This document shows, in pieces, positions 1 through 64,000 of a stretch of 64,000 nucleotides of DNA. The DNA is from Flavobacteriales bacterium. GTDB taxonomy: Bacteria > Bacteroidota > Bacteroidia > UBA10329. The position numbers and the translations under genes were made by a program. Every line of letters starts with the position of its first letter. Within the stretch, counting starts at the first letter, position 1. A model generated the notes under the pieces. It was not told the origin of the DNA. It worked only from the letters and a program-made list of their open reading frames with translations, and made no database searches. The stretch is from contig WGMW01000020.1 in the NCBI GenBank assembly GCA_016124845.1, positions 1 through 64,000 on the forward strand. The letters run 5' to 3'.

Positions 1-71
1 GACCATATATGGGCCATTTTAAGCCCCTGTCCGGCCCCCATTTTCTGAGAAACCGAAAAGGTGTTGCCAAC

Positions 72-92
72 AAAAAATCCGCCTTAGGCGGA
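72..92 (-). terminator. possible leftward terminator hairpin
   Basis: A stem TCCGCC/GGCGGA (78-83 with 87-92) and a 3-base loop is followed, on the minus strand, by a run of six T. This is the form of an intrinsic terminator for leftward transcription. No minus-strand gene is seen to its right, so its client is unknown and it may simply be a palindrome. Confidence 0.3.
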
Positions 93-135
93 CTCATTTG
101 TGATCGTATTCTGACGCGTAAGGGGGTTGCGCATC

Positions 136-262
136 AGTTACAATGCCTAAAAGTATTGCGTGGGAAGGTACGTCAGTCAGTCTCAGTTTCGTTCTGCTAC
201 GTTACCGTATCTCGAAAACTCAGTAGTTTCAAAACGCAATACTTTTAGGCGAACCGTTGGTA
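136..262. repeat. attC-like palindromic repeat, copy 1
   Basis: The outer arms GCCTAAAAGTATTGC (145-159) and GCAATACTTTTAGGC (236-250) are perfect reverse complements. A second inner pairing joins GGTACGT (about 167-173) to ACGTTACC (about 200-207). The right end is GAACC followed by GTTGG (256-260), and the next gene starts 12 bases later. By eye about nine in ten bases match the copy at 2401-2524. The layout (core site, unpaired spacer, long stem, variable centre, about 125 bp) is that of an integron attC site. The left-hand GTTAC in place of CCAAC is imperfect, and the core does not fully fit GTTRRRY. Confidence 0.6.
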
Positions 263-272
263 GCAATTTAAA

Positions 273-752
273 ATGAGAAACATTACCGCAATATTTACAG
301 TACTGCTACTTGCCCAAAAACTATATGGACAAGGATTTATTCCAGCAACCCCAGATACATTGAGCTTAAAAAGCACACAAAAACATCAAAGTTTTGCTGG
401 ATCATTAGGCTACAGGTATCTGAAAAAGTATTACAAGGTCGCATCAGAAAAAGACTCAGTTATCTACTACGCATGGGGAGATTCGAACACCATTTGTTCA
501 TTTCGTCAATCATTTGAGAGAGAAATAGTCTATGAAGTTTGGGAATGTTCAGAAGGAGGAGGAATAAGCGAACAAATAACATTTCCCAAGATGGACAATA
601 ATACTGCGAAAAAATTTGTTGACCTGTTGTTCTACGATAAATGGAACACTTGGGTATCTGACTTTACATACGAACCTGTAGGTCCTGGATGCGACTATAA
701 TATTCAACAGAGAGAAAATAAAACGGTAATTCTCATATACTGTGGATGTTGA
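273..752 (+). CDS. exported protein of unknown function (cassette gene)
   Basis: This is a 159-residue protein I do not recognise. It opens with a clear signal peptide (hydrophobic stretch to about residue 17, then LYGQ), so it is probably secreted or periplasmic. The mature part is polar, carries five cysteines including a terminal CGC, and shows no motif I can name. The ATG sits 12 bases behind the core-like end of one palindromic repeat, and the stop lies about 20 bases before the next repeat. The gene is thus packaged tightly between two repeats, as integron cassette genes are. Its base composition is more AT-rich than the housekeeping genes further right, which fits acquisition by transfer. 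Confidence 0.65.
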   Translation: MRNITAIFTVLLLAQKLYGQGFIPATPDTLSLKSTQKHQSFAGSLGYRYLKKYYKVASEKDSVIYYAWGDSNTICSFRQSFEREIVYEVWECSEGGGISEQITFPKMDNNTAKKFVDLLFYDKWNTWVSDFTYEPVGPGCDYNIQQRENKTVILIYCGC

Positions 753-771
753 AATAAAAATGCCACCAATA

Positions 772-890
772 ACCACCAAACCTAATGTTTGCGACTGTGC
801 GTCATTCGGTCTCAGTTTCGTTCTGCGCTGTCCGTGCATGTCGAAAGGACGGCAGTTTCTAACGCATTATCTTTAGCGGAAAACGTTGGC
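772..890. repeat. attC-like palindromic repeat, copy 2 (diverged)
   Basis: It shares with copies 1 and 3 the central TCGGTCTCAGTTTCGTTCT, then TCGAAA, CAGTTTC and the TTTAGCG...CGTTGG right end (885-889). The left arm is weaker (ACCTAATGTTTGCG against CGCATTATCTTTAGC), so the stem is less perfect. The next gene starts 19 bases after GTTGG. Diverged copies of one repeat separating unrelated genes are what a cassette array would show. Confidence 0.5.
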
Positions 891-908
891 AAACATTAAA
901 AATCGAAA

Positions 909-2318
909 ATGAAAAAAATATTGATGTCGGTAATGCTATGGTCTTGCGGAACTTGTATGGCACAAGACGGAGCCAATGACCTATCCTTTGACCCTGGTTC
1001 TGGAGCTAACGACTATGTCCACGAAATAACCGTTCAACCAGATGGTAAAATACTGGTAGCTGGAGAGTTCACGCAGTTTAATGGAGCCGCTGTAAATCGC
1101 ATAGTCCGTCTAAACTCTGATGGTAGCATTGATGGAACTTTTAATTCAGGGACTGGCGCAGACGGACGAATCAGAGAGTGTGTACTTCAGTCTGATGGCA
1201 AAATTTTAATTGGTGGTGGTTTTTCGAATTACAATGGTGTTGGTAGGCAAGGTATTGCTAGACTGAATGTGGATGGTAGTCTTGATCAAACTTTCGACCC
1301 TGGTTCTGGAGCATTTTCTATCAAAGCGATAGCTATACAACCAGACGGGAAGATGATTATTGGAGGAAGCTTCTGGAGTTACAATGGGACTTCAAGAAAC
1401 AGCGTTGCCAGAATCAACAGTGACGGCAGTTTAGATTTAAGTTTTGGAAGCAGTGTGGGCGGGGCTGATCAAGATGTGGTTAGCATCTGTCTACAAAGCG
1501 ATGGAAAGGTTGTGATAGTAGGTGAGTTCACAACATATGATTTCATCGATCGGAACAACGTAGCTCGACTTAATTCCAACGGAACTCTTGATGCAACATT
1601 TGATCCAGGCTCTGGTGCTGACATAGCTATTCTTACCTGTGCGATACAAAATGACGGTAAGATCTTACTTGGAGGTTTGTTCTATTCTTACAATGGAATT
1701 CAGGTAGAAAACTTAGCTAGAGTAAATTCTGATGGAAGTCTTGATGCCACGTTCTTATCAGGGTCTGGTCCGGATAATGGTGTCGACCAAATTGCTTTGG
1801 ATGACTCTGAAAGAATAATAATCGTGGGTACATTTACCGATTACGATGGCAATACAAGAGTTAAAGTTGCCCGAATACTGGAGAGTGGAACTGCTGACCC
1901 AACGTTCAATCCAGGTACTGGTGCAACAGGCCCTAGCTCTGGTACTGACGCGGTAGCAATTCAAAGTGACGGAAAAATCCTTATTGGGGGCAATTTCACT
2001 TCCTACAATGGGGTTTCGAGAAATGGAATTGCCCGAATACAGTCTTCAATTCCAGTTGGGCAAACGGAGGTAACGGCCTTTGACCAATTGCCCATTGAGT
2101 TTTATCCCAACCCAGTATCCGACATCTTGTATTTAAAGCACAAAGGTACAGCAGGTTTTCAAGTAGACATTTATACATGCCTTGGCAAACTTGTAGAATC
2201 ATTTGCCGATGTCAATAAGATTGATGTTAGCGGATTATCAGACGGAGTATATCTATTGAAGATGCGAAACCCAATGACTTCCGTAGAGACAATAGAGCGG
2301 TTGATAATTAGTCCGTAG
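909..2318 (+). CDS. delta-60 repeat beta-propeller protein with T9SS sorting domain
   Basis: This 469-residue secreted protein has a signal peptide ending near TCMAQ (residue 19). About seven repeats of 50-60 residues follow, each running like SFDPGSGA, then a QPDGKILVAGEF-type strand pair, then ARLNSDGSLD. These are delta-60 repeats, thought to fold as beta-propeller blades. The last ~80 residues are a type A T9SS C-terminal domain (FYPNPVSD near 397-404, then a GVYLLKM strand), which directs export and attachment to the cell surface. No catalytic motif is visible, so binding or adhesion is inferred. The gene lies between attC-like repeats 2 and 3, an unusually large and complete T9SS cargo for a cassette. 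Confidence 0.85.
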   Translation: MKKILMSVMLWSCGTCMAQDGANDLSFDPGSGANDYVHEITVQPDGKILVAGEFTQFNGAAVNRIVRLNSDGSIDGTFNSGTGADGRIRECVLQSDGKILIGGGFSNYNGVGRQGIARLNVDGSLDQTFDPGSGAFSIKAIAIQPDGKMIIGGSFWSYNGTSRNSVARINSDGSLDLSFGSSVGGADQDVVSICLQSDGKVVIVGEFTTYDFIDRNNVARLNSNGTLDATFDPGSGADIAILTCAIQNDGKILLGGLFYSYNGIQVENLARVNSDGSLDATFLSGSGPDNGVDQIALDDSERIIIVGTFTDYDGNTRVKVARILESGTADPTFNPGTGATGPSSGTDAVAIQSDGKILIGGNFTSYNGVSRNGIARIQSSIPVGQTEVTAFDQLPIEFYPNPVSDILYLKHKGTAGFQVDIYTCLGKLVESFADVNKIDVSGLSDGVYLLKMRNPMTSVETIERLIISP

Positions 2319-2400
2319 AAACAAGGTTTAATTTCAGATCGCATGATTTCGACCTTTCGGATAACCAACCATTGGAAACTGAATCAAAAAATAACGTTTT

Positions 2401-2524
2401 CCAACAATGCCTAAAACTATTGCTTGTGACGGTACGTCAGTCGGTCTCAGTTTCGTTCTTCCACGTTACCGTATCTCGAAAACTCAGTAGTTTCAAAACG
2501 CAATACTTTTAGGCGCACCGTTGG
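2401..2524. repeat. attC-like palindromic repeat, copy 3
   Basis: This is the clearest copy. It starts CCAAC (2401-2405) and ends GTTGG (2520-2524). The arms GCCTAAAACTATTGC (2409-2423) and GCAATACTTTTAGGC (2500-2514) pair at 14 of 15 positions. Unpaired spacers AAT and GCACC lie between the outer CCAAC/GTTGG pair and the arms. This R-spacer-L hairpin order is diagnostic of attC sites, although GTTGGCA departs from the GTTRRRY consensus. The next gene begins 21 bases further on. Confidence 0.65.
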
Positions 2525-2545
2525 CAAACATTAAACACCTGAATA

Positions 2546-2725
2546 ATGAAGCGACATACTAAAACTGGATTAATCACATTTCTTGTAGCACTGGTGATGA
2601 TGTCGGCAGAAACCATCTATCACCATGGGATGGTACCAAGTGAACTGTTGTCACCGTTATGGAGATCATTGGTGACGGGATTGGTTGTAGGCGTAGCCGT
2701 CTACTTCATGGACAAGAAAGATTAA
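2546..2725 (+). CDS. small two-helix membrane protein (cassette gene)
   Basis: A 59-residue reading frame starts with ATG 21 bases after the third repeat and ends with TAA at 2723-2725. It has two hydrophobic segments, TGLITFLVALVMM (about 7-19) and LVTGLVVGVAVYF (about 42-54). A His-His-containing loop lies between them, and the tail is Lys-rich (MDKKD). That predicts a small inner-membrane hairpin protein of unknown role. The evidence for translation is positional: start spacing and strand match the other two cassette-like genes. A palindromic element begins four bases after the stop. Confidence 0.5.
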   Translation: MKRHTKTGLITFLVALVMMSAETIYHHGMVPSELLSPLWRSLVTGLVVGVAVYFMDKKD

Positions 2726-2728
2726 GCC

Positions 2729-2868
2729 TACTCGCTGGCGCGCTTTTGCGGTTGCCCGTGCGCGTCTGTGACGCGTTCATAGGTCATACCAGTAAATAGC
2801 CACCAGGTTTTCAGTTTATTGCAGACAGATCAGGCGGCACGCGTTGCAAACGCGCGCTAACGGAGTGA
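2729..2868. repeat. GC-rich imperfect palindrome, REP-like element
   Basis: The left arm (CTCGCTGGCGCGCTTTTGCG, 2731-2750) matches the reverse complement of the right arm, which covers 2835-2868 and includes GTTGCAAACGCGCGCTAACG. A second CGCGTCTGTGACGCG palindrome lies inside. It is much more GC-rich than the adjacent cassette DNA. The look is of a degenerate REP or mobile-repeat footprint, not an attC site like those upstream. Confidence 0.5.
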
Positions 2869-2880
2869 TCACGACCGAAA

Positions 2881-2913
2881 AGCGTTGTCAACTTTCAAAA
2901 AGTTGACAACGCT
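2881..2913. repeat. perfect 15-bp hairpin containing GTCAACTTT
   Basis: AGCGTTGTCAACTTT (2881-2895) and AAAGTTGACAACGCT (2899-2913) pair perfectly around the loop CAA. There is no T-run after either arm, so it is not a classical terminator. It still lies in the only gap where transcripts from left and right meet. The same GTCAACTTT/AAAGTTGAC core occurs at 11582-11608. Confidence 0.6.
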
Positions 2914-3048
2914 AACACACAAGACGTTCTTCGGAAGATTTGAGTGGGATCGTTGATTCTGCGATCGCTGCCGCGCGTCTGTTCCCAAGATCCGCAGGTC
3001 TTGGGTCGCTTCATGCCTACATAGCTGACACCTGTAACCTGATACCTC

Positions 3049-6000
3049 TTAAAAGAACGCCCTCACCTGCATGGTGCCCGTATGCACGGCACCGCTGGTC
3101 TGGCCCTTGCGGCCGCTGTACTGTAGGTTCACCTGCATGTTCTTGCCCACCCGCATCTGAAAGAAGGCGCTCCACGTGTAGTTGAGCCCCACTTTCAGTC
3201 CTTCCAGCATCTCAAAGGCCACGGTGTTTCCGCTGTTCCCATCATACGTGATGCTGATGAAATTGAACGTGGTGTTGATGCTGCCGCGTTGCAGCACGTT
3301 GTATTTTCCCTCAATGCCCGCATCGCGCAGAATGGCCTGTTGCGTGCCGCCCTCGGCCAATCGGTTGGTCTTATCGGTGTATTTGAATTTGGCCCGCACC
3401 CGCCATTTGGTACCGGGCTGAAACACCATCTGCGGTTCGATGTAGTAGTACTGAATGTCGTAATTGTTCGTATTGAAGAAGTCCGAGATGGTCGATTTCC
3501 AACCATATTCCCCTTCGGCATTGAAGGTGAACATCTTGGCGAAGTTCCATCGCACTTTGGCCTTGTGCGAAAAGGTGCTCCGCGTTTCAAATCCGTTGGC
3601 CAGATACACCTTGGTGCGGTTCTGTTGTACGGTGTAATCAGCTCCTACCTTGCTGCTGCTTCGGTTAAAGAAAAACGTGTTTCGGAAGGAAGAAGTAAGC
3701 GTAAGCAGCGTGCTGTCGAGTTTGCTGTAAAACGGATTGAAGGCGGCCAGCAGATTATCGCGCTGCGTTTTGCGCTCGATGCGATAGACCAATTGGTCCG
3801 AGAACCGCGACACGAATTTCTTCAGTCCCTTTTTGTTGCCCCAGGCAATGCGCGGGTTCAGATCGATCAGTTCGTTGAGCTGGGTGCCATACACCTTGGT
3901 GTAATCGTTGGTGGGCGTGAACACGCGGATGTAGCGGGCCGTGTCCTGATAGACCGCCTGCACGTATTCGTTCAGTTCCTTGATGCCGTTGCCGTTCTGG
4001 TCGATCCAACTGTAGGCGCCCTGCCCAGCAGGAACTTCCACATAGATGAACTCTTTCTTGCTCTCGAGCCCCGAACCCACTTCGTAGAACGTGGAGGTGG
4101 AGATGACGCCTTTCAGCAGGCGGAGGTCGTACTGCAATCGGTTCACGAGGTTCTCGTCAGGTCGGTTCGAGCTCAGCGTGGTGTCCTTCACGGTCAGTCT
4201 TCGGTAGGTGATAACCGCTTTGAAAACGCTGTTCGGGTTGCGCGCCAGTTCGCCCGTCAGTCCCATGCTCTCTCCCAAACTCGAATACTTGAGATGATTG
4301 TTGCTGGGCAGCCAGTCGTCACGTCTTTGGTAAAAAACCGAGTAATTGTTCTTCCAACCATCAGGGCTTTTGATATAGACCTTGGAGTCGTTCCAGCGGT
4401 AGCTGTTGGCCTGCATCGAATCGGAGTGTGCCACATAGAACTCATTGTCCTCAAAGATGTCCGTTCCACCGATCACAAACCACTTGAATTTCTGCTGAAT
4501 GCCTGCCTGAAAGCGGCCGAAACGGTTGTCGGTCACGGTTCCTTTCGAAGAGATGAGGCTGCTGACCAGATCGAAGTTGAAACCCTTGTGGTTCACTTTG
4601 GCGGTCAGCGCGTTCTGGAAGGCGTTGAAAATGGTCTCGTTCAAAAACGAACGGAAGCTGTATTCCACATCGGCAATGTTCTTTCGCACAAAACCGAACT
4701 TGGCGGCCGAAATGTATTGGGTGGTGTAAGCGGTCTGGTTGCGGAGGTTCCAGTCGCGGTCAAATTCCACCGTTCGGTAACGTTCCACATAACGGAAGTT
4801 GTTGTTGATGTTCTCAAAATCGACCCCCGTTTTCAGCATCCATTTGGCCGAGTCATCCAATGGGATCACGTGGTTGTAGGTCATCTTCAGACCATAACCC
4901 AGATTGTCTTTGCTGTCTTTGCTCGAGAAACGGTTCAGGTCGGTGTTGGTGAGTGCGCCTTCCACCATCACGTTTCCGTTTTTCCCAATTTGGTATTCGC
5001 CCGCCAGCGTAAACATCTGGCTCATTTTCGGGGTGATGATCTTCTGTGCGGGAATGTAGCGGCCTCTGTGTGCACCTGTAATGGAATCGGGAGCCACCCA
5101 TTGGTAAACGCGTCCGTTGGCAATGGACTGCTTTTGCACGTAGTCACCGTTGCCTGTGCCCACATCCGAGAACTGGACCTTGTAATAGGCGCTATCGGCA
5201 TTGATGCTGTAAACGTATATCTCAGGAAAATAGACGGGAACGCCACTCACGGTAATGGTCGTGTCGGTTTTCTTGTACCGCACCTGATCCGTGCTGAAAC
5301 CAGCAGAGTCGATGGCTGGAATGATGGCCTGATTCAGACTGTCTCCGATGTTCTGCAACAGGTCGAGCTGGTCGCTGGAAAGGTCACCGTTCAGGATGCC
5401 TTTCTTTCCGTCCTGTTCGGAGTAGAGGTTGAAACGGATCTTGGTGCGGTTCTTCTCAAAGTCCGTTCCCACATGGAACAATGACCGTGAGTAGTTCCGC
5501 TCCGAATACTGGAATTCCACAATGATCCGCGAATCCTTGGTAATGAGCCGCTTGGAGGTGAATGTGAGTTGGGCCGTGTTGTAATCGATGGTGTATTCGT
5601 GTTCCTGGCCGCGGGTCAGCAACTGTCCATCAATGTAAACACGCTCCGTTCCTGCAATGACGATGATGTACGTTTCATTCTCCGCACCCGTAAGGCGGTA
5701 CGGGCCTTGGTTTCCTTCCACACCCTGAATGATCTGGCGGTTGAACTTTCCGCGCGAAAGTGCTCCGCTTCCTTTCACTTCCAAAAAACCAGGCTTGTCA
5801 TCGGCCACTTTTTTCCGCGCGATGGGAAAGCGGTGTTTCACGCTCAGGCCCTGCGCCCGTTTCAGGAAACTCATGAAGTAGCTGTCGGGTCGGTCAATGC
5901 GGAAATCACCTGCCGTCAGTTCGGTCTCATCCGTAAAAAGTTGAATGTAGATCTGGTCGAAATCCTGCAATTGCTGGGTATTTCCCTGCGGCTGAAAGGG

Positions 6001-6552
6001 AACGTTATTGTCGGTGATGGCCGCGCGCATACCGATCTTCGGTGTCAGCTGTCCCGAAAGGTTCAGGTTCAAACTGGAAGTAACCCCAAGGTTCTGGTTG
6101 TTGCCCAAGTTGATGCCGCGCGATATGGATCCGCTCTTGCTCAAAGAACCAAGGTCGAAAAGTTCCTGTGCCGTGCTTGGTTTAACCGTATAGCTGAACG
6201 GATTCTGCGGCACATCGCGGATGTCGCGTATCAGTGACGGGTCCTTATTGAAGGTCTTTTCTGAATACAGCGAAGGGAAAACGCGGTAGTTCGCCACCAC
6301 AGAACTTCCCACCAGACTCTTATCAACGATCAGTTTTCCCGAATACCATTCCAGCAGATACTTCGAAGAATCGACCGCCATGCCATCTTGCGTAAGCACA
6401 AAACTGGAAGGAACGATGCTCAGCGTGTCCAGCGCAACCGTGTCGTTGCTCAGTTCAATGGTGCTGCTGCGCAGATTGCTCAGGTTCTGCCCCACGGCAG
6501 GAACCAGAAAAAGCGTCATCACGAAAAGGAGTATTGGTCTCAGAAGGCGCAT
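3049..6552 (-). CDS. giant outer-membrane beta-barrel-like protein, unknown family
   Basis: The product is about 1167 residues. I start it at the ATG ending at 6552, because the next residues (MRLLRPILLFVMTLFLVPAVGQ) form a signal peptide; an upstream ATG at 6591 would add 13 unhelpful residues. The mature protein has a mixed N-terminal part and then long stretches of alternating polar/aromatic strands (for example YNHVIPLDDSAKWMLKTGVD). It ends ...VHTGTMQVRAFF with a terminal Phe, as barrel proteins recognised by BamA do. It is half the length of the gliding protein SprA and I see no SprA signature. A role as a surface or transport barrel is inferred. It stands alone and leftward, with no close partner. 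Confidence 0.6.
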   Translation of the reverse strand: MRLLRPILLFVMTLFLVPAVGQNLSNLRSSTIELSNDTVALDTLSIVPSSFVLTQDGMAVDSSKYLLEWYSGKLIVDKSLVGSSVVANYRVFPSLYSEKTFNKDPSLIRDIRDVPQNPFSYTVKPSTAQELFDLGSLSKSGSISRGINLGNNQNLGVTSSLNLNLSGQLTPKIGMRAAITDNNVPFQPQGNTQQLQDFDQIYIQLFTDETELTAGDFRIDRPDSYFMSFLKRAQGLSVKHRFPIARKKVADDKPGFLEVKGSGALSRGKFNRQIIQGVEGNQGPYRLTGAENETYIIVIAGTERVYIDGQLLTRGQEHEYTIDYNTAQLTFTSKRLITKDSRIIVEFQYSERNYSRSLFHVGTDFEKNRTKIRFNLYSEQDGKKGILNGDLSSDQLDLLQNIGDSLNQAIIPAIDSAGFSTDQVRYKKTDTTITVSGVPVYFPEIYVYSINADSAYYKVQFSDVGTGNGDYVQKQSIANGRVYQWVAPDSITGAHRGRYIPAQKIITPKMSQMFTLAGEYQIGKNGNVMVEGALTNTDLNRFSSKDSKDNLGYGLKMTYNHVIPLDDSAKWMLKTGVDFENINNNFRYVERYRTVEFDRDWNLRNQTAYTTQYISAAKFGFVRKNIADVEYSFRSFLNETIFNAFQNALTAKVNHKGFNFDLVSSLISSKGTVTDNRFGRFQAGIQQKFKWFVIGGTDIFEDNEFYVAHSDSMQANSYRWNDSKVYIKSPDGWKNNYSVFYQRRDDWLPSNNHLKYSSLGESMGLTGELARNPNSVFKAVITYRRLTVKDTTLSSNRPDENLVNRLQYDLRLLKGVISTSTFYEVGSGLESKKEFIYVEVPAGQGAYSWIDQNGNGIKELNEYVQAVYQDTARYIRVFTPTNDYTKVYGTQLNELIDLNPRIAWGNKKGLKKFVSRFSDQLVYRIERKTQRDNLLAAFNPFYSKLDSTLLTLTSSFRNTFFFNRSSSKVGADYTVQQNRTKVYLANGFETRSTFSHKAKVRWNFAKMFTFNAEGEYGWKSTISDFFNTNNYDIQYYYIEPQMVFQPGTKWRVRAKFKYTDKTNRLAEGGTQQAILRDAGIEGKYNVLQRGSINTTFNFISITYDGNSGNTVAFEMLEGLKVGLNYTWSAFFQMRVGKNMQVNLQYSGRKGQTSGAVHTGTMQVRAFF

Positions 6553-6673
6553 GCAACAGCGGGAAGCCCCGAATAAGCAAGTATAACGCAATAAACGCGG
6601 AGAATTATATGGGACCCAGAGATGTGAACGGTCTGAAAGAGTGCAACCTATTTCAAACGTGAAGATAGGGGCA

Positions 6674-7009
6674 TCATCTGACCACCGAACCGTTCGCGAT
6701 CTCCCCTTCGGGTTTCAGCAGTACCACCTCTTTCTCTTCGTTGATGATTCCGAGTACCAGCACCTCACTCTTAAAACCAGCGATGCGTTTCACGGGGAAA
6801 TTGACCACAGCCATTACTTGACGGCCTTTGAGGTCATCCAATGCATAGATCGCGGTGATCTGTGCGCTGCTGTTCTTTTGACCCAACGAACCAAAATCGA
6901 TGGTCAGTTTGTAAGCAGCTTTTTTGGCATCTGTGAATGGCTCAGCATGCACAATGGTTCCAACACGGATGTCAAGCTGCTGAAAGTCTTCGAAGGAGGC
7001 CGTTTCCAT
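6674..7009 (-). CDS. csaA: CsaA-type tRNA-binding domain protein
   Basis: This 111-residue protein is one OB-fold tRNA-binding (EMAP/Trbp111-like) domain from end to end. Landmarks are FEDFQQLDIRVGTIVHAE near the start, YKLTIDFGSLGQKNSSAQIT in the middle, and VNFPVKRIAGFKSEVLVLG. The length matches CsaA, a small dimeric protein that binds tRNA and has chaperone-like effects on protein export. It is cytosolic, having no signal peptide. It is transcribed leftward, about 90 bases downstream of the MazG-like gene, so the two could share a transcript, but the gap allows its own promoter. Confidence 0.85.
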   Translation of the reverse strand: METASFEDFQQLDIRVGTIVHAEPFTDAKKAAYKLTIDFGSLGQKNSSAQITAIYALDDLKGRQVMAVVNFPVKRIAGFKSEVLVLGIINEEKEVVLLKPEGEIANGSVVR

Positions 7010-7098
7010 GATTTAAAAATAATCCTTTAGCACTGAATGCCCTCCAAGGGCTTAACATTTGCAAATGAAAAACGCTTAGAGATTAGGCTGCCCCAAAT

Positions 7099-7530
7099 TC
7101 AATTCCCCACGTGCTCTTCTTCGGTCTGCTCTTGCAGGTATTTGGCAATGTTCGGCCTGAAGTAGTTCTCGCCCTTCATCACTTTGCCGTCCTCGCGGTA
7201 AATGGGCTTGCCATCAGCACCCAACTTGCTCATGTTGCTGCGGTGTATCTCATCAAAGATGTCTGCGATCCTGTCCTGCAAACCATGCTTGCAGATGGTG
7301 CCGTAAAGAATGTACATCATATCGCCCAGCGCATCGGCAATTTCCACCAGGTCGCCATCCTTGCAGGCCTGGAGGTACTCCTCATTCTCCTCATGCATCA
7401 GGCGGTGGCGCAGCAGGTATTCATCCTCACCGATGTTGTGCTCAGGCGAGTCATTGTTGCCAATGCCGAACGTGTCGTGGAAATCGTAAACAGCTTTGAT
7501 TTTTTCGTTGAGAGAATGGTCTTTGCTCAT
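7099..7530 (-). CDS. MazG/HisE-like nucleotide pyrophosphohydrolase
   Basis: This 143-residue protein belongs to the all-alpha NTP pyrophosphohydrolase superfamily. The metal-binding pattern is present: EENEEYLQA (about 47-55) supplies the EExxE helix and EIADALGDMMYILYG (about 63-77) the ExxD helix. Family members cleave nucleoside triphosphates to monophosphates, often for house-cleaning or in histidine synthesis. The C-terminal part (YREDGKVMKGENYFRPNI) resembles phage and bacterial phosphoribosyl-ATP pyrophosphohydrolase-like proteins. No his genes are nearby, so a histidine role is unsupported. It follows the lipoprotein gene at 7542 with an 11-base gap, suggesting co-transcription. Confidence 0.75.
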   Translation of the reverse strand: MSKDHSLNEKIKAVYDFHDTFGIGNNDSPEHNIGEDEYLLRHRLMHEENEEYLQACKDGDLVEIADALGDMMYILYGTICKHGLQDRIADIFDEIHRSNMSKLGADGKPIYREDGKVMKGENYFRPNIAKYLQEQTEEEHVGN

Positions 7531-7541
7531 TTTGTGTAATG

Positions 7542-8297
7542 TCAGTAATAGAGGAACACACTTCTGTACGTCCCATCTGAGTTCGTTTGGCTCTTTTCGG
7601 TAAGATGCTGAGACGCATCATAAATGTACTCCGAATGGGCCGTGACCGTGGCCGTGCTATCAGTAAATTCAGTGGAACTTATCAACCCGTTCTGTGAAAA
7701 ACGGAACACCTTCCTGCCGATAAGATCATTGCTCGAAGTATAGAAAGACACACGCGTCTGTCCAGTACTGAAGAAGTACTCGAAACTTCGGTAGGCCAAC
7801 AGCGAATCTTCCGAATTGTAATGGTAGATGCGGTAAAGATTCCCATCATCTTGGAAATACCGATAGATGAAATATCGCTGTAGAGAATCACCCTCGAAAT
7901 AGGATTCTCTCCTCCGCTTTCCGTTCTCATACATCACGAAAAGACTGCTGTCGTTCGCTCCGTAAACAATGGTCTCCAAACTGTCCATCTGGTTGTAGTT
8001 CCACGTTTGCACTTTCGTGTCCGCATCGGGGTATTGCTCCGCAATGACGCTCGTTCTGCCATCTTCAAACCATTGTTTAACGGTCTTTTGCAACCGATGC
8101 TGATCATCGAAGATGCGCGAGATAAGCAACGAATCTCCCGCATGCTCAAACTCCACATATCCTTCGGGCGAACCATTGAAATAGCGGTACTCTCGGCAAA
8201 GTTCCCCACTCGGACCCTCACCATCACACGGCACAAGTCCATCCGTGGAACACGAGCTCAGAAAAAGAACGGATACGAACAGGAAAGCATATTTCAT
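7542..8297 (-). CDS. lipoprotein with MORN-like YD repeats
   Basis: I start this 251-residue protein at the ATG ending at 8297 because the residues that follow (MKYAFLFVSVLFLSSCS) are a lipoprotein signal with the lipobox LSSC. The longer frame from 8345 adds 16 residues in front that would spoil it. The body is a chain of short beta-strand repeats such as YENGKRRRESYF, YRYFQDDGNLYRIYHYN and EYIYDASQHLTEKSQTN. These resemble MORN-variant or YD repeats of Bacteroidota lipoproteins. The function is unknown. It lies divergently from the phosphatase gene at 8400, with about 100 bp between. Confidence 0.65.
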   Translation of the reverse strand: MKYAFLFVSVLFLSSCSTDGLVPCDGEGPSGELCREYRYFNGSPEGYVEFEHAGDSLLISRIFDDQHRLQKTVKQWFEDGRTSVIAEQYPDADTKVQTWNYNQMDSLETIVYGANDSSLFVMYENGKRRRESYFEGDSLQRYFIYRYFQDDGNLYRIYHYNSEDSLLAYRSFEYFFSTGQTRVSFYTSSNDLIGRKVFRFSQNGLISSTEFTDSTATVTAHSEYIYDASQHLTEKSQTNSDGTYRSVFLYY

Positions 8298-8348
8298 AAG
8301 GGTCGGTGAAAATAGGAATATCACCTTTTGGTTAAGACCAGCCACCTT

Positions 8349-8380
8349 TTGACGCCATCAGCTTTGAAAAGCTAAATTTG
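8349..8380 (+). promoter_or_regulatory. Bacteroidota-type promoter for the 8400 phosphatase gene
   Basis: TTG (8349-8351, within TTTTG) is followed after 21 bases by TAAATTTG (8373-8380), a full match to the -7 consensus TAnnTTTG. It would give a transcript starting near 8387 with a leader of about 13 bases. Confidence 0.6.
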
Positions 8381-8399
8381 AGTTCTCTAAACGATTGAA

Positions 8400-10091
8400 A
8401 TGAAGAACAATTACTTCCTTCTGTTGATCGCTGCGATGTTCGCAGGCCAACTCCAAGCGCAGACCGTTACGCGCGGACCCTATCTGCAGTTTCCTACTTC
8501 AAGTAGTATGAAGGTGATGTGGCGCACCGATGTGGCCACCCCAGCTCGCGTCTATTATGGACCCACGCTGGCCACCGTTATGGACAATCAGGTGGATGTG
8601 TCCACTTCGGAAACAGACCACACGGTCAACATCACAGGACTTGACCCATTTACCGAATATTATTTCGCTGTGAGCGATGGCTCTACGGTTTTGGCGGGGG
8701 CCGATGACAATCATCGCTTCAGAACCTCGCCAGAGATCGGAACGGTGCAACCCATTCGTGTTTGGTGCATCGGAGATTTCGGAAAAGGCAACGAGAAGCA
8801 GATGGCTGTGAAACAATCCATGTTGGATCATGTAGGAGATGACCTACCTGATTTCTGGATGTGGTTGGGCGATAACGTGTATGACAACGGAACCGATGAG
8901 GAATATTCCACCAAGGTGTTCGATTCCATTTATGGTTATTCGGAGATATTCCCGCGTATTCCGTTCATGCCCTGTCCTGGAAACCACGATTATGGTTCGG
9001 TGCTGAGCCTGACCACGGGTGCCGATCCTACCACGCATCATGGTCCGTATTACGACCTTGTGGATGTGCCTACCAATGGCGAGATCGGTGGCGTTCCATC
9101 CAATTACGAACTCTATTATTCATTCGATTACGGCAATGTTCACTTCATGTCATTGAACTCAGAGATAGGTTCGGTTACACCGCTCCAACCATCTTGGGAC
9201 TGGACAGGTGCCAACCCACTTTTCTCGTTCAATGGTTCTCCTTTCACCGATTGGATGGAGGCCGATCTTGCTGCCAACGATAAGCCGTGGGTGGTGGCAT
9301 TTATCCACCAGCCTCCGTACACGGCAGGTTCGCATGAGTCAACGGCTTTTTACGAAGTGTACATGCAGGCCGTGCGCGAGAATCTTGTTCCCATATTGGA
9401 AAGTTACGGTGTGGATGTGCTGATTACGGGTCACAGCCATGTTTATGAGCGATCATACCTCATCCATGGATATTACAGCAACAACCTTTCGGATTTCGAC
9501 CCGAATGTGCATGTGGTCAATTCATCCAGCGGAAGACTTTCTGAAGGAACTCCGTATGTGAAATATGTAGATGGTCCGAACCCGAACTACGGAACCTTGT
9601 ATGTAGTGCAGGGGAATTCTGGTAGCAGCGAGAGTTCAGCCAGCCTCGATCATCCGGCCATGTACACAGGCCATGCCTGCGATACCTGCGTGGGCTCGAC
9701 CATGCTTTATGCGAACGGTGACACGCTTTCGGGCTATTACTTGACCAAGGATGGCGAGATATTGGATGATTGGACCATTCTGAAAACGCACTTTACTGGA
9801 ATTGAGGAGGCAAAATCAGGTTCACCGATCACGAATGTGATGGTCTCTCCCAATCCATTCACACAGCAGACCAAGTTCTCGTTTGACCTGAAGACAAACC
9901 TGAAAGCCAATGTGGAACTGACCGACATGACGGGACGACTCATTCATTCGTTCCATTCAGGTGAAATGGCGGCTGGCAAGCACACCTATTCGATAGATGC
10001 ACAGACGCTTGGTCTTGGAAAAGGAGTTTACCTTGTGCGCGTGATCACAGGGAAACGACAGGCCGTGGCTCGCCTCATCAAAGTAGAATAA
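8400..10091 (+). CDS. secreted purple-acid-phosphatase-like metallophosphoesterase, T9SS cargo
   Basis: The 563-residue protein has a signal peptide (to LQAQ, about 21) and a fibronectin-III-like purple acid phosphatase N-domain (about 24-105). A calcineurin-type phosphoesterase domain follows. The metal-ligand motifs appear in order: GDFG (about 126), GDNVYD (about 157), GNHDY (about 196), HQPPY (about 304) and GHSHVYER (about 344). The last ~85 residues are a T9SS sorting domain (VSPNPFTQQTKFSF, then GVYLVRVITG). It probably releases phosphate from organic phosphoesters at the cell surface; the substrate cannot be read from sequence. One base separates it from the thioredoxin-like gene, so they form an operon. 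Confidence 0.88.
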   Translation: MKNNYFLLLIAAMFAGQLQAQTVTRGPYLQFPTSSSMKVMWRTDVATPARVYYGPTLATVMDNQVDVSTSETDHTVNITGLDPFTEYYFAVSDGSTVLAGADDNHRFRTSPEIGTVQPIRVWCIGDFGKGNEKQMAVKQSMLDHVGDDLPDFWMWLGDNVYDNGTDEEYSTKVFDSIYGYSEIFPRIPFMPCPGNHDYGSVLSLTTGADPTTHHGPYYDLVDVPTNGEIGGVPSNYELYYSFDYGNVHFMSLNSEIGSVTPLQPSWDWTGANPLFSFNGSPFTDWMEADLAANDKPWVVAFIHQPPYTAGSHESTAFYEVYMQAVRENLVPILESYGVDVLITGHSHVYERSYLIHGYYSNNLSDFDPNVHVVNSSSGRLSEGTPYVKYVDGPNPNYGTLYVVQGNSGSSESSASLDHPAMYTGHACDTCVGSTMLYANGDTLSGYYLTKDGEILDDWTILKTHFTGIEEAKSGSPITNVMVSPNPFTQQTKFSFDLKTNLKANVELTDMTGRLIHSFHSGEMAAGKHTYSIDAQTLGLGKGVYLVRVITGKRQAVARLIKVE

Positions 10092-10092
10092 C

Positions 10093-11550
10093 ATGACAAG
10101 ACTCTTTCCGATTGCTGCGCTCTTGCTGGTAAACACCACGTGGGCGCAGCAATTTCATTTTAGTGGAACCATCAAAGGCATGGCCGATCAGCCTTTGTAC
10201 GTCACTTATCCTGCTGATTATTTCGGGAATACGTGGCAGGATGAGATTGCGGTTTCGGGAAATTCGTTCGGCAAGAAGGTCAACGTTCCCGCTTCGGGTT
10301 GGATGAAACTCAGCTACAACGACAAGGACCGCGAGGTTTACGTGTGGAAGTATGAGGATTCGCTTCGCATCCAGTTCGATTCCATGTTCTTGGAAGATGA
10401 TCAGACCGTAAAATTCGGTGGAGATGGAGCGGCCATCAACGGTTTTGCTGCGCAGATGAAAGAGGAGTTCGGTAGCAGATTATCCGTCAAGTGGTTGGAA
10501 GAACAGGCCAAGGACGCCACCAACATCGATGCGATGGAAATGGACGCTTTCAAACTTCGGAATGATGCCGTTTTCGCATTGGAGAAGTTCGAACCGAAGC
10601 TTTCGGATGCCTTCATCAAAGCATACAAGAACCATCTTGGGTACTACTATTACCTCTCGCTGTTCAAGTTTTCGGAAATGAAAACCGCCAGCAGTTCCAT
10701 TCCCAAGGCCACAGAAATTCCGAAGGTGTTGATCGAGAACCTCTCATGGGAACGCATGAACATGGCCAAGGAACTCGATAGCGAGTTCTTTCGCGAGTTG
10801 CTCATCCAGTTTGTGGATTACAAGGCATTGGAGGAATATGATTTCATGAAGTTTGCCGACCGTCAAGCGGCTGTTCAGGCAGCGTTCAATACGGCCCGCG
10901 AAAACCTGAAAGGCGAATCGCTGCAGTATTTCCTCACCAAGACCATGCTGCAAAATGCCAAGAATGTGCAGCCATCGCTACTGCGCCAAATGCGCGACCA
11001 TTTGGCAGGAACGCAGCAGTCGGAAGTATTCGTGAAACTGGTGGAAGACAGCTTGGCTGAACGCCTCAAGGCGAAGGATGATGAAGTGGAAGTGGCCGTT
11101 ACAGATGAACAGAAGACCGATCACGATGCGATAGATATTGAGGTGCAGGGATTGGATGGCAAAACCTTCAAACTCTCCGATCTGCGCGGCAAAGTGGTTT
11201 ACTTGGACATCTGGGCCAGTTGGTGCGGGCCGTGCCGAAAGGAATTCCCGCATTCAAAAGCGTTGAAGGAAAGTCTTTCCAAGAAGGAATTGAAGAACAT
11301 TGAGTTCCTCTACATTTCCATCGACAACACCGAAACCGTTTGGAAACTGGCCATCGAGGAATTGGGAATTGAAGGAAAACATGGCCTTTCAAAAGGCGGT
11401 TGGGGTTCGGAGGTCACTTCCAAATTCGGTGTGAACAGCATTCCGCGCTACCTCATTTTCGATAAGAAGGGAAAGGTGGTAGATCAGAACGCCCCGCGCC
11501 CAAGTGACCCACGTCTGCTGGAAATTCTGAAGAAATTGGCGGAGCAGTAG
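10093..11550 (+). CDS. TlpA/ResA-like thioredoxin-fold protein
   Basis: The 485-residue exported protein has a signal peptide ending at TTWAQ (about 19). A beta-rich N-domain of the DUF4369 kind often found on Bacteroidota thiol-disulfide proteins comes next, then a long helical linker. The C-terminal redoxin domain (about 350-483) carries the active site WASWCGPCRKEFP (CxxC). A cis-Pro loop is seen at NSIPRYLIFDKKG. It likely reduces or exchanges disulfides of exported proteins in the periplasm. Position one base behind the phosphatase gene suggests shared expression, perhaps folding help for that Cys-containing enzyme (inference). A convergent hairpin follows at 11582. Confidence 0.83.
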   Translation: MTRLFPIAALLLVNTTWAQQFHFSGTIKGMADQPLYVTYPADYFGNTWQDEIAVSGNSFGKKVNVPASGWMKLSYNDKDREVYVWKYEDSLRIQFDSMFLEDDQTVKFGGDGAAINGFAAQMKEEFGSRLSVKWLEEQAKDATNIDAMEMDAFKLRNDAVFALEKFEPKLSDAFIKAYKNHLGYYYYLSLFKFSEMKTASSSIPKATEIPKVLIENLSWERMNMAKELDSEFFRELLIQFVDYKALEEYDFMKFADRQAAVQAAFNTARENLKGESLQYFLTKTMLQNAKNVQPSLLRQMRDHLAGTQQSEVFVKLVEDSLAERLKAKDDEVEVAVTDEQKTDHDAIDIEVQGLDGKTFKLSDLRGKVVYLDIWASWCGPCRKEFPHSKALKESLSKKELKNIEFLYISIDNTETVWKLAIEELGIEGKHGLSKGGWGSEVTSKFGVNSIPRYLIFDKKGKVVDQNAPRPSDPRLLEILKKLAEQ

Positions 11551-11581
11551 GGGTGCAAGGCAATGCGCCTGTTTTACCAAG

Positions 11582-11608
11582 GTCGTCAACTTTCTAAAAG
11601 TTGACGAC
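11582..11608. terminator. bidirectional hairpin between convergent genes
   Basis: GTCGTCAACTTT (11582-11593) pairs perfectly with AAAGTTGACGAC (11597-11608) around the loop CTA. Short T-tracts flank it on both strands. It lies between convergent genes and shares its GTCAACTTT core with the hairpin at 2881-2913. A terminator is likely but the T-run is weak. Confidence 0.5.
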
Positions 11609-11660
11609 TTTCCCATTTCGGAGTACTCGATCCATCATGTTTGTTCGAAGGGTCATTTTT

Positions 11661-11694
11661 CTCCCCTTTGGGGAGATGCCGAAGGCAGAGGGGT
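11661..11694. repeat. CTCCCCTTTGGGGAG palindromic intergenic repeat
   Basis: CTCCCCTTTGGGGAG (11661-11675) is an inverted repeat followed by GATGCCGAAGGCAGAGGGG. It is of the same CCCC-TTT-GGGG style as the elements on either side of dapF (36269-36383, 37223-37268). It ends next to the stop of the minus-strand gene at 11703. Confidence 0.45.
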
Positions 11695-11702
11695 TGAGGA
11701 GG

Positions 11703-12155
11703 TCATTTCACCTCCATGTCATCGCCCAGCCAGTTCTTGCCCACATACAATTTGTAAGGCGCATCGCTCAGGTCGGCAAGTATGCATTCCACTTTGCGGC
11801 TCACCTTGTGGCTCATGAAATTCATCACCAGTTCCAGTTCGGCCGTGTAGCACTTTACGCCATTCCATTCCTCAATTCCTTTTACAACGGAATTCACGGT
11901 GCGGCCTTCGCCATTCTCATTCACCACCTTAAAGCTCACTTGGCGTGTAATGTTCTTCTCTTTCGGGAAGGAGGCATTCATCACCGCAATGGTGTTGGCG
12001 TTGATCACACACAGTTTCAGTGTGTCGCTTACCGCTGCTTTCCACAGCACGTTCGATTCCACCACTTGAACGGGTTCTTCTTTGGAAACAGGGGTTTTTT
12101 CTTGGGCGAAGCCGAATTGGCAGACGAGAAGTAGAAACGGTAAAAGATTTTTCAT
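11703..12155 (-). CDS. exported protein of unknown function
   Basis: The 150-residue protein starts with a signal peptide (MKNLLPFLLLVCQFGFAQ). The mature domain looks like one beta-rich unit with hydrophobic strands such as TARGET-like ELELVMNFMSHKV and ends KNWLGDDMEVK. I recognise no family and no catalytic pattern; periplasmic location is inferred from the signal peptide only. It is a single gene, convergent with the thioredoxin-like gene on its left. To the right lies a 230-bp intergenic region before the ACP phosphodiesterase, containing remnants of a common CACAGAT/ATCTGTG repeat and no obvious promoter consensus for it. Confidence 0.55.
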   Translation of the reverse strand: MKNLLPFLLLVCQFGFAQEKTPVSKEEPVQVVESNVLWKAAVSDTLKLCVINANTIAVMNASFPKEKNITRQVSFKVVNENGEGRTVNSVVKGIEEWNGVKCYTAELELVMNFMSHKVSRKVECILADLSDAPYKLYVGKNWLGDDMEVK

Positions 12156-12409
12156 GGTCAGATTTTAGGGTCGAAAAACAAATTTAGCAACCGTAGGCAA
12201 CCCATGTAAAAAGGTGTCGTCTTTCAAGCAGACATTCCACTTTTTCCCGAGGGAGTTAGGCAGATGATTTCTACGAAACGTTTACCTGGCTCCCTTTCCC
12301 TTTTACATGAAATGGCCACGGACGCTCAGATTTCCACAGATTTGAGCACAGATGGAATATTGGCTTTTCGTGAGATCCGTGGTTATCTGTGAATCCTAAA
12401 TTTGATGTT

Positions 12410-12988
12410 TTGAACTTCCTCGGCCACATTTTTCTCACACCTGACGATGACGAATTGCTGCTGGGCAACTTCATTGCCGACTCGGTGAAAGGAAATCCCG
12501 AAAAGCACTTTAATGGAAAAGTGGCCGATGGCATTCGTTTTCACCGCGCCATCGATGCGTTTACAGATTCACATCCGCTGGTTAAGCAGGGAATTGAACG
12601 TTTCCGCGAAACGCAAGGACGCTATGCACCCGTGGTGATCGATGTGGTGTACGACCACGTGCTGGCCAGCAATTGGAAGGAATTCCACGCAGAGGATCTG
12701 CACGATTTCACGCAGTCTGTCTACAAGCGACTGGATGGGCAAAAACACCTCTTCCCAACGCGTGTTCAGCAATACTTTCCATTCATGCGGCAGCAGAATT
12801 GGCTGTACAATTATCAGTTTGAGTGGGGGCTGATAAAGTCACTACAAGGCTTGGACAGGCGTTCTTCAACCGAAACCCAAATGCACCTCGCGGTGGATGT
12901 TTATCGCGCATTCAATCAGCAGTTTTTGGAGGAGTTCAGGGAGTTTATTGCTGAGGCACGGCAACATCTTACGGCCTCAACGAAGTAA
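12410..12988 (+). CDS. acyl carrier protein phosphodiesterase family protein
   Basis: This protein of about 192 residues matches the AcpH/DUF479 family, HD-like enzymes that remove the 4'-phosphopantetheine arm from acyl carrier protein. Signature stretches are LGNFIADSVKGNP, GIRFHRAIDAFTDSHP and VVIDVVYDHVLASNW, which carry the conserved His and Asp residues. Family members begin MNFLxHxxL, and that block is present here as (TTG)NFLGHIFL, so I prefer the TTG at 12410. A GTG at 12389 would add seven residues encoded in a CACAGAT-type repeat remnant. The last 20 bases overlap the end of the convergent SpoIID-like gene. Cytosolic; no operon partner. Confidence 0.75.
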   Translation: MNFLGHIFLTPDDDELLLGNFIADSVKGNPEKHFNGKVADGIRFHRAIDAFTDSHPLVKQGIERFRETQGRYAPVVIDVVYDHVLASNWKEFHAEDLHDFTQSVYKRLDGQKHLFPTRVQQYFPFMRQQNWLYNYQFEWGLIKSLQGLDRRSSTETQMHLAVDVYRAFNQQFLEEFREFIAEARQHLTASTK

Positions 12989-14117
12989 ACGGAATCAAAC
13001 TCACCCCTTTGTAGTAGTAACCGAGAATCTGGCTGTAGGTGTAACCACTTTCGGCCATTTTCATGGCGCCCTGCTGGCAAAGCCCAACTCCGTGACCGTA
13101 ACCGCGCCCGCTCAATTCGGCCTTTCCGTCTTTCACCGTCAGGTCGAAGAACGTGGAACGAAGTTGAAGCAGCCTTCGCATCTGTGCTGTTTCGATGGAA
13201 TCGTTCCGCAGCGTGAAGAACTTCTTGCGGTCGTGCTGCCCGAATTTCCAGCCGTCAAGTCCAGCCGTGTCGGTGGCAAAACCGAGTTGCGCCAACAGTT
13301 CTCCCAAAGGCATCGATCTGTCCCAAACCGCGCTACGACTTTTGAGACAGAATGTATCATTGACCGCTGTGAGGTAAGACCGTGATTCTTTCCAAACATC
13401 CTCCGAATTGGCCGTTTGGCCACCACAGTTGGCATGGAAGGCACTCAGAATGAGGTTGTTCTCGGGATCCACCATCACCAATCCGCTGGTAGCGGAAGTG
13501 GCTTTCACCACCTCATCCGAAGTCTTTTTCAATCCCGAAAAAACCTGGCAATGCTCGTTGTCGCACAGGTCGAAGCCGTCCAATGCATGGCGCTCCAAGT
13601 TGCGTGTGGCATACGTGCGGCAAATAATGCTCTGTATCTTGTAGTATTCCTCGGCCGCGCCATGTCCGACCTCTCCTTGCACCACGCGACCAACGTAGCG
13701 TTCAATACTTGCCTGATCGATTAACCGTAATTTTCCATCCTTCACAGAAATGTTGAGGCGGTCAATGTAGCCATGGTCCTGTTTCTCGTCATTGAAACGG
13801 AGGCGGAAACTCGGTGAAATGCCGCTGCCAACCACAGAAAGTTTCACAACTGTGTCGTTCAGTCCGTAAGGGCTTTTCACCAGCAGTCGGTCACCCAAAA
13901 CGGAAACCGACATGGCATCATCCGAACGGAAACGATAAAGCGTGTCCGCGTTCTCATTCAGCAGCACATACGTTCCGCTGCTTGGTGAGAAAAGCACCGA
14001 AGAAATGGCCTTTCGGGGCATCAGCCCGATGGTGATCTCTTGCGCTTGCGCGGAGTTTGAAAATAGAACGAATGTGGAAAAGGAAAGGAGTAAGCATCTC
14101 TTCCAACAAGAGATCAT
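12969..14117 (-). CDS. SpoIID/LytB-domain protein
   Basis: The start is the ATG ending at 14117, giving 382 residues with a signal peptide (MISCWKRCLLLSFSTFVLFSNSAQAQ split over about 26 residues). A longer frame to 14405 would run through the divergent promoter. The SpoIID domain is recognisable from VGRVVQGEVG, AFHANCGGQT and the closing GYGHGVGLCQQGAMKMA. SpoIID proteins are lytic transglycosylases acting on denuded peptidoglycan glycans, and related LytB proteins enhance amidases. In a non-sporulating Bacteroidota a role in cell-wall turnover is inferred. It overlaps the ACP phosphodiesterase gene tail-to-tail by 20 bases and diverges from the giant gene at 14244. Confidence 0.8.
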   Translation of the reverse strand: MISCWKRCLLLSFSTFVLFSNSAQAQEITIGLMPRKAISSVLFSPSSGTYVLLNENADTLYRFRSDDAMSVSVLGDRLLVKSPYGLNDTVVKLSVVGSGISPSFRLRFNDEKQDHGYIDRLNISVKDGKLRLIDQASIERYVGRVVQGEVGHGAAEEYYKIQSIICRTYATRNLERHALDGFDLCDNEHCQVFSGLKKTSDEVVKATSATSGLVMVDPENNLILSAFHANCGGQTANSEDVWKESRSYLTAVNDTFCLKSRSAVWDRSMPLGELLAQLGFATDTAGLDGWKFGQHDRKKFFTLRNDSIETAQMRRLLQLRSTFFDLTVKDGKAELSGRGYGHGVGLCQQGAMKMAESGYTYSQILGYYYKGVSLIPFTSLRP

Positions 14118-14166
14118 CAAATGACGGACTGTTGTTTCCTGTTCATGAACTACAGCTTTCTTCACC

Positions 14167-14196
14167 TTGACCATTCCTTTAAAACGAATATTTTTG
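14167..14196 (+). promoter_or_regulatory. Bacteroidota-type promoter for the 14244 gene
   Basis: TTG (14167-14169) and TATTTTTG (14189-14196, full TAnnTTTG match) are separated by 19 bases. Transcription would start near 14203, leaving a leader of about 40 bases with a small ACCCG/CGGGT hairpin (14223-14236) just before the start codon. This supports the ATG at 14244 and not the earlier one at 14121. Confidence 0.65.
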
Positions 14197-14243
14197 GGAG
14201 CTTGAATGAATTGCCGAAAATAACCCGAAAAACGGGTAAAACT

Positions 14244-17200
14244 ATGCTGTTGAAAGCGCGTCTGATTTTCCCTTTTCTGCTGTTGTTGATTGCCTTCCAG
14301 AGCTTTGGACAGATCAGTTTCGATAGTCAGGAAGACCTCGAAAAGGCGGCCAATGAATTTTTTGAGAAGGAAGATTACGCCAAGGCCAAGCCGCTGTTCT
14401 CGCAACTGCTAAGCAAAGATGCCCTCAACCCGAATTACAATTACCGTTTCGGGGTCTGCATCCTGTTCACTGAGGCCGATCCGCTGAAGCCATTGCCCTA
14501 CATCGAAGGTGGCGCAAACAGCCCTGGAGTGAATAGCGAGGCGTACTACTATCTCGGCAAAGCATACCAGCTCAATTATCGTTTTGATGATGCGGTGAAA
14601 GCCTACGAGAAAGGGAAGAATGCTGGTTTTTCCAGCCCGAAGATCGATCTGGACCGCAGCATGCAGGAATGCCGAAACGGCAAGATATTGTACAACGCGG
14701 CCATCGATTTTCAACCTGCCATGGACAAGGAGGTCATCGCAAGCGAATTCTATCGGCCCTACGATTTCCGCAAGTTGAAGGGAAAAGTGATTCCGATGCC
14801 GCCCAATTTCAAGACCAAGTACGATGAGAAGAATTTGGTGGGAACGGTGATCTACACTCCTATGAACAGTGAAGTACTGGTTTACGCCAGTTATGGCGAA
14901 GATGGGGCGAATGCCAAGGATCTGTACCGCGTCAACCGCCTACCGAACGGAGAATGGGCCATTCCGCAGCGATTGCCGAATGTCATCAACACGAAGTATG
15001 ATGAGGATTACGCGTTCTATGATGAGGAATCGCAGACGCTGTTCTTCGCTTCCAAAGGACACAACACCATGGGCGGCTACGATGTGTTCAGTTCCAAGTA
15101 CGACCCGAATGCGAACACGTGGTCAACGCCCATGAACCTGCAATTCCCGATCAACTCACCGTTCGATGATTTTCTCTACGTGAGCGATCCCGAAGGGAAA
15201 TTGGCGTTTTTCACATCTGGTAGGAACACGGAAGCAGGTAAGTTGCGCGTGCTCAAAACACTGCTTCACGACCCGAATCAAGTGGAGGTTTCGGTGGTGG
15301 AAGGCATGTACGAAGACCTCACCGATTCGGTCTACAACTATGCAGCACTAACGGTTGTCGACCCGCAGACCAACGAGGTTGTAGGGAAGTATCGCAGCAA
15401 CAAACTATCGGGAAAATATTTGCTCATCCTTCCACCACAGAACGATTACCGCTTGGATGTAGGTCCGAAAGAGGCCAACGGTTTCATGTTCGATCTGGAT
15501 GTTCCTGTGCATGAATCGTATGATGCTTTGCAGCAGCAGATCACCTACAATTCGGTGAACGATGAGGCCACCGTGGCAATGACCAATTACTTTGATGCTG
15601 CGGGAAAGCCAGATACGGTGAAGTTTTCCGAAAGTCGATCGCTGAAAGAAGTGATGGCGCAGATGGCCGAAATGCCCGAACTCACGGCAGAAGAGCTGGC
15701 GCAGATGAACCCGAAAGAAAATGCCCTGAAAGCGGCTCAGTTGGCACAGGCCAAGCAGGATTCCATCCGCAAAGCGGAAGAACTGGCATTGAAGAAGAAG
15801 GAAGAGGAAGCGCAACTATTGGCACAGCAGCAGGCTGAGAAAGCTCGGTTGGATTCGCTGAAGCGCGTGGAAGAACTGGCTGCCGCACAGGCAAAGGCGC
15901 GTCAGGATTCCATCCAGAAAGTGCAGCAATTGGCGCTTGCGCAGAAGAAGGCAGAGCAGGCACGACTGGACTCAATAAAGCAGGCTGAGGCATTGGCGTT
16001 GCAGCAGGCCAAGCAAGCAGAAATGGCAGCCAAACTGGCGAAGGAAAAAGCTGAAAAGGCCAAGTTGGATTCGTTGAAGCGTGTGGAGCAATTGGCGTTG
16101 GCACAAGAGAAATCGCGACAGGATTCCATCGAGAAGGCCGTACAACTTGCGTTGGAACAAAAGCAGGCTGAACAGGCACGCCAGGATTCGATAAAGCAGG
16201 CTGAAGCGTTGGCGTTTGAACAGACCCGCCAAGCAGAATTGGCAGCAAAAGCGGAGAAAGAAAAAGCCGCCAAAGCAAGGTTGGATTCGTTGAAAGCGGC
16301 CGAAGCCGCCAACTTGGCAATGCTGCAGAAAAGGGCCGTAGAAGCGAAACAGGCCAAACTCGACTCATTGCGAAAGGCGGAGGAAATGGCGTTTGAAAAG
16401 CAACGTTTAGAAGTTGCTGAACGCGAGAAACAAGCGGCAAAAGAGGAGGCAGCGAAAGAAGCAGGCAAGTTGGCACAAGCAGAGGTCAATGGGCAGCAGC
16501 AACAGGGTCAGTTGGATTCATTGAAACGTGCCGAGGTGCTGGCCGCGCATGAGAAGGCACGGGAGGACTTCATCTACAAGGCCGAGCAACTGGCCGAAGA
16601 ATACAGGCAGGCAAAGCAGCAGCAACAGGATTCCATCAAAGCGGCTGAGGAGGAAGCCGCATTGGCAATGGAGTTGAAGGAAGAGGAAGATGCCATGCTG
16701 GCCGAGGAAAAAACCATGGACCGAACGCTTGCAGAGAAGAAAGCACGTGAGGATTCCATCGCCTTGGCCAGAACGCTGATGCAGGTGGCGCGGGAAGAAG
16801 CACTGAAAGCTGAGATTGTGCTGAGACAAAGACAAAAAGCTGTAGCCGACAGTTTGGCTGCGGTGGAGTTGGCACAGCAGGCACAGGAGAAAGCCATTGC
16901 AGATTCCATCGTGAAAGCTGAAAAACAACTGGTGCAAGAAAAACTGGCCGCTGCCAAAGCAGAGCAGGAACGCACCAGAAAGCGGGCACAGGCGAAAGCA
17001 GACAGCATAGCCGCTGCCGAACTGGCGCAGAAGACGGAACGCGAGAAAGCCATGGCCGATTCGGTTGCCGAGGTTGCGCGATTGGCAGAGATCAAAAGGG
17101 AAGTGGAGTTGGCAAAGCAGCGTGCGCTTCGCGATTCAATGATCGTGAAAGACGTGGCAGTTTCTGAGGAAGAAACGGAATCTGAAAAGGAGTTGACCTA

Positions 17201-19151
17201 TTCGGAGATTCTGAAGGAAATGGCCGCAAAGGAAGCTGAGATATTGGAACAACAAGGTGAAGAGAAGAGGAATGATGCCATCCCAGAATCGGTGACAGCC
17301 ACTTCAGACACATCAAAGAAAGTTGACGGAAGTGAATCGGATATTGCCCTTGAGGATGCAAAAGTGGTTTCCGAATCGGAGCTTTTCCTGGAAACCATTG
17401 CCAAGATGGAGCAGCAGCGCAAAGAGCAGGAAGCGCTGATAGCTGCTGAGAACAAAGCAAGGGAAGAAGCAAAGGCACAGGCCAAGGCTGAGAAGGAATT
17501 GAAGCAACAGCAAGCGGTCCAAAGTCCGCAGAAGCTGGTAACGGACGGAGTTGACTCTGCGCTTGTGGTTACAGGAGACAAGATCGCGGCAGCAAAAATT
17601 GATTCGAATGCAACCAGAGTTGAAGAACCGCTGGATGGTGAATTGGAGTCGGTGGCATTGAAGAGCGATGCCGACCCGAATGCGTATCTGGCGGCACTCA
17701 ATGAGATAGAAGCTGAGATGGAGAAGGAGGCGAAATCCCGACCAGACAAGGATTACACACTCCGCAGCATGGATGAACTTCAGGGAAGATCGGACGATAA
17801 GAATGCGGATCCTGTGCTACAGGCCAAAATAGATGCTGACCGAAAAGCATTGCAGGAACATCAGAAGGAAGCCATCGCCAAGGAAGAAGCGCTGAAAGAG
17901 GAGATGCAGAAAGACCGCCAAGTGGTCGAATCGTATAAAGACGGATTGGCGGATGAACTTCGCGAAGCAGAGAACGAAGTTGTACTCAACCAAACCGAAC
18001 CCAAGAAAGAAACGGAGACGATCACCCTGAACGAATTTTTAACCAAGAAAGGAGAGAAGAAGACCGATGCGGTAGCACCAACGGTCGATCAGCAGGAAGT
18101 TGCAGCGGCAGAAGCGGAGTGGGATAAAGAAGCAGAAGAGATCGTACAGCAACCACAGACTGAGGCTGAGAAGAAAGAAACACCAGTAGAGAAGCAGTTT
18201 GAGGAAGTGGAAGGTTCTGGGCTGCTGATTGAACAGGAGAAAGATGCCATTCTTGAAGAATTGGCCCAGATAGATTCTGTTCAGCCTGAGGAGAATAAGG
18301 CTGTTGAGGAGGAAGTGGTTATGATGGAATCTGAACCTGCACCGAAAGACCGTGCGGTTATTGAAGAAGAAGTACTGGAGGCTGAGAACACACCAGAGCC
18401 GAAAGAGGTTGAGCCGATGGTTGACGTTGAAATGGAAAAGGAAGCGGAAGAGGTCGCGGTTGTTCAGGCGGAGGAAATTGCGACAGAGGCCGAAACGGAG
18501 AAGGAATTGGCCGATCTGGAAACCGAACCTGAGGAGGAAGTGATAAGTCTGGATGCTCCGCAGCCAGCATCGGTCGGTACGGTCGGAACCATTCCATTCC
18601 TTGTGGCTGCCAAGCGCGATTACAGCATTTCCAAGCCTTCGTTTGATAAGGTGCAGAACCCAGATGTTCGCAAGATGATCAAACGCATGCGAGCGGAGGA
18701 CGTTGGGCGATTGGCCGTTCTCAAGAACATGAAGAACGAGTGGATCGAGGCTGGGAAAACGCAGGAGTCGCTCACTGAGATCAAGGGTAATCGCAGAAAC
18801 CAGGATGTTCTTGCAAATCAGGTTTCGCATCCGCGCGAGGAATACATCCGTCCGCCATTCAATAAGTACGATCTGCGCAAGCGCAAGGATGTTTACTACA
18901 AGCTGGAATTTGTGATGGAGCCTGCGGGTGTTTCCGAAACGGTTTCGGACGCCATGAGTCCAGAATCGGCTATTACGTTTTCAATGCCATCGGTGCAACT
19001 CAGTACTGGGTATTTCCAGACATTGGCAGATGTGCGCTCAGAACTGAAGGAATACCAGAACCGAGGTTTTTCATCGGTACGCATTGTTCCATATTTGAAC
19101 GATGCAAAAGTGGCGTTGACTGACGTGCAAGACGTTCCGTTTGTCGATTAA
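14244..19151 (+). CDS. giant TPR / PD40 propeller / Ala-Lys-Glu coiled-coil envelope protein
   Basis: At 1635 residues this is the largest product here. It starts at the ATG at 14244, where MLLKARLIFPFLLLLIAFQSFGQ forms the signal peptide. In order it has tetratricopeptide-like helices (about 30-150), a PD40/WD40-like propeller (about 200-345, for example LFFASKGHNTMGGYDVFSSK), and a carboxypeptidase-regulatory-like segment. A Lys/Ala/Glu/Gln-rich coiled coil (about 485-960) follows with some seventeen DS(I/L) units about 20 residues apart. A strongly acidic region (about 1000-1430) comes next, and finally a SPOR-like tail (about 1545-1630). The TPR-propeller start recalls the T9SS/gliding proteins PorE and SprE, but no OmpA domain is seen. 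A periplasmic, peptidoglycan-touching scaffold is inferred. Confidence 0.72.
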   Translation: MLLKARLIFPFLLLLIAFQSFGQISFDSQEDLEKAANEFFEKEDYAKAKPLFSQLLSKDALNPNYNYRFGVCILFTEADPLKPLPYIEGGANSPGVNSEAYYYLGKAYQLNYRFDDAVKAYEKGKNAGFSSPKIDLDRSMQECRNGKILYNAAIDFQPAMDKEVIASEFYRPYDFRKLKGKVIPMPPNFKTKYDEKNLVGTVIYTPMNSEVLVYASYGEDGANAKDLYRVNRLPNGEWAIPQRLPNVINTKYDEDYAFYDEESQTLFFASKGHNTMGGYDVFSSKYDPNANTWSTPMNLQFPINSPFDDFLYVSDPEGKLAFFTSGRNTEAGKLRVLKTLLHDPNQVEVSVVEGMYEDLTDSVYNYAALTVVDPQTNEVVGKYRSNKLSGKYLLILPPQNDYRLDVGPKEANGFMFDLDVPVHESYDALQQQITYNSVNDEATVAMTNYFDAAGKPDTVKFSESRSLKEVMAQMAEMPELTAEELAQMNPKENALKAAQLAQAKQDSIRKAEELALKKKEEEAQLLAQQQAEKARLDSLKRVEELAAAQAKARQDSIQKVQQLALAQKKAEQARLDSIKQAEALALQQAKQAEMAAKLAKEKAEKAKLDSLKRVEQLALAQEKSRQDSIEKAVQLALEQKQAEQARQDSIKQAEALAFEQTRQAELAAKAEKEKAAKARLDSLKAAEAANLAMLQKRAVEAKQAKLDSLRKAEEMAFEKQRLEVAEREKQAAKEEAAKEAGKLAQAEVNGQQQQGQLDSLKRAEVLAAHEKAREDFIYKAEQLAEEYRQAKQQQQDSIKAAEEEAALAMELKEEEDAMLAEEKTMDRTLAEKKAREDSIALARTLMQVAREEALKAEIVLRQRQKAVADSLAAVELAQQAQEKAIADSIVKAEKQLVQEKLAAAKAEQERTRKRAQAKADSIAAAELAQKTEREKAMADSVAEVARLAEIKREVELAKQRALRDSMIVKDVAVSEEETESEKELTYSEILKEMAAKEAEILEQQGEEKRNDAIPESVTATSDTSKKVDGSESDIALEDAKVVSESELFLETIAKMEQQRKEQEALIAAENKAREEAKAQAKAEKELKQQQAVQSPQKLVTDGVDSALVVTGDKIAAAKIDSNATRVEEPLDGELESVALKSDADPNAYLAALNEIEAEMEKEAKSRPDKDYTLRSMDELQGRSDDKNADPVLQAKIDADRKALQEHQKEAIAKEEALKEEMQKDRQVVESYKDGLADELREAENEVVLNQTEPKKETETITLNEFLTKKGEKKTDAVAPTVDQQEVAAAEAEWDKEAEEIVQQPQTEAEKKETPVEKQFEEVEGSGLLIEQEKDAILEELAQIDSVQPEENKAVEEEVVMMESEPAPKDRAVIEEEVLEAENTPEPKEVEPMVDVEMEKEAEEVAVVQAEEIATEAETEKELADLETEPEEEVISLDAPQPASVGTVGTIPFLVAAKRDYSISKPSFDKVQNPDVRKMIKRMRAEDVGRLAVLKNMKNEWIEAGKTQESLTEIKGNRRNQDVLANQVSHPREEYIRPPFNKYDLRKRKDVYYKLEFVMEPAGVSETVSDAMSPESAITFSMPSVQLSTGYFQTLADVRSELKEYQNRGFSSVRIVPYLNDAKVALTDVQDVPFVD

Positions 19152-19201
19152 AGTTCTATTTTAGACGGTCGATTATCTATCTTCATCGCCAATTATTGAA
19201 C

Positions 19202-19516
19202 ATGAATATTGATCCGCTATTTACGTTAGACCTTGAGGTCGAATTTCAGCAGGAACTCGAGGAGTTGGTGCAGGCACCAAAGACGCTTGTCATCCACAAT
19301 GACGACTTCAATACATTCGATTTTGTCATTGAAACATTGATAGAGGTCTGTCGCCATGAGCCTTTGCAGGCTGAGCAATGCACGTTCATCATTCACTACA
19401 GTGGAAAGTGCGGTGTGAAAACTGACATGTTCAGCAAATTGCAGCCCATGTGGGCAGAGATGATCAACCGAGGATTGACCGCCACGATCGAGGACATTCC
19501 CAAGATGGCGAAGTGA
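19202..19516 (+). CDS. clpS: ClpS, N-degron adaptor of the ClpAP protease
   Basis: The 104-residue protein is a complete ClpS. KTLVIHNDDFNTFDFVIETL (about 28-47) contains the Asn-Asp residues that grip N-terminal destabilising residues, and the adjoining helices (EVCRHEPLQAEQ, IIHYSGKCGVKTD) match the fold. It delivers N-end-rule substrates to Clp unfoldase in the cytosol. I use the ATG at 19202; an in-frame TTG six bases earlier is less likely. It lies 50 bases after the giant gene, possibly on its own transcript, and a strong terminator follows at 19536. Confidence 0.88.
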   Translation: MNIDPLFTLDLEVEFQQELEELVQAPKTLVIHNDDFNTFDFVIETLIEVCRHEPLQAEQCTFIIHYSGKCGVKTDMFSKLQPMWAEMINRGLTATIEDIPKMAK

Positions 19517-19535
19517 TCATATTTGAGATAAAGGA

Positions 19536-19567
19536 AAAGGGCTCAGCGATTTTTTGCTGAGCCCTTT
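19536..19567. terminator. terminator after clpS, shared with the convergent gene
   Basis: AAAGGGCTCAGC pairs with GCTGAGCCCTTT (12 bp) around a T-rich loop. It sits between the convergent clpS and 19602 genes and, with A/T tails at both ends, can serve both directions. Confidence 0.75.
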
Positions 19568-19601
19568 CTGTTTCCAATGATTCTGATTTGTTGTCCGTTT
19601 G

Positions 19602-20255
19602 TCATTTTGCCTTCTGCAATTTGCACTCACCAGCGGTGAACATTTCCCATTTCTGGTCAACCAGGCCATAATATGTCTTGGTCTCAACCTGACTTTGGTA
19701 ACTGAACTCCTTGATAACATACGAGTTGGGGTCTGAACCGCATTTGTCCGTGTAGTCAATTACAATACTTGGGTTGCCATTACGGTAATGCAACGTAACG
19801 CGCTGCAACTTCCCTTTCTTGAATTCCAGTTGCTTGTAAGCCCAATCATACTTCTTGTTCCGTTGGAAAAGCCATTCTCTGCCGATGATGGGCAAATGGT
19901 CGCGTGTGCTCAGAAAGAAGGTGTAAACCCCATTTAGCTCGATGGGTGTTGCCATTTCCTTCAGTTGATTGGTGTCTTTAGGAACCAGCCGCGAAAAATT
20001 GCGGTTGTCGATCTTCTTTTGGAGGCGGATTCCGTCTTCGTAAGACACGAAGTGAACGTACTTCGCATCTTCCACTTTCTTTACGGGAGAGAGGTCTTCG
20101 CTGAGGTATTCAGCCCAATAACCTTGCTTCTTGCCGCGGTCATCCACGCGGTTGAGTGTGTCGTTTGCCGCTTGCCCGAACAAGTTTGCAGAAAGCAGCA
20201 GCATCCATCCCAAAAGGACGAACAAAATGTGGGAAGATCTTTGAGAGTCGATCAC
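19602..20255 (-). CDS. exported MORN-like protein of unknown function
   Basis: The 217-residue protein begins at a GTG (20253-20255) that overlaps the TGA of the upstream lipoprotein gene in a GTGA arrangement, so translational coupling is likely. The N-terminus carries a signal-like hydrophobic segment (ILFVLLGWMLLLSANLFGQ). Just after it comes RVDDRGKKQGYWAEY, a single MORN-like GKKQGYW motif. Further strands (LQRVTLHYRNGNPSIVIDY) suggest a beta-rich fold. No enzyme motif is visible. Its tie to a DUF4920 lipoprotein suggests a shared periplasmic task, which is inference. Confidence 0.6.
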   Translation of the reverse strand: MIDSQRSSHILFVLLGWMLLLSANLFGQAANDTLNRVDDRGKKQGYWAEYLSEDLSPVKKVEDAKYVHFVSYEDGIRLQKKIDNRNFSRLVPKDTNQLKEMATPIELNGVYTFFLSTRDHLPIIGREWLFQRNKKYDWAYKQLEFKKGKLQRVTLHYRNGNPSIVIDYTDKCGSDPNSYVIKEFSYQSQVETKTYYGLVDQKWEMFTAGECKLQKAK

Positions 20256-20746
20256 TTGATAAGAACGCCTGTTGCTTCAAATGTCAATGCCAATTCTGGA
20301 CGTGTGATGGCATCAATTTCTTCCTGCGTTTTTCCTGCATCTTCGGCCAAATGCTTCAACATGTCCACCGGAATGGTATCGTACATAGCCACGCCTTTCA
20401 TCAGCATGGTCTTTCCGCCAGCATCCTTCGGAACGAAGAACCCGTAATCTTTAAAGGAAACGCGCATGCTCTCGCCATCTCCCATGTCCACTTTCATCCA
20501 GCAGCCTTTCTTCTGGCAGCATTCCTGAATGGTGCCTTCCACAATGAATTCGTTGCTTGATGAATCATTCATCAATGCTGGAACATCGGCAGGAGCAACA
20601 GCTTCGGCCACTTCAAATTCTTCCCCGAACCAACCTGTGTTGGCCGCAGCGGCTTCTTCCTGAGCTTCTTCGGCATGCTCTTCGGTCTTGTGTTCGCCAC
20701 AGGCTGCAAGCAGCAGCAGGGAGAAGATGGGAACGATGTATTTCAT
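20252..20746 (-). CDS. DUF4920 lipoprotein
   Basis: The 164-residue lipoprotein has the signal MKYIVPIFSLLLLAACG with lipobox LAAC. An acidic Glu/Ala linker and then a DUF4920-type OB-like domain follow. The domain's hallmark is IQECCQKKGCWMKV (about 78-91), a Cys-rich segment that could bind metal or form disulfides, followed by VSFKDYGFFVPKD. The biochemical function of the family is not established; comparable proteins are small periplasmic lipoproteins. It is the first gene of a two-gene leftward operon with the overlapping MORN-like gene and diverges from nhaC. Confidence 0.75.
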   Translation of the reverse strand: MKYIVPIFSLLLLAACGEHKTEEHAEEAQEEAAAANTGWFGEEFEVAEAVAPADVPALMNDSSSNEFIVEGTIQECCQKKGCWMKVDMGDGESMRVSFKDYGFFVPKDAGGKTMLMKGVAMYDTIPVDMLKHLAEDAGKTQEEIDAITRPELALTFEATGVLIK

Positions 20747-20843
20747 TCTATGCGTTTTGAATTTGTGGCAAATGTAGGATTATGGGCGATAAGCTGAGGC
20801 GATAAACCTGCGGCTTGCTATCTTGCCCGAACATTTCTCGATC

Positions 20844-22292
20844 ATGACGAACGCCAAACAGCCCTCTTTGTTGCAATCATTCATTCCGCTCATCTTTCTG
20901 GTGGGATTGCTGGGTACCAATGTGGCGTTCTATGGCGATAACTCTTTGGGCGGAGCCAACCAGATGGCGTTGCTGCTTTCGGCAGGTGTGGCGGCCATTG
21001 TTTCCATGCTCAATGGCCATCGTTGGGATGATCTTTTTGATGGTGTGGTGACGAGCATTTCCAGTGCCCTGCCCGCATTGATCATTCTGCTGATGATCGG
21101 GGCATTGGCAGGAACATGGCTCATCAGTGGAGTTGTACCGGCCATGATCTATTACGGTCTCGACATTCTCAATCCCACAATTTTTCTGTTTGCCACAACC
21201 ATCGTCTGTTCCATTGTGTCGCTGGCCACAGGAAGTTCTTGGACCACGGTGGCAACGGTGGGTGTGGCTTTGATGGGAATCGGGCGTATTCTCGGTTTCA
21301 GCGATGGAATGATCGCGGGTGCCATTATCTCTGGTGCGTACTTCGGGGATAAGATGTCGCCACTTTCAGACACAACGAATTTGGCACCTGCCATGGCCGG
21401 TACGGATCTGATCACGCACATTCGCCACATGATGTGGACAACCGTTCCTTCCATTACTATCACCGCATTGCTGTTTCTTATCCTTGGATTCACATCGGGT
21501 TCGGGAGCCGATCTTGCAGGAGTTGAGGCGCTTCAATCGGCCATCGGTTCCAAGTTCAATATCAGTCTGTGGCTGTTTCTTGTTCCCGTAGCGGTAATTG
21601 CACTCATTGTGAAGAAAGTTCCTGCGGTTCCTGCGTTGCTTGTAGGTTCCATTCTTGGCGGCCTGTTCGCCATTTTCATGCAACCGCAGATCATTCAGGA
21701 ATTGGCGGCCGAGGGCGCAACCTTCGCCAAAGCATCTTATATGGTCGTTATTGATGCGATGACAACCGATGTTTCCATCACTTCGGGCAATGAAGTGGCT
21801 GATGAACTGCTGAGTTCTGGAGGAATGAACGGCATGCTCGGAACGGTTTGGTTGATCATCTGTGCCATGACATTCGGTGGCGTAATGGAAGCCAATGGCA
21901 TGCTTGAGCGTATTGCACAGTCCATCCTGAAATTGGCGCACACAACAGGTTCGTTGATCGCTGCGACTGCTGGTACGTGCGTGGTTTTCAACGTAACGGC
22001 ATCTGACCAATATTTGGCCATTGTGGTGCCTGGCCGCATGTTCGCCAAGGAGTACAAGAACCGTGAGCTTGCTCCCGAAAACCTCAGCCGCGCCTTGGAA
22101 GATAGTGGAACGGTCACCTCAGCTCTGGTTCCATGGAACACTTGCGGAGCGTATCATTCGGGCGTACTGGGTGTGGCTACAGGAACGTATCTTCCATTTG
22201 CATTCTTCAATCTCATCAGCCCATTGATGACGATGCTTTTCGGCTACATGGGATGGAAAATAAATGCACTTGCTAAGAAGAATGAAGCCTGA
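20844..22292 (+). CDS. nhaC: NhaC-family Na+/H+ antiporter
   Basis: This 482-residue inner-membrane protein has about eleven hydrophobic segments and NhaC landmarks such as TGSSWTTVATVGVALMGIG, SGAYFGDKMSPLSDTTNLAP and the late WNTCGAYHSGVLGVATGTY. NhaC proteins exchange sodium for protons, supporting pH and sodium homeostasis, which suits a marine or brackish lifestyle. I use the ATG at 20844; the reading frame could begin at a TTG seven codons upstream but nothing recommends it. It stands alone, diverging from the DUF4920 pair and ending three bases before the convergent SiaB-like gene. Confidence 0.88.
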   Translation: MTNAKQPSLLQSFIPLIFLVGLLGTNVAFYGDNSLGGANQMALLLSAGVAAIVSMLNGHRWDDLFDGVVTSISSALPALIILLMIGALAGTWLISGVVPAMIYYGLDILNPTIFLFATTIVCSIVSLATGSSWTTVATVGVALMGIGRILGFSDGMIAGAIISGAYFGDKMSPLSDTTNLAPAMAGTDLITHIRHMMWTTVPSITITALLFLILGFTSGSGADLAGVEALQSAIGSKFNISLWLFLVPVAVIALIVKKVPAVPALLVGSILGGLFAIFMQPQIIQELAAEGATFAKASYMVVIDAMTTDVSITSGNEVADELLSSGGMNGMLGTVWLIICAMTFGGVMEANGMLERIAQSILKLAHTTGSLIAATAGTCVVFNVTASDQYLAIVVPGRMFAKEYKNRELAPENLSRALEDSGTVTSALVPWNTCGAYHSGVLGVATGTYLPFAFFNLISPLMTMLFGYMGWKINALAKKNEA

Positions 22293-22295
22293 CCT

Positions 22296-22841
22296 TCAGC
22301 ACGGAACGCTGATGCGTAGATTGAAATAGCAGACCTCATCATCCACATCCTGGAAGCTGAAACCGAGGTCATTGCCCGATTTTTTCTTCATGTCGATAAG
22401 TCCGAGGCCAGCGCCTCCCTTGGTTGAGAATTTTACCACGGTCTGCTTCATGATAACGCCATAGAGGAATTTGATCTCTTCCTCATTTAGGCTGTTGATC
22501 TTGCGGAGCTTGTCTTCCAAAACCGCTCGTTCGCTGTTTGCAACCAAGTTGCCGATGATGATGGTGATGTGGTCTTTGTTCTTGGTGAGCATGAACATGG
22601 GCGGCAGACCGTATTCCTTCGCTGTTTCCTGCTGAAAAGAGTGCAACTGTAGGTTCTGGAGCGTTTCGATGGCAATGTTGACGATCTTCCGTTTCTTCTG
22701 TCTATCTACCGAAAGGCTGTCGAGTATCTGTTCCAACTGTGGCAAGGTGTCGAGCAACACCTGCTTGTTTACCTGACCTTCATGTTGGAACAAAACGGCT
22801 TCATCACCAACGAGCGCATACTTGTTAATTCCGTCAGACAT
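22296..22841 (-). CDS. SiaB-like (DUF6272) protein
   Basis: The 181-residue cytosolic protein resembles SiaB, the small histidine-kinase-like ATPase of the Pseudomonas SiaABCD surface-attachment pathway that phosphorylates the anti-sigma-antagonist-like SiaC. Supporting features are IVNIAIETLQNLQLHS (N-box-like helix) and the late STKGGAGLGLIDMKKKSGN, a glycine-rich ATP lid. No siaA, siaC or siaD homologue is visible in the window, so it is an orphan here. It converges on nhaC with a 3-base gap. Its 5' gap (22842-22919) has two small palindromes (GTGCC/GGCAC and TTTGGT/ACCAAA). Confidence 0.7.
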   Translation of the reverse strand: MSDGINKYALVGDEAVLFQHEGQVNKQVLLDTLPQLEQILDSLSVDRQKKRKIVNIAIETLQNLQLHSFQQETAKEYGLPPMFMLTKNKDHITIIIGNLVANSERAVLEDKLRKINSLNEEEIKFLYGVIMKQTVVKFSTKGGAGLGLIDMKKKSGNDLGFSFQDVDDEVCYFNLRISVPC

Positions 22842-22919
22842 TCCGCAAATAGAGGTGCCTAAATCAAGGCACTTGAAGTTTGGTCAGCAAACCAAATCTA
22901 CGGAAGTAAGCCCAATTGG

Positions 22920-24764
22920 TTACTCTATTCTGGTCATTCTTCGAGTAACGACCGCATTTTCTGTCTGCAAAGTAAAGATATAGAGCCCAGCGGGTAGGTC
23001 AGAGGTGTTCACTTGCAGGTACTGAAGGCCGTTACGCAATTGCCCGAGATCCTTCTCCATGATCATTTTACCCGAGATGTCCGTCAAACGGATGCGCACC
23101 TGTTCTGGTTGGAACAGGTTGAACTGCACCACAAAGCGGTCGAAAAATGGGTTCGGATAAGCTCCAATGATCACAGGTTCGTTTTCAATTTCTGCAATAC
23201 CTGTGCTTGTGTCTGGTTCAAAAACGGGGGCCAATGGTGGATAGGAGTCTCCCACCGTTGGAGCAGATGCGTGTTCAAGATGGTTTTCTCCGTCACGCGT
23301 AAACCAACTGGTGCCGAGCGAGGAGGTGTGCGTGGGTACGGTAACGTCCGAAACGAAATACCAATCGGATTGGGCGATCGTGTCCGTCAGGTCCAGGATC
23401 AGGTACCCTTTCTGTGTCAGGTCTGCATATTTGATGTGCGGGTTTACCGACATGATCAGGTTCTGTCCAACTGGAATGGGGAAACTGGATGAGGTAACGC
23501 TGGTCACCACATATTCAACACCCACAGAGCCACTGCCAGTATTGGAATCGTAATTATCGCCTGGCAGATCATTTGCCCACGAAGTGTGAATGTCACCTGT
23601 AAGCACAACCGTATTGTCAATATTGTTGGTAGCGATGAAATTGAAAAGGCTGTCACGTTCGGCAGGATAACCATCCCATTGGTCGTTATTGATGGGAAAT
23701 CCGAATGCCGTCAATGGAGCCATCATCACCTGCTGTCCGATCACCTTCCATTTCGTGGTCGCATTTTCCAGATTGTCATACAGCCAATGACGCTGTTCAT
23801 AGCCCATCAAACTCCTGTCCTGATCACTTCCCGAACCCTGCTCATCGCGGTCGTAAAGGCGCGTGTCCAACATTTCCAGTTCGGCAAGATCTCCGAATTC
23901 GAATTTTCGGAAACGCTTTTCAGGATGGTTCGCATCGGGCAGTCTTACAGGCAGCCATTCGGTATTGGCCTGAATGGAATGCGCTTTGCGATCGGACCAT
24001 GGTCCCTCTGTGGCAGGCGTATGGTTCTGGGCCCCATCGGTGTAAGAGTTGTTGGCCGATTCGTGGTCGTCCCAAATAACGATGAACGGATACTGCTGAT
24101 GCGCATCGCGCAGATCGGGGTCGAGTTTGTAGAGCGAGTAGCGCGTGCGGTAGTCGCTCAATGAGATGATCTCGTTCACAGGTTCGTTCGTTCGGCCAGA
24201 AATATTGGCCGAGTAACCGCCCACTTCATATTCGTAGATGTAGTCGCCCAAAAAAAGGATGCAGTCGATGTCGTTCCTTCCCGCCAGATCGCGGTACGCG
24301 TGATAATAACCGTGCTCATAATTCTGGCAGGAGAGAACCGCAAAGCGCAGATGGTCCACACCACCAACGGGCGCAGTATGGGTTCTGCCAATGAGCGAAT
24401 GGTCGCCATTGTACTCAAAATCATAATAATACCACGAGTCTGGATCAAGTCCCGTCACATCCACATTGATGGTCCAGTCAACCGAAGAATCGGTTGTTGC
24501 CATGCCACTTGCCACAATGTTGCTGAAAAGCGTGTCGGTGGCCATTCGCCAGTTCACGTCCACGGGGTCGGTACTGTTCAGCGTGATGCGCGTCCAGATC
24601 ACAACCGCATCAGGAAGCGGATCGCCAGAGGCAACGCCATGATAGAACGGGGCCAACTCAGGTTCCAGCGCGCTTCTTGAGTAATGGGTCGGGCCAACTT
24701 CTTGCTGCTGCGCGAAGACGGAAATGGAAAATACGGAGAGTAGTGAAAGTAAAAGTGATTTCAT
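22920..24764 (-). CDS. PhoD-type alkaline phosphatase with T9SS sorting domain
   Basis: The 614-residue secreted enzyme has a signal peptide (to FAQQQ) and a PhoD N-domain (HGVASGDPLPDAVVIWTRI, about 42-60). A PhoD metallophosphatase domain follows with FAVLSCQNYEHGYYHAYRDL, FLGDYIYEYE, IWDDHESANN and VLTGDIHTSW as metal-site landmarks. Its last ~80 residues (GAYPNPFFDRFVVQF, LPAGLYIFTLQ) form a T9SS sorting domain. PhoD enzymes hydrolyse phosphomono- and diesters and usually need calcium and iron. Export by T9SS instead of Tat is typical of Bacteroidota. It lies downstream of rnpB, from which it is separated by a strong terminator. Confidence 0.88.
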   Translation of the reverse strand: MKSLLLSLLSVFSISVFAQQQEVGPTHYSRSALEPELAPFYHGVASGDPLPDAVVIWTRITLNSTDPVDVNWRMATDTLFSNIVASGMATTDSSVDWTINVDVTGLDPDSWYYYDFEYNGDHSLIGRTHTAPVGGVDHLRFAVLSCQNYEHGYYHAYRDLAGRNDIDCILFLGDYIYEYEVGGYSANISGRTNEPVNEIISLSDYRTRYSLYKLDPDLRDAHQQYPFIVIWDDHESANNSYTDGAQNHTPATEGPWSDRKAHSIQANTEWLPVRLPDANHPEKRFRKFEFGDLAELEMLDTRLYDRDEQGSGSDQDRSLMGYEQRHWLYDNLENATTKWKVIGQQVMMAPLTAFGFPINNDQWDGYPAERDSLFNFIATNNIDNTVVLTGDIHTSWANDLPGDNYDSNTGSGSVGVEYVVTSVTSSSFPIPVGQNLIMSVNPHIKYADLTQKGYLILDLTDTIAQSDWYFVSDVTVPTHTSSLGTSWFTRDGENHLEHASAPTVGDSYPPLAPVFEPDTSTGIAEIENEPVIIGAYPNPFFDRFVVQFNLFQPEQVRIRLTDISGKMIMEKDLGQLRNGLQYLQVNTSDLPAGLYIFTLQTENAVVTRRMTRIE

Positions 24765-24848
24765 GGTAATGATTGAAGAATGTCAAATGTAGTTCAAAAG
24801 CCCGTTTGAAACTGTGTAAGGGTTGACGGCTCAATGGTTAGAAAATGG

Positions 24849-24880
24849 ACGGCCCCTGACGATTTCCCGTCAGAGGCCGT
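24849..24880 (-). terminator. terminator of rnpB
   Basis: ACGGCCCCTGACG (24849-24861) pairs with CGTCAGAGGCCGT (24868-24880) with one mismatch around a short loop. It lies a few bases after the 3' end of RNase P RNA, and on the minus strand it is followed by CCATTTTC. Confidence 0.7.
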
Positions 24881-24883
24881 TTT

Positions 24884-25204
24884 GTGCAGACCCGTAAGCC
24901 AGATTCTGTTTTAGCTCACCATTTATCTATGCAGCCCACCCATCGGGAAAGAGCGAGCAACCCTTAATTCCCGACCTATTTGGCCTTGCAGCCCGCAAGG
25001 TTTACCCGACCGTGCCGTTGCCGACCCGGCCCGTGAGCTCTTACCTCACATTTTCACCCTTATCCGCCAGAGGCGGACGGTTATTTTCTGTGGCACTTGC
25101 TGTTGCTGCAGAATTCCTTCTGCGGCACCCACGCTTGCACGCGGTGCGGTGCTCTGTGCTGTCTGGACTTTCCTCCCTCAGTAAAGAGTGATGAGCCGAT
25201 CTGC
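24884..25204 (-). ncRNA. rnpB: RNase P RNA, bacterial class A
   Basis: Read on the minus strand, the sequence has the universal RNase P landmarks: GAGGGAGGAAAGTCCAGACA near the 5' end, GATAAGGGTGAAAATGTG, GGTAAGAGCTCACGG, GCAAGGCCAAATAGG and, near the 3' end, the AACAGAATCTGGCTTACGGG block. The ends pair as helix P1 (GCAGATC with GGGTCTGC). Length is about 320 nt. Ends are placed by P1 pairing and could move by a few bases. It is the catalytic subunit that matures tRNA 5' ends. A -7 box for it lies in the stop region of the gene upstream. Confidence 0.93.
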
Positions 25205-25208
25205 GCTG

Positions 25209-25242
25209 CAAAGTTAGTGTAGTCGCACCACAGTTGCACCAA
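25209..25242 (-). promoter_or_regulatory. rnpB promoter overlapping the upstream stop codon
   Basis: On the minus strand TTG (25240-25242) is followed after 23 bases by TAACTTTG (25209-25216), a full TAnnTTTG match. The first three bases of that box, TAA, are the stop codon of the DUF2027-Smr gene. Transcription about 6 bases further on would begin at the P1 strand of RNase P RNA, as expected. Confidence 0.6.
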
Positions 25243-26197
25243 CTCCGTATCTGTGGAATGGACCTTCTTCGAATGTGAGGCCGTATTCGGTCAATTCTTG
25301 GCGGATAGCCTCCTTCAGTTTTCCAGAACCAACTCCATGAATGAACGTGATCTGCACATACTTGCGGGTGAGCGCATTATTGAGCTTGCGCTCGAAATGC
25401 CGCATTTGCGTGAGGAATTTCTCATGGTCGGGCATGTCATTAGGTTCCGTTCCGAGAATGGCTTCCAAGTGAAGGTCAACTTCTTCTTCAATGGTTGGAA
25501 GCGAAGGTTTCTGAACCTGTTTGCCAGATTGTGGGATTTTCGGGAAGGAAGGCGCGGTAACCGCCTTTTCTTTTTCAATCGGAAAGCAGATGCCAGGGTT
25601 TTCAATGCCTTCGTAAGTCAAATAATTACCTGGTTTCACAAATCGTGTCACTTTCACTTTCGTGAGGCAGGAGATCGGCTCGCGCGCTTCGTAGCCCGTT
25701 TTGCCAAAGAAGATCACATCCACATTCAAATTGCTGAGCATGCCAATATCCTGTCTTCGCAGCGATTGCACCAACTGGTCCGATTTCGGAAGGATCTCAC
25801 CGTTGAAAATGCTGAACCATTCGTCACCTTCCTTGGCGGCCACATTCACCAGCAGGTGATAGTTGGAACTGTTGACGAACAGAAGGTCGAGGTCGCCACT
25901 TTCGGGTTTGGATGAATTGGTTGACGTGAAGACCAGCGCCAATTCAGGCAAGGCAACTGTATTTGAAGGTTTTGGAGCGGGCTTCGGTTGTGGTTTCGGT
26001 GTTTCAGGTTGGATGTATTGTGGCTGCGGTTGTGCAGGCACATGGTCGCGTTCGGCAGGTACGAGTTTGCTGAGCGGATACGGGTGCTTCAGACCGTATT
26101 CATCTTCCACAATGGCAGTTTTTGCATCAACGATGTGAACGATGGTCGCCTCACCGACCTCATCAAGGTAACGTACTTTTTCTCCAACTCGGAACAC
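25214..26197 (-). CDS. DUF2027 protein with C-terminal Smr domain
   Basis: The 327-residue protein starts with a short SH3-like segment (FRVGEKVRYLDEVGEATIV). A Pro/Gln-rich linker (about 52-80) and a DUF2027 beta domain (about 85-215) follow. The C-terminal Smr domain (about 240-327) has the ITFIHGVGSGKLKEAIRQEL core and the GVGATVVRLH end. Smr domains in MutS2-like proteins have endonuclease or nucleic-acid-binding activity. Here the MutS ATPase is absent, so the partner or substrate is unknown. It lies three bases downstream of the DUF2279 gene, in one operon, and its stop codon doubles as part of the rnpB promoter. Confidence 0.8.
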   Translation of the reverse strand: MFRVGEKVRYLDEVGEATIVHIVDAKTAIVEDEYGLKHPYPLSKLVPAERDHVPAQPQPQYIQPETPKPQPKPAPKPSNTVALPELALVFTSTNSSKPESGDLDLLFVNSSNYHLLVNVAAKEGDEWFSIFNGEILPKSDQLVQSLRRQDIGMLSNLNVDVIFFGKTGYEAREPISCLTKVKVTRFVKPGNYLTYEGIENPGICFPIEKEKAVTAPSFPKIPQSGKQVQKPSLPTIEEEVDLHLEAILGTEPNDMPDHEKFLTQMRHFERKLNNALTRKYVQITFIHGVGSGKLKEAIRQELTEYGLTFEEGPFHRYGVGATVVRLH

Positions 26198-26200
26198 GGC

Positions 26201-27127
26201 TCAAAAATAGATCGGATGGAATTTGACCTTTTGAACGGGATTGAATTCGACCGTTGGGAACGGAAGTTTGATGAGATTGACCGCTTTGAAAATGGTTCGC
26301 AGCCACTTTTTCTTCGTTCGGATCTTCGTTAGATCCACATCCAACGAAAGATAGAATTGCCGATAGCGTGTGAACTTTGGGTATGGATTGCCATTGGCAT
26401 CGACATCAGGGTTTTCAAACGCCCCTATCATGCCATTGGCTCCAAAACCCATTGCAAAATTGATCCAACGCGGAAACTTGCTCTGCTCCTTCAGAAATGA
26501 ATGGATGTTGATGGAAAGCCAAAAGGTTTGGCCGTTGTAATCCTTCATCATCCGCGACCCGAAATTGTCGCCCAGCAGATTGGGTCGATACTGTGCGAAA
26601 TCTGTCGGGTGGTACGAGATCTTAGGCGTGATGCGCTGCTCATTCCAGGCCAATTCCTGTAGAATGACCGCAAATGAGCCACATGTGTTGACCGTGAAAT
26701 CGCTGAGTGAAAAACCCCACGCACCCGAAAAACCGTCCAATATTTCGATGCCAGCCATGTAAAAACTGCCCATGAAACCGCCTGCCCAAATACTGGTCTT
26801 TCGGTTGAAACCAGACCATCGCATAAAATCCATGTAATAGTAACCGATGGCGTAACTGGTAAGGAAATGCCCTGCCTTATCCATCTGCAACCATTCTCGG
26901 CTGTCATCAAACAGGTGGAACTTGGAACGCGGTTCGTTGGCATACCAAAGTTGGTTCAGGCCGACCACGGAACCGACCCAGAGGGAGGCCGTTCCTGCTC
27001 CCAGACCAATAGCTCTTCCTTTATAGATGGTGTCGCGGTAAAACTTGAATGTGGATGGATCGGACTGAGCCCAACTGCAATTCACGGCAAGCAGCAGAAA
27101 ACTCGAAAGCAGCAGCTTCTTCAACAT
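26201..27127 (-). CDS. DUF2279 (YfiM-like) membrane/periplasmic protein
   Basis: The 308-residue protein has a signal peptide (MLKKLLLSSFLLLAVNCSWAQ). A DUF2279 region follows, with hydrophobic helices containing MDKAGHFLTSYAIGYYYMDF (about 85-104, with a conserved His) and GFMGSFYMAGIEILDGFS. The C-terminal third is soluble, with WINFAMGFGANGMIGAFE and basic tail segments. Family function is not established; YfiM of enterobacteria is an outer-membrane lipoprotein relative. It is the first gene of a leftward operon with DUF2027-Smr and diverges from the Tyr-rich protein gene. Confidence 0.7.
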   Translation of the reverse strand: MLKKLLLSSFLLLAVNCSWAQSDPSTFKFYRDTIYKGRAIGLGAGTASLWVGSVVGLNQLWYANEPRSKFHLFDDSREWLQMDKAGHFLTSYAIGYYYMDFMRWSGFNRKTSIWAGGFMGSFYMAGIEILDGFSGAWGFSLSDFTVNTCGSFAVILQELAWNEQRITPKISYHPTDFAQYRPNLLGDNFGSRMMKDYNGQTFWLSINIHSFLKEQSKFPRWINFAMGFGANGMIGAFENPDVDANGNPYPKFTRYRQFYLSLDVDLTKIRTKKKWLRTIFKAVNLIKLPFPTVEFNPVQKVKFHPIYF

Positions 27128-27333
27128 GTTGTAAAGGTAGTTTCCTCAAACAGGAAATCCGAAATTCAAAAAACTTCAAGTTGGAAACCGTTTCGAATTT
27201 CACTTTTCAGGTTTCTCATCTCAGTATTTTGTGCTTAGAATTTCATGAAAAAGCAGTTTGGCATTGTCTTGGGTATAGTGGCTGCAAGCGACCGATAAAA
27301 GTGCCGCAGATGTCTAACCAAAAACTGAAGATC

Positions 27334-28653
27334 ATGAAAAAGCTGACTTTGATATTGATGGGTGTTCTGGCCCTTACGTTCCAGTCCAAAGCCCACGGAT
27401 ATTCGTACATAAATAGCTACGCGGATGCGATCGTTTTCGATGAGATGGGAATCACTTTTGCCGTTTATCCAGATGGCGAGTTCGATTTTTATTTTGCCAA
27501 TTCAGGTGCCACAACGGTGAGCAATGGATATGTGAATGCAACGTTCAATTCGGGCTACAATTACAATCCGTATGTGCAGTATGACGATTACGGTGCGGTG
27601 GTTCAGGTAGAGAATGTGCCTGTTTTCTACGATTGGTACGGACGCGTGAGCCAAGTAGGTGATGTGCAGATCAGCTACAACAACCGTAGAGTTTGTCGGG
27701 TTGGCGGGATGAACATTTACTACAACGGCTACGGCCGATACGCCTACCACACAGGTTTCATCAACACATGGAATCCTTACTTCGTGTACCGTCCGTTCTA
27801 CGTGGCGTTTGTAAGACCTACCATGTGTTTCGTGAACCTGAATCCCTACAGAAGATACTACCGACCAGTGCGCTACACGTACTACCATCCGTATGTGAGC
27901 AACCCACGTCCATGCTACGCCACCATTGGCCACACATACACCCCAAGTGGAAATGTGGTGACAACCACGCAACATCGTTACTCACAGACTCCTGGCTACG
28001 GCCAAACACCTGTGGTGCGCCAACGAACAACGGTTACCAAAGCAATGGAGGCTCCACGACCAACCGCGGTAAACCGCGGAACGATGAGCCAGCATACAGC
28101 TGCGACTTCGAACTACGGACGAACAGGTTCGGTTCCAAGCAACGGTTCCAATTACCGAACAGCACCGACAAATGGGTACAACAACGGCCGTGTCAATCAA
28201 ACCTCGGTTTCACGCAATGCGGCAACTACGCAAGCACGACCTGTACAAACCGCGCCTGCAAGAAGTAACGCAGCAACCAGAAGTACAGGTTCAAGCAGAC
28301 CGACAGTGGTTGCTCCGAACAGAAGTGGTTCAACTTCCGGCTCAATGAGCAGAGGAAGTAGCACTTCGGTACGAACTGCACCAGCGAGAACTACACAGAG
28401 TTCCGGTTCGAGCAGAGGTTCATTGTCGAGTTCATCTTCCATGAACCGCGGAACTTCAACCCATGTTCAGCAGAGTTCAGGTTCAAGAAATGCGGTTTCA
28501 AAACCCAGCTCAAGTGCACCTTCGAGAACCACAGCTTCGAGACCTGCCTCCACAAGAAGTACAGGTTCAGTAAGCAAGGCTCCAAGCAGAAGCAGTTCAT
28601 CAACCAGCATGAACAAGGGAGGTTTCTCCAAGGGTTCTGCCGGTAGAAAATAG
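27334..28653 (+). CDS. exported Tyr-rich / Ser-Thr-Arg-rich low-complexity protein
   Basis: The product is about 439 residues. It starts at the ATG at 27334, where MKKLTLILMGVLALTFQSKAHG is the signal peptide; upstream in-frame ATGs at 27310 or 27049 precede it, and 27049 lies inside the divergent DUF2279 gene. Residues 25-200 are rich in Tyr, Asn and Arg, with repeated paired strands (YNNRRVCRVGGMNIYYNGYG). The C-terminal half (about 230-439) is low-complexity Ser/Thr/Arg/Ala with recurring RSTGS, SRTTAS and SGS steps, likely disordered and strongly basic. It could be an extracellular matrix or surface-binding protein; this is inference. A strong terminator follows. Confidence 0.65.
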   Translation: MKKLTLILMGVLALTFQSKAHGYSYINSYADAIVFDEMGITFAVYPDGEFDFYFANSGATTVSNGYVNATFNSGYNYNPYVQYDDYGAVVQVENVPVFYDWYGRVSQVGDVQISYNNRRVCRVGGMNIYYNGYGRYAYHTGFINTWNPYFVYRPFYVAFVRPTMCFVNLNPYRRYYRPVRYTYYHPYVSNPRPCYATIGHTYTPSGNVVTTTQHRYSQTPGYGQTPVVRQRTTVTKAMEAPRPTAVNRGTMSQHTAATSNYGRTGSVPSNGSNYRTAPTNGYNNGRVNQTSVSRNAATTQARPVQTAPARSNAATRSTGSSRPTVVAPNRSGSTSGSMSRGSSTSVRTAPARTTQSSGSSRGSLSSSSSMNRGTSTHVQQSSGSRNAVSKPSSSAPSRTTASRPASTRSTGSVSKAPSRSSSSTSMNKGGFSKGSAGRK

Positions 28654-28677
28654 AGTGGAAAGATTTGGTGGGAGAGG

Positions 28678-28706
28678 CGGTCGCGCGAAAGCGCGGCCGT
28701 TTTTTT
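28678..28706 (+). terminator. intrinsic terminator after the 27334 gene
   Basis: CGGTCGCGC and GCGCGGCCG pair with one G-T pair around GAAA, and seven T follow (28700-28706). The T-run reaches into the stop codon of the convergent small gene at 28705. Confidence 0.85.
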
Positions 28707-29001
28707 ATTGGGTCAGAATCATCACCAGTACAAAAATGGCGAAAGCGACCGCCATCATGGCAACGAACGTTTTTCGCGTGAACGCTTCGCGTTGAAGTTT
28801 TTTGTTGATGTGAATCTTCCGAACGATGCGCTTCAGTTTTTCCCTCGGTATTTTCCTTTCAGGCGCAGCCTTTCTTTTGTATTGGGCACCGGAATAAATA
28901 TTGTGTTTCAGGTTGGCGGTCCTTTCTCGCCTTGCTTCCAGCAGCGCACGGTTGTAATTCATTCTGCGCACCATGTCCATTACGTGACCTCCAAAACTCA
29001 T
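28705..29001 (-). CDS. small basic single-helix membrane protein
   Basis: The 98-residue protein is very basic through residues 10-75 (many Arg and Lys: NRALLEARRERTANL, RKAAPERKIPREKLKRIVRK). It ends in one transmembrane helix (MMAVAFAIFVLVMILTQ). That predicts a tail-anchored protein with a positively charged cytosolic part, able to bind nucleic acid or lipid headgroups; the function is unknown. It lies 44 bases downstream of the TonB receptor gene on the same strand and may share its transcript. Confidence 0.5.
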   Translation of the reverse strand: MSFGGHVMDMVRRMNYNRALLEARRERTANLKHNIYSGAQYKRKAAPERKIPREKLKRIVRKIHINKKLQREAFTRKTFVAMMAVAFAIFVLVMILTQ

Positions 29002-29045
29002 TCCGATGAAAAAGTATGCAATTATTCGGTTCGGTTTCGGTGGAA

Positions 29046-31427
29046 TCAGATCTCCACCACGATCCCAAAGGAAGGGATCACAGTTCCTGTCACATTCTTC
29101 ACCTGTTGGAGTTGATAGCGTGATGGGTCGTTGGGGTCGATCAGTGGATTTCCGTTGCTATCGGTCGGAACGATGTATTGTGGAGGCTGCTGCGCTTTGA
29201 AATTGTACACGTTCTGAACATCGATGTACACGTTGAGTGCCCATTTTTTGAAAAACCATTTCTTGTCTACACGCATGTCGAGGAAATGCGCAGGCGTGAG
29301 CCGTTGGCTGTTGAGGCGCGAATAATCGGGCAGTGCGCTTCGGTTGAGTTGCCAGACGGGAATGAGTGAGGAGGTCTGCACATCGGCTGGAGTATAAGGT
29401 GCGCCACCAGTAAATCGCCAGCGCACGCCAAGTTCCCAGTTCCGTTTGAACTTTTTTCCTGCGGTGATGGAGATGAGGTGCTGTGCATCCCAGGCAGAAG
29501 GCACGAATTTGCCATTGCGGTCTTGGAACTCGCTGCGCACCCACGTGTAGGCAAGAATGCCGTAAAAGCCTTTCCACAGTTTCTGTTGCACAAGGAACTC
29601 CACTCCATAGGCGCGTCCTTGGTTGTTCGAGACCACAGCCTCATTTCCGATCACTCCGAAATTAGCCCCAAGGTTGGCCAAAGAAATGCTATCGCGAAGC
29701 AGGAACGGATAATGCTGCCAGTACTTGAAAAATCCTTCAACCGACACTTTCAATCCGTTCTTATTTACATACTCGGTGCCCAGAACCGCGTGGTTGGATG
29801 CGATGTATTTCAACCCGTTCTGCTTGTTCACGAGTACACCACTGTTATCGCGGTAACCGAAAGTAGTGTAGGGCGGTTGCTGAAAGTAACGGCCTACGTT
29901 GAAGTTGAGACTGAAATTGTCGTTGAACGAATAGGAGAGCGAAAATCTTGGAGAGAACGTCTCGTATGTTTTGGCCATTTCCTTCGAGTAGCTGTTGCCA
30001 TCAACCCGCGCTCCGAGCGAGAGCAGCAATCGGCCTTCCACAAACGAACGGCTCACCTGCCCGAAAGCGCCCCATTTGTGCAGCTCGATGGCCGATGAAA
30101 ACGACTTGCTGAAAATGGAACCATCTGGAAGTGTGATCTTATTGAACGTACTGTTGGTGTATCGCGCGTATTCGTAAACCACCCCGTAATTGATCTTCCA
30201 ACCTTTGTCGCGCCAGTTGTTCTCAAACCGCATCTTGTTCTCTATTTCCTGACTCTTGTAGTTGAGTATCAGGTTGGTATCGACCTCAATGTTGTCCATG
30301 TATTTGATGGCGGTGTTGTTGAGCATGTTGCGGCTCACCACCAACTGCGAATAACCTTTTTCGCGGTAATTCTTCCAGTTCACGCCAAGCGTATAATTCC
30401 ATTGATTGTTTACGGGCAGCACTTCCACCAACCGCTTCTGATCCTCATCCAAATTCTTGTCAAGGTTGAGTTTGAACTGGTCGATGGCACCGAGACCGAC
30501 CACGATCAGCTCGTTCTTATCGTTGATCTTCGCCTTGTATTTCAGCTGGAAGTCATCGTACGTTGGCAGGAACGGCAGTTTCAGCAACGCGAACAGAAAT
30601 TGCAGGTAACTTCTGCGATACGAGAACATGAACGAATGGCCTTTGGCGATCGGTCCTTCGATGGTGATGCCTGCATCGTTCGCGCCCAGCGTGAAATTGC
30701 CACCGATGCGATCCTGGCGCGGATCCTTCATTTTGAAATTCAGCACCGAGCTCAACGCATTGCCTCGGTTGGCAGGAAACGCACCTGAATAGAATTCCAC
30801 TTCGCGGATGAAATTCACGTTGATCATTCCCACCGGACCGCCCGAAGAGCCCTGCGTAGCGAAGTGATTGATGTTGGGAACCTCCACTCCGTCCAAGTAG
30901 AATCGGTTCTCGTTGGGCGCGCCTCCGCGGATGATGATGTCGTTCCTGAACGCCACGGTTGATTGAACACCAGGAAGCGATTGCAGCGCCTTGGAAATAT
31001 CGCGGTTTCCGCCTGGGTTCCGTTGAATTTCGTTCACTCCGATCGTCCGCAACGAAACAGGACTTTCCTCTTTCTTCTCGAACGGATTGGCCGTGACCAC
31101 AACCGCTTCAAGGGTTTTGCTGTCCTCTTCCAATTTCACATTGATCAGCGCAGGCTTGTTATTGAAAACCTCCACTTCATACTCTACATGCGTCTTGTAT
31201 CCGAGAAACGACACTTCCACGTTGTATAGTCCTGGCGTGATGTTCTTGATCTCGTAATTGCCATCAAGATCGGTAGATGCACCCAGCGTGGTGCCTTGCA
31301 GCACTACATTGGCAAACGGGATCGGCTCATTGCTGTTGGCATCCGAAACGCGGCCTTGCACAATTCCCGTTTGGGCGAACGTTGATAAACTGGAGATCAG
31401 AAGAAGGGCGAACAATACGTGCTTCAT
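29046..31427 (-). CDS. TonB-dependent receptor with carboxypeptidase-regulatory N-domain
   Basis: The 793-residue outer-membrane receptor has a signal peptide (to TFAQ, about 19). A carboxypeptidase-regulatory-like domain (IVQGRVSDANSNEPIPFANV, about 22-105) follows. Then comes a TonB plug domain (about 110-230, with IIIRGGAPNENRFYLDGVEV) and a long 22-strand barrel ending with FGIVVEI. Such receptors import siderophores, cobalamin or glycans with energy from TonB-ExbBD. No SusD partner or siderophore gene lies beside it, so the substrate is open. It is the upstream gene of the basic membrane protein at 28705. Confidence 0.88.
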   Translation of the reverse strand: MKHVLFALLLISSLSTFAQTGIVQGRVSDANSNEPIPFANVVLQGTTLGASTDLDGNYEIKNITPGLYNVEVSFLGYKTHVEYEVEVFNNKPALINVKLEEDSKTLEAVVVTANPFEKKEESPVSLRTIGVNEIQRNPGGNRDISKALQSLPGVQSTVAFRNDIIIRGGAPNENRFYLDGVEVPNINHFATQGSSGGPVGMINVNFIREVEFYSGAFPANRGNALSSVLNFKMKDPRQDRIGGNFTLGANDAGITIEGPIAKGHSFMFSYRRSYLQFLFALLKLPFLPTYDDFQLKYKAKINDKNELIVVGLGAIDQFKLNLDKNLDEDQKRLVEVLPVNNQWNYTLGVNWKNYREKGYSQLVVSRNMLNNTAIKYMDNIEVDTNLILNYKSQEIENKMRFENNWRDKGWKINYGVVYEYARYTNSTFNKITLPDGSIFSKSFSSAIELHKWGAFGQVSRSFVEGRLLLSLGARVDGNSYSKEMAKTYETFSPRFSLSYSFNDNFSLNFNVGRYFQQPPYTTFGYRDNSGVLVNKQNGLKYIASNHAVLGTEYVNKNGLKVSVEGFFKYWQHYPFLLRDSISLANLGANFGVIGNEAVVSNNQGRAYGVEFLVQQKLWKGFYGILAYTWVRSEFQDRNGKFVPSAWDAQHLISITAGKKFKRNWELGVRWRFTGGAPYTPADVQTSSLIPVWQLNRSALPDYSRLNSQRLTPAHFLDMRVDKKWFFKKWALNVYIDVQNVYNFKAQQPPQYIVPTDSNGNPLIDPNDPSRYQLQQVKNVTGTVIPSFGIVVEI

Positions 31428-31523
31428 TCTTGGTCTGAGGTTGATTTTGGTTCTAAACCCAACTCGTTAAATATTGTTCGCGGCCGAAGCATTTGTGCTG
31501 TACTTTTGGGTGATGAACGCTCT

Positions 31524-31811
31524 ATGAAAACAGAGAAAAAATGTTCAAACTGTGGTGAGTGGACCACTTGGGAAAAGCAGCCGACCGACCGCTGTGTCCA
31601 TTGCGATGAGCTGCTCGATCATCTTTCGCTGAAGGAAAAAGAAGCAAGGGAGGAGCGGGAGCGAATTTTCAAGGAGAACGACTTTTTCCGTGTTCGGGAA
31701 GATGACAACTTCCTGATGGTAATGGTTCGAAAGACGGGCTGGGTATTGCATGCCATTTTTGCTGCGATCACGTGGTTTTTTCTCTGGATGGCCGCGACTA
31801 CGCCAGGATGA
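31524..31811 (+). CDS. small zinc-ribbon-like membrane-anchored protein
   Basis: The 95-residue protein starts at the ATG at 31524, where MKTEKKCSNCGEWTTWEKQP begins. It has two CxxC pairs (CSNC near 7-10 and CVHC near 25-28), so a zinc ribbon is likely. A charged helix and a C-terminal transmembrane segment (TGWVLHAIFAAITWFFLWMAATTP) follow. The function is unknown; a metal-sensing or scaffold role is only a guess. TACTTTTG (31501-31508) upstream resembles a -7 box, with a TTG 24 bases before it, slightly long spacing. Its TGA overlaps the ATG of the next gene by ATGA, so the two are translationally coupled. Confidence 0.65.
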   Translation: MKTEKKCSNCGEWTTWEKQPTDRCVHCDELLDHLSLKEKEAREERERIFKENDFFRVREDDNFLMVMVRKTGWVLHAIFAAITWFFLWMAATTPG

Positions 31812-32197
31812 AACAGACATTGTCAAATCCGATTTTTCTGGTGGCTGTTGCGTTGGCCGCCACCAATCAGTTGCTGGAAAAAGCATTCGGGATTTTCGTT
31901 CCCATAATTCACAGCTATTTGGACGACCTGCTGTGCTTTCCGATCGTGCTCACACTGGGTTTGGCCATGTACCGCTATTTCATTCCGAATTATCGACTGA
32001 CCGCATGGCACATTTGGCCAATACTAATTATCTATTCGGTGTATTTTGAATGGTACTTGCCTCGCACTTCAAATGCTTACACTTCAGATGTATTGGATGT
32101 GCTGATGTACGTTTTGGGAGCCGTGATGTTCAATCTTACCATCAACAGCGAGATCAGCTTCAGAAGAACACCATCACTAAATTCTCCTTCTCTGTGA
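31808..32197 (+). CDS. small polytopic membrane protein
   Basis: The 129-residue protein starts at the ATG overlapping the preceding stop. It has about four hydrophobic segments (NPIFLVAVALAATNQLLEKA, then LLCFPIVLTLGLAMYRYF, then IWPILIIYSVYFEWY, then LDVLMYVLGAVMFNLTI) and little else. Similar short Bacteroidota membrane proteins are sometimes labelled as magnesium-citrate transporters, but I see nothing here that shows transport. The shared ATGA junction argues that it works with the zinc-ribbon-like protein, perhaps as one membrane complex. Confidence 0.6.
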   Translation: MKQTLSNPIFLVAVALAATNQLLEKAFGIFVPIIHSYLDDLLCFPIVLTLGLAMYRYFIPNYRLTAWHIWPILIIYSVYFEWYLPRTSNAYTSDVLDVLMYVLGAVMFNLTINSEISFRRTPSLNSPSL

Positions 32198-32239
32198 ATC
32201 TCTATTTCTCAGAAAGTCTCTGTGTAAGAAACAAATTGG

Positions 32240-33649
32240 TCAAGCACCGATCTCAGCCTTGCAAGCTTCAAGAATAGCTAACGCGTCTTCTCGGGTTCTC
32301 GCTTCCGCGTAAGTTCGCAGAACAGGTTCCGTTCCTGATGGACGGATCATCACCCATTCGTGGTCGCTGAGCCAATATTTCCAGCCATCAAGGTCATCGA
32401 TTTTTTGAACCTTGTAATGGCCGAAGTGGTCGTATTTACCAGCTTCGCAATTGGCCACGATTTCTTCTTTCAATGATTGAGCAATGCGGAGGTCATTCCG
32501 CTCAAAGGCGAATTCACCAACGATGTCATAGATCTCTTGAATGAGGTCGTGCAGACTTTTACCCGATTTGGCCATGAATTCCCACAGCACCAACCCATTC
32601 CAAATGCCATCGCGTTCTGGAATGTGACCTTTCACGGCAATGCCGCCACTTTCCTCTCCACCAACAAGCACATCTTCGGTAATCATAATGCCGCACAAAT
32701 GCTTGAAACCGATCTTCACCACATCCAATTCCAAACCGTATTTCTCACACAATTGATTGATTTTGACGGTGGATGAAAAACCAGTTCCAACACGGCCGTT
32801 CCAGCCTTTCACCTTGTGCAGATAGTGAATGAGCAACAGCAGAATGTGGTGGCTGTCCACATAATTCCCTTCGTGGTCGAAAAGCGCAATGCGGTCGGCA
32901 TCGCCATCCGTAGCAAGGCCGCAATCGATATCGCCTGAAATTTTGATGACCTCAGCAAATTCACCGAGGTTTTTGAGAATCGGTTCGGGTGGCGTTCCGT
33001 CAAAAAGCGGATTGCGTTCGCAATGGAGAAACGTGATGTCAGGAAACAACCTTCGCATCACGTACTGACCAGAACCGTACATCGCATCGTATGCGAATTC
33101 CACCCCTGAATTTCGGATAGCATCGAGGTCAAAATTGGCTTCGACTTTATGAACGTATAGATCTTCCAATTCGGCTGTTTTCAGCTTTCCGCTTTCGCGG
33201 TAGCTGTCAAGGTCGATGGCGTCCAACTCAAATTCATATTCATCGGGGATGAGTTTCTCCACAGCTTTTACATCGGCCTCCAAAAGCGGGCCACCATGGT
33301 TTCCTTTCAACTTATAGCCGTTATCCGCTGGCGGATTGTGGCTTGCCGTGATGATAACACCGATGCCTGTTTTCAATTCCTTCGCACCCAACGAAACCAT
33401 GGGCGTGGTAACTGGACCTTCAGCCAGATACACTTCAAATCCATTCTGCAGAAAAACCTTGGCGGTCGTTTCAGCGAAAAGTTCGCCCCCGAAACGGCAA
33501 TCGTGACCGACAACAGCCACTTTCGGCAGGCCTTGCGCCAAGACCCAATTGGCCGTTCCTTGCGCTACGCGCGCTACATTTTCTACCGTGAATTCCTTGG
33601 CGACCACCGCGCGCCAACCGTCTGTTCCGAATTTGATGGGAATTGCCAT
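32240..33649 (-). CDS. phosphoglucomutase/phosphomannomutase family enzyme
   Basis: The 469-residue cytosolic enzyme is a complete alpha-D-phosphohexomutase. The four active-site blocks are in place: TASHNPPADN with phospho-Ser103, the metal loop TDGDADRIA (about 247-255), the sugar loop GGEESGGIAVKGH (about 335-347) and the phosphate loop IRPSGTEPVLRTYAEA near the end. The family interconverts hexose 1- and 6-phosphates, feeding cell-surface sugars and glycogen; which sugar is not decided by these motifs. It is transcribed leftward with mltG upstream, separated by a 70-bp multi-hairpin gap. Confidence 0.88.
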   Translation of the reverse strand: MAIPIKFGTDGWRAVVAKEFTVENVARVAQGTANWVLAQGLPKVAVVGHDCRFGGELFAETTAKVFLQNGFEVYLAEGPVTTPMVSLGAKELKTGIGVIITASHNPPADNGYKLKGNHGGPLLEADVKAVEKLIPDEYEFELDAIDLDSYRESGKLKTAELEDLYVHKVEANFDLDAIRNSGVEFAYDAMYGSGQYVMRRLFPDITFLHCERNPLFDGTPPEPILKNLGEFAEVIKISGDIDCGLATDGDADRIALFDHEGNYVDSHHILLLLIHYLHKVKGWNGRVGTGFSSTVKINQLCEKYGLELDVVKIGFKHLCGIMITEDVLVGGEESGGIAVKGHIPERDGIWNGLVLWEFMAKSGKSLHDLIQEIYDIVGEFAFERNDLRIAQSLKEEIVANCEAGKYDHFGHYKVQKIDDLDGWKYWLSDHEWVMIRPSGTEPVLRTYAEARTREDALAILEACKAEIGA

Positions 33650-33670
33650 CTGAAAGGTTTTGGGCGAATG

Positions 33671-33724
33671 TAGGGGTTTGCTGTGGCAAACCGGTTGTAA
33701 GGGCGTACGGCCATACGCCCCTAT
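33671..33724. repeat. double-hairpin palindrome between mltG and the mutase gene
   Basis: TAGGGG...CCCCTA flanks two nested stems, GGTTTGC/GCAAACC and GGGCGTA/TACGCCC. This GGGCGTAxGGCC-type palindrome is a common dispersed intergenic repeat. It reaches into the stop codon of mltG (33721) and may also stall or end transcription. Confidence 0.55.
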
Positions 33725-34785
33725 CTGTAAACCTTGCGTTTGTTCAGCTCGCGCTGAAACTCACGGGCGTTTTTCCGATGCTCGTCATACGTGCTTGCAA
33801 ACGAGTGATATCCTGAACCATCGGCCTTGGCGCAGAAATACAGGTAGTTGTGCGATTTAGCGTTGAGCACAGCATCAATGCTTTGAATGCTTGGCAGACA
33901 GATCGGCCCTGGCGGCAAACCCTTATATTTGTAGGTGTTGTAAGGCGAATCGATGGTCTTGTGGCTGTTCAGCACGCGTCTTGCAGTGAAATCACGGTTG
34001 GCGTAAACCAAGGTCGGGTCGGCCTGAAGCAACATGCCTTTTTTGAGGCGGTTGAGGTACACACCTGCCACCACGGGTTTTTCGTCCGACATGTTGGTTT
34101 CCTTCTGGACGATGGAGGCCAAAATGCTCACATCCGATTGGCTCAGACCCAATTTTTGTGCTTTCTGTTTGCGCTCGGCCGTCCAAAAATTCTTGTACTC
34201 ACCCGCCATGCGTTCCATGAATTGTTCAGCAGAAGTGTTCCACCAGAACTCATACGTGTTTGGCAGAAAAAGCGTGAACAGCGTAGTGGTGTTGAAACCG
34301 TACTTGTTTGCGAAATCGCGGTCGTTCAATAAGGAGATGATGGACAAACTATCTGCTTCGATGTAAGAAGCCACTTTGCTCGCCAGTTCTTCCTTGAAAC
34401 GCACATTATTGAAGGTGACCATCACGGGCTCCTGTTCGCCAGATCGTAGCAGATTGACGAGTTCGTTGTTGCTCATGCCGCGCTCTAATTTGTAGCGACC
34501 CGCCTTCACATTCAGCTTGTATTTCTTCTGTTCAGAAACCCAATCGAAAGACGTTTGGTTGATGATGATGCCCTGCTGCACCAGTGCGTTGGAAACATCC
34601 TGATAAACCGAACCCGTTGGAATGTAGAAGTACTTCTCATCGGCCTTGAAACCCACATTAGGGCGGTAGATCATGGAGTAGAGCTCCCAAGCCGAAACGC
34701 CACCCAAACAGATAATGATGACCACAACAATGGCCACAATTTTCTGCCAGTTGGTGGATGATTTTTTTGCCTTTTTCTTAGCCAT
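33721..34785 (-). CDS. mltG: MltG endolytic murein transglycosylase
   Basis: The 354-residue protein has one N-terminal transmembrane helix (KIVAIVVVIIICLGGVSAWEL, about 15-35). A LysM-like/YceG fold follows with catalytic Glu in SIVQKETNMSDEKP (about 217-230), PTLVYANRDF and PYNTYKYKGLPPGPICLPS. MltG cuts nascent glycan strands next to the inner membrane and sets their length. The length matches the family. Its ATG overlaps the stop of the hypothetical exported protein gene upstream (TAATG), and the GNAT and dapF genes lie just beyond, a cluster of envelope genes common in Bacteroidota. Confidence 0.9.
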   Translation of the reverse strand: MAKKKAKKSSTNWQKIVAIVVVIIICLGGVSAWELYSMIYRPNVGFKADEKYFYIPTGSVYQDVSNALVQQGIIINQTSFDWVSEQKKYKLNVKAGRYKLERGMSNNELVNLLRSGEQEPVMVTFNNVRFKEELASKVASYIEADSLSIISLLNDRDFANKYGFNTTTLFTLFLPNTYEFWWNTSAEQFMERMAGEYKNFWTAERKQKAQKLGLSQSDVSILASIVQKETNMSDEKPVVAGVYLNRLKKGMLLQADPTLVYANRDFTARRVLNSHKTIDSPYNTYKYKGLPPGPICLPSIQSIDAVLNAKSHNYLYFCAKADGSGYHSFASTYDEHRKNAREFQRELNKRKVYR

Positions 34786-35660
34786 TATTTGATTCTTGTT
34801 CCATTCAGAAGAATGGTATCAAATCTGAAATTCGTTACTGATAGATCGAAATAAAACCTAATGGCACATCGGTCTGGACATTTCGAAAACCTTTGAGGTT
34901 TGAGAATTAGCCCAAGTGCGCCTGATGAATCGATTTTCGCGTGGTGCATGTACTCATCATAACAAGGGCCGAAATAATCGAAGACTATCAAACAAATAGA
35001 ACTGTCTGGATTCCATTTTTCCAAAACGAATTTCGGCTTACTCAATTTGATTGAGTCAATATCGATGTACTGGTATTCAACAAATGGAGCGGAAATATGA
35101 GGCGAGATCGAGTCTTTTTCCCAATCGATATCAACTTCATAGATATTGTTGTCCTTGGAATCTATTTCGGAAAGGATTCTTGGTGGACAATACAGATTTC
35201 CTCTAATGCGTCTTTGGTTGAACTCGTAGAGAAGCAATGCCTCGAACTTTTGCCAGCTCATACCTACTGAGCAATCATAATCGTAGAAGTTTTTGGGTTT
35301 CTCTTTCAGCCTTGTTAGTGTATCATTTCGGCCATACCAGAAAATTATCATTTGATCGGGAGAGAGAACCTCAAAATTCAACGTGTCAATATCCTGGTTT
35401 TCGCTCAAGCTCCACCTGGAATCATCACTTTCGAACGCCCAATTTGAGAGTGCAAATCCATTGTCAAAGTGGTAATGCATTGGAATCATACCAAACAAAT
35501 CAACATTTAAGAGGTCAATTAGCGAATCTGTGATTACAACCTCTGAATATTCTTCGAGAGGGTCACAAAAGCACCAATGTCCTTTAAATTCTTCGTGAGT
35601 GAATTGAGCTTTGCTTGTAACTGCGAAAAGTGTGAATATGATTGTCAGTAATTCTTTCAT
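34785..35660 (-). CDS. exported protein of unknown function in the mltG-dapF cluster
   Basis: The 291-residue protein has a short signal peptide (MKELLTIIFTLFAVTSKAQ). The mature part is acidic, rich in Asp, Ser and Phe/Tyr, with several Cys (HWCFCDP at about 28-34, SKCPDRCAIRF near the end), and has no motif I can name. It overlaps mltG by one base (TAATG) and the GNAT gene by four (ATGA), so it is embedded in their operon. It is more AT-rich than either neighbour, which hints at insertion or fast evolution at this spot. Its role is unknown. Confidence 0.6.
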   Translation of the reverse strand: MKELLTIIFTLFAVTSKAQFTHEEFKGHWCFCDPLEEYSEVVITDSLIDLLNVDLFGMIPMHYHFDNGFALSNWAFESDDSRWSLSENQDIDTLNFEVLSPDQMIIFWYGRNDTLTRLKEKPKNFYDYDCSVGMSWQKFEALLLYEFNQRRIRGNLYCPPRILSEIDSKDNNIYEVDIDWEKDSISPHISAPFVEYQYIDIDSIKLSKPKFVLEKWNPDSSICLIVFDYFGPCYDEYMHHAKIDSSGALGLILKPQRFSKCPDRCAIRFYFDLSVTNFRFDTILLNGTRIK

Positions 35661-36253
35661 CTCAATCGCTGCATAAACACCGCGTCAATAAACGCATTTC
35701 CCTTTTTCACCCAATCGTGGCAACGGCCTGTTTCTTCAAAGCCGCAGGTTGAAAACAACCGCAAGCTGGCCTCATTATCAACGGGAATATGGCAGTGCAA
35801 TTGCCTGAGGTTCAACACTTCAAGGCAGTAATGTGTTAAAAGGTTCAGCGCTTCTTTGGCGTAGCCGTTCTTTCGGTTTTCGGTTTCTGCAATTAGAATT
35901 CCTACTCCTGCCCGTTGGTTGTGTTGGTCGAATTCGAATAGATCTATGCAGCCAATCGTCATTGCGAGGGAGGAACGACCGAAGCAATCTCCTTGATCGG
36001 AGAGATTGCCGCGCTGCGCTCGCAATGACGTTGGAGAATTGAGGTCAATCATCAACCGCAATTGTCTGTCCGTGTAAATGTCTCCTGAGGAACTTTCAAT
36101 GAAATCCGCGATTTGTTCTTTGGTGAGCGGTTCGTGTTCGTCACCCAGATAATCGAGTTCGGGACGGTTTTCCCAATCGTGAATGAGGTCGCAATCATCC
36201 GCCCGCATTTCGCGCAGCGTGACTTTTTCGCCTTTCAGCAATTCGTGCTTCAT
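35657..36253 (-). CDS. GNAT acetyltransferase interrupted in frame by a palindromic element
   Basis: The 198-residue protein is a RimJ/SpeG-like GNAT: N-terminal LREMRADDCDLIHDWENRPE, the acetyl-CoA loop IAETENRKNGYAKEAL (about 122-137) and the ending LFSTCGFEETGRCHDW. Residues 75-99 do not belong to the fold; they are encoded by a 74-bp mobile palindrome (35957-36030). Removing them joins LMIDLNSP to IGCIDLFEF, two strands that normally follow one another. The frame stays open, so a protein with a ~25-residue insert is possible, active or not. It leads the overlapping hypothetical gene downstream. Acceptor unknown. Confidence 0.78.
   Translation of the reverse strand: MKHELLKGEKVTLREMRADDCDLIHDWENRPELDYLGDEHEPLTKEQIADFIESSSGDIYTDRQLRLMIDLNSPTSLRAQRGNLSDQGDCFGRSSLAMTIGCIDLFEFDQHNQRAGVGILIAETENRKNGYAKEALNLLTHYCLEVLNLRQLHCHIPVDNEASLRLFSTCGFEETGRCHDWVKKGNAFIDAVFMQRLR
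35957..36030. mobile_element. 74-bp palindromic REP-like element inside a coding gene
   Basis: The ends CGTCATTGCGAG (35957-35968) and CTCGCAATGACG (36019-36030) are perfect reverse complements, and inner arms GCAATCTC/GAGATTGC pair too. It reads on the minus strand as residues 75-99 of the GNAT protein. This GTCATTGCGAG palindrome type is a very common dispersed intergenic repeat in Bacteroidota; here it sits inside a gene without breaking the frame. Confidence 0.8.
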
Positions 36254-36268
36254 GTGAAGGCATTTTTG

Positions 36269-36383
36269 ACCCCCTCCCCGCTACGCGGGACTCCCCCTTT
36301 CAAGGGGGAGAACTGGTGCAGCCATCCAAGGTCTGTGCAGAGAGGCAGCTCCCCTCCTTGCAAGGAGGGGCTGGGGGAGGTCT
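36269..36383. repeat. nested CCCCTCC palindromes between GNAT and dapF
   Basis: Two perfect palindromes, CTCCCCCTTTCAAGGGGGAG (36291-36310) and CCCCTCCTTGCAAGGAGGGG (36351-36370), lie inside an outer GACCCCCTCCCC / GGGGGAGGTC pair. The block fills the gap and touches the dapF stop. It resembles the elements at 37223-37268 and 11661-11694. Confidence 0.65.
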
Positions 36384-36385
36384 TA

Positions 36386-37159
36386 TTAAACATCAATCGT
36401 CCCATCGAAAACGTGAGTGGTCGGACCCGTCAGCCAAATGTCGGTGTACGAACCATCAGCTTGCGGTTTGAATGACACGCTGACCTTTCCGCCCAAAACT
36501 TTGATCGGAACTTCTGTGTCGGAAACGTTACCCAAATGGTGCATCGCAATGGCGCAGGCCGTGGCCCCCGTTCCGCATGACAGGGTTTCATCTTCCACAC
36601 CTCGTTCGTAGGTTCGGATGTGCGTCAACCCATCCATCAATTCAACGAAATTGACATTGGTGCCTTCAGCCGCAAAACGGTCGTTGTAGCGCACTTTCCG
36701 CGCATCATTTATAAGGTCGATGCTCAGCACATCATCCACCATCGTTACATAATGAGGCGAACCCGTGTTGAGGTAAACGTTCTCACCAATGTGCTCGATA
36801 CTCGGTACATCGCCCATCTTCAAACTGACAAGTTTTCCCACCATTTTGAACTCGTGCATGCCATCAACTGCCAAAAATTCACCTGAATCTCGCAACGCAT
36901 TCAGGTTCTGCGCAAAATCGACAAAGCAGCGGCCACCGTTTCCGCACATGCTGCTTGGCGCGCCATCAGAGTTGAAATAAACCATCCGCACCGAGCGTTG
37001 TTCCATTTGTAGCAGAATGAGGCCATCGGCACCGATACCGAACCTGCGGTTGCAGAGTTGCGCGATCTGGCTTTGCGAAAGCTCCAGTCCCAGCGTGCGA
37101 TTATCGATCATCACGAAGTCGTTTCCGGTACCGTGGTATTTAGAAAATGGAATTAGCAT
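36386..37159 (-). CDS. dapF: diaminopimelate epimerase
   Basis: The 257-residue cytosolic enzyme turns LL- into meso-diaminopimelate, for lysine and peptidoglycan. It has the family start (SKYHGTGNDFVMIDN) and both catalytic cysteines: Cys72 in SSMCGNGGRC and the second in DETLSCGTGATACAIAM. The length is slightly short of the ~270 typical of enterobacteria but complete. With mltG and the GNAT gene it makes a leftward envelope-related cluster, though a 130-bp repeat block separates it from the GNAT gene. Palindromes flank the gene on both sides. Confidence 0.92.
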   Translation of the reverse strand: MLIPFSKYHGTGNDFVMIDNRTLGLELSQSQIAQLCNRRFGIGADGLILLQMEQRSVRMVYFNSDGAPSSMCGNGGRCFVDFAQNLNALRDSGEFLAVDGMHEFKMVGKLVSLKMGDVPSIEHIGENVYLNTGSPHYVTMVDDVLSIDLINDARKVRYNDRFAAEGTNVNFVELMDGLTHIRTYERGVEDETLSCGTGATACAIAMHHLGNVSDTEVPIKVLGGKVSVSFKPQADGSYTDIWLTGPTTHVFDGTIDV

Positions 37160-37179
37160 TCAGATAGAGATGAGTTTAA

Positions 37180-37300
37180 ATCCCCCGACCCGAAACGTTC
37201 CGCAAGCTCCACTTTCGGACCACCCCCTTTGAAGGGGGAAGGGCGTCCGTCCTCCTTTGAAAAGGAGGTACCGAGGAACGAGACGGAGGATTTTTTGACC
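37180..37300. repeat. palindromic block upstream of dapF and degP
   Basis: CCCCCTTTGAAGGGGG (37223-37238) and CCTCCTTTGAAAAGGAGG (37251-37268) are hairpins in a C-rich, then G-rich region (TCCCCCGACC ... GACGGAGGATTTTTT). They lie in the 254-bp divergent gap between dapF and degP. The rest of the gap has an isolated TAAATTTG (37350-37357), a possible -7 box for degP without a clear -33 partner. Confidence 0.6.
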
Positions 37301-37413
37301 ATTAACATTTTTTAAAAAATGGCGAACAACGATCGGGTTTGGGTGGCGTTAAATTTGATCTAAAACTCGACATCGAGAACAAAAACCAAAGTTAAATCAA
37401 AATCGAAGCAGCG

Positions 37414-38844
37414 ATGAAACAGATGACAGGATTGATTGTGGCGGCACTAACTGGAGCCATTGTTTCGGTAGGAACGTACACGTATTTGGACAAGAAGAAC
37501 GGCACGGCCGTGGAGCAGGTTTACACTACGCCAGTGCAGCGCGTCAACTACCCGTTGGCAGCTCCCGAGGGCAGCGTTGATTTTGTGGCCGCGGCCAACA
37601 ATTCCATCCACTCGGTGGTGCACATTAAAACCAAGGTGACGCAGAGCGGATACAGCAGCGGCAACCCGTTCTATCAGTTCTTTTTCGATAGAGGATACAA
37701 GCAGCAACCCCAGATGGGAAGCGGTTCGGGCGTGATCATCAGCAGCGATGGTTACATCCTCACCAACAATCACGTGGTGGATCATGCCGATGAAGTAGAA
37801 GTGACATTGAACGATCAACGCAGCTACAATGCTGAAGTTCTTGGAACGGACCCGAACACGGATCTTGCCCTGTTGAAGATCAATGAAGATGAACTGCCTT
37901 ACATTCCTTACGGGAATTCGGAGGAAGTGCAAGTGGGCGAGTGGGTGCTGGCAGTTGGAAATCCGTTCAACCTGACTTCGACCGTTACCGCAGGAATTGT
38001 AAGCGCGAAAGGCAGAAACATCAATATTCTTCAGGAAGAATTTGCGATTGAGAGTTTCATTCAGACAGATGCGGCTGTGAATCCAGGCAACAGCGGAGGT
38101 GCGCTGGTGAATACACGCGGTGAGTTGATTGGTATCAACACGGCTATTGCCTCCACAACGGGAAGCTACGCGGGATATGCGTTTGCGGTGCCTGTGAATA
38201 TTGCCCGAAAAGTGGTTGATGATCTTCTTGAATTCGGTACCGTTCAGCGTGCTTTCATCGGTGTCAGCATCCGTGATCTGAATGGTAAACTGGCTTCAGA
38301 AAAAGGTCTGAAAACAACGGAAGGTGCGTTTGTGAATGGCATTTCGAAAGGTGGTGCGGCTGAGAAAGCGGGTATTCGCGAAGGCGACATTATTGTGGCG
38401 GTGGATGGTGTGAAGATCAAGAACGTGCCTGAGTTGCAGGAGAAGATCGGGGAATACCGCCCAGGCGATCTGGCGCAGGTTACGGTGCTTCGCGATGACG
38501 AACTGAGAAAGTATGACGTGGAACTCCGCAACAGAAATGGCAACACGGAATTGGTCACCAAGGAAACTGACATGCTGGTACAGCTCGGTGCCGACCTGCA
38601 ACCGCTGAACGAAGATCAACTTCGCCAAATGGGATTGCGAAACGGCTTGCAAGTGAAAAGCCTGAGCAATGGTAAATTGAAAGGCGCGGGCATCAAAGAA
38701 GGGTTCATCATTACCCGCGTTGACAGAAAATCGGTGGCGACATCGCAAGATGTGATGAACGCATTGAACAAGAAAGAAGGAGGCGTGCTCATTGAGGGCG
38801 TTTACCCGAACGGATTGACCGCCTATTATGGTTTCGGTATGTAG
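37414..38844 (+). CDS. degP: HtrA/DegP-type serine protease
   Basis: The 476-residue protease is membrane-anchored or secreted through a single N-terminal hydrophobic segment (LIVAALTGAIVSVGTYTY). The trypsin-like domain has the catalytic triad His120 (LTNNHVVDHADEV), Asp150 (DPNTDLALLKI) and Ser227 (VNPGNSGGALVN). Two PDZ domains follow (about 270-360, and about 385-470 with the GFIITRVD strand). It degrades or holds misfolded periplasmic proteins. It is monocistronic, with a strong terminator 28 bases after the stop. Confidence 0.9.
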   Translation: MKQMTGLIVAALTGAIVSVGTYTYLDKKNGTAVEQVYTTPVQRVNYPLAAPEGSVDFVAAANNSIHSVVHIKTKVTQSGYSSGNPFYQFFFDRGYKQQPQMGSGSGVIISSDGYILTNNHVVDHADEVEVTLNDQRSYNAEVLGTDPNTDLALLKINEDELPYIPYGNSEEVQVGEWVLAVGNPFNLTSTVTAGIVSAKGRNINILQEEFAIESFIQTDAAVNPGNSGGALVNTRGELIGINTAIASTTGSYAGYAFAVPVNIARKVVDDLLEFGTVQRAFIGVSIRDLNGKLASEKGLKTTEGAFVNGISKGGAAEKAGIREGDIIVAVDGVKIKNVPELQEKIGEYRPGDLAQVTVLRDDELRKYDVELRNRNGNTELVTKETDMLVQLGADLQPLNEDQLRQMGLRNGLQVKSLSNGKLKGAGIKEGFIITRVDRKSVATSQDVMNALNKKEGGVLIEGVYPNGLTAYYGFGM

Positions 38845-38871
38845 GGAAGAAGTGGGATAGGTTGGTTGATG

Positions 38872-38900
38872 GGGGCGTTCCGAAAGGGCGCCCCTTTTTT
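38872..38900 (+). terminator. intrinsic terminator of degP
   Basis: GGGGCG (38872-38877) and CGCCCC (38889-38894) pair around a loop, with six T after (38895-38900). Confidence 0.85.
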
Positions 38901-38962
38901 GTTGGTGCTCAAGCGGTGAACTCTTCTCATAATGAGTATTTTGTTCTCCCGACTTTGTTCCA

Positions 38963-39802
38963 ATGAGGGTGCTATTTGGGTTTTACTTGATGTTGTGTGG
39001 ATTTGTTTGTCTCGGACAATCAGAGTTTAATGAAAGGCTCAAAAAAGCAGACCAATTCTACGACACTTTCAGATGGCATTATGCTGCTGAAACCCTAGAC
39101 AACCTACCAAATTTCCACAAGGCCCACAGGTTGTACTCTGAGGCTTTTGAAATCGATTCTAGTTCTACTTACGTGAGGGACAGATTATTAGAGATTGAGA
39201 GAACTCTGGTTGAACTAAAGGAAGATTCCGTTTGTAGCCAGTTGCTATCACAAGACCATGAGATACCTGAAAACATGTTCGAGTGTATGGTTCGATTGGA
39301 TTCACTACTCTGTTCGAGAGACAAAGATGTAATGAGAAATCTCGTAAATCGGGATGAAATGGTTAGGTATCATCACGGTTTGGGTATGTATTTGCGGAAT
39401 AGGTGGGGATTATGGCAGGATTCGAAGCTTTGCAAGTATTTCGAAAAGGAGGGAATTCGACATCCAGATGATATGTCAGGCATCATCTTGGATTACTATT
39501 ACGATTGGTTGAATGGTGACAAGGACAGTTGGAAAAATTGGAGTGAGGAAAATGAATTTTCTCGATTCATAAGAGAAAAGGAACGCAAACGACTCAGCGA
39601 AATATATGCTCAAAAAAGAATTGAAGAGTTAACATGTCCAGGAAAGGAAGTCCTTTTGAATAAAATAATGTCAGAACTGGATTCTGAACCTATGAACTTG
39701 GACTCTATGATGACAATTGATGAACTGGTAAAAATGCTTGAGTTTGAAATTGAGAAGCTTGAGGCTAAAGCGAAGAAAGGTAACGTTAAGACAAGTGAAT
39801 AG
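38963..39802 (+). CDS. exported protein of unknown function, Lys/Glu-rich
   Basis: The 279-residue protein has a signal peptide (MRVLFGFYLMLCGFVCLGQ). The mature part is mostly helical and charged, with possible TPR-like helices in HYAAETLDNLPNFHKAHRLY and SEAFEIDSSSTYVRDRLLEI. The end is Lys/Glu-rich and coiled-coil-like (KMLEFEIEKLEAKAKKG). I recognise no family. It is AT-rich relative to degP and GAPDH, like several other unknown exported proteins in the window. It stands alone between degP and the toxin-antitoxin pair. Confidence 0.6.
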   Translation: MRVLFGFYLMLCGFVCLGQSEFNERLKKADQFYDTFRWHYAAETLDNLPNFHKAHRLYSEAFEIDSSSTYVRDRLLEIERTLVELKEDSVCSQLLSQDHEIPENMFECMVRLDSLLCSRDKDVMRNLVNRDEMVRYHHGLGMYLRNRWGLWQDSKLCKYFEKEGIRHPDDMSGIILDYYYDWLNGDKDSWKNWSEENEFSRFIREKERKRLSEIYAQKRIEELTCPGKEVLLNKIMSELDSEPMNLDSMMTIDELVKMLEFEIEKLEAKAKKGNVKTSE

Positions 39803-39857
39803 GGATTGCAGCGGTTACCCCTCAGCGAAACGAGGAGTAAAAGCGGAAAGCCCGAGA

Positions 39858-40151
39858 TTACTTCGGCAGTTTTTTCGGATTCAGTGAAGTGTGGAAAACA
39901 GCCATGATGTAAGCGGTTTCGTCCGTTTCGTCCAAGTAGTAAACGATGAGATACGGGAATTTTCCTGTTGGTACTGCACAGTAATCCTTATACCGCACTT
40001 GGTAATGTGGATTCTGAGAAATGGCTTGGAGGTAATGGTCGATGGTTGAGCTGAAGCGTTCGCCCAATCCTTCCAATTGTTCTTCGTAATAGTCTATGCC
40101 ATCTTGAATATCGGCAAGCGCCCGCGGTTCAATGACAACCTTGTACGGCAT
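39858..40151 (-). CDS. ParE/RelE-type toxin
   Basis: The 97-residue protein fits the RelE/ParE superfamily: VVIEPRALADIQDGIDYYEEQ near the start (split over about 20 residues), SSTIDHYLQAISQNP, and the late KFPYLIVYYLDETDETAYIMAVFH. ParE-like toxins poison gyrase and RelE-like ones cleave mRNA; the sequence does not decide, though the GIDYYEEQ and VYYLDE style is closer to ParE. It follows its antitoxin gene with one base between, the usual order for such pairs. Confidence 0.8.
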   Translation of the reverse strand: MPYKVVIEPRALADIQDGIDYYEEQLEGLGERFSSTIDHYLQAISQNPHYQVRYKDYCAVPTGKFPYLIVYYLDETDETAYIMAVFHTSLNPKKLPK

Positions 40152-40152
40152 C

Positions 40153-40389
40153 TTATTTTTTGCCGTATTTCAGTTGCTTCTTGGCTTCCTCCCAAGGAAT
40201 AAAATCTTCCTTTCTGGAAGTTGCTCTGCGCTGATCGAGCACTTGTTTCTGTTGGTAGGTGAGTTCTGGTTCTTGTGCCAGATAGTCTGTTTCGTCATCC
40301 AAAACCTGAATGCCCATTTCGCGGGCAACTTTCAGAAGGAGCTCCACTCGTTCTGGGTCATCACATGCCAATCGCACCGTTCGTGTCAT
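40153..40389 (-). CDS. antitoxin partner of the ParE-like toxin
   Basis: The 78-residue protein precedes the toxin gene by one base. It begins with a ribbon-like strand (MTRTVRLACDDPERVELLLK) and ends in a charged tail (WEEAKKQLKYGKK). The central part with QVLDQRRATSRKED fits the Phd/PHD-like addiction-antitoxin class found beside ParE in Bacteroidota, but the family call is by position and size more than by motif. It would neutralise the toxin and repress its own operon. Confidence 0.7.
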   Translation of the reverse strand: MTRTVRLACDDPERVELLLKVAREMGIQVLDDETDYLAQEPELTYQQKQVLDQRRATSRKEDFIPWEEAKKQLKYGKK

Positions 40390-40790
40390 AGGTTAAAGTT
40401 ACAACGGAATTTCGGGTTACGGTTTCAGGTAGCGAGCGTTACGGGCTGTAGCGGCATCCTTTTTTGAGGAACGAGAAAAAGATATATGCGGAAGACCCGA
40501 CCGCGCCCTGGTAGCTTCGCTGTCCTTCGATACAGCGCACTTCGCGCGCCACCCAGGATGACGCTCGGCTACGCCCACGCGCGGGAACGCCCTGAAAAGG
40601 ATTTGCGATTGACAATTGACGATACTTCGACTTTGCTCAGTACAGGTTTTTGATTGGAGATTTACTTCTCCGCATCTCTGTGTCTCTGTGTGAAACACAA
40701 ATTAGCTCCGCTGAACTACGTTTTCCGTTTTCCCATTTTTCTCTACAAAACGAGAAACAAAATGCGGTTTCTGCCGTTCAATTTACGTTG
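40390..40790. repeat. intergenic repeat region upstream of the sigma-factor gene
   Basis: The 509-bp gap between the antitoxin and rpoD starts contains no credible gene. From about 40430 to 40600 it holds a GC-rich palindromic stretch (AGCGTTACGGGCTGTAGCGG; CGCTGTCCTTCGATACAGCG; GCGCGCCACCCAGGATGACG) of the dispersed-repeat type. An A/T-rich part with a TCTGTGTCTCTGTGTGAAAC repeat scrap follows. The last ~100 bp hold the promoter of the sigma gene. Confidence 0.5.
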
Positions 40791-40814
40791 GGCCAAGGGG
40801 CAGTTGCATATATA

Positions 40815-40845
40815 TTGTATAAACCATGCATTCTGATTATCTTCG
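40815..40845 (+). promoter_or_regulatory. promoter of the primary sigma-factor gene
   Basis: TTG (40815-40817), 20 bases, then TATCTTCG (40838-40845), one base away from TAnnTTTG. This gives a leader of about 45 bases before the ATG at 40899. Confidence 0.55.
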
Positions 40846-40898
40846 CAGCCCTTTTTAGCAGGTGTATTTACACGTTCATTTAAACTGAAACACGACAC

Positions 40899-41762
40899 AT
40901 GAGACAACTTAAGATCACCAAGTCGATAACGAACAGAGAGAGTGCTTCGCTTGACAAGTATTTGCAGGAGATCGGTAAAGAAGACCTGATCACTGCGGAC
41001 ATGGAGGTAACTCTGGCGCAGCGTATCAAGCAGGGTGATCAGGCGGCTTTGGAGAAATTGACCAAGGCGAACCTTCGTTTCGTGGTGTCTGTTGCCAAGC
41101 AGTATCAGAACCAAGGTTTGAGCCTTCCGGATTTGATCAACGAGGGTAACCTCGGATTGATCAAGGCTGCTCAGCGATTTGACGAAACGCGTGGTTTCAA
41201 GTTCATTTCTTACGCTGTTTGGTGGATTCGTCAGTCGATTCTACAGGCGTTGGCAGAGCAGTCTCGTATTGTTCGTCTGCCTTTGAACCAAGTTGGTTCC
41301 TTGAACAAGATCAACAAGGCTTTCTCCAAGTTGGAGCAGGAGTTTGAGCGTGAGCCATCTGCCGAAGAGCTTTCTGAAGTTCTTGAGATCCCAGAAGAGA
41401 AAATTGCCGATACGATGCGCGTTTCTGGACGTCACGTATCGATGGATGCACCGTTCGTACAGGGCGAGGATAACAGCCTTTTGGACGTATTGGTGAACCA
41501 CGATTCGCCACGTGCCGACAGCACGCTGATGAACGAATCACTTCAAAAAGAAATTGAGCGTTCGCTTTCAACGCTTACTGAGCGAGAAAGAGATGTGGTA
41601 AAACTGTTCTTCGGAATCGGTATGAACCACGGTCTTACCTTGGAAGAGATCGGAGCGAAATTCGACCTTACAAGAGAGCGTGTTCGCCAGATCAAAGAGA
41701 AGGCTATCCGCAGACTGCGCCACACTTCGCGTAGCAAACTGCTGAAGGCATACTTAGGATAA
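40899..41762 (+). CDS. rpoD: primary (housekeeping) RNA polymerase sigma factor
   Basis: The 287-residue protein has sigma-70 regions 1.2 to 4.2 without the long region 1.1, which is the usual primary sigma of Bacteroidota. Region 2 is seen in [38 protein letters not shown] and AVWWIRQSI. Region 3 is in the [19 protein letters not shown] stretch. Region 4.2 has the helix-turn-helix [20 protein letters not shown]. Its different region 2/4 contacts explain the TAnnTTTG promoters seen in the window. It sits 27 bases before the GAPDH gene, so the two may share transcripts. Confidence 0.93.
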
Positions 41763-41789
41763 GCAAATCAACCCAAATCAATCCATTTC

Positions 41790-43265
41790 ATGAGTACTGA
41801 AACGATTGCTTCGAAGTCCCACGGAACTTTTGAGGCAGAGTTGACCAATTGGATCGGGCGAGAGAAAGCCGCGATCAAGTTGATGTCTATTGTCGGAACC
41901 CTGCGTTTTGACCGAGCTGTAGAACTTGTCATTTTCCGCCAGCAGTTGCACGATTGCAACGTGGGTGAAGTGCTTGCTCATCATGAGTATGCGCGCAAGA
42001 TGGTGAAGAAGCCGATCACGGTTTTCGATAGCCTTCAGGTGGCTGAAGGTCTGGTGGGCATGAACCTTGCGCCAGCCAAAATCGACCTTGGAAAACTGAC
42101 CCACGAGTGGTTGGAGGCACGTGCCAACGGAGAAACCGTTGAGACGTTCCTTGGAGCTACTATCGGAACGTTTGTGGCGGATGGAAAAGAGCCTTCGGCA
42201 CCGAAAGATGTGGTGCTTTACGGTTTCGGACGTATCGGTCGTTTGGCTGCACGAGAGTTGATCTCGCAGTCAGCAAAAGGCGATCAGTTGCGTTTGCGTG
42301 CCATCGTTACCCGTTCAAATTCAGACCTTGATATTTACAAGCGTGCTGACCTTCTGAGAACGGATTCCATCCACGGACCATTCCCAGGAACGATTGAGGC
42401 TGACGTTGAGAAGAAAGCGTTGATCGTAAACGGTCACACGGTTCTGTTGATCGCAGCGAACAGCCCTGCTGAGATCGATTACACGACTTACGGCATCAAC
42501 GATGCGTTGGTGATCGATAACACAGGTGTTTGGAGAGATGCTGACGGACTGGGTCAGCATTTGAACTCGAAAGGTGTGAGCAAAGTAATGCTGACCGCTC
42601 CAGGAAAAGGAAATATCCCGAATATCGTTCACGGAGTAAACCATTTGGATTTTGACCCAGACGCGCATGATATCTGGTCTGCGGCTTCATGTACAACCAA
42701 TGCCATTTCTCCTGTTTTGGCGGTGATTGAAAAGAAATTCGGAGTAGAGAAAGGTCACATTGAGACCATCCACGCTTACACCAACGATCAAAACCTGTTG
42801 GACAACTACCACAAGAAATACCGTAGAGGTCGTTCGGCTGCGTTGAACATGGTCATCACCGAAACAGGTGCTGGTAGTGCTGTTGCGAAAGTGATTCCAA
42901 CATTGGGTGGAAAACTGACCTCAAACGCAGTTCGTGTTCCGGTTCCAGATGGTTCTTTGGCTATTCTGAACTTGACCTTGAACAAGGCTGTGACCTTGGA
43001 AGAAGTTGACAATGCGATGAAAGATGCTGCATTGAACGGAAACCTTGTAGAGCAGATCCGTTATTCAACTTCACACGAGTTGGTGTCTTCTGATATCGTT
43101 GGGGATAGCTGCGCTTCCATCTACGATAGTAAAGCGACCATCGTATCTCCTGACGGAAAGAACGTGGTGATCTACGCTTGGTACGATAACGAGTACGGTT
43201 ACACACGTCAGGTGCTTCGTCTTTCGAAGTATGTGAGCAAGGTTCGCAGACTGCACTATTATTAA
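41790..43265 (+). CDS. gap: glyceraldehyde-3-phosphate dehydrogenase, long form
   Basis: The 491-residue enzyme has an N-terminal extension of about 140 residues ahead of a full GAPDH. The NAD-binding motif is VVLYGFGRIGRLAAREL (about 143-159), the catalytic Cys is in SAASCTTNAISPV, and the C-terminus has YAWYDNEYGYTRQVLRLS. The extension (IKLMSIVGTLRFDRAVELVI) is typical of a Bacteroidota and gamma-proteobacterial long form whose added part has no settled role. It interconverts glyceraldehyde 3-phosphate and 1,3-bisphosphoglycerate in glycolysis. It lies behind the sigma-factor gene and ends at a strong terminator. Confidence 0.9.
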   Translation: MSTETIASKSHGTFEAELTNWIGREKAAIKLMSIVGTLRFDRAVELVIFRQQLHDCNVGEVLAHHEYARKMVKKPITVFDSLQVAEGLVGMNLAPAKIDLGKLTHEWLEARANGETVETFLGATIGTFVADGKEPSAPKDVVLYGFGRIGRLAARELISQSAKGDQLRLRAIVTRSNSDLDIYKRADLLRTDSIHGPFPGTIEADVEKKALIVNGHTVLLIAANSPAEIDYTTYGINDALVIDNTGVWRDADGLGQHLNSKGVSKVMLTAPGKGNIPNIVHGVNHLDFDPDAHDIWSAASCTTNAISPVLAVIEKKFGVEKGHIETIHAYTNDQNLLDNYHKKYRRGRSAALNMVITETGAGSAVAKVIPTLGGKLTSNAVRVPVPDGSLAILNLTLNKAVTLEEVDNAMKDAALNGNLVEQIRYSTSHELVSSDIVGDSCASIYDSKATIVSPDGKNVVIYAWYDNEYGYTRQVLRLSKYVSKVRRLHYY

Positions 43266-43284
43266 GAGAATCAACCTTTTAGGT

Positions 43285-43318
43285 AAAGCCGATGTGAACT
43301 TTCGCATCGGCTTTTTTT
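43285..43318 (+). terminator. intrinsic terminator after GAPDH gene
   Basis: AAAGCCGATG and CATCGGCTTT pair around a 10-base loop, then T residues to 43318. Confidence 0.88.
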
Positions 43319-43355
43319 CTGCTTAAGAACAAGACTTTTTAAAGGACATTTTTTT

Positions 43356-43434
43356 AGCCACAGAAGCACAGATTTTCACAGATTTCACGGAAATTTTCGG
43401 TGAAAACCTCTGTGTTTTCTGCGTTTCTGTGGCT
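43356..43434. repeat. CACAGA palindromic repeat upstream of the desaturase gene
   Basis: The 79-bp block reads AGCCACAGAA ... TTCTGTGGCT, with inner arms CACAGATTT..ACCTCTGTG. It is an imperfect palindrome of the CACAGATTT type scattered in Bacteroidota, with a smaller remnant at 12320-12400. Confidence 0.6.
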
Positions 43435-43538
43435 ATTTCATGTCGATTGTGCTCGCAGGATGTTCATCGGTTCATACTATGATTGGTCAATTTGCGTTCG
43501 TGTTTTAGTGCCTACTTTCACGCCTCGCAAACACGAAC

Positions 43539-44660
43539 ATGACCCGATTACAACGATTGAAATTTTCCCGCACAGCGGATGTTGAATTTGTGCAGACCTT
43601 GAAATTCCGTGTCGCGGAATATTTCGCGGATAACCAGATTACCAAGCATGGAAATGCAGGTATGATCGTGAAGACCGTTTCGCTATTGATGCTGTATTTG
43701 GTGCCACTTGGATTGATCATTTCAGGTGTGGTTTCGCATTGGCTGGTACTTTTCGTGATGTGGGTAATGATGGCCGTTGGCATGATCGGTATCGGAATGT
43801 CCATCATGCACGATGCAAATCATGGTTCCTATTCCAAGAATCCGAAGGTGAACAAGGCTTTGGGGTACCTGATAAATATTGTGGGTGGCAGCGCCATCGT
43901 TTGGAAGATCCAGCATAACGTTTTGCATCATTCATTCACCAATATCGATGGGCATGATGGCGATATTGACACGGGTGGCATTCTTCGCCTTTCTCCAAAC
44001 GGCAAGCGCCTGTGGATTCACCGCTTGCAAGTTTTCTATGCGTGGTTCCTCTACGGCATGATGACCATCAATTGGGCAACCTTCAAGGATTTCCTTCAGA
44101 TATTCGATTTCCGTAAGAAAGGGTTGACGGTGAAAAGCCGTGGGAAATTCACCCTACAGGTTACGCGGATGACGGTTGCTAAGCTGGTTTACTGGGCGGT
44201 TGTGTTGGTGTTGCCAATGTGGCTCAACCCTGCATCGTGGTGGTTGACGCTGATTTTCTTCTTGACCATGCACTTCATTGCTGGCGTGTTCAGTGCCACG
44301 GTTTTTCAAGCGGCCCATGTGATGCCTGATGCTGAATATCCTGTTGCGCCAGAAGACGGAAGAGTGGAGGAAAGCTGGTTCGTTCATCAGCTTCGCACCA
44401 CCTGCAATTTCTCTCCAAAAAGCCGTGTCTTCTCTTGGTTTGTGGGCGGGTTGAACTACCAGATCGAACACCACCTGTTCCCGACCATCAGCCACGTGCA
44501 TTACCGAAAGCTGTCCAAGATCGTGCGGCAGACAGCCCAGGAGTACGGCATTCCTTACCATGTTTATCCAAACTTCAGGGTAGTTCTGTGGCAGCACGCC
44601 AAACATCTTTGGCAATTGGGTAATTCACCTATCCCGATCTTGGCGCGAGTTGCTAAGTGA
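43539..44660 (+). CDS. membrane fatty acid desaturase
   Basis: The 373-residue membrane enzyme shows the three histidine boxes of acyl-lipid/acyl-CoA desaturases: HDANH (about 91-95), HNVLHH (about 127-132) and NYQIEHHLFP (about 308-317). The QIEHH form is that of front-end or linoleoyl-CoA-type desaturases, which act on membrane lipids with ferredoxin or cytochrome b5 as donor. About four transmembrane segments flank the boxes. The position of the double bond cannot be read. It probably serves membrane fluidity. Monocistronic, with the short peptide gene after it. Confidence 0.88.
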   Translation: MTRLQRLKFSRTADVEFVQTLKFRVAEYFADNQITKHGNAGMIVKTVSLLMLYLVPLGLIISGVVSHWLVLFVMWVMMAVGMIGIGMSIMHDANHGSYSKNPKVNKALGYLINIVGGSAIVWKIQHNVLHHSFTNIDGHDGDIDTGGILRLSPNGKRLWIHRLQVFYAWFLYGMMTINWATFKDFLQIFDFRKKGLTVKSRGKFTLQVTRMTVAKLVYWAVVLVLPMWLNPASWWLTLIFFLTMHFIAGVFSATVFQAAHVMPDAEYPVAPEDGRVEESWFVHQLRTTCNFSPKSRVFSWFVGGLNYQIEHHLFPTISHVHYRKLSKIVRQTAQEYGIPYHVYPNFRVVLWQHAKHLWQLGNSPIPILARVAK

Positions 44661-44752
44661 GAATACGCTTTCAGGCAGCGTAAATGTCATGGCAATGTTA
44701 CGTGATTCACGGAATTTTAAGGAATTGTCAATAAAATAGCCATTTATGGTCA

Positions 44753-44782
44753 TTGGTGCTATGTTGGGTGCGTTTAGATTTG
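44753..44782 (+). promoter_or_regulatory. consensus promoter for the 31-residue peptide gene
   Basis: TTG (44753-44755), 19 bases, then TAGATTTG (44775-44782), an exact TAnnTTTG. The start site would fall near 44789, about 10 bases before the ATG. Confidence 0.65.
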
Positions 44783-44798
44783 CACTCAACATTCAACC

Positions 44799-44894
44799 AT
44801 GAGACCCGAAGAGATCATTGTTCTACGCGTTCTGCGATTTGTAATTGTTGCTGCTTTTGCCGTTGCCTTGGCTTACATGGCCTATAAAGGTTGA
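44799..44894 (+). CDS. 31-residue single-helix membrane peptide
   Basis: A short frame begins MRPEEIIVLRVLRFVIVAAF and ends ALAYMAYKG at TGA 44892-44894. It is one amphipathic start followed by a hydrophobic helix long enough to span the membrane. The exact promoter immediately upstream, with the start codon about 10 bases from the likely transcription start, supports a real gene. No family is recognised; similar tiny proteins act as regulators of membrane complexes. Its stop abuts the stop of the convergent TonB-receptor gene without a base between. Confidence 0.55.
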   Translation: MRPEEIIVLRVLRFVIVAAFAVALAYMAYKG

Positions 44895-47270
44895 TCATCC
44901 ATCCTTCTCCTTTTTCCCGCCTTTACTGGCGAAAAAGTCGAGTTGGAAGGCCAGCACGGGAATAAAGCCCATCTGATACTTGTAGGCCAGTTCGTTGTGC
45001 TGCTTGTCGTAAAACTGGCGCAGGATGTTCTTGTGGTCGATGAAGTTGCCGATGTTCAGCGAGATGGTCCACGAATACTTGGGTTTGTTCTGCCGATAGG
45101 CCATGCGCAGGTCGGGGCGGAGGTAGTTCGGGTATGTCTGCGTGAAGGCAAGCGAGTCGATGGTGATGGCCTCCTTTGCCTGATTCGATGCGTTTACATC
45201 GATGGGTGTGTAGCGGAAACCGCCCATGTACGCAAAACGGAAACCCACTTCCAGCGCGCTGTTCTTGAACTGAAACTCGTAGCCGCCCATCAGCGACATC
45301 ACAAAACGGCTATCGTACGCACCCGAATAGGTCTTGCCATTGAGCGGTGTGTACTGCGAGCGGAACACCGACCCGTTGGCCACCACAAACCAATGGTTGG
45401 CATAGAATCGTTGGATGGAAATGTCCACCCCGTAGTTCATGCCCGTGCCCTTGTTCACCAGCGAATCCTTGGCGTAGCCCGAGCGCTCGTTCAGCACCAT
45501 GTACGTGCTGTTGGGATTGGCACTCACAGGCAGTCGGTACAGATACTGGAAATACGGCTCTATTTTGAACTTGTAATGTTTCAGGAAACTCAGCTCGTAG
45601 CTCAGTACAAAATGATGGCTCTGTATCATTTTCAGGTCGAGGTTGGGGTAATACACAGAGCCATCCTGCCGCGTGTAGCGCGTAAAGTAGGAGCCCAACG
45701 GCAGATACTGCCCATGCAGTCCGTAGCCGAAACTGAACTGCGAACTGCCGCCCACCTTCTGCGCAATACTGAAACGCGGTTCGATGGAATACGTGTTATT
45801 GAGCCGCAGATACACCGCATGTACGCCCCCGATAATGGTGGTGGTGGCCGTTGGCCGATACTTGGTGAGCACGTAAGGTTGCAGCGTGGTGGTGTTGCCC
45901 GAACCATCTATCAGGTTGAGTGTCTGCCCCAGCGAGTCCACGTATTTCGATTCGTGGAAAGTGTAGAAGTTCTCATCGGCATGGATGCCCGCCCGCAGAC
46001 TGATGCGGCTGCTGAACTTATGGTTGTAGAACGTGTGGATGGCCGCCCGCGTGTTATTGAAATGCGTGTTGCGCACGGGGTGTAACTGAATGTTGTAATC
46101 GAGCGTGTCGTCTCCGTCCACCACATCATTATAGGTAAAGGCACCTACGGTTTTGATGTACGATTTCTCGTTGAGCAGGTAGGTCCACGAAACGCCCACC
46201 ACCGCCAGGTTGGTCTTGAACGTGGTCTTGAAATGGTTGATGTATTCCTTCCAGTCGGCCGTGTCCTTTTTGATAATGCCCACCTCTTGGCTCATGCCGC
46301 CCACCCCGAAAATGCTGATGCGCGACTTCTTGGTATTGGGCAGATTGATCTTGAAGTTGAGGTCCTGATAGGTGTTGTTGGTGTTGGCATCCACCACATA
46401 CAGCCCCATGGCACCCAGAATGCCCAAGGTGGAATAGCGGTAGTTGAAGAGGTAGCTCGAACCGTTGTCCTTCTTCGACATGGGGCCTTCCGCGCCCGCG
46501 TTGATGCCCAGCACACCCGCCCGCACCATGAACTCGTGTCGCTCGGTGTTCCCGTTGCGGAAACTGATATCGAACACACCCGCGAAGGCATTGCCGTATT
46601 CGGCTGGGAAGGCCCCCGTGCTGAAATCCATGTTGCCCAGCACGTTGGGAGAAAGGGCCGTGATGCCACCGCCCGAAGAACCGGGGCGCGAAAAGTGGTT
46701 GAGGTTGGGCACATCAATGCCTTCCAGACGCCAGAGGATGCCTGCGGCCGAGTTGCCCCGCACGATCACATCATTGTCATTGTCCTGCGCAGCTGTTACT
46801 CCGGGCGCGTTGAGTGCCACGCGGCCGGGGTCGTTGATGCTGCCTGCAAAACGCTGTGTTTCCTTGATGCTGAAGGAGCGTGCGCTCACGGTCATCATCT
46901 CGTTGCGCGGACGGCCATCCTGTGTGGCCACCACCGTTACCTCTTTGGTCATGTTCACGCTTTCCTCCAAGGCAATGTCAATGGTCATTTCCTTGCCCGA
47001 GGTGAGCGTTACCAGTCCGCTGGTCCATGGTTCGTAGCCGATGTAGGTGCATTTCACTTCCACGCGGCCCACAGGCACGTTCTGCAGGTGATACTTGCCA
47101 TCTATATCGGTAGAGGCACCGATCATTTCGGGTGTTTCCACAAATACCGTGGCGCCCACCAGCGGCTGTTTGGTCTCGGCATCCACCACCGTACCTTTAA
47201 TGGTCTGGTTGCGCTGGGCAACCACGCACAATGGAACAAGCACAAAAAGAATAGAGGCCAATCTTTTCAT
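44895..47270 (-). CDS. TonB-dependent receptor with carboxypeptidase-regulatory N-domain
   Basis: The 791-residue outer-membrane receptor has a signal peptide (to CVVAQ, about 19). A carboxypeptidase-regulatory-like domain (TIKGTVVDAETKQPLVGATV) comes next. A plug domain follows with DVIVRGNSAAGILWRLEGID and GAFPAEYGNAFAGVFDISF, and then a long barrel. The barrel ends before the polar tail KKEKDG. The closest in-window relative is the 793-residue receptor at 29046, of the same architecture but clearly diverged. The substrate is unknown; no SusD or siderophore genes adjoin. The barrel-like gene at 47311 lies 40 bases upstream on the same strand. Confidence 0.88.
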   Translation of the reverse strand: MKRLASILFVLVPLCVVAQRNQTIKGTVVDAETKQPLVGATVFVETPEMIGASTDIDGKYHLQNVPVGRVEVKCTYIGYEPWTSGLVTLTSGKEMTIDIALEESVNMTKEVTVVATQDGRPRNEMMTVSARSFSIKETQRFAGSINDPGRVALNAPGVTAAQDNDNDVIVRGNSAAGILWRLEGIDVPNLNHFSRPGSSGGGITALSPNVLGNMDFSTGAFPAEYGNAFAGVFDISFRNGNTERHEFMVRAGVLGINAGAEGPMSKKDNGSSYLFNYRYSTLGILGAMGLYVVDANTNNTYQDLNFKINLPNTKKSRISIFGVGGMSQEVGIIKKDTADWKEYINHFKTTFKTNLAVVGVSWTYLLNEKSYIKTVGAFTYNDVVDGDDTLDYNIQLHPVRNTHFNNTRAAIHTFYNHKFSSRISLRAGIHADENFYTFHESKYVDSLGQTLNLIDGSGNTTTLQPYVLTKYRPTATTTIIGGVHAVYLRLNNTYSIEPRFSIAQKVGGSSQFSFGYGLHGQYLPLGSYFTRYTRQDGSVYYPNLDLKMIQSHHFVLSYELSFLKHYKFKIEPYFQYLYRLPVSANPNSTYMVLNERSGYAKDSLVNKGTGMNYGVDISIQRFYANHWFVVANGSVFRSQYTPLNGKTYSGAYDSRFVMSLMGGYEFQFKNSALEVGFRFAYMGGFRYTPIDVNASNQAKEAITIDSLAFTQTYPNYLRPDLRMAYRQNKPKYSWTISLNIGNFIDHKNILRQFYDKQHNELAYKYQMGFIPVLAFQLDFFASKGGKKEKDG

Positions 47271-47310
47271 GAAGGCAATTTAGTGAATAGCAGCGGTCAC
47301 TTGGCTACGT

Positions 47311-48177
47311 TCAGAAGTAATAGGACAGTCCGAGGGATGCTTCGATGCGTTTCACATCGAGGTCGTTCGTCTTTTCCTTTCGTTGGTAAGTGTTGTATTG
47401 ATAGACAACATGATTGAAGAATGTGAATTCTGCGTTTATCAATAGGCTTATGTAAAGACCCTTGTATAGTTGATACTCCGGGCCAGTGGTCAGCGAGAAA
47501 GAGAATGCATCGCTTTTCAGTTTGAGGTCAAAGTCGTTTACGGCCTTATCTACGAACGTTGTATAGGCCGGTGATAGTCCGGCAAGAACTTGAAATCGTG
47601 GGTGTGCATTCGATTTGACCTTGATATTAATACTGACTCCAATGCTTTGAACAGTAATATCATCACCGATGGTAGCTTCTGTTTTCTGTAACTGACCGTT
47701 GGGCAGTGTGTCTGTTGATGTTATCCTGGTCTCTGACTGTTTTGTTCTGAAAGCCGAATAACGTATGCCTAAACCAATGGCAGGATTGAGGTAGAAGGTA
47801 AGGGCGGCATTCAGGTTGTATCCCGATCGAAGTCGCTTGAAATAGCTGTCCGTCTGCCCGCTCAGTACGTAATCGGACGGAATCCAGTAAGAATAACCGG
47901 CACCGATTCTCAGACTTGCTACGGAATAGTCCCGCTTCCTTTTAACCTTTGGCTTATTGTCGTTTGCGGTTTTCTGATAATAGTCCCTAACGAATGATCG
48001 TGCAATCAGTCTGGTATTGCTGCTTGTGGAGTCTTTGGTGGAGTGAAACCGAATGTGATCTCGGGCAATTTCAGTAATCCTGCAATGGATCGTATCTCCA
48101 TTGTTGGTAATGATCATATCCTGCGCCAATGCCGGAAATGACGGTAGCATGAGCAGGACAAATAACAAGTTTCGCAC
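47311..48177 (-). CDS. outer-membrane beta-barrel-like protein
   Basis: The 288-residue protein has a signal peptide (MRNLLFVLLMLPSFPALAQ). A short N-terminal part (MIITNNGDTIHCRITEIARD) is the kind that precedes many small Bacteroidota barrels. About eight amphipathic strands follow, ending KRIEASLGLSYYF with the C-terminal Phe typical of barrels. It is likely an outer-membrane porin or scaffold. It lies just upstream of the TonB-receptor gene on the same strand and may be co-transcribed with it, possibly helping the same uptake process. Confidence 0.65.
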   Translation of the reverse strand: MRNLLFVLLMLPSFPALAQDMIITNNGDTIHCRITEIARDHIRFHSTKDSTSSNTRLIARSFVRDYYQKTANDNKPKVKRKRDYSVASLRIGAGYSYWIPSDYVLSGQTDSYFKRLRSGYNLNAALTFYLNPAIGLGIRYSAFRTKQSETRITSTDTLPNGQLQKTEATIGDDITVQSIGVSINIKVKSNAHPRFQVLAGLSPAYTTFVDKAVNDFDLKLKSDAFSFSLTTGPEYQLYKGLYISLLINAEFTFFNHVVYQYNTYQRKEKTNDLDVKRIEASLGLSYYF

Positions 48178-48360
48178 GTGGCCAAATTAATGATTTGTAA
48201 CCTTCAACTTTTGAAAGGCTCTAAGGATTTGTTCCATGAGGATTCTGGAGACGTGGTGAAATGTGAGTAGGGGCAATTGCCTCCAAAGGTCGGGCAGCTA
48301 CCATGTATGTGGCTGTAAATCATGTACATTCGTGCTTCCCTCTTATTCCTAATTGTCATT

Positions 48361-49656
48361 ATGAGAATTTTCACGTTTCTACTGGTGCTGCTGTTTGCGG
48401 TGCCCACCTTTGCTACCGACCCCACGCCATCTGCCTACCTGGTCAGCTACAAGCTGGTAAAGTCGCATACCAAAAAGACCATCAGTGCCCTTTGGAAGAA
48501 GAACAGCGTACCCAAGATCGCACTGCCCGTTAAGAACGCGGTCGATATCTACGAGATCATCTACAAGGTGCAATGGATAGACGGCACATGGCGTAATGCA
48601 TCGGGCATCTACTATGTACCCAAGGTGCAGAAGGCTGTTCCGTATATGATGTTTGGCCACGGTACGCAGATACAGAAGGCGCGCAACATTACCGACAACG
48701 ATTCGCAGCAGTTCATCTGCCTGGCGCACGCAACAGACGGCTACGCGGCCATGTACCCCGATTATTATGGCATCGGAAAAGGGGAGGGCAGGCACCTTTA
48801 CCAGCATGCATGGTCGGAGGCGCATGCCTTCATTTATATGCTGATGGCGGTGGATGAGCTGAACAAGGAACTGAAAATTGAACCCAACGGGCAGTTGTTC
48901 CTTACAGGCTACTCGCAGGGCGGCCATGCCTCCTTTGCAGCCCAGAAATACATTGAAGAACTGGACGACCCCCGTTTTCAGGTCACGGCCACATCGCCCA
49001 TGTCGGGCGCTTACGATATGACGGGCGAACAGGAGAATTACATGTTTCAGGAATACCCGCGGCCGTTCTATCTGCCGTATCTGTTGCTCTCTTACCAAAC
49101 GGCCTACCACATCTTGGATATGAAAGACCCGTATGAGGTTTTTGCCGAACCTTTCGACACGCTGTTCCCTCCCTTTTTTGAGGATAACGACCGCAGAACG
49201 CTGGATGAGCTGGACAAGCTGCTGCCAAGTGTTCCGGCCAAGGTGGTCAAGTCCAAGTGGATCGAAGACTACAGGAACGACCCCGACCATCCCTTTAAGA
49301 AACGGCTACGCGAGAACAACCTGACCAACTGGAAACCAGAGGCGCCCGTTCAGCTCTGCTATTGCAAAGGCGATAAGGAGGTGAGTTACAAGAATTCGGA
49401 AGTGGCGTACGAGCGGATAAAGGCGCTTGGCGTGGAGCACATCAAACTGAACAATCTGAGCGACTATCTGGATCACAACACCTGTGCGGCATTTGCCGTG
49501 CTGGCCACCAAATACTACTTCGACCGCTTTAAGAAGCATGGCAAGAATCCGAAAATGAAGGAGATGCCCGCCTTCAAACGTTGGATACGCGGCATGGTGA
49601 AACACAAGGTGGAGAAGGACTACAAGCAGGATGGTTCGGACCATTCGTACCTGTAG
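48361..49656 (+). CDS. secreted alpha/beta hydrolase (lipase-like)
   Basis: I start this 431-residue protein at 48361, where MRIFTFLLVLLFAVPTFAT is a signal peptide; an earlier in-frame ATG at 48322 would add 13 residues. The alpha/beta-hydrolase nucleophile elbow is GYSQGGHAS with Ser185. Likely acid and base are Asp in CKGDKEVSYKNS and His in DYLDHNTCAAFA. The pattern resembles secretory lipases and prolyl-aminopeptidase-like esterases; the substrate is not clear. It would act outside the inner membrane on esters or lipids. It stands just before the S1P-lyase-like gene, a possible lipid-related neighbourhood. Confidence 0.75.
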   Translation: MRIFTFLLVLLFAVPTFATDPTPSAYLVSYKLVKSHTKKTISALWKKNSVPKIALPVKNAVDIYEIIYKVQWIDGTWRNASGIYYVPKVQKAVPYMMFGHGTQIQKARNITDNDSQQFICLAHATDGYAAMYPDYYGIGKGEGRHLYQHAWSEAHAFIYMLMAVDELNKELKIEPNGQLFLTGYSQGGHASFAAQKYIEELDDPRFQVTATSPMSGAYDMTGEQENYMFQEYPRPFYLPYLLLSYQTAYHILDMKDPYEVFAEPFDTLFPPFFEDNDRRTLDELDKLLPSVPAKVVKSKWIEDYRNDPDHPFKKRLRENNLTNWKPEAPVQLCYCKGDKEVSYKNSEVAYERIKALGVEHIKLNNLSDYLDHNTCAAFAVLATKYYFDRFKKHGKNPKMKEMPAFKRWIRGMVKHKVEKDYKQDGSDHSYL

Positions 49657-49800
49657 CCTGCGGTCCTACGGCTTCTGTTTCTGTTCAATGATGCTGGTGT
49701 AAGTGTCACCTTGGTGGCAAACACCATGGTAGCCGCCACCGAACGCGCGTTTACCCGTATTGCGTTCTATATTTACCGTCAAACTAATTGATATAAGTCA

Positions 49801-51324
49801 ATGGGATTCGCAAAATTCATAGAGAAGAAGGTCATCAAGCACCTGCCATCGGTGGCGCGCGCGGTGCAGCGCAGCATGAGTGACGATAAGAAGATTGACC
49901 TCGTGATGAACGAGATGCGCAACGACCCCGAAATGGTCGATTCGCTTTTCCCGTACCGCGAGAAATATGCGGTGAACAGCAAAATGCCCGAAAAGTCGAT
50001 GCCGAAGGAAGAGATCCTGAAGCAGATAAAGGAGATGCATGCCGTGGAAAGCAAGCCGTGGAAGAGCGGCAAGATATCGGGTTCGTTCTACCATGGCGAT
50101 CAGGACCATTACGATTTCCTGAACGAGGCCTTCGGCTACTATTCGCAGGTCAATTCCATTCAGCGCGATGTGTGCCCATCGTTGACCAAATACGAGGGCG
50201 AGATCATTGCCATGACGCTCGACATCTTCAATGGCGATGCGGTGAACAAGCGCAACCCACAGCAGAAAGCGTGCGGCTCGTTGACCACAGGTGGCACCGA
50301 CAGTATTTTCCAGTCGGTGTACGTGCATCGCGAGTGGGGCGTGGACAAAGGCATCACGCAGCCAGAAATTGTGCTGCCTGTTTCGGCACACCCTGCGTTC
50401 TTCAAGGCCGCGCATTACCTGAACATGAAAACGATCACGGCCAAGTTGGACGGAAACTTCCAAGCCGATGTGGCCGACATGGCCAGCAAGATCACACCCA
50501 ATACAGTGATGATCGTGGGTTCGGCAGGTAACTATGGCCACGGCATTATCGACCCGATCGAGAAACTCTCTGACCTTGCGGTGAAACACAATATCGGTCT
50601 GCATGTGGATGGCTGTCTCGGTGGGTTTATCCTTGCGTGGGCGCAACCGTTGGGCATCGAATGTCCCGTGTTCGATTTCCGGCTTCCAGGCGTCACCGCC
50701 ATCTCTGCTGATACGCACAAGTACGGTTATTCGCTGAAGGGGACGTCAACGGTGTTGTTCAGCAACGAGCATCTGAGACGTTACCAATACCATTGCGAGG
50801 TCGATTGGCCAGGTGGTGTTTATGTTTCCACAGGTTTCAATGGCAGCAAGTCGGGTGGACTGTTCGCGGCCACGTGGGCGGCCATGATGCACTACGGCAA
50901 GGAAGGATATCTGAAACGCGCCAAGGGCATTTTCGAGGTGAACAAGCGATTGAAAGATGTGGTCCGAGGGATTCCTGAACTGCGGTTGTTCGGAGATTCA
51001 CTTTTCATCACGGCTATTGGTTCGGATCAGTTCAACATCTACCACGTGAACGATTATCTGAAGACCAAAGGCTGGCGCATGAACGGCCAGCAACACCCGA
51101 ACGGTTTCCATTTCTGTGTGACGGGTCCGCAGATCACCAATACCACCATTGTAGAGGACTTTGAGAAGGACCTGAAAGCGGCCGTGGAGTACGCCAAACA
51201 ACAGAAAGGCGACCCGAAATCCGCTGCGATGTATGGCGGGGCAGGGAAGGAGATAGACCCCTCGATGTATGTGCCGATGTTGACAGCCTACACTGATGTG
51301 ACGCAGAGTACCTATCCGTTCTAA
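49801..51324 (+). CDS. sphingosine-1-phosphate-lyase-like PLP enzyme
   Basis: The 507-residue protein is a fold-type-I PLP enzyme most like S1P lyase. It has GKISGSFYHGDQDHYDF (about 90-106), TTGGTDSIF (about 162-170), the PLP-ring His in SAHPAFFKAAHYL and HVDGCLGGFIL with Asp270. The Schiff-base Lys307 lies in ISADTHKYGYSLKG, then DWPGGVYVSTGFNGSKSGG. These blocks follow the human enzyme in order. The family splits phosphorylated long-chain bases into an aldehyde and phosphoethanolamine. There is no N-terminal transmembrane helix, so it is cytosolic here. The substrate could also be another amino-phosphate. Three bases separate it from the FGGY kinase, one operon. Confidence 0.85.
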   Translation: MGFAKFIEKKVIKHLPSVARAVQRSMSDDKKIDLVMNEMRNDPEMVDSLFPYREKYAVNSKMPEKSMPKEEILKQIKEMHAVESKPWKSGKISGSFYHGDQDHYDFLNEAFGYYSQVNSIQRDVCPSLTKYEGEIIAMTLDIFNGDAVNKRNPQQKACGSLTTGGTDSIFQSVYVHREWGVDKGITQPEIVLPVSAHPAFFKAAHYLNMKTITAKLDGNFQADVADMASKITPNTVMIVGSAGNYGHGIIDPIEKLSDLAVKHNIGLHVDGCLGGFILAWAQPLGIECPVFDFRLPGVTAISADTHKYGYSLKGTSTVLFSNEHLRRYQYHCEVDWPGGVYVSTGFNGSKSGGLFAATWAAMMHYGKEGYLKRAKGIFEVNKRLKDVVRGIPELRLFGDSLFITAIGSDQFNIYHVNDYLKTKGWRMNGQQHPNGFHFCVTGPQITNTTIVEDFEKDLKAAVEYAKQQKGDPKSAAMYGGAGKEIDPSMYVPMLTAYTDVTQSTYPF

Positions 51325-51327
51325 GCC

Positions 51328-52911
51328 ATGAGCGATTCCACATCCAAATGTGTGCTCTCCATCGACCTCGGTTCCAGCGGACCCAAGGTTTCTGTGGTCG
51401 ATCAGAACGGGGATATTCTCGCTACGCGGTCGGGCACGTTCAATAGCATTTATATTAAAGGCGGTGGCGTGGAGCAGGATCCCCACGATTGGTGGGATCA
51501 GATCCTGAAGCTTTCCAAGGAGGTCATTGACGAGTCGGGCACGGCCAAACGCATTGTGGCCATTGGCAACTGTGCACAGTATTTCAGCTCGGTACCCGTG
51601 GATAAAGATGGCAACCCAGTGCATAACGTCATCATGTGGGAAGATTCGCGGTCTGCCAAGCACATCAGCAAAAAGATGGGCGGTTTTCCATCCATATTGG
51701 GGTACAACATTTTCAAGCTGCTCAAGTGGTTGATGTCGGTTGGTATTCCACCAATTCTTTCGGGTGTGGACGGCAGCAGCCACATGCTATGGCTGAAAAA
51801 CGAAATGCCTGAGGTTTGGAAGAAGACCTACAAGGTGATGGAGCCTTCCGATTACATCAACCTGAAGCTGACGGGCAAATTCCAAACGAACGAGAACATC
51901 GGTTTCACCTATGCCATGATCAAAAAGGCAGGGTGGAGCAAAGGCACGTACGACAAAAGCCTCATCAAATTCCTTGGGTTGGATGCGGAGAAGTACCCAG
52001 ACATCGTTCCAGTATGCGACAATCTGGGAAGTCCGAAAAAGGAAGTGATCGATTGCCTCGGCATCTCAGAGGATGTCAGCGTTTTCTCAGGTATGCAGGA
52101 CACCACAGCTTGCATGTTGGGCGGAGGTGCTTTTGACCCAATGGATGCGGTGATCGAGATCGGAACCACGCTCAACACGGGTGTTGTTCTCGACACGCGA
52201 ACCATCGATATTCTGAACGGCATCTATTCTGTGAGCAGTCCAGTTCCTGACAGGTTTATCATGGTGGGCGAGCCTGGAGCGGGCGCCAAGTCGCTCAATT
52301 ACCTGCTGAACAATCTTCTTCGGGTGGAAGACCCACTTTCAAAGATCAATTCAGATTCGCAGGAGCATCACGCGGCCATTGCCGACAGGATGGCTGCGGA
52401 ATCGCCTGTTGGAAGTAATGGGGTTGTTTTCCTTCCTTGGATTTTCGGTTCCACCTTCCCCGAACCCGACACGAACATGCGCGGAGGTTTTATCAACCTC
52501 AGCCCTGAGAATACGCGGCATGATATGATCCGCGCCATTTTCGAATCGTATGCGCTCAACTTCAAATGGGTGCTGGAAACCAAAGAAAAGAGTCTGAAAG
52601 GCAAGATCAAGAAGGTGAATTTTACGGGTGGAGGAGCCATGTGGGAAACCGCTCCTCAGATCTGTGCCGATGCGCTACAGGTCCCAGTTCATCTGATGGA
52701 CCAACCGCGCCAGGCCAACACCAAAGGCATCGCGTTCGTGTGCTTCAACAATCTTGGCATTGTGACCTACGATGAGATGAAGACCAAGCTCAAAGTGAAA
52801 AAGGTCTTCCATCCGCAGAAGGAGAATTTCGAATTCTACGACAAGCGATTGAAGGTTTTCAAGCAGTTGTTCGCGAAGATGCGACCGCTGTATGCTTCGC
52901 TGAATCAGTAG
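51328..52911 (+). CDS. FGGY-family kinase paired with the S1P-lyase-like gene
   Basis: The 527-residue cytosolic kinase has the FGGY fold. It shows the N-terminal phosphate-binding LSIDLGSSGPKVSVVD (about 10-25), catalytic Asp in SGMQDTTACMLGGG, IEIGTTLNTG and the adenosine motif NFTGGGAMWETAPQICADAL. FGGY kinases usually phosphorylate polyols or sugars such as xylulose, glycerol or ribulose. The closest named group by eye is xylulokinase, but substrate residues cannot be fixed. Its gene starts three bases after the S1P-lyase-like gene. That pairing suggests the two act on one substrate route (kinase making, or accepting, a phosphorylated product), which is inference. Confidence 0.82.
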   Translation: MSDSTSKCVLSIDLGSSGPKVSVVDQNGDILATRSGTFNSIYIKGGGVEQDPHDWWDQILKLSKEVIDESGTAKRIVAIGNCAQYFSSVPVDKDGNPVHNVIMWEDSRSAKHISKKMGGFPSILGYNIFKLLKWLMSVGIPPILSGVDGSSHMLWLKNEMPEVWKKTYKVMEPSDYINLKLTGKFQTNENIGFTYAMIKKAGWSKGTYDKSLIKFLGLDAEKYPDIVPVCDNLGSPKKEVIDCLGISEDVSVFSGMQDTTACMLGGGAFDPMDAVIEIGTTLNTGVVLDTRTIDILNGIYSVSSPVPDRFIMVGEPGAGAKSLNYLLNNLLRVEDPLSKINSDSQEHHAAIADRMAAESPVGSNGVVFLPWIFGSTFPEPDTNMRGGFINLSPENTRHDMIRAIFESYALNFKWVLETKEKSLKGKIKKVNFTGGGAMWETAPQICADALQVPVHLMDQPRQANTKGIAFVCFNNLGIVTYDEMKTKLKVKKVFHPQKENFEFYDKRLKVFKQLFAKMRPLYASLNQ

Positions 52912-52917
52912 TAGACA

Positions 52918-53502
52918 ATGAGGTCGTATCTGCTTTTCATCGTTTTCTTAACTATCACCAAGTATGGTTTCTCGCAGGACACCATTCAGGAGTCTTATGA
53001 TGATGTGAATGATTTAAAAGAAAAGCTGGTTCGTGATGAAATAGTGGAGTTAGACTATGTGAATTACGACCTGTCCTATGGTGTAAAAGTTCCAAAGTGG
53101 TTAAACCTAAAGGAAACGGGAGATGATAAATTGTTTGGAGGAACGTTACCGCCTGTCGATGGAATCAAGAATGCGATATTGATAAGTGGGTTTCTAAGGG
53201 ATGAGTTTCCCTCGTTCAAGGAGTTTGAGGACAAGTATTTGACAGGGAATAGATTTGGTCAACCGACCAAGTTTAGCTCTTCACACATTTGGTATGGGCA
53301 AAACCCTTTAGTTCCTATTGAAAACGGTGTAAAGCAACGCGTATTCACGATTTGGAATAATCACGTTTATCACAATCAATTTGTTCTGCTACAAACAAAA
53401 ACGGCTTATCTCTGGATACAATTTACTGCGACCCCCGAAACCTACGAGAAGAACATTGGCAAGTTTGAGGAGTTCCTGGCGGGACTAAGGCTATTAGAAT
53501 AG
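52918..53502 (+). CDS. exported protein of unknown function
   Basis: The 194-residue protein has a signal peptide (MRSYLLFIVFLTITKYGFSQ). The mature part has strands such as LSYGVKVPKWLNLKETG and FVLLQTKTAYLWIQFTATPE, like small exported stress or lipid-binding domains, but I recognise no family. It starts six bases after the FGGY kinase gene and so may be on the same transcript. It is clearly more AT-rich than the kinase, which may mean it was inserted behind it. Tandem 16-bp repeats follow its stop. Confidence 0.58.
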   Translation: MRSYLLFIVFLTITKYGFSQDTIQESYDDVNDLKEKLVRDEIVELDYVNYDLSYGVKVPKWLNLKETGDDKLFGGTLPPVDGIKNAILISGFLRDEFPSFKEFEDKYLTGNRFGQPTKFSSSHIWYGQNPLVPIENGVKQRVFTIWNNHVYHNQFVLLQTKTAYLWIQFTATPETYEKNIGKFEEFLAGLRLLE

Positions 53503-53544
53503 AGAAAGAGCGAATAACCAATTGCTAATTAGAGCGAGTAATTC

Positions 53545-53608
53545 TAATTAACTGGTCAACTAATTAACTGGTCAGCTAATTAACTGGTCAGCTAATTAAC
53601 TGGTCAGC
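53545..53608. repeat. four tandem 16-bp repeats, TAATTAACTGGTCAGC
   Basis: Four consecutive copies of TAATTAACTGGTCA(G/A)C fill 53545-53608; only the first has A in place of G near its end. The last base falls in the stop codon of moxR (53608-53610). A phase of 16 bp with TTAA cores makes a slippage-prone region, and its AT-rich ends could act as convergent terminators, without a clear hairpin. Confidence 0.8.
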
Positions 53609-54579
53609 TATCCCTTAACCAACTCCGCAATGATATCCTCAACGGTAATGCCTTCCGCCTCAGCCTTGTAGTTGCGTACAATGCGGTGGCGGAGAATCGG
53701 CTCAGCCACGGCACGCACATCTGCAATGTCTGGAGAGAACTTCCCGTTGATGGCCGCATGGCACTTGGCACCGATGATGAGGTACTGTGATGCACGTGGA
53801 CCCGCTCCCCAGTTCACATATTCGTTCACTTTTGGTGAGGCGAGTTTGGTGTCAGGCCGCGTGCTGGAAGCCAGTTTCACGGCATACTCATAAACGTTGT
53901 CCGGAACAGGGATTCTGCGAATGAGCTGCTGGAAATACACAATGTCTTCTGCACTTAGAACAGGACTCAACTTCACTTTCTTGTCGGTGGTGGTTAGTTT
54001 CACCACGTTCAATTCCTCTTCGTATGAAGGGTAATCCAACCACACGTTGAACATGAAACGGTCCAACTGCGCTTCGGGCAATGGGTAGGTTCCTTCCTGC
54101 TCGATCGGGTTCTGCGTGGCCAGAACGAAGAACGGATGCGGAAGTTCGTGGCGCGTTCCGCCAGCGGTCACGGCCTCTTCCTGCATGGCTTCCAAAAGGG
54201 CAGCCTGCGTTTTGGGAGGCGTTCGGTTGATCTCATCCGCCAAGATGATATTGGCGAACAACGGACCTTTTACAAATTGAAACTGCCGCTGGTCGTTCAG
54301 AATCTCGGTTCCGATAATGTCTGAAGGCATCAGGTCGGGTGTGAACTGAATACGGCTGTATTTCAGGCCAAGCGCATCGGAAATACTGTTCACTAAAAGC
54401 GTTTTTGCCAATCCAGGAACACCCACCAAGAGGCAATGCCCGTGGCTGAAAATTGAGATCAGCACATTCTTCACCACAGCCTCTTGCCCAACGATGGCCT
54501 TTCCGATCTCGGCTGTCAGATTTTTGTAAGCACCCTGCAGCGCTTCCATTGCTTCTACGTCACTCTTGAATTGTGTCAT
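53608..54579 (-). CDS. MoxR-family AAA+ ATPase
   Basis: The 323-residue cytosolic ATPase is a standard MoxR: Walker A GVPGLAKT (about 53-60), Walker B ILADEINR (about 111-118), sensor 1 in FFVLATQNPIEQEGTYPLPE and the arginine-finger helix LDRFMF. The C-terminal lid carries ASQYLIIGAKCHA. MoxR proteins act as chaperone-like ATPases beside von Willebrand-domain proteins and BatD-like membrane partners. No DUF58 or VWA gene adjoins here to its left. It follows three SurA/parvulin genes on the same strand, but a 117-bp gap with an inverted repeat lies in front, so it may have its own regulation. Confidence 0.88.
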   Translation of the reverse strand: MTQFKSDVEAMEALQGAYKNLTAEIGKAIVGQEAVVKNVLISIFSHGHCLLVGVPGLAKTLLVNSISDALGLKYSRIQFTPDLMPSDIIGTEILNDQRQFQFVKGPLFANIILADEINRTPPKTQAALLEAMQEEAVTAGGTRHELPHPFFVLATQNPIEQEGTYPLPEAQLDRFMFNVWLDYPSYEEELNVVKLTTTDKKVKLSPVLSAEDIVYFQQLIRRIPVPDNVYEYAVKLASSTRPDTKLASPKVNEYVNWGAGPRASQYLIIGAKCHAAINGKFSPDIADVRAVAEPILRHRIVRNYKAEAEGITVEDIIAELVKG

Positions 54580-54597
54580 TTCGTTTCAGTTTATCGA

Positions 54598-54682
54598 GTT
54601 TATAGAGTTGACAGGTTGAAAAGGTCAAGCGGATTGAATCCGTGAAATGCTCTTTGCAGGAGCTCTTGTCAACTTTGTAAAC
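54598..54682. repeat. imperfect inverted repeat between moxR and the SurA-like gene
   Basis: GTTTATAGAGTTGACA (54598-54613) and TGTCAACTTTGTAAAC (54667-54682) pair with two mismatches. Inside lies a small GCTC...GAGC hairpin. It resembles the GTCAACTTT hairpins at 2881 and 11582. It could be an attenuator or processing site in the leftward operon. Confidence 0.5.
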
Positions 54683-54696
54683 TGATCTTCATTTCA

Positions 54697-56046
54697 CTAT
54701 TTCTTCTCCCATCGATGCGCAAACGGACAGTCCTGATACGCTGCATCGATCTTTACATACGTTTCTGCCGCCTTGTCGTTGATCCACTTTTCGATGGTCT
54801 TATTTTTCTTCTCGGCCAATGCCGCCTGTTGGATCTTCTGGTAATCGTCCTTCAGATTGGCCACATGCGGCTCGGTCTTACTCTTCAGAAAGAAGAGGTT
54901 GTAGGCTTCTTTTCCATCAGGAGATTGGGTCTTTACCGCCTTGGAAATATCCCCAGGTTTCATGTTCTCCACCGTAAGGAAAAGACGCTGATCGATGGAA
55001 CCCAACTGATCCATTTGGAAGGTGGTGGCGCCCGTCATCGGGTTGAACATCATTCCGCCATTGATCTTGGTTTCCTCATCGTCCGAAAACTTTTCTGCGG
55101 CCTGCGCAAAGGTCATTTTCTTCTCCTGAATGAGCTCATAAACGCTGTCAAGGAAAACGCGTGCACGTTCCAGATCCTCAGGAGATGTTTTGGCACGAAC
55201 CAGAATGTGACGCACATTGATCTGCTCACCGCGTCTTTCCAGCATCTCCACGAAGTGGTAACCGTAGCTGGTTTCGAAAACCTCAGACACTGAATCTTCC
55301 TTGAGGCTGAACGCCACCGCATCGAATTCGGGAACCATCATTCCGCGTGTAAAGAATCCGAGGTCGCCACCATTTTTGGAGGAACCAGGATCTTCTGAAT
55401 AAAGAATGGCCAATGCACGGAAGCTTTCTCCGTCCAAAACGCGCTGACGAAGCTCCTCTGCTTTGGCGCGGGCTGCCTCCTTCTGCGCTTTGGTAACTGC
55501 TGGCCTGCGCATGATGCGGCCCAGTTCAATTTCCGTGTTGATGTAAGGCAAACTGTCCTTTGGTATCTTGCTGAAGTAGGCGCGCGTCTCTGCTGGAGTT
55601 ACTTTGATGTCACCTGTGATCTTCGTTTGCATGCGCTGCGTCAGCAACTGCTCTTTGATCATCTCACGGAACTCATCCTTGATCTCCAGGATCGACTTCT
55701 CGTAATACTCTTCCAGTTTCTCTTTGGAACCGAGCTGAGAGATGAAATACTCCAATCTGCGGTTCAATTCGTCTTCCACATCCCCGTCCGAGATCTCCAA
55801 ACTGTCCACTTTGGAGCGGTGCAGCAGCAAGTTGCCGTAAAGCAATTCCTCAAACATGATGCAACGGCTGTCATCGTTCGGCTCGTAGCCTTGCGAAAGC
55901 ATTTGCAGGTATTGCGTTTCCAGTTCGGATTGCAACGTGATGCTACCGCCAACAACAGCAATGACGCGGTCGATGGACTGGCCTTCCTGCGCCATGCTTA
56001 CCAGCGTGGCGGCAACGAAAAGAAGGGTCAGGAAAGCGTTTCTCAT
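54697..56046 (-). CDS. SurA-like periplasmic peptidyl-prolyl isomerase
   Basis: The 449-residue exported protein has a signal peptide (MRNAFLTLLFVAATLVSMAQ). A SurA-type N-domain (about 25-165) follows, then two parvulin domains. The first (about 172-275) has LGRIMRRPAV and GGDLGFFTRGMMVPEFDAVA, the second (about 277-380) VRHILVRAKTSPEDLERA and INGGMMFNPMTG. SurA chaperones unfolded outer-membrane proteins through the periplasm. It comes last of three related genes (58936 to 54697) with gaps of 6 and 1 bases, a single operon for barrel-protein folding. Confidence 0.88.
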   Translation of the reverse strand: MRNAFLTLLFVAATLVSMAQEGQSIDRVIAVVGGSITLQSELETQYLQMLSQGYEPNDDSRCIMFEELLYGNLLLHRSKVDSLEISDGDVEDELNRRLEYFISQLGSKEKLEEYYEKSILEIKDEFREMIKEQLLTQRMQTKITGDIKVTPAETRAYFSKIPKDSLPYINTEIELGRIMRRPAVTKAQKEAARAKAEELRQRVLDGESFRALAILYSEDPGSSKNGGDLGFFTRGMMVPEFDAVAFSLKEDSVSEVFETSYGYHFVEMLERRGEQINVRHILVRAKTSPEDLERARVFLDSVYELIQEKKMTFAQAAEKFSDDEETKINGGMMFNPMTGATTFQMDQLGSIDQRLFLTVENMKPGDISKAVKTQSPDGKEAYNLFFLKSKTEPHVANLKDDYQKIQQAALAEKKNKTIEKWINDKAAETYVKIDAAYQDCPFAHRWEKK

Positions 56047-56047
56047 A

Positions 56048-56905
56048 TCAGTTGTTCAGTATTTCGAATTCGTTTTTCGAGACCGCATCGTCAAAAATGT
56101 CACGTTCAAGTTTTTGCACCAACTCCAGTTTGCGCTGGTTCAAAATTATGTTTCTGATGTTCTGCTCTTCAAACTCGATCGGTGAAACCGAGTTCTTGTA
56201 CTTGATCTCTCGCACATCCATCATGTAATGCGCTGTAGAATCCGACAAATAAGCAAAGTTGTAAGAAGAGAAATAGTTGAGGTTGATGTAGGAAGTTTTG
56301 GGCAGCAGGCCCATCAGTTCTGTGAACGGAACCCATTGCTGATCGTTGAGGTGGAATGCTTTTGCGTGTTGCGTGCAGAATTCCTCCAGTTCCTCTCGGT
56401 CTTCAGTTTTTTCAGATCGCACAAGCTTTTTCACTTTCTCCACATCTTTCGAGTTCTCCGCAAGCTTCACGAACACGGCTCTTGCAATGTTGTCCTGTAA
56501 CTCGAAATTCTGCTTGTTATTGTTGTAGTATTCCTCAATTTGCTGCTTGGTCACGTTGGTGTCCAATCGCTGCTTGATGAGTTGGTTCTCGTACTGGTAA
56601 ATGATCAGCGACCTGCGGTACTCTTCCAACTGCTTGGTCACATCCTTGTCGGCTTCCTTCAGGTTCAGTTCGGCCTTGTCAAGCAGCAGCATCTGTGTAG
56701 CCCAGTTCTTGATGAAGCTGTTGGCGAAGGTGGTGCTGTCATCTGGCGTGAGGTTGGCAGGGAGTACAGCTTTCAGTTCATCAAGGTATAGTTTGTGTTC
56801 TTTGGCGCGCGCTACCACAGGGCGTTCTTCCTCCTTTTTAAAAAGACCACACCCCACTACAAAAAGCAGCAGGGTGAGAGCATATACGGTTCGGGTATGG
56901 CGCAA
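56048..56905 (-). CDS. SurA-like lipoprotein lacking a parvulin domain
   Basis: The 285-residue protein is a lipoprotein (MRHTRTVYALTLLLFVVGCG, lipobox VVGC). Its body is a helical chaperone-like domain (AKEHKLYLDELKAVLPANL, FANSFIKNWATQMLLLDKAE) of the SurA_N type. The GGDLG-type parvulin motif is absent, and the region where it would sit holds VPFTELMGLLPK instead. It likely keeps chaperone but not isomerase activity. It lies between the two parvulin genes with gaps of 1 and 6 bases and probably works with them at the outer membrane. Confidence 0.72.
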   Translation of the reverse strand: MRHTRTVYALTLLLFVVGCGLFKKEEERPVVARAKEHKLYLDELKAVLPANLTPDDSTTFANSFIKNWATQMLLLDKAELNLKEADKDVTKQLEEYRRSLIIYQYENQLIKQRLDTNVTKQQIEEYYNNNKQNFELQDNIARAVFVKLAENSKDVEKVKKLVRSEKTEDREELEEFCTQHAKAFHLNDQQWVPFTELMGLLPKTSYINLNYFSSYNFAYLSDSTAHYMMDVREIKYKNSVSPIEFEEQNIRNIILNQRKLELVQKLERDIFDDAVSKNEFEILNN

Positions 56906-56911
56906 AATGGC

Positions 56912-58936
56912 TTATTTGATCTGCTTGAGCAGGTCGCGGTTGGCGCTGAACTTGTACTTGTTGCGCAACTCATCGATCCACTCTTTCTCCAAGTAATTCT
57001 GGTACTCGGCCGTTACAAGTCCGCGAGCTTCTTTTAGCGATTTCGGTGCTGGTTTCAACACTTCTTTCACCAGTACGAAAACCTTGTTGTTGTCCTCGTC
57101 AAACGGACCGTAAAGCCCTTTTTTCCATTCCACTTTGCTTAATAGCGGCTCGTCATTCTCTTCATATTTATCGGCCTCTGCACGAAGATTGAGCTGCGAG
57201 TTGGCGTTGAATGTTTTCAGGATCTCCTCACGGTTCGGGCTTCCTTTCTTGGCCGTTTTCTCCAGCTCCTTCTTAAGCGGTTCCAAGATGGAATCGTTCT
57301 GAACATGATAGATCTCGGCATCCAAGCGCTTGCCCCACATGAATTTGTCTTTGTTCTTTTCGTGGAAAGCCTTCAGCCCAGCGGTATCTTTTACCGCTTT
57401 AGACCATACTTTCTGGTCGGTGAGGTCGAACAGCAGGATTCCATCACGGTATTCCTTCAAAAGTGCCTTGTATTCAGGATGCTTTTCAGGAAGCTTACTC
57501 TCCTCGTATGCCAACAGACTTTCATCCACGTATTGGTTGTACATGCCGTTCATGATCATGCGAAGGTCTTCGGGTCTTCTTCGCACCTGATGACTTTCCA
57601 TGTAGTTGGCAAAATCACCTTGCGTGTATTTCTTATCTCCAATGGAGAAAAGCATTACATCAAGTTTAGCTGATGGATCCACTTTCCACTTTCCTTCAAT
57701 AAGTGTAGAGTCAAGTAGGGCGGCTACCGCATCTATTGCCTTGTTGTTCTCCTTGAATCCGTAATCTTTCTTCACGCGGTTCAAAACAGAAGTCTTGCTC
57801 ATTTCAGAGCGGCTGTCCTTGGCAACTTTCACCCGAAGTTCTTTTTCCATGTCCTCCATGGAAGGAACAGGGTAACGCTCAAGTCGTTTGATGATGTGCC
57901 AGCCGTAGTCCGTTAGAATCGGTTCGGAGATGTCTCCGTCTTTTTTCAAAGCGAATGCGGCCTCTTCAAATTCAGGAACCATTCTACCCGTACCGAAACG
58001 TGGCAGTTCGCCTCCTTTGGCCGAAGAACCTCGGTCCTCAGAGTATTTCTTAGCAAGGTCTTCGAAGTTTTCGCCTTTGTCGAGAAGGGCTTTCACTTCC
58101 ATTATCTTCTCCTGGGCCTTTTTATTCGTTTCACGAGCCTCTTCTATTTGTTTCTTCAGCTCTGCAAGTTCCATTTCAGACTTATTCTTCATTTCACTCT
58201 CGGAAGGCTCTTTTGCGGTTTTGATCATGATGTGTGCCGCTCTGATGTCGCCTGGCGCTTCACGGTTTCCGGTCACTTTAAGGATGTGGTAACCGAATCG
58301 AGTCCGCACAGGCATGCTGATCTGACCCACAGGTGTATTGTACGCAGCCGTTTCAAATGGATAGACCATACGCAAAACGGAGAACCAACCGAGGTCACCG
58401 CCATTGTCTTTTGCAGAAGGGTCTTCGGAGTTCTTTCTGGCAATAGCCGCAAAATCACCCTTCAATGCAGCTTTGCGCAGTTCCATGATCTTATTGTATG
58501 CAGCTAACGTGTCCTTCGGCAAGGCATCTGGACCTACCTTGATAAGAATATGGCTGGCGCGGATGTCTTTCAACGAACGCTCGTACGCTTCCTTCACCAG
58601 TTTTTCGGTCACTTCCTTATCGGTGAGGTAAGGTTTGGCCAATTGCTTCTGGTAGCCTTTCAGTTCTTCTACGAACTTCTTCACCGTGTCCAACCCCATA
58701 GCTTCCGCTTCGCGGACCTTTAATCGGAAATTGATATAGAGTTCCAAGTAGTCTTCGAGGTCTTTCTGATCTACAACCTCATCGCGGTTGTTCTTTTTGT
58801 AAACCGCTTCAAATTCAGAAAGCGTTGTGGGCTGGCCGTCAACCGTCAATAGAACAGGGTCTTTTTGTGCAAAAACATTCACACTACCGATGAATGCGGT
58901 CAAAAGCAGCGCAGTTTGTAAGAAATTGTTCTTCAT
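56912..58936 (-). CDS. double-parvulin periplasmic peptidyl-prolyl isomerase
   Basis: The 674-residue exported protein begins with a signal peptide (NNFLQTALLLTAFIGSVNVFAQ, about 22). Two parvulin domains follow: ASHILIKVGPD...GGDLGWFSVLRMVYPFE (about 130-235) and RAAHIMIKTAKEP...GGELPRFGTGRMVPEFE (about 240-365). The C-terminal half (about 380-670) is helical and charged. It is the first gene of a three-gene chaperone operon and lies 65 bases downstream of guaB on the same strand. It probably assists folding of envelope proteins. Confidence 0.85.
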   Translation of the reverse strand: MKNNFLQTALLLTAFIGSVNVFAQKDPVLLTVDGQPTTLSEFEAVYKKNNRDEVVDQKDLEDYLELYINFRLKVREAEAMGLDTVKKFVEELKGYQKQLAKPYLTDKEVTEKLVKEAYERSLKDIRASHILIKVGPDALPKDTLAAYNKIMELRKAALKGDFAAIARKNSEDPSAKDNGGDLGWFSVLRMVYPFETAAYNTPVGQISMPVRTRFGYHILKVTGNREAPGDIRAAHIMIKTAKEPSESEMKNKSEMELAELKKQIEEARETNKKAQEKIMEVKALLDKGENFEDLAKKYSEDRGSSAKGGELPRFGTGRMVPEFEEAAFALKKDGDISEPILTDYGWHIIKRLERYPVPSMEDMEKELRVKVAKDSRSEMSKTSVLNRVKKDYGFKENNKAIDAVAALLDSTLIEGKWKVDPSAKLDVMLFSIGDKKYTQGDFANYMESHQVRRRPEDLRMIMNGMYNQYVDESLLAYEESKLPEKHPEYKALLKEYRDGILLFDLTDQKVWSKAVKDTAGLKAFHEKNKDKFMWGKRLDAEIYHVQNDSILEPLKKELEKTAKKGSPNREEILKTFNANSQLNLRAEADKYEENDEPLLSKVEWKKGLYGPFDEDNNKVFVLVKEVLKPAPKSLKEARGLVTAEYQNYLEKEWIDELRNKYKFSANRDLLKQIK

Positions 58937-59001
58937 GATGTTGTTATGTTACGTTATGCGGGTGGCAAAAATAGAAATTCATCCATGCGAAAACCGCCTT
59001 G

Positions 59002-60471
59002 CTACGGACTGTAGTTCGGTGCTTCGCTGGTTATGGTCACGCCATGCGGATGACTCTCTCTGAAACCAGCAGGAGATATCTTGATGAACTTGGCGTTCTG
59101 AAGGTCGGTGATGGTTTTGGCACCACAGTAACCCATTCCGGCCCGAAGACCACCAACGATCTGGTACATCACTTCGGTCAACGTTCCTTTGTAAGGCACA
59201 CGGCCTACGATTCCTTCCGGTACCAGTTTCTTCACATCATCCTCTGCATCTTGGAAGTAGCGGTCTTTCGAACCTTTCTGCATGGCTTCCAGCGAACCCA
59301 TACCACGGTAGGTTTTGAACTTTCTTCCTTCCAGAATGACGGTGCGGCCGGGAGATTCCTCCGTTCCCGCAAACATGCTTCCGGCCATCACCACATCGCC
59401 ACCGGCCACAATAGCCTTTACAATATCTCCTGTGAATTTGATACCGCCATCCGCAATCACGGGAACTCCGGTTCCTTTCAACGCGTTGGCCACATCCATT
59501 ACAGCGGTAAGCTGCGGAACACCCACACCTGCAATGACCCGCGTAGTGCAGATGGATCCAGGGCCGATGCCCACTTTTACCGCATCTGCCCCATGCTCAA
59601 CGAGCATTTTCGCGGCATCTGCTGTGGCAATATTTCCCACCACCACTTGCAGGTCTGGAAACGCATCCTTAGCTGTTTTCAGCGCAGTTAGAACTCCCTT
59701 TGAATGTCCGTGAGCAGTATCAATAATAATGGCGTCAACACCCACATTGGCCAGCGCAGTAACGCGATCAAGCATGTCGGGAGTTACACCGACAGCCGCT
59801 GCTACGCGCAAACGACCGAGGTCATCTTTGCATGCATTCGGGCGGAGTTTGGTTTTGATGAGGTCTTTGTACGTGATGAGACCGACCAGTTTGTAGTTCT
59901 TGTCAACTACTGGAAGTTTCTCAATTCGGTGTTTTTGAAGGATTGCTTCGGTCTTGGCAATATCCTGAACCTCGGTGGTTGTGATCAATCCTTCGGAGGT
60001 CATCAGTTCGCTGATCGGGCGCTTCATGTTCTTCTCAAAACGCAGGTCGCGGTTGGTGATGATGCCGACCAGTTTGTGGTTGTCATCCACCACTGGAATA
60101 CCACCGATCTTGTATTCGGCCATCATGCTCTCCGCATCTCCGACCAACGCATCAGCTTTCAGCGTTACGGGGTCGAGGATCATTCCGCTTTCGGCACGTT
60201 TCACCTTCCGCACCTCCAAGGCCTGCTGCTCAATGGTCATGTTCTTATGAATGACCCCGATTCCGCCTTCCTGCGCAATGGCAATGGCCATGGCCGCTTC
60301 GGTCACGGTGTCCATCGCGGCAGACACGATAGGAACGTTGATCTTGATGTTTCGGGTGAACTTGCTGGCGATATTCACATCGCGCGGCATCACTTCAGAA
60401 TAGGCTGGAACTAAGAGGACATCGTCATAGGTAAGTCCCTCTCCCTGGAACTTTTCTGGGTCTAACGACAT
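59002..60471 (-). CDS. guaB: IMP dehydrogenase
   Basis: The 489-residue enzyme oxidises IMP to XMP, the committed step of GTP synthesis. It has DDVLLVPAYSEVMPRDV at the start, the two inserted CBS domains (about 95-205, with GGIPVVDDNHKLVGIITNRD), the catalytic Cys in GIGPGSICTTR and the flap TYRGMGSLEAM. I use the ATG at 60471 since the longer frame to 60540 crosses the promoter. It is separated from the chaperone operon by 65 bases and diverges from the lipoprotein gene at 60599, with promoters facing outwards in the gap. Confidence 0.95.
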   Translation of the reverse strand: MSLDPEKFQGEGLTYDDVLLVPAYSEVMPRDVNIASKFTRNIKINVPIVSAAMDTVTEAAMAIAIAQEGGIGVIHKNMTIEQQALEVRKVKRAESGMILDPVTLKADALVGDAESMMAEYKIGGIPVVDDNHKLVGIITNRDLRFEKNMKRPISELMTSEGLITTTEVQDIAKTEAILQKHRIEKLPVVDKNYKLVGLITYKDLIKTKLRPNACKDDLGRLRVAAAVGVTPDMLDRVTALANVGVDAIIIDTAHGHSKGVLTALKTAKDAFPDLQVVVGNIATADAAKMLVEHGADAVKVGIGPGSICTTRVIAGVGVPQLTAVMDVANALKGTGVPVIADGGIKFTGDIVKAIVAGGDVVMAGSMFAGTEESPGRTVILEGRKFKTYRGMGSLEAMQKGSKDRYFQDAEDDVKKLVPEGIVGRVPYKGTLTEVMYQIVGGLRAGMGYCGAKTITDLQNAKFIKISPAGFRESHPHGVTITSEAPNYSP

Positions 60472-60505
60472 GGGCGAATTTTTATCGTTGCGAATAAAAT
60501 TCGTG

Positions 60506-60533
60506 CAAAGGTAGAAATATAACCCGCCTCCAA
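60506..60533 (-). promoter_or_regulatory. guaB promoter
   Basis: On the minus strand TTG (60531-60533) is 17 bases before TACCTTTG (60506-60513), an exact TAnnTTTG. The start site would fall near 60499, giving a leader of about 28 bases. Confidence 0.65.
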
Positions 60534-60563
60534 GGTGCAATTAACACTCTTTTGCACCGCTGT

Positions 60564-60593
60564 TTTGAACCATTGTGGCGATTACTACTTTTG
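60564..60593 (+). promoter_or_regulatory. promoter for a probably leaderless lipoprotein transcript
   Basis: TTTG (60564-60567), 18 bases, then TACTTTTG (60586-60593), an exact TAnnTTTG. The ATG at 60599 lies about six bases after this box, where transcription itself would start, so the mRNA would have essentially no leader. Confidence 0.6.
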
Positions 60594-60598
60594 GAGGT

Positions 60599-61069
60599 AT
60601 GCGAAGCTTAATAAAACTCAGACGGTTCCTGCTCATTTTTATTGGAATTGGTACCGTATCCGGTTTCTCGGGGTGTGAGGTTTTTGTGGATATGGGTCTG
60701 AAGGATTCCACGTTCGAAATGTACCGTGCGATCATTCCTGGAGGCGACCTGAATTTGAACACGCTGCTCCTGCCGGGCTATAAAGAGAACGATCCCGGAT
60801 ATCGGTATATCATCAATTATTATGGCAATGATCGATGTGTTGGAAAATACTATGCGGCAGACACGTTGAATTATACCGTTGAAGGAACGTGGAGTCTTCC
60901 GAATCCGGATGTGTTGAGATTGAAAATTGATCAGTTTGTGGACGGTGATTTCAAGATCACGAAGCTGGATAAGATCACGTACCTGCTGGAAACCGATGCG
61001 AACACGTCAGCATTGGGTATCGGCCCACCTCAAGTTGCGCTCAAATTGTATAACCGAAAGGTGTATTGA
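60599..61069 (+). CDS. lipoprotein of unknown function, first gene of the GMC/PhoD operon
   Basis: I start this 156-residue protein at the ATG at 60599. The next residues form a lipoprotein signal (LIKLRRFLLIFIGIGTVSGF) with SGC as lipobox. An in-frame ATG at 60575 lies before the promoter -7 box and is not credible. The mature domain is a small beta-rich unit (YRYIINYYGNDRCVGKYYAA, DVLRLKIDQFVDGDFKIT). I recognise no family. Its stop overlaps the start of the GMC gene as TGATG, so translation is coupled. Confidence 0.7.
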   Translation: MRSLIKLRRFLLIFIGIGTVSGFSGCEVFVDMGLKDSTFEMYRAIIPGGDLNLNTLLLPGYKENDPGYRYIINYYGNDRCVGKYYAADTLNYTVEGTWSLPNPDVLRLKIDQFVDGDFKITKLDKITYLLETDANTSALGIGPPQVALKLYNRKVY

Positions 61070-62685
61070 TGGCCGAGGAGAAGATCTACGATCACATTGT
61101 GGTCGGTTCGGGTTTCGGTGGTAGTGTTTCGGCCATGCGCCTTACCGAAAAAGGCTACGATGTGCTGGTGCTGGAAATGGGCAAACGTTGGGAATCGAAG
61201 GATTTTCCCAAGACCAACTGGAACGTGCGCAAATTCCTCTGGGCTCCGGCCATCAAAGCATTCGGCATTCAGAAGATCAATTTCCTGAATAGAATTATGG
61301 TCCTTGGAGGAGCAGGTGTTGGTGGCGGAAGCCTCGTTTATGCCAACACGCACATGTTTCCGCCCGATGCGTTTTTCAACAATCCTGTTTGGTCAGGAAT
61401 ACGAAATTGGAAGGAAACGCTGACCCCATTTTACGAGAAGGCGCGCTTCATGCTCGGTAGTTCCAAGTATGAAAAGGAAGGTCCGGAAGATGAGGTTCTC
61501 AAGCAGATCGCCATCGACATGGGCAAGTTGGAAACCTACAAACCGGTTGACCATGTGGGCGTGTATCTCGGTGACCGAAAAGTGGAGAAGGACCCGTATT
61601 TCAACGGCCTTGGCCCAAAGAGGAAAGGCTGCATTGAGTGCGCCAATTGCATGGTCGGTTGTCGCTATAATTCCAAGAACACGTTGGATAAGAATTACCT
61701 CTATTTCGCAGAGAAATGGGGCGCGAAAGTGGAGGCGGAGACCAAGGTTGTAAAAGTGGAATACAAGGACGGATTGTATCACGTCCACACCGAATCTTCC
61801 ACTTCTTGGTTCAATAAGAACCGAAGGGTTTTCAAGAGCCGTGGAATCGTTTTCTCTGCTGGCGTTCTGGGAACGATGAAGTTGCTTTTTCGCCAGAAAG
61901 AGGAGTTCAAAACACTTCCGAATCTTTCGGATAAACTCGGAGCGAATTTGCGCACCAACTCCGAATCGCTTTGCGGTATTGCGGGCATCGACAAAAAAAT
62001 GAACCATGGATTGGCCATCAGCCGTGTGTTCAACCCTGATGAGGATACGCACATCGAACTGGTGAAATATGGCGATGGTTCGGGCGTGATGGGGCTGTTG
62101 TCGGTGATGGCAGCAGGTGATGGCCCCGCGATTGTTCGCACCATCAAAATGCTGTGGAATTTCCTTACAAGTCCGAGGAAGGTTTGGAATGTGCTGAGAA
62201 GAGAATTCGCGCATCATTCCATCATCCTTTTGGTGATGCAATCGTTGGACAATGCGCTGCACATGAAGTGGAAAAAGGGACTTTTCGGTGGAAGTCTGAA
62301 GGTGGCAAACAGCGAGAATACGCAAGCGCCAGCGTACATCGATGTTGGTCAGGATGTAATGCATCGCTACGCGGAAAAAACAGGCGGGACTGCGATGAAT
62401 GCAACCACCGAAGTGCTCTTCAACATGTCATCTACTGCGCACATTCTGGGCGGATGCCCGATGGGTCTGACCAAAGAAGAAGGTGTGGTGAATGACAGAT
62501 TCGAAGTGCATGGATATCCGAACATGCGCGTTCTGGATGGCTCCATCATTCCATGCAATCTGGGTGTCAATCCAAGTCTCACCATCACCGCGTTGAGCGA
62601 ATACGCCATGAGCCACGTGCCAGAGAAAGAAGGTAACACATGCAAAACATTGGAAGAGCAAATGATGGCTATCTCTGCGGCATGA
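61069..62685 (+). CDS. GMC-family FAD oxidoreductase (cholesterol-oxidase-like)
   Basis: The 538-residue enzyme has an N-terminal FAD motif VVGSGFGGSVSAMRL (about 11-25), the GMC signature region (GGAGVGGGSLVYANTHMFPP), and the C-terminal AHILGGCPMG and NMRVLDGSIIPCNLGVNPS blocks. A Cys cluster CIECANCMVGC (about 188-198) in the middle resembles those of bacterial GMC enzymes of the cholesterol-oxidase-like group. It has no signal peptide, so it is cytosolic or membrane-associated. It likely oxidises an alcohol, perhaps a hydroxylipid. It overlaps the preceding lipoprotein gene (TGATG) and the following PhoD gene (ATGA). Confidence 0.83.
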   Translation: MAEEKIYDHIVVGSGFGGSVSAMRLTEKGYDVLVLEMGKRWESKDFPKTNWNVRKFLWAPAIKAFGIQKINFLNRIMVLGGAGVGGGSLVYANTHMFPPDAFFNNPVWSGIRNWKETLTPFYEKARFMLGSSKYEKEGPEDEVLKQIAIDMGKLETYKPVDHVGVYLGDRKVEKDPYFNGLGPKRKGCIECANCMVGCRYNSKNTLDKNYLYFAEKWGAKVEAETKVVKVEYKDGLYHVHTESSTSWFNKNRRVFKSRGIVFSAGVLGTMKLLFRQKEEFKTLPNLSDKLGANLRTNSESLCGIAGIDKKMNHGLAISRVFNPDEDTHIELVKYGDGSGVMGLLSVMAAGDGPAIVRTIKMLWNFLTSPRKVWNVLRREFAHHSIILLVMQSLDNALHMKWKKGLFGGSLKVANSENTQAPAYIDVGQDVMHRYAEKTGGTAMNATTEVLFNMSSTAHILGGCPMGLTKEEGVVNDRFEVHGYPNMRVLDGSIIPCNLGVNPSLTITALSEYAMSHVPEKEGNTCKTLEEQMMAISAA

Positions 62686-63743
62686 AATCCACACTCTTCC
62701 TTTTCTCATTTTTCATTTTCTCATTCGCGATAGCGCAAAACCCAGACGAACCATTCTGCGGAAAAGTGAACGAAGGTTTGGAGGTGAAAACGGTTTCAAC
62801 CATCGGCTTCGGGTCGTGTGCCAGTCAGAACAAACCGCTGCCTGTTCTTCTGAAAGTGGCCGAGCGAAAACCTGATGTGTTCTGCTGGCTGGGTGACAAT
62901 ATTTACGGAGACACGAAGTCGATGAAAGTGATGCGTAAGAAGTACACCAAGCTCGGCTGCAAGGAAGAGTTCCGCAAACTGAACGAAAGCGCCTATTTCC
63001 TTGCGGTTTGGGATGATCACGATTATGGTAAGAACGATGGCGGGAAGGAATACCCGATGAAGAAGCAGTCGAAAAAGGTGTTTCTCGATTTCTGGTGTGA
63101 GTCTGAAAACTCCGAACGAAGGAACCATGAAGGCAATTACCATTCGGTGATCTATGGTCCTGAAGGGAAGCGCGTTCAATTCATCATGTTGGATAACCGC
63201 ACATTCCGCGATAAATTGGAAAAGGCCAAGGGTTCGGAGTGGAAAAACGATTACCAGCCGAGCACGGACAGTTCTAAAACGATGCTTGGGAAGAAACAAT
63301 GGGCGTGGCTGGAGAAGACGCTGCAAGAACCTGCTGACCTGCGCATCATTATGAGCAGCACGCAGTTCGGAATCACGTACAACGGGTATGAGGCATGGGC
63401 CAATTTCCCGATGGAGAAGCAGCGTTTCATCGACCTGATCAAGAAAACGAAAGCCAATGGCGTAGTCTTTATTTCGGGCGATGTGCATTGGGCGGAAATA
63501 TCCAAGCAGCCCGTGGAAGGCGGTTATCCGTTGTATGACGTTACTTCAAGCGGAATCACCCAAGAATGGGGACACACCGAACCCAATGACAATCGCATTG
63601 TAGAGCCTTTTCAGCCGAACAATGCGGGCATCATGGAAATTGACTGGGAGCAGGAAGATCCGCTCATCCAATTCAAGATCATTGATGTGAACGGGGAAGA
63701 GGTCAGAAACCTTGAGATCCGCTTAAGCGAGCTTCGATTCTGA
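62682..63743 (+). CDS. PhoD-like phosphatase, second copy in window
   Basis: The 353-residue exported enzyme starts at the ATG at 62682 overlapping the GMC stop (ATGA). The signal peptide is KSTLFLFSFFIFSFAIAQ. The domain shows IGFGSCASQNKPLP, CWLGDNIYGD, FLAVWDDHDYGKNDGG and VVFISGDVHWAEIS, the PhoD metal-ligand blocks. It lacks both the PhoD N-domain and a T9SS tail, so it is shorter than the 614-residue relative at 22920 and stays in the periplasm or membrane. It is the last gene of the lipoprotein-GMC operon. Its end overlaps the symporter gene by 21 bases, tail to tail. Confidence 0.88.
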   Translation: MKSTLFLFSFFIFSFAIAQNPDEPFCGKVNEGLEVKTVSTIGFGSCASQNKPLPVLLKVAERKPDVFCWLGDNIYGDTKSMKVMRKKYTKLGCKEEFRKLNESAYFLAVWDDHDYGKNDGGKEYPMKKQSKKVFLDFWCESENSERRNHEGNYHSVIYGPEGKRVQFIMLDNRTFRDKLEKAKGSEWKNDYQPSTDSSKTMLGKKQWAWLEKTLQEPADLRIIMSSTQFGITYNGYEAWANFPMEKQRFIDLIKKTKANGVVFISGDVHWAEISKQPVEGGYPLYDVTSSGITQEWGHTEPNDNRIVEPFQPNNAGIMEIDWEQEDPLIQFKIIDVNGEEVRNLEIRLSELRF

Positions 63744-64000
63744 TTTTTTGGAAATGGCCAGAAGGCCGATGAAGGTCAAGGCTCCGTTCAGAATCAGCAG
63801 TTCGAAACCGAATTTGTAGCCACCCAACCACGCTTCAGAATTTGCATTGATAATGTAAGTGACAATTGGCGAAGCGATACAGATCAATGGCACCACTTTG
63901 TCGCGCACATTCAGTTTGGTGAAAAGCCCGAAAGCGTAAAGCCCAAGCAGCGGACCGTACGTATATCCCGCTACTCGGAAAACCGCGCTGATCACGCTTT
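63723..64000 (-). CDS. sodium:solute symporter, C-terminal part (cut by window edge)
   Basis: The window holds the last ~92 residues of a leftward gene that enters from the right edge. AGYTYGPLLGLYAFGLFTKL is the classic late helix of the sodium:solute symporter (SSS) family. Two more hydrophobic helices follow (VVPLICIASPIVTYIINAN, LILNGALTFIGLLAIS), then a short charged tail (KKSESKLA). The rest of the gene lies outside, and an apparent ATG near 63995 is an internal Met. Its stop falls inside the end of the PhoD gene on the other strand. Confidence 0.78.
   Translation of the reverse strand, partial: SVISAVFRVAGYTYGPLLGLYAFGLFTKLNVRDKVVPLICIASPIVTYIINANSEAWLGGYKFGFELLILNGALTFIGLLAISKKSESKLA

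Follow-up and report, generated by a model that had tools for sequence, protein, structure and literature searches.

In integrons, the R'' arm of an attC site is the end of one cassette and the R' arm the start of the next, and the two match fully only in the circular cassette. The repeats of the Vibrio superintegron (VCR) are about 120 bp long, occur in dozens of copies and accompany AT-rich genes of mostly unknown function and an IntI4-type integrase. Arrays of at least two attC sites no more than 4 kb apart and without an integrase are classed as CALINs. In Bacteroidota, where integrons are reported to be rare, one complete integron has been named, in Salinibacter (IntegronFinder 2.0), and the IntI-specific insertion of the integrase has been described as essential for integron function (PMC8138268). 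A further plan is that of the rAID (recombinase-associated acquired interbacterial defence) clusters of gut Bacteroidales, in which a recombinase heads a series of co-oriented genes that include type VI secretion system (T6SS) immunity genes; the text setting it out mentions neither integrons nor a cassette mechanism (PMC12247911).

Repeats and genes at the left end of the window

The window, by which we mean the whole 64-kb stretch of DNA analyzed, is the start of contig C20 in a genome (G000) of 4.36 Mb and 65 contigs. Over positions 1-2725, three related repeats of about 125 bp are interleaved with three plus-strand genes, as an earlier note on this DNA had described. The repeats are recovered as a 132-nt family, D1 (140-271, 769-900 and 2404-2535), in which copies 1 and 3 are 90% identical and copy 2 has 62% identity. 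The layout is as follows.

1-141, plus strand: end of IS-like element X, whose ...GTTAC runs directly into AATGCC of repeat copy 1 in place of the left (R'') arm
142-256, plus strand: repeat copy 1 (attC-like, subtype A), scored at 132 bits by model R1; the IS has taken the place of its left arm
257-885, plus strand: cassette 1, from a putative crossover position; start GTTGGTAGCA, own R'' TGCCACCAAT, 8/10 complementary; carries repeat copy 2
273-752, plus strand: ORF of 159 aa with a hydrophobic signal-like N-terminal segment and no Pfam match
758-889, plus strand: attC-like repeat copy 2 (subtype B), R'' at about 758-770, R' GTTGG at 885-889, 129 bits
886-2520, plus strand: cassette 2, from a putative crossover position; start GTTGGCAAACATT, own R'' AACGTTTTCCAAC, 11/13 complementary; carries repeat copy 3
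909-2318, plus strand: ORF of 469 aa with seven DUF5122 beta-propeller repeats and a type IX secretion sorting tail (Por_Secre_tail)
2393-2524, plus strand: repeat copy 3, attC-like and complete (subtype A), R'' at about 2393-2405, R' GTTGG at 2520-2524, 145 bits
2521-2725, plus strand: cassette 3, start GTTGGCAAACATT; holds the 59-aa ORF
2546-2725, plus strand: ORF of 59 aa, hydrophobic

The signal-like segment of the first product, the type IX secretion tail of the second and the hydrophobicity of the third agree with the suggestion that all three are exported or membrane proteins. The array was rightly called AT-rich: its GC content is 41.4% (256-2725) against 49.5% for the rest of the window, and 0 of 118 equal-sized windows were lower. 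Copy 1 lacks a left CCAAC arm because the IS-like end was inserted there, and its right end probably marks the crossover G256^T257; the left arm of copy 2 reads CCAAT (766-770). A search with the repeat model found no attC-like repeat 3' of cassette 3, and the array therefore ends or is truncated there. An Rfam scan of the window found only RNase P.

Copy 1 contains a perfect 17-bp inverted repeat (145-161 / 234-250), and copies 1 and 3 fold non-randomly as DNA, with z-scores of -4.6 and -2.8 on the plus strand and -4.1 and -4.2 on the minus strand. The long-stem hairpin once ascribed to every repeat is thus present in these two copies but not in copy 2, which in its array form folds no better than shuffled sequences (z about 0). 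Across 15 repeat copies, 10 of the 20 pairs of the inner stem have changed on both sides, and 83% of stem cells are paired compared to 27-41% in slid controls. A covariance model (R1) built from 15 copies yielded 31 matches in the window's own genome, many of them at contig ends, 39 in G004 of the same genus, nine in G002, six in G008, two in G003 and one in G005, with a single weak match among 50 genomes outside the genus; a plasmid search with the repeat gave no matches. The family comprises two main subtypes and a third found in C64 (L052), as well as A/B hybrids, and its loops vary in length. Elsewhere in the genus the three window genes have no match, and relatives share the repeats alone, beside other genes, which is the pattern that the earlier note had proposed to look for in sister genomes.

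Complementarity between a cassette start and its own R''

The cassette rule was tested by local score, with 20,000 permutations, on every block that lies between two consecutive repeats in four genomes, 41 in total. Blocks start with GTTGnnnnn[A/C]ATT, and this start is complementary to the R'' with which the block itself closes. The mean local score of own start and own R'' was 10.85 (41 cassettes); other pairs averaged 6.1, and the R' that the arm physically faces gave 6.5; the own start ranked first of 41 in 23 of the 41 cases, and the permutation maximum was 7.6. Since a cassette start is complementary to its own R'', far more than to the facing arm, the site is complete only in the circular cassette, in an integron-like manner. 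The complementary arm is about 10-17 nt long, with an A-C mismatch that recurs about 10 nt into it. One such pair consists of the start GTTGTGTGTAATTT and the reverse complement of its own R'', GTTGTGTGTAGTTT; in C64, 10 of 10 positions match (GTTGTGCAAC vs GTTGCACAAC). The arms of window cassettes 1 (GTTGGTAGCA vs ATTGGTGGCA) and 2 (GTTGGCAAACATT vs GTTGGAAAACGTT), at 8/10 and 11/13, are weaker than those of most cassettes. In DNA folding, the site reached -26.4 kcal/mol in its circular form vs -22.2 kcal/mol in its array form, the former being the better in 26 of 31 cases (Wilcoxon p 1e-5).

Recombinases at the head of related arrays

In the relative G004, a tyrosine recombinase of 426 aa encoded on contig C45 stands at the head of an array, with its stop codon abutting the insertion point. 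The last 139 nt of this contig are identical to the start of array contig C16, which holds nine strong repeats in its first 10 kb, and it is on this identical contig-end overlap that the C45 integrase is placed at the head of the C16 array. Tracing the first cassettes back by the rule leads to ...GATATCCCCTA|GTTG, which is the 3' end, stop codon included, of the C45 integrase gene. Three different cassettes come after this integrase 3' end (...GATATCCCCTAG|TTG), one each in G004:C45, G004:C33 and G003:C129, which makes it an insertion point.

The C45 integrase scores 209 bits against the integron-integrase model TIGR02249 (cut-off 265) and is matched in two pieces that flank the IntI insertion. 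Between the blocks on either side of this insertion, the array-head integrase has about 25 residues vs about 68 in IntI4; the IntI-specific insertion of some 43 residues is absent from all members checked, and the R-to-H spacing is 88-91 in all 31 family hits tested. The nearest solved structures are XerA (4a8e, 5hxy) and IntI4 (2a3v). In a small tree, thinly sampled, with homologs chosen by similarity and some long branches, the Bacteroidota family forms one group (95/96) next to two IntI (96/89) and apart from host Xer. The family thus resembles the XerA and IntI-like recombinases ("integron-like subgroup", PMC8138268) in its nearest structures and its place beside IntI in the tree, but differs in the N-terminal extension of about 115 aa found in its genus members and in having no IntI-specific insertion. 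Within the genus it is present in G004 and G002; one contig scan, which used patterns from the N-terminal extension, returned the G002 record alone. The two proteins nearest to the integron-integrase model, G004:C45 and G002:C57, both lie at contig ends.

In the window's own genome, no integrase of this family was found, the recombinases there belonging only to other families (Xer-type in the tree), and we therefore regard the array as an integrase-less (orphan) fragment. The earlier note had placed an IntI integrase to the left of the window, an expectation that did not hold: the contig ends at base 1, neither this genome nor eight genus relatives encode an integron integrase above the TIGR02249 cut-off, and the head recombinase of the relatives is not of the IntI type. 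The window array may once have been served by a recombinase like that of C45, now lost or missing from the assembly through a gap at the collapsed IS.

Homologs of the integrase (E<=1e-62) were found in 66 of 395 Bacteroidia genomes and 45 of 197 genera, and many of them end no more than a few hundred bases away from where the contig stops. Downstream of the homologs the cassette rule recurs, often after ...CCAATT|GTT or a similar motif. In the complete genome G355, the integrase and an attI-like site are followed by seven contiguous cassettes, each at least 12/13 complementary, with sites of about 120 nt between them; other contiguous chains comprise eight cassettes (G004:C23) and three (G262), as opposed to one, and once two, in shuffles and at most one in four control stretches of the window. 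An attI-like site lies by the integrase in G355, G262, G391, G228 and Rufibacter, and named examples are the plasmids of Rufibacter tibetensis (NZ_CP012644) and Pontibacter kalidii (NZ_CP111080). At two integrase loci (L182, L196) no array was detected. Single attI-to-R'' matches in several genomes were within the shuffle level, and we therefore rely on the contiguous chains and on G004 and G003. The arrays of relatives sit directly behind an insertion-less recombinase; the integron-like system consequently appears to be widespread in the phylum.

On the Parabacteroides distasonis plasmid NZ_OY725747, a recombinase of the family precedes a row of genes in one orientation, T6SS immunity genes among them. 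This rAID recombinase falls inside the Bacteroidota family in the small tree, and all six cassettes of the cluster obey the rule with a core of [AG]TTA, as in ATTACCCACGTAG / GTTACCCACGTA and ATTAGTAATCAA / GTTAGTAATCTG, starts and arms having been chosen by eye from the intergenic sequences. In common with the window system, rAID clusters have a family tyrosine recombinase at the head of co-oriented short genes, conserved intergenic motifs and the same cassette rule; unlike the window repeats, their sites are short (about 50 nt) with an [AG]TTA core, and their cargo consists of T6SS immunity genes rather than exported or membrane proteins. The window array itself has co-oriented genes with conserved motifs but no rAID-type recombinase in its genome, and its GC content of 41.4%, its ORF of 469 aa and the lack of a recognized immunity product set it apart from rAID clusters as defined (<41% GC, short orphan-immunity genes).

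Nature of the array and competing explanations

The arrays share with integrons and CALINs their co-oriented cassettes, a site built as an R/L-arm hairpin with a variable loop, cassette-specific outer arms completed only in the circle and an insertion point beside a tyrosine recombinase gene. They differ from IntI integrons in a recombinase without the IntI-specific insertion, in an attI-like site that is the 3' end of the integrase gene (the stop codon in the window's genus), and in outer arms of about 10-17 nt with a core of GTTG (or [AG]TTA) where integrons have an arm of 7 and GTTRRRY. In the window, arms and a covarying hairpin are present and R'' is complementary to its own cassette start; an attI beside an integrase is seen in relatives only. 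Its core is GTTG followed by variable bases, in agreement with the earlier remark that it is not strict GTTRRRY. As for CALIN membership, three sites fall within 2.4 kb with no integrase up to the contig end, but these sites are not canonical attC and the contig is cut at base 1. The repeats are like VCRs in size, copy number and association with AT-rich genes of mostly unknown function, and unlike them in being spread over many loci of the genome rather than in one array. Judged strictly, the array fails two defining features of an integron, the IntI insertion and the GTTRRRY core; judged as an integron-like system, it passes the most specific test that sequence makes available. The attC-type cassettes proposed in the earlier note are supported by own-R'' complementarity, by the different genes that accompany the repeats in sister genomes, and by the recombinase at the array head in relatives. 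The note's alternative, in which cassettes are moved by a repeat system other than an integron, comes nearer under the strict definition, but the system works by integron logic. Our literature search found no paper describing these arrays.

We consider it very likely that positions 1-2725 are an integrase-less fragment of a Bacteroidota integron-like cassette array mobilized by a tyrosine recombinase without the IntI insertion. What the sequences provide for this reading is the cassette rule, the repeat family, an array head with an integrase in relatives, three cassettes at one attI and a recombinase lacking the insertion; from these we infer the recombination reaction, the strand and the exact crossover base. 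A cassette would usually consist of one gene followed by R''-L''-loop-L'-G. In the circular cassette, its first 13 nt or so would pair with R'' to form an attC-like hairpin with extended outer arms, which the Bacteroidota recombinase, related to XerA and IntI but without the IntI insertion, would recombine at or next to G^TT, a position suggested by GTT(G) being all that attI, attC and cassettes have in common. The partner would be either the attI-like site at the integrase's own 3' end or other cassette sites, and the outcome would be the insertion, removal and reordering of genes, mostly for short exported or membrane proteins here and for T6SS immunity in gut rAID clusters.

Other explanations have to be weighed against this one. 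A true IntI integron or CALIN, with canonical attC sites and an ordinary IntI missing from the assembly, would have the same R''-L''-L'-R' plan, cassette-specific outer arms and a G^TT-like core, and could be missed in an assembly fragmented at repeats and in a phylum where integrons are sporadic. We nevertheless judge it improbable given nine genus genomes with no protein above the integron-integrase cut-off, array-head recombinases without the insertion of about 43 residues, and R' and arms that depart from GTTRRRY and from a length of 7. The many copies, subtypes, A/B hybrids, IS insertions and strong hairpins could also be those of non-mobile dispersed repeats (REP- or MITE-like, or terminator hairpins) spread by transposition or homologous recombination. 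Such repeats would leave unexplained why an arm matches the far and not the near end of a gene block, a complementarity that runs through one array of seven cassettes and another of eight. Nor would they account for the shared orientation of repeats and genes or for a recombinase gene at the head whose insertion point stays constant, and we judge this origin very improbable. Finally, the cassettes might be moved by another enzyme, such as host XerC/D or a transposase, the neighboring integrase family being a passenger. The window's genome, with its many repeats and with recombinases only of other families, fits this idea, to which we attach little probability, however, as three places in the genus have their insertion point at the 3' end of the integrase itself, and in other families of the class the first cassette follows shortly after the integrase gene.

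Mobilization by the insertion-less recombinase, if true, would mean that attC-like recognition has another solution than the one involving the IntI insertion. Tools relying on IntI and canonical attC would then have overlooked a large pool of cassettes, and the rAID immunity arrays of the gut would gain a definite mode of assembly; the origin of integrons would become testable. We give even chances to the broader proposal of a second, Bacteroidota-wide kind of integron, with a distinct recombinase family that is close to IntI but lacks its attC-binding insertion, folded sites with extended arms and the integrase's own 3' end as attI; rAID clusters and many intergenic repeats of Bacteroidota would be arrays of this kind, which could represent an earlier stage of integron evolution.

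The IS-like elements that interrupt the repeats, X and a second one, Y, are known from assembled ends only. The end of X is identical over 126-141 nt at the contig ends of C24 and C14 (both ends), and X-like ends of 81-83% identity occur at C57 and C6; where readable, the junction of X with the repeat arm is AAC|ACCC or AAC|AATG. A search of the window's own genome for IS110 (Transposase_20) found none. IS1111-attC elements and group IIC introns target attC, and the insertion of X and Y in R'' may parallel them. At twelve contig ends of the window's genome, X and Y stop at one and the same point, which falls a little way into R'', between AAC and ACCC/AATG; a composite of flanks taken from different copies fits a duplication of 4 bp (ACCC or AATG). 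A Y-like end is found at the same R'' position in G008.

Hairpins, loops and mismatches around the repeats

Arrays without an integrase start from short hairpins, such as GGCTATAGGTAAT..ATTACCTTTAGCCAATT running directly into GTTG, which have the L' (right inner arm) motif in common with the repeats and are possibly secondary attI-like platforms.

Hairpin starts, own genome (G000): loci L122:2330-2364, L030, L027
Hairpin starts, same-genus relative G004: L114, L113, L116, L110

In most arrays, the pairing of the cassette start with the reverse complement of R'' (left outer arm) is broken by a recurrent A-C mismatch about 10 nt into an otherwise matching arm (start ...A[A]TT versus R'' reverse complement ...A[G]TT). 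Extrahelical bases mark orientation in attC sites and, by analogy, this mismatch could play a similar part. In some repeats the loop is much longer and contains nested repeats of its own, and some copies are hybrids combining subtype A and subtype B arms.

Long-loop and A/B hybrid repeats: L035:3341-3545; L037:764-967; L042; L036

Just past the array, the window carries a perfect 15-bp inverted repeat with a 3-nt loop (2881-2913; AGCGTTGTCAACTTT / AAAGTTGACAACGCT).

IS-like ends and transposase genes in repeats and arrays

One common point in the repeats' left arm (AAC|ACCC or AAC|AATG) is occupied by an IS-like end of one of two related kinds, ...GCATCAGTTAC or ...GCAACGGGCAC, with an apparent duplication of 4 bp. 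Twelve contig ends have this arrangement, as does the relative G008; the elements are known from their ends alone, the transposases being absent from the assembly.

IS-like ends in left arm: window 1-141; L039-L041, L045, L037, L038, L028, L032, L033, L036, L052, L123

IS1111-attC elements are located within the cassette arrays of integrons, and on the Rufibacter and Pontibacter plasmids IS110-family transposase genes likewise lie inside the cassette arrays.

IS110-family transposase genes: L202:15647-16705; L203:11553-12908

Integrase relatives in other settings

Homologs of the integrase on non-Bacteroidota plasmids (plasmid-search hits H10, H11, H13 and H15-H38) either have IS91-family transposases as neighbours or match a gene that carries the annotation TnpF, and represent the integrase's superfamily in a different mobile context. 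At L148, on contig C19 of G004, a degenerate integrase C-terminus is followed by cassettes of a different site type, CCGCTAACACGGGTTTGGC...GCCAAGCCGCAAAACGTTATATGCC, a pattern that occurs a second time in genome G307 (L194).

Degenerate C-terminus and different-site cassettes: L148, 329-517 and about 1490-1630
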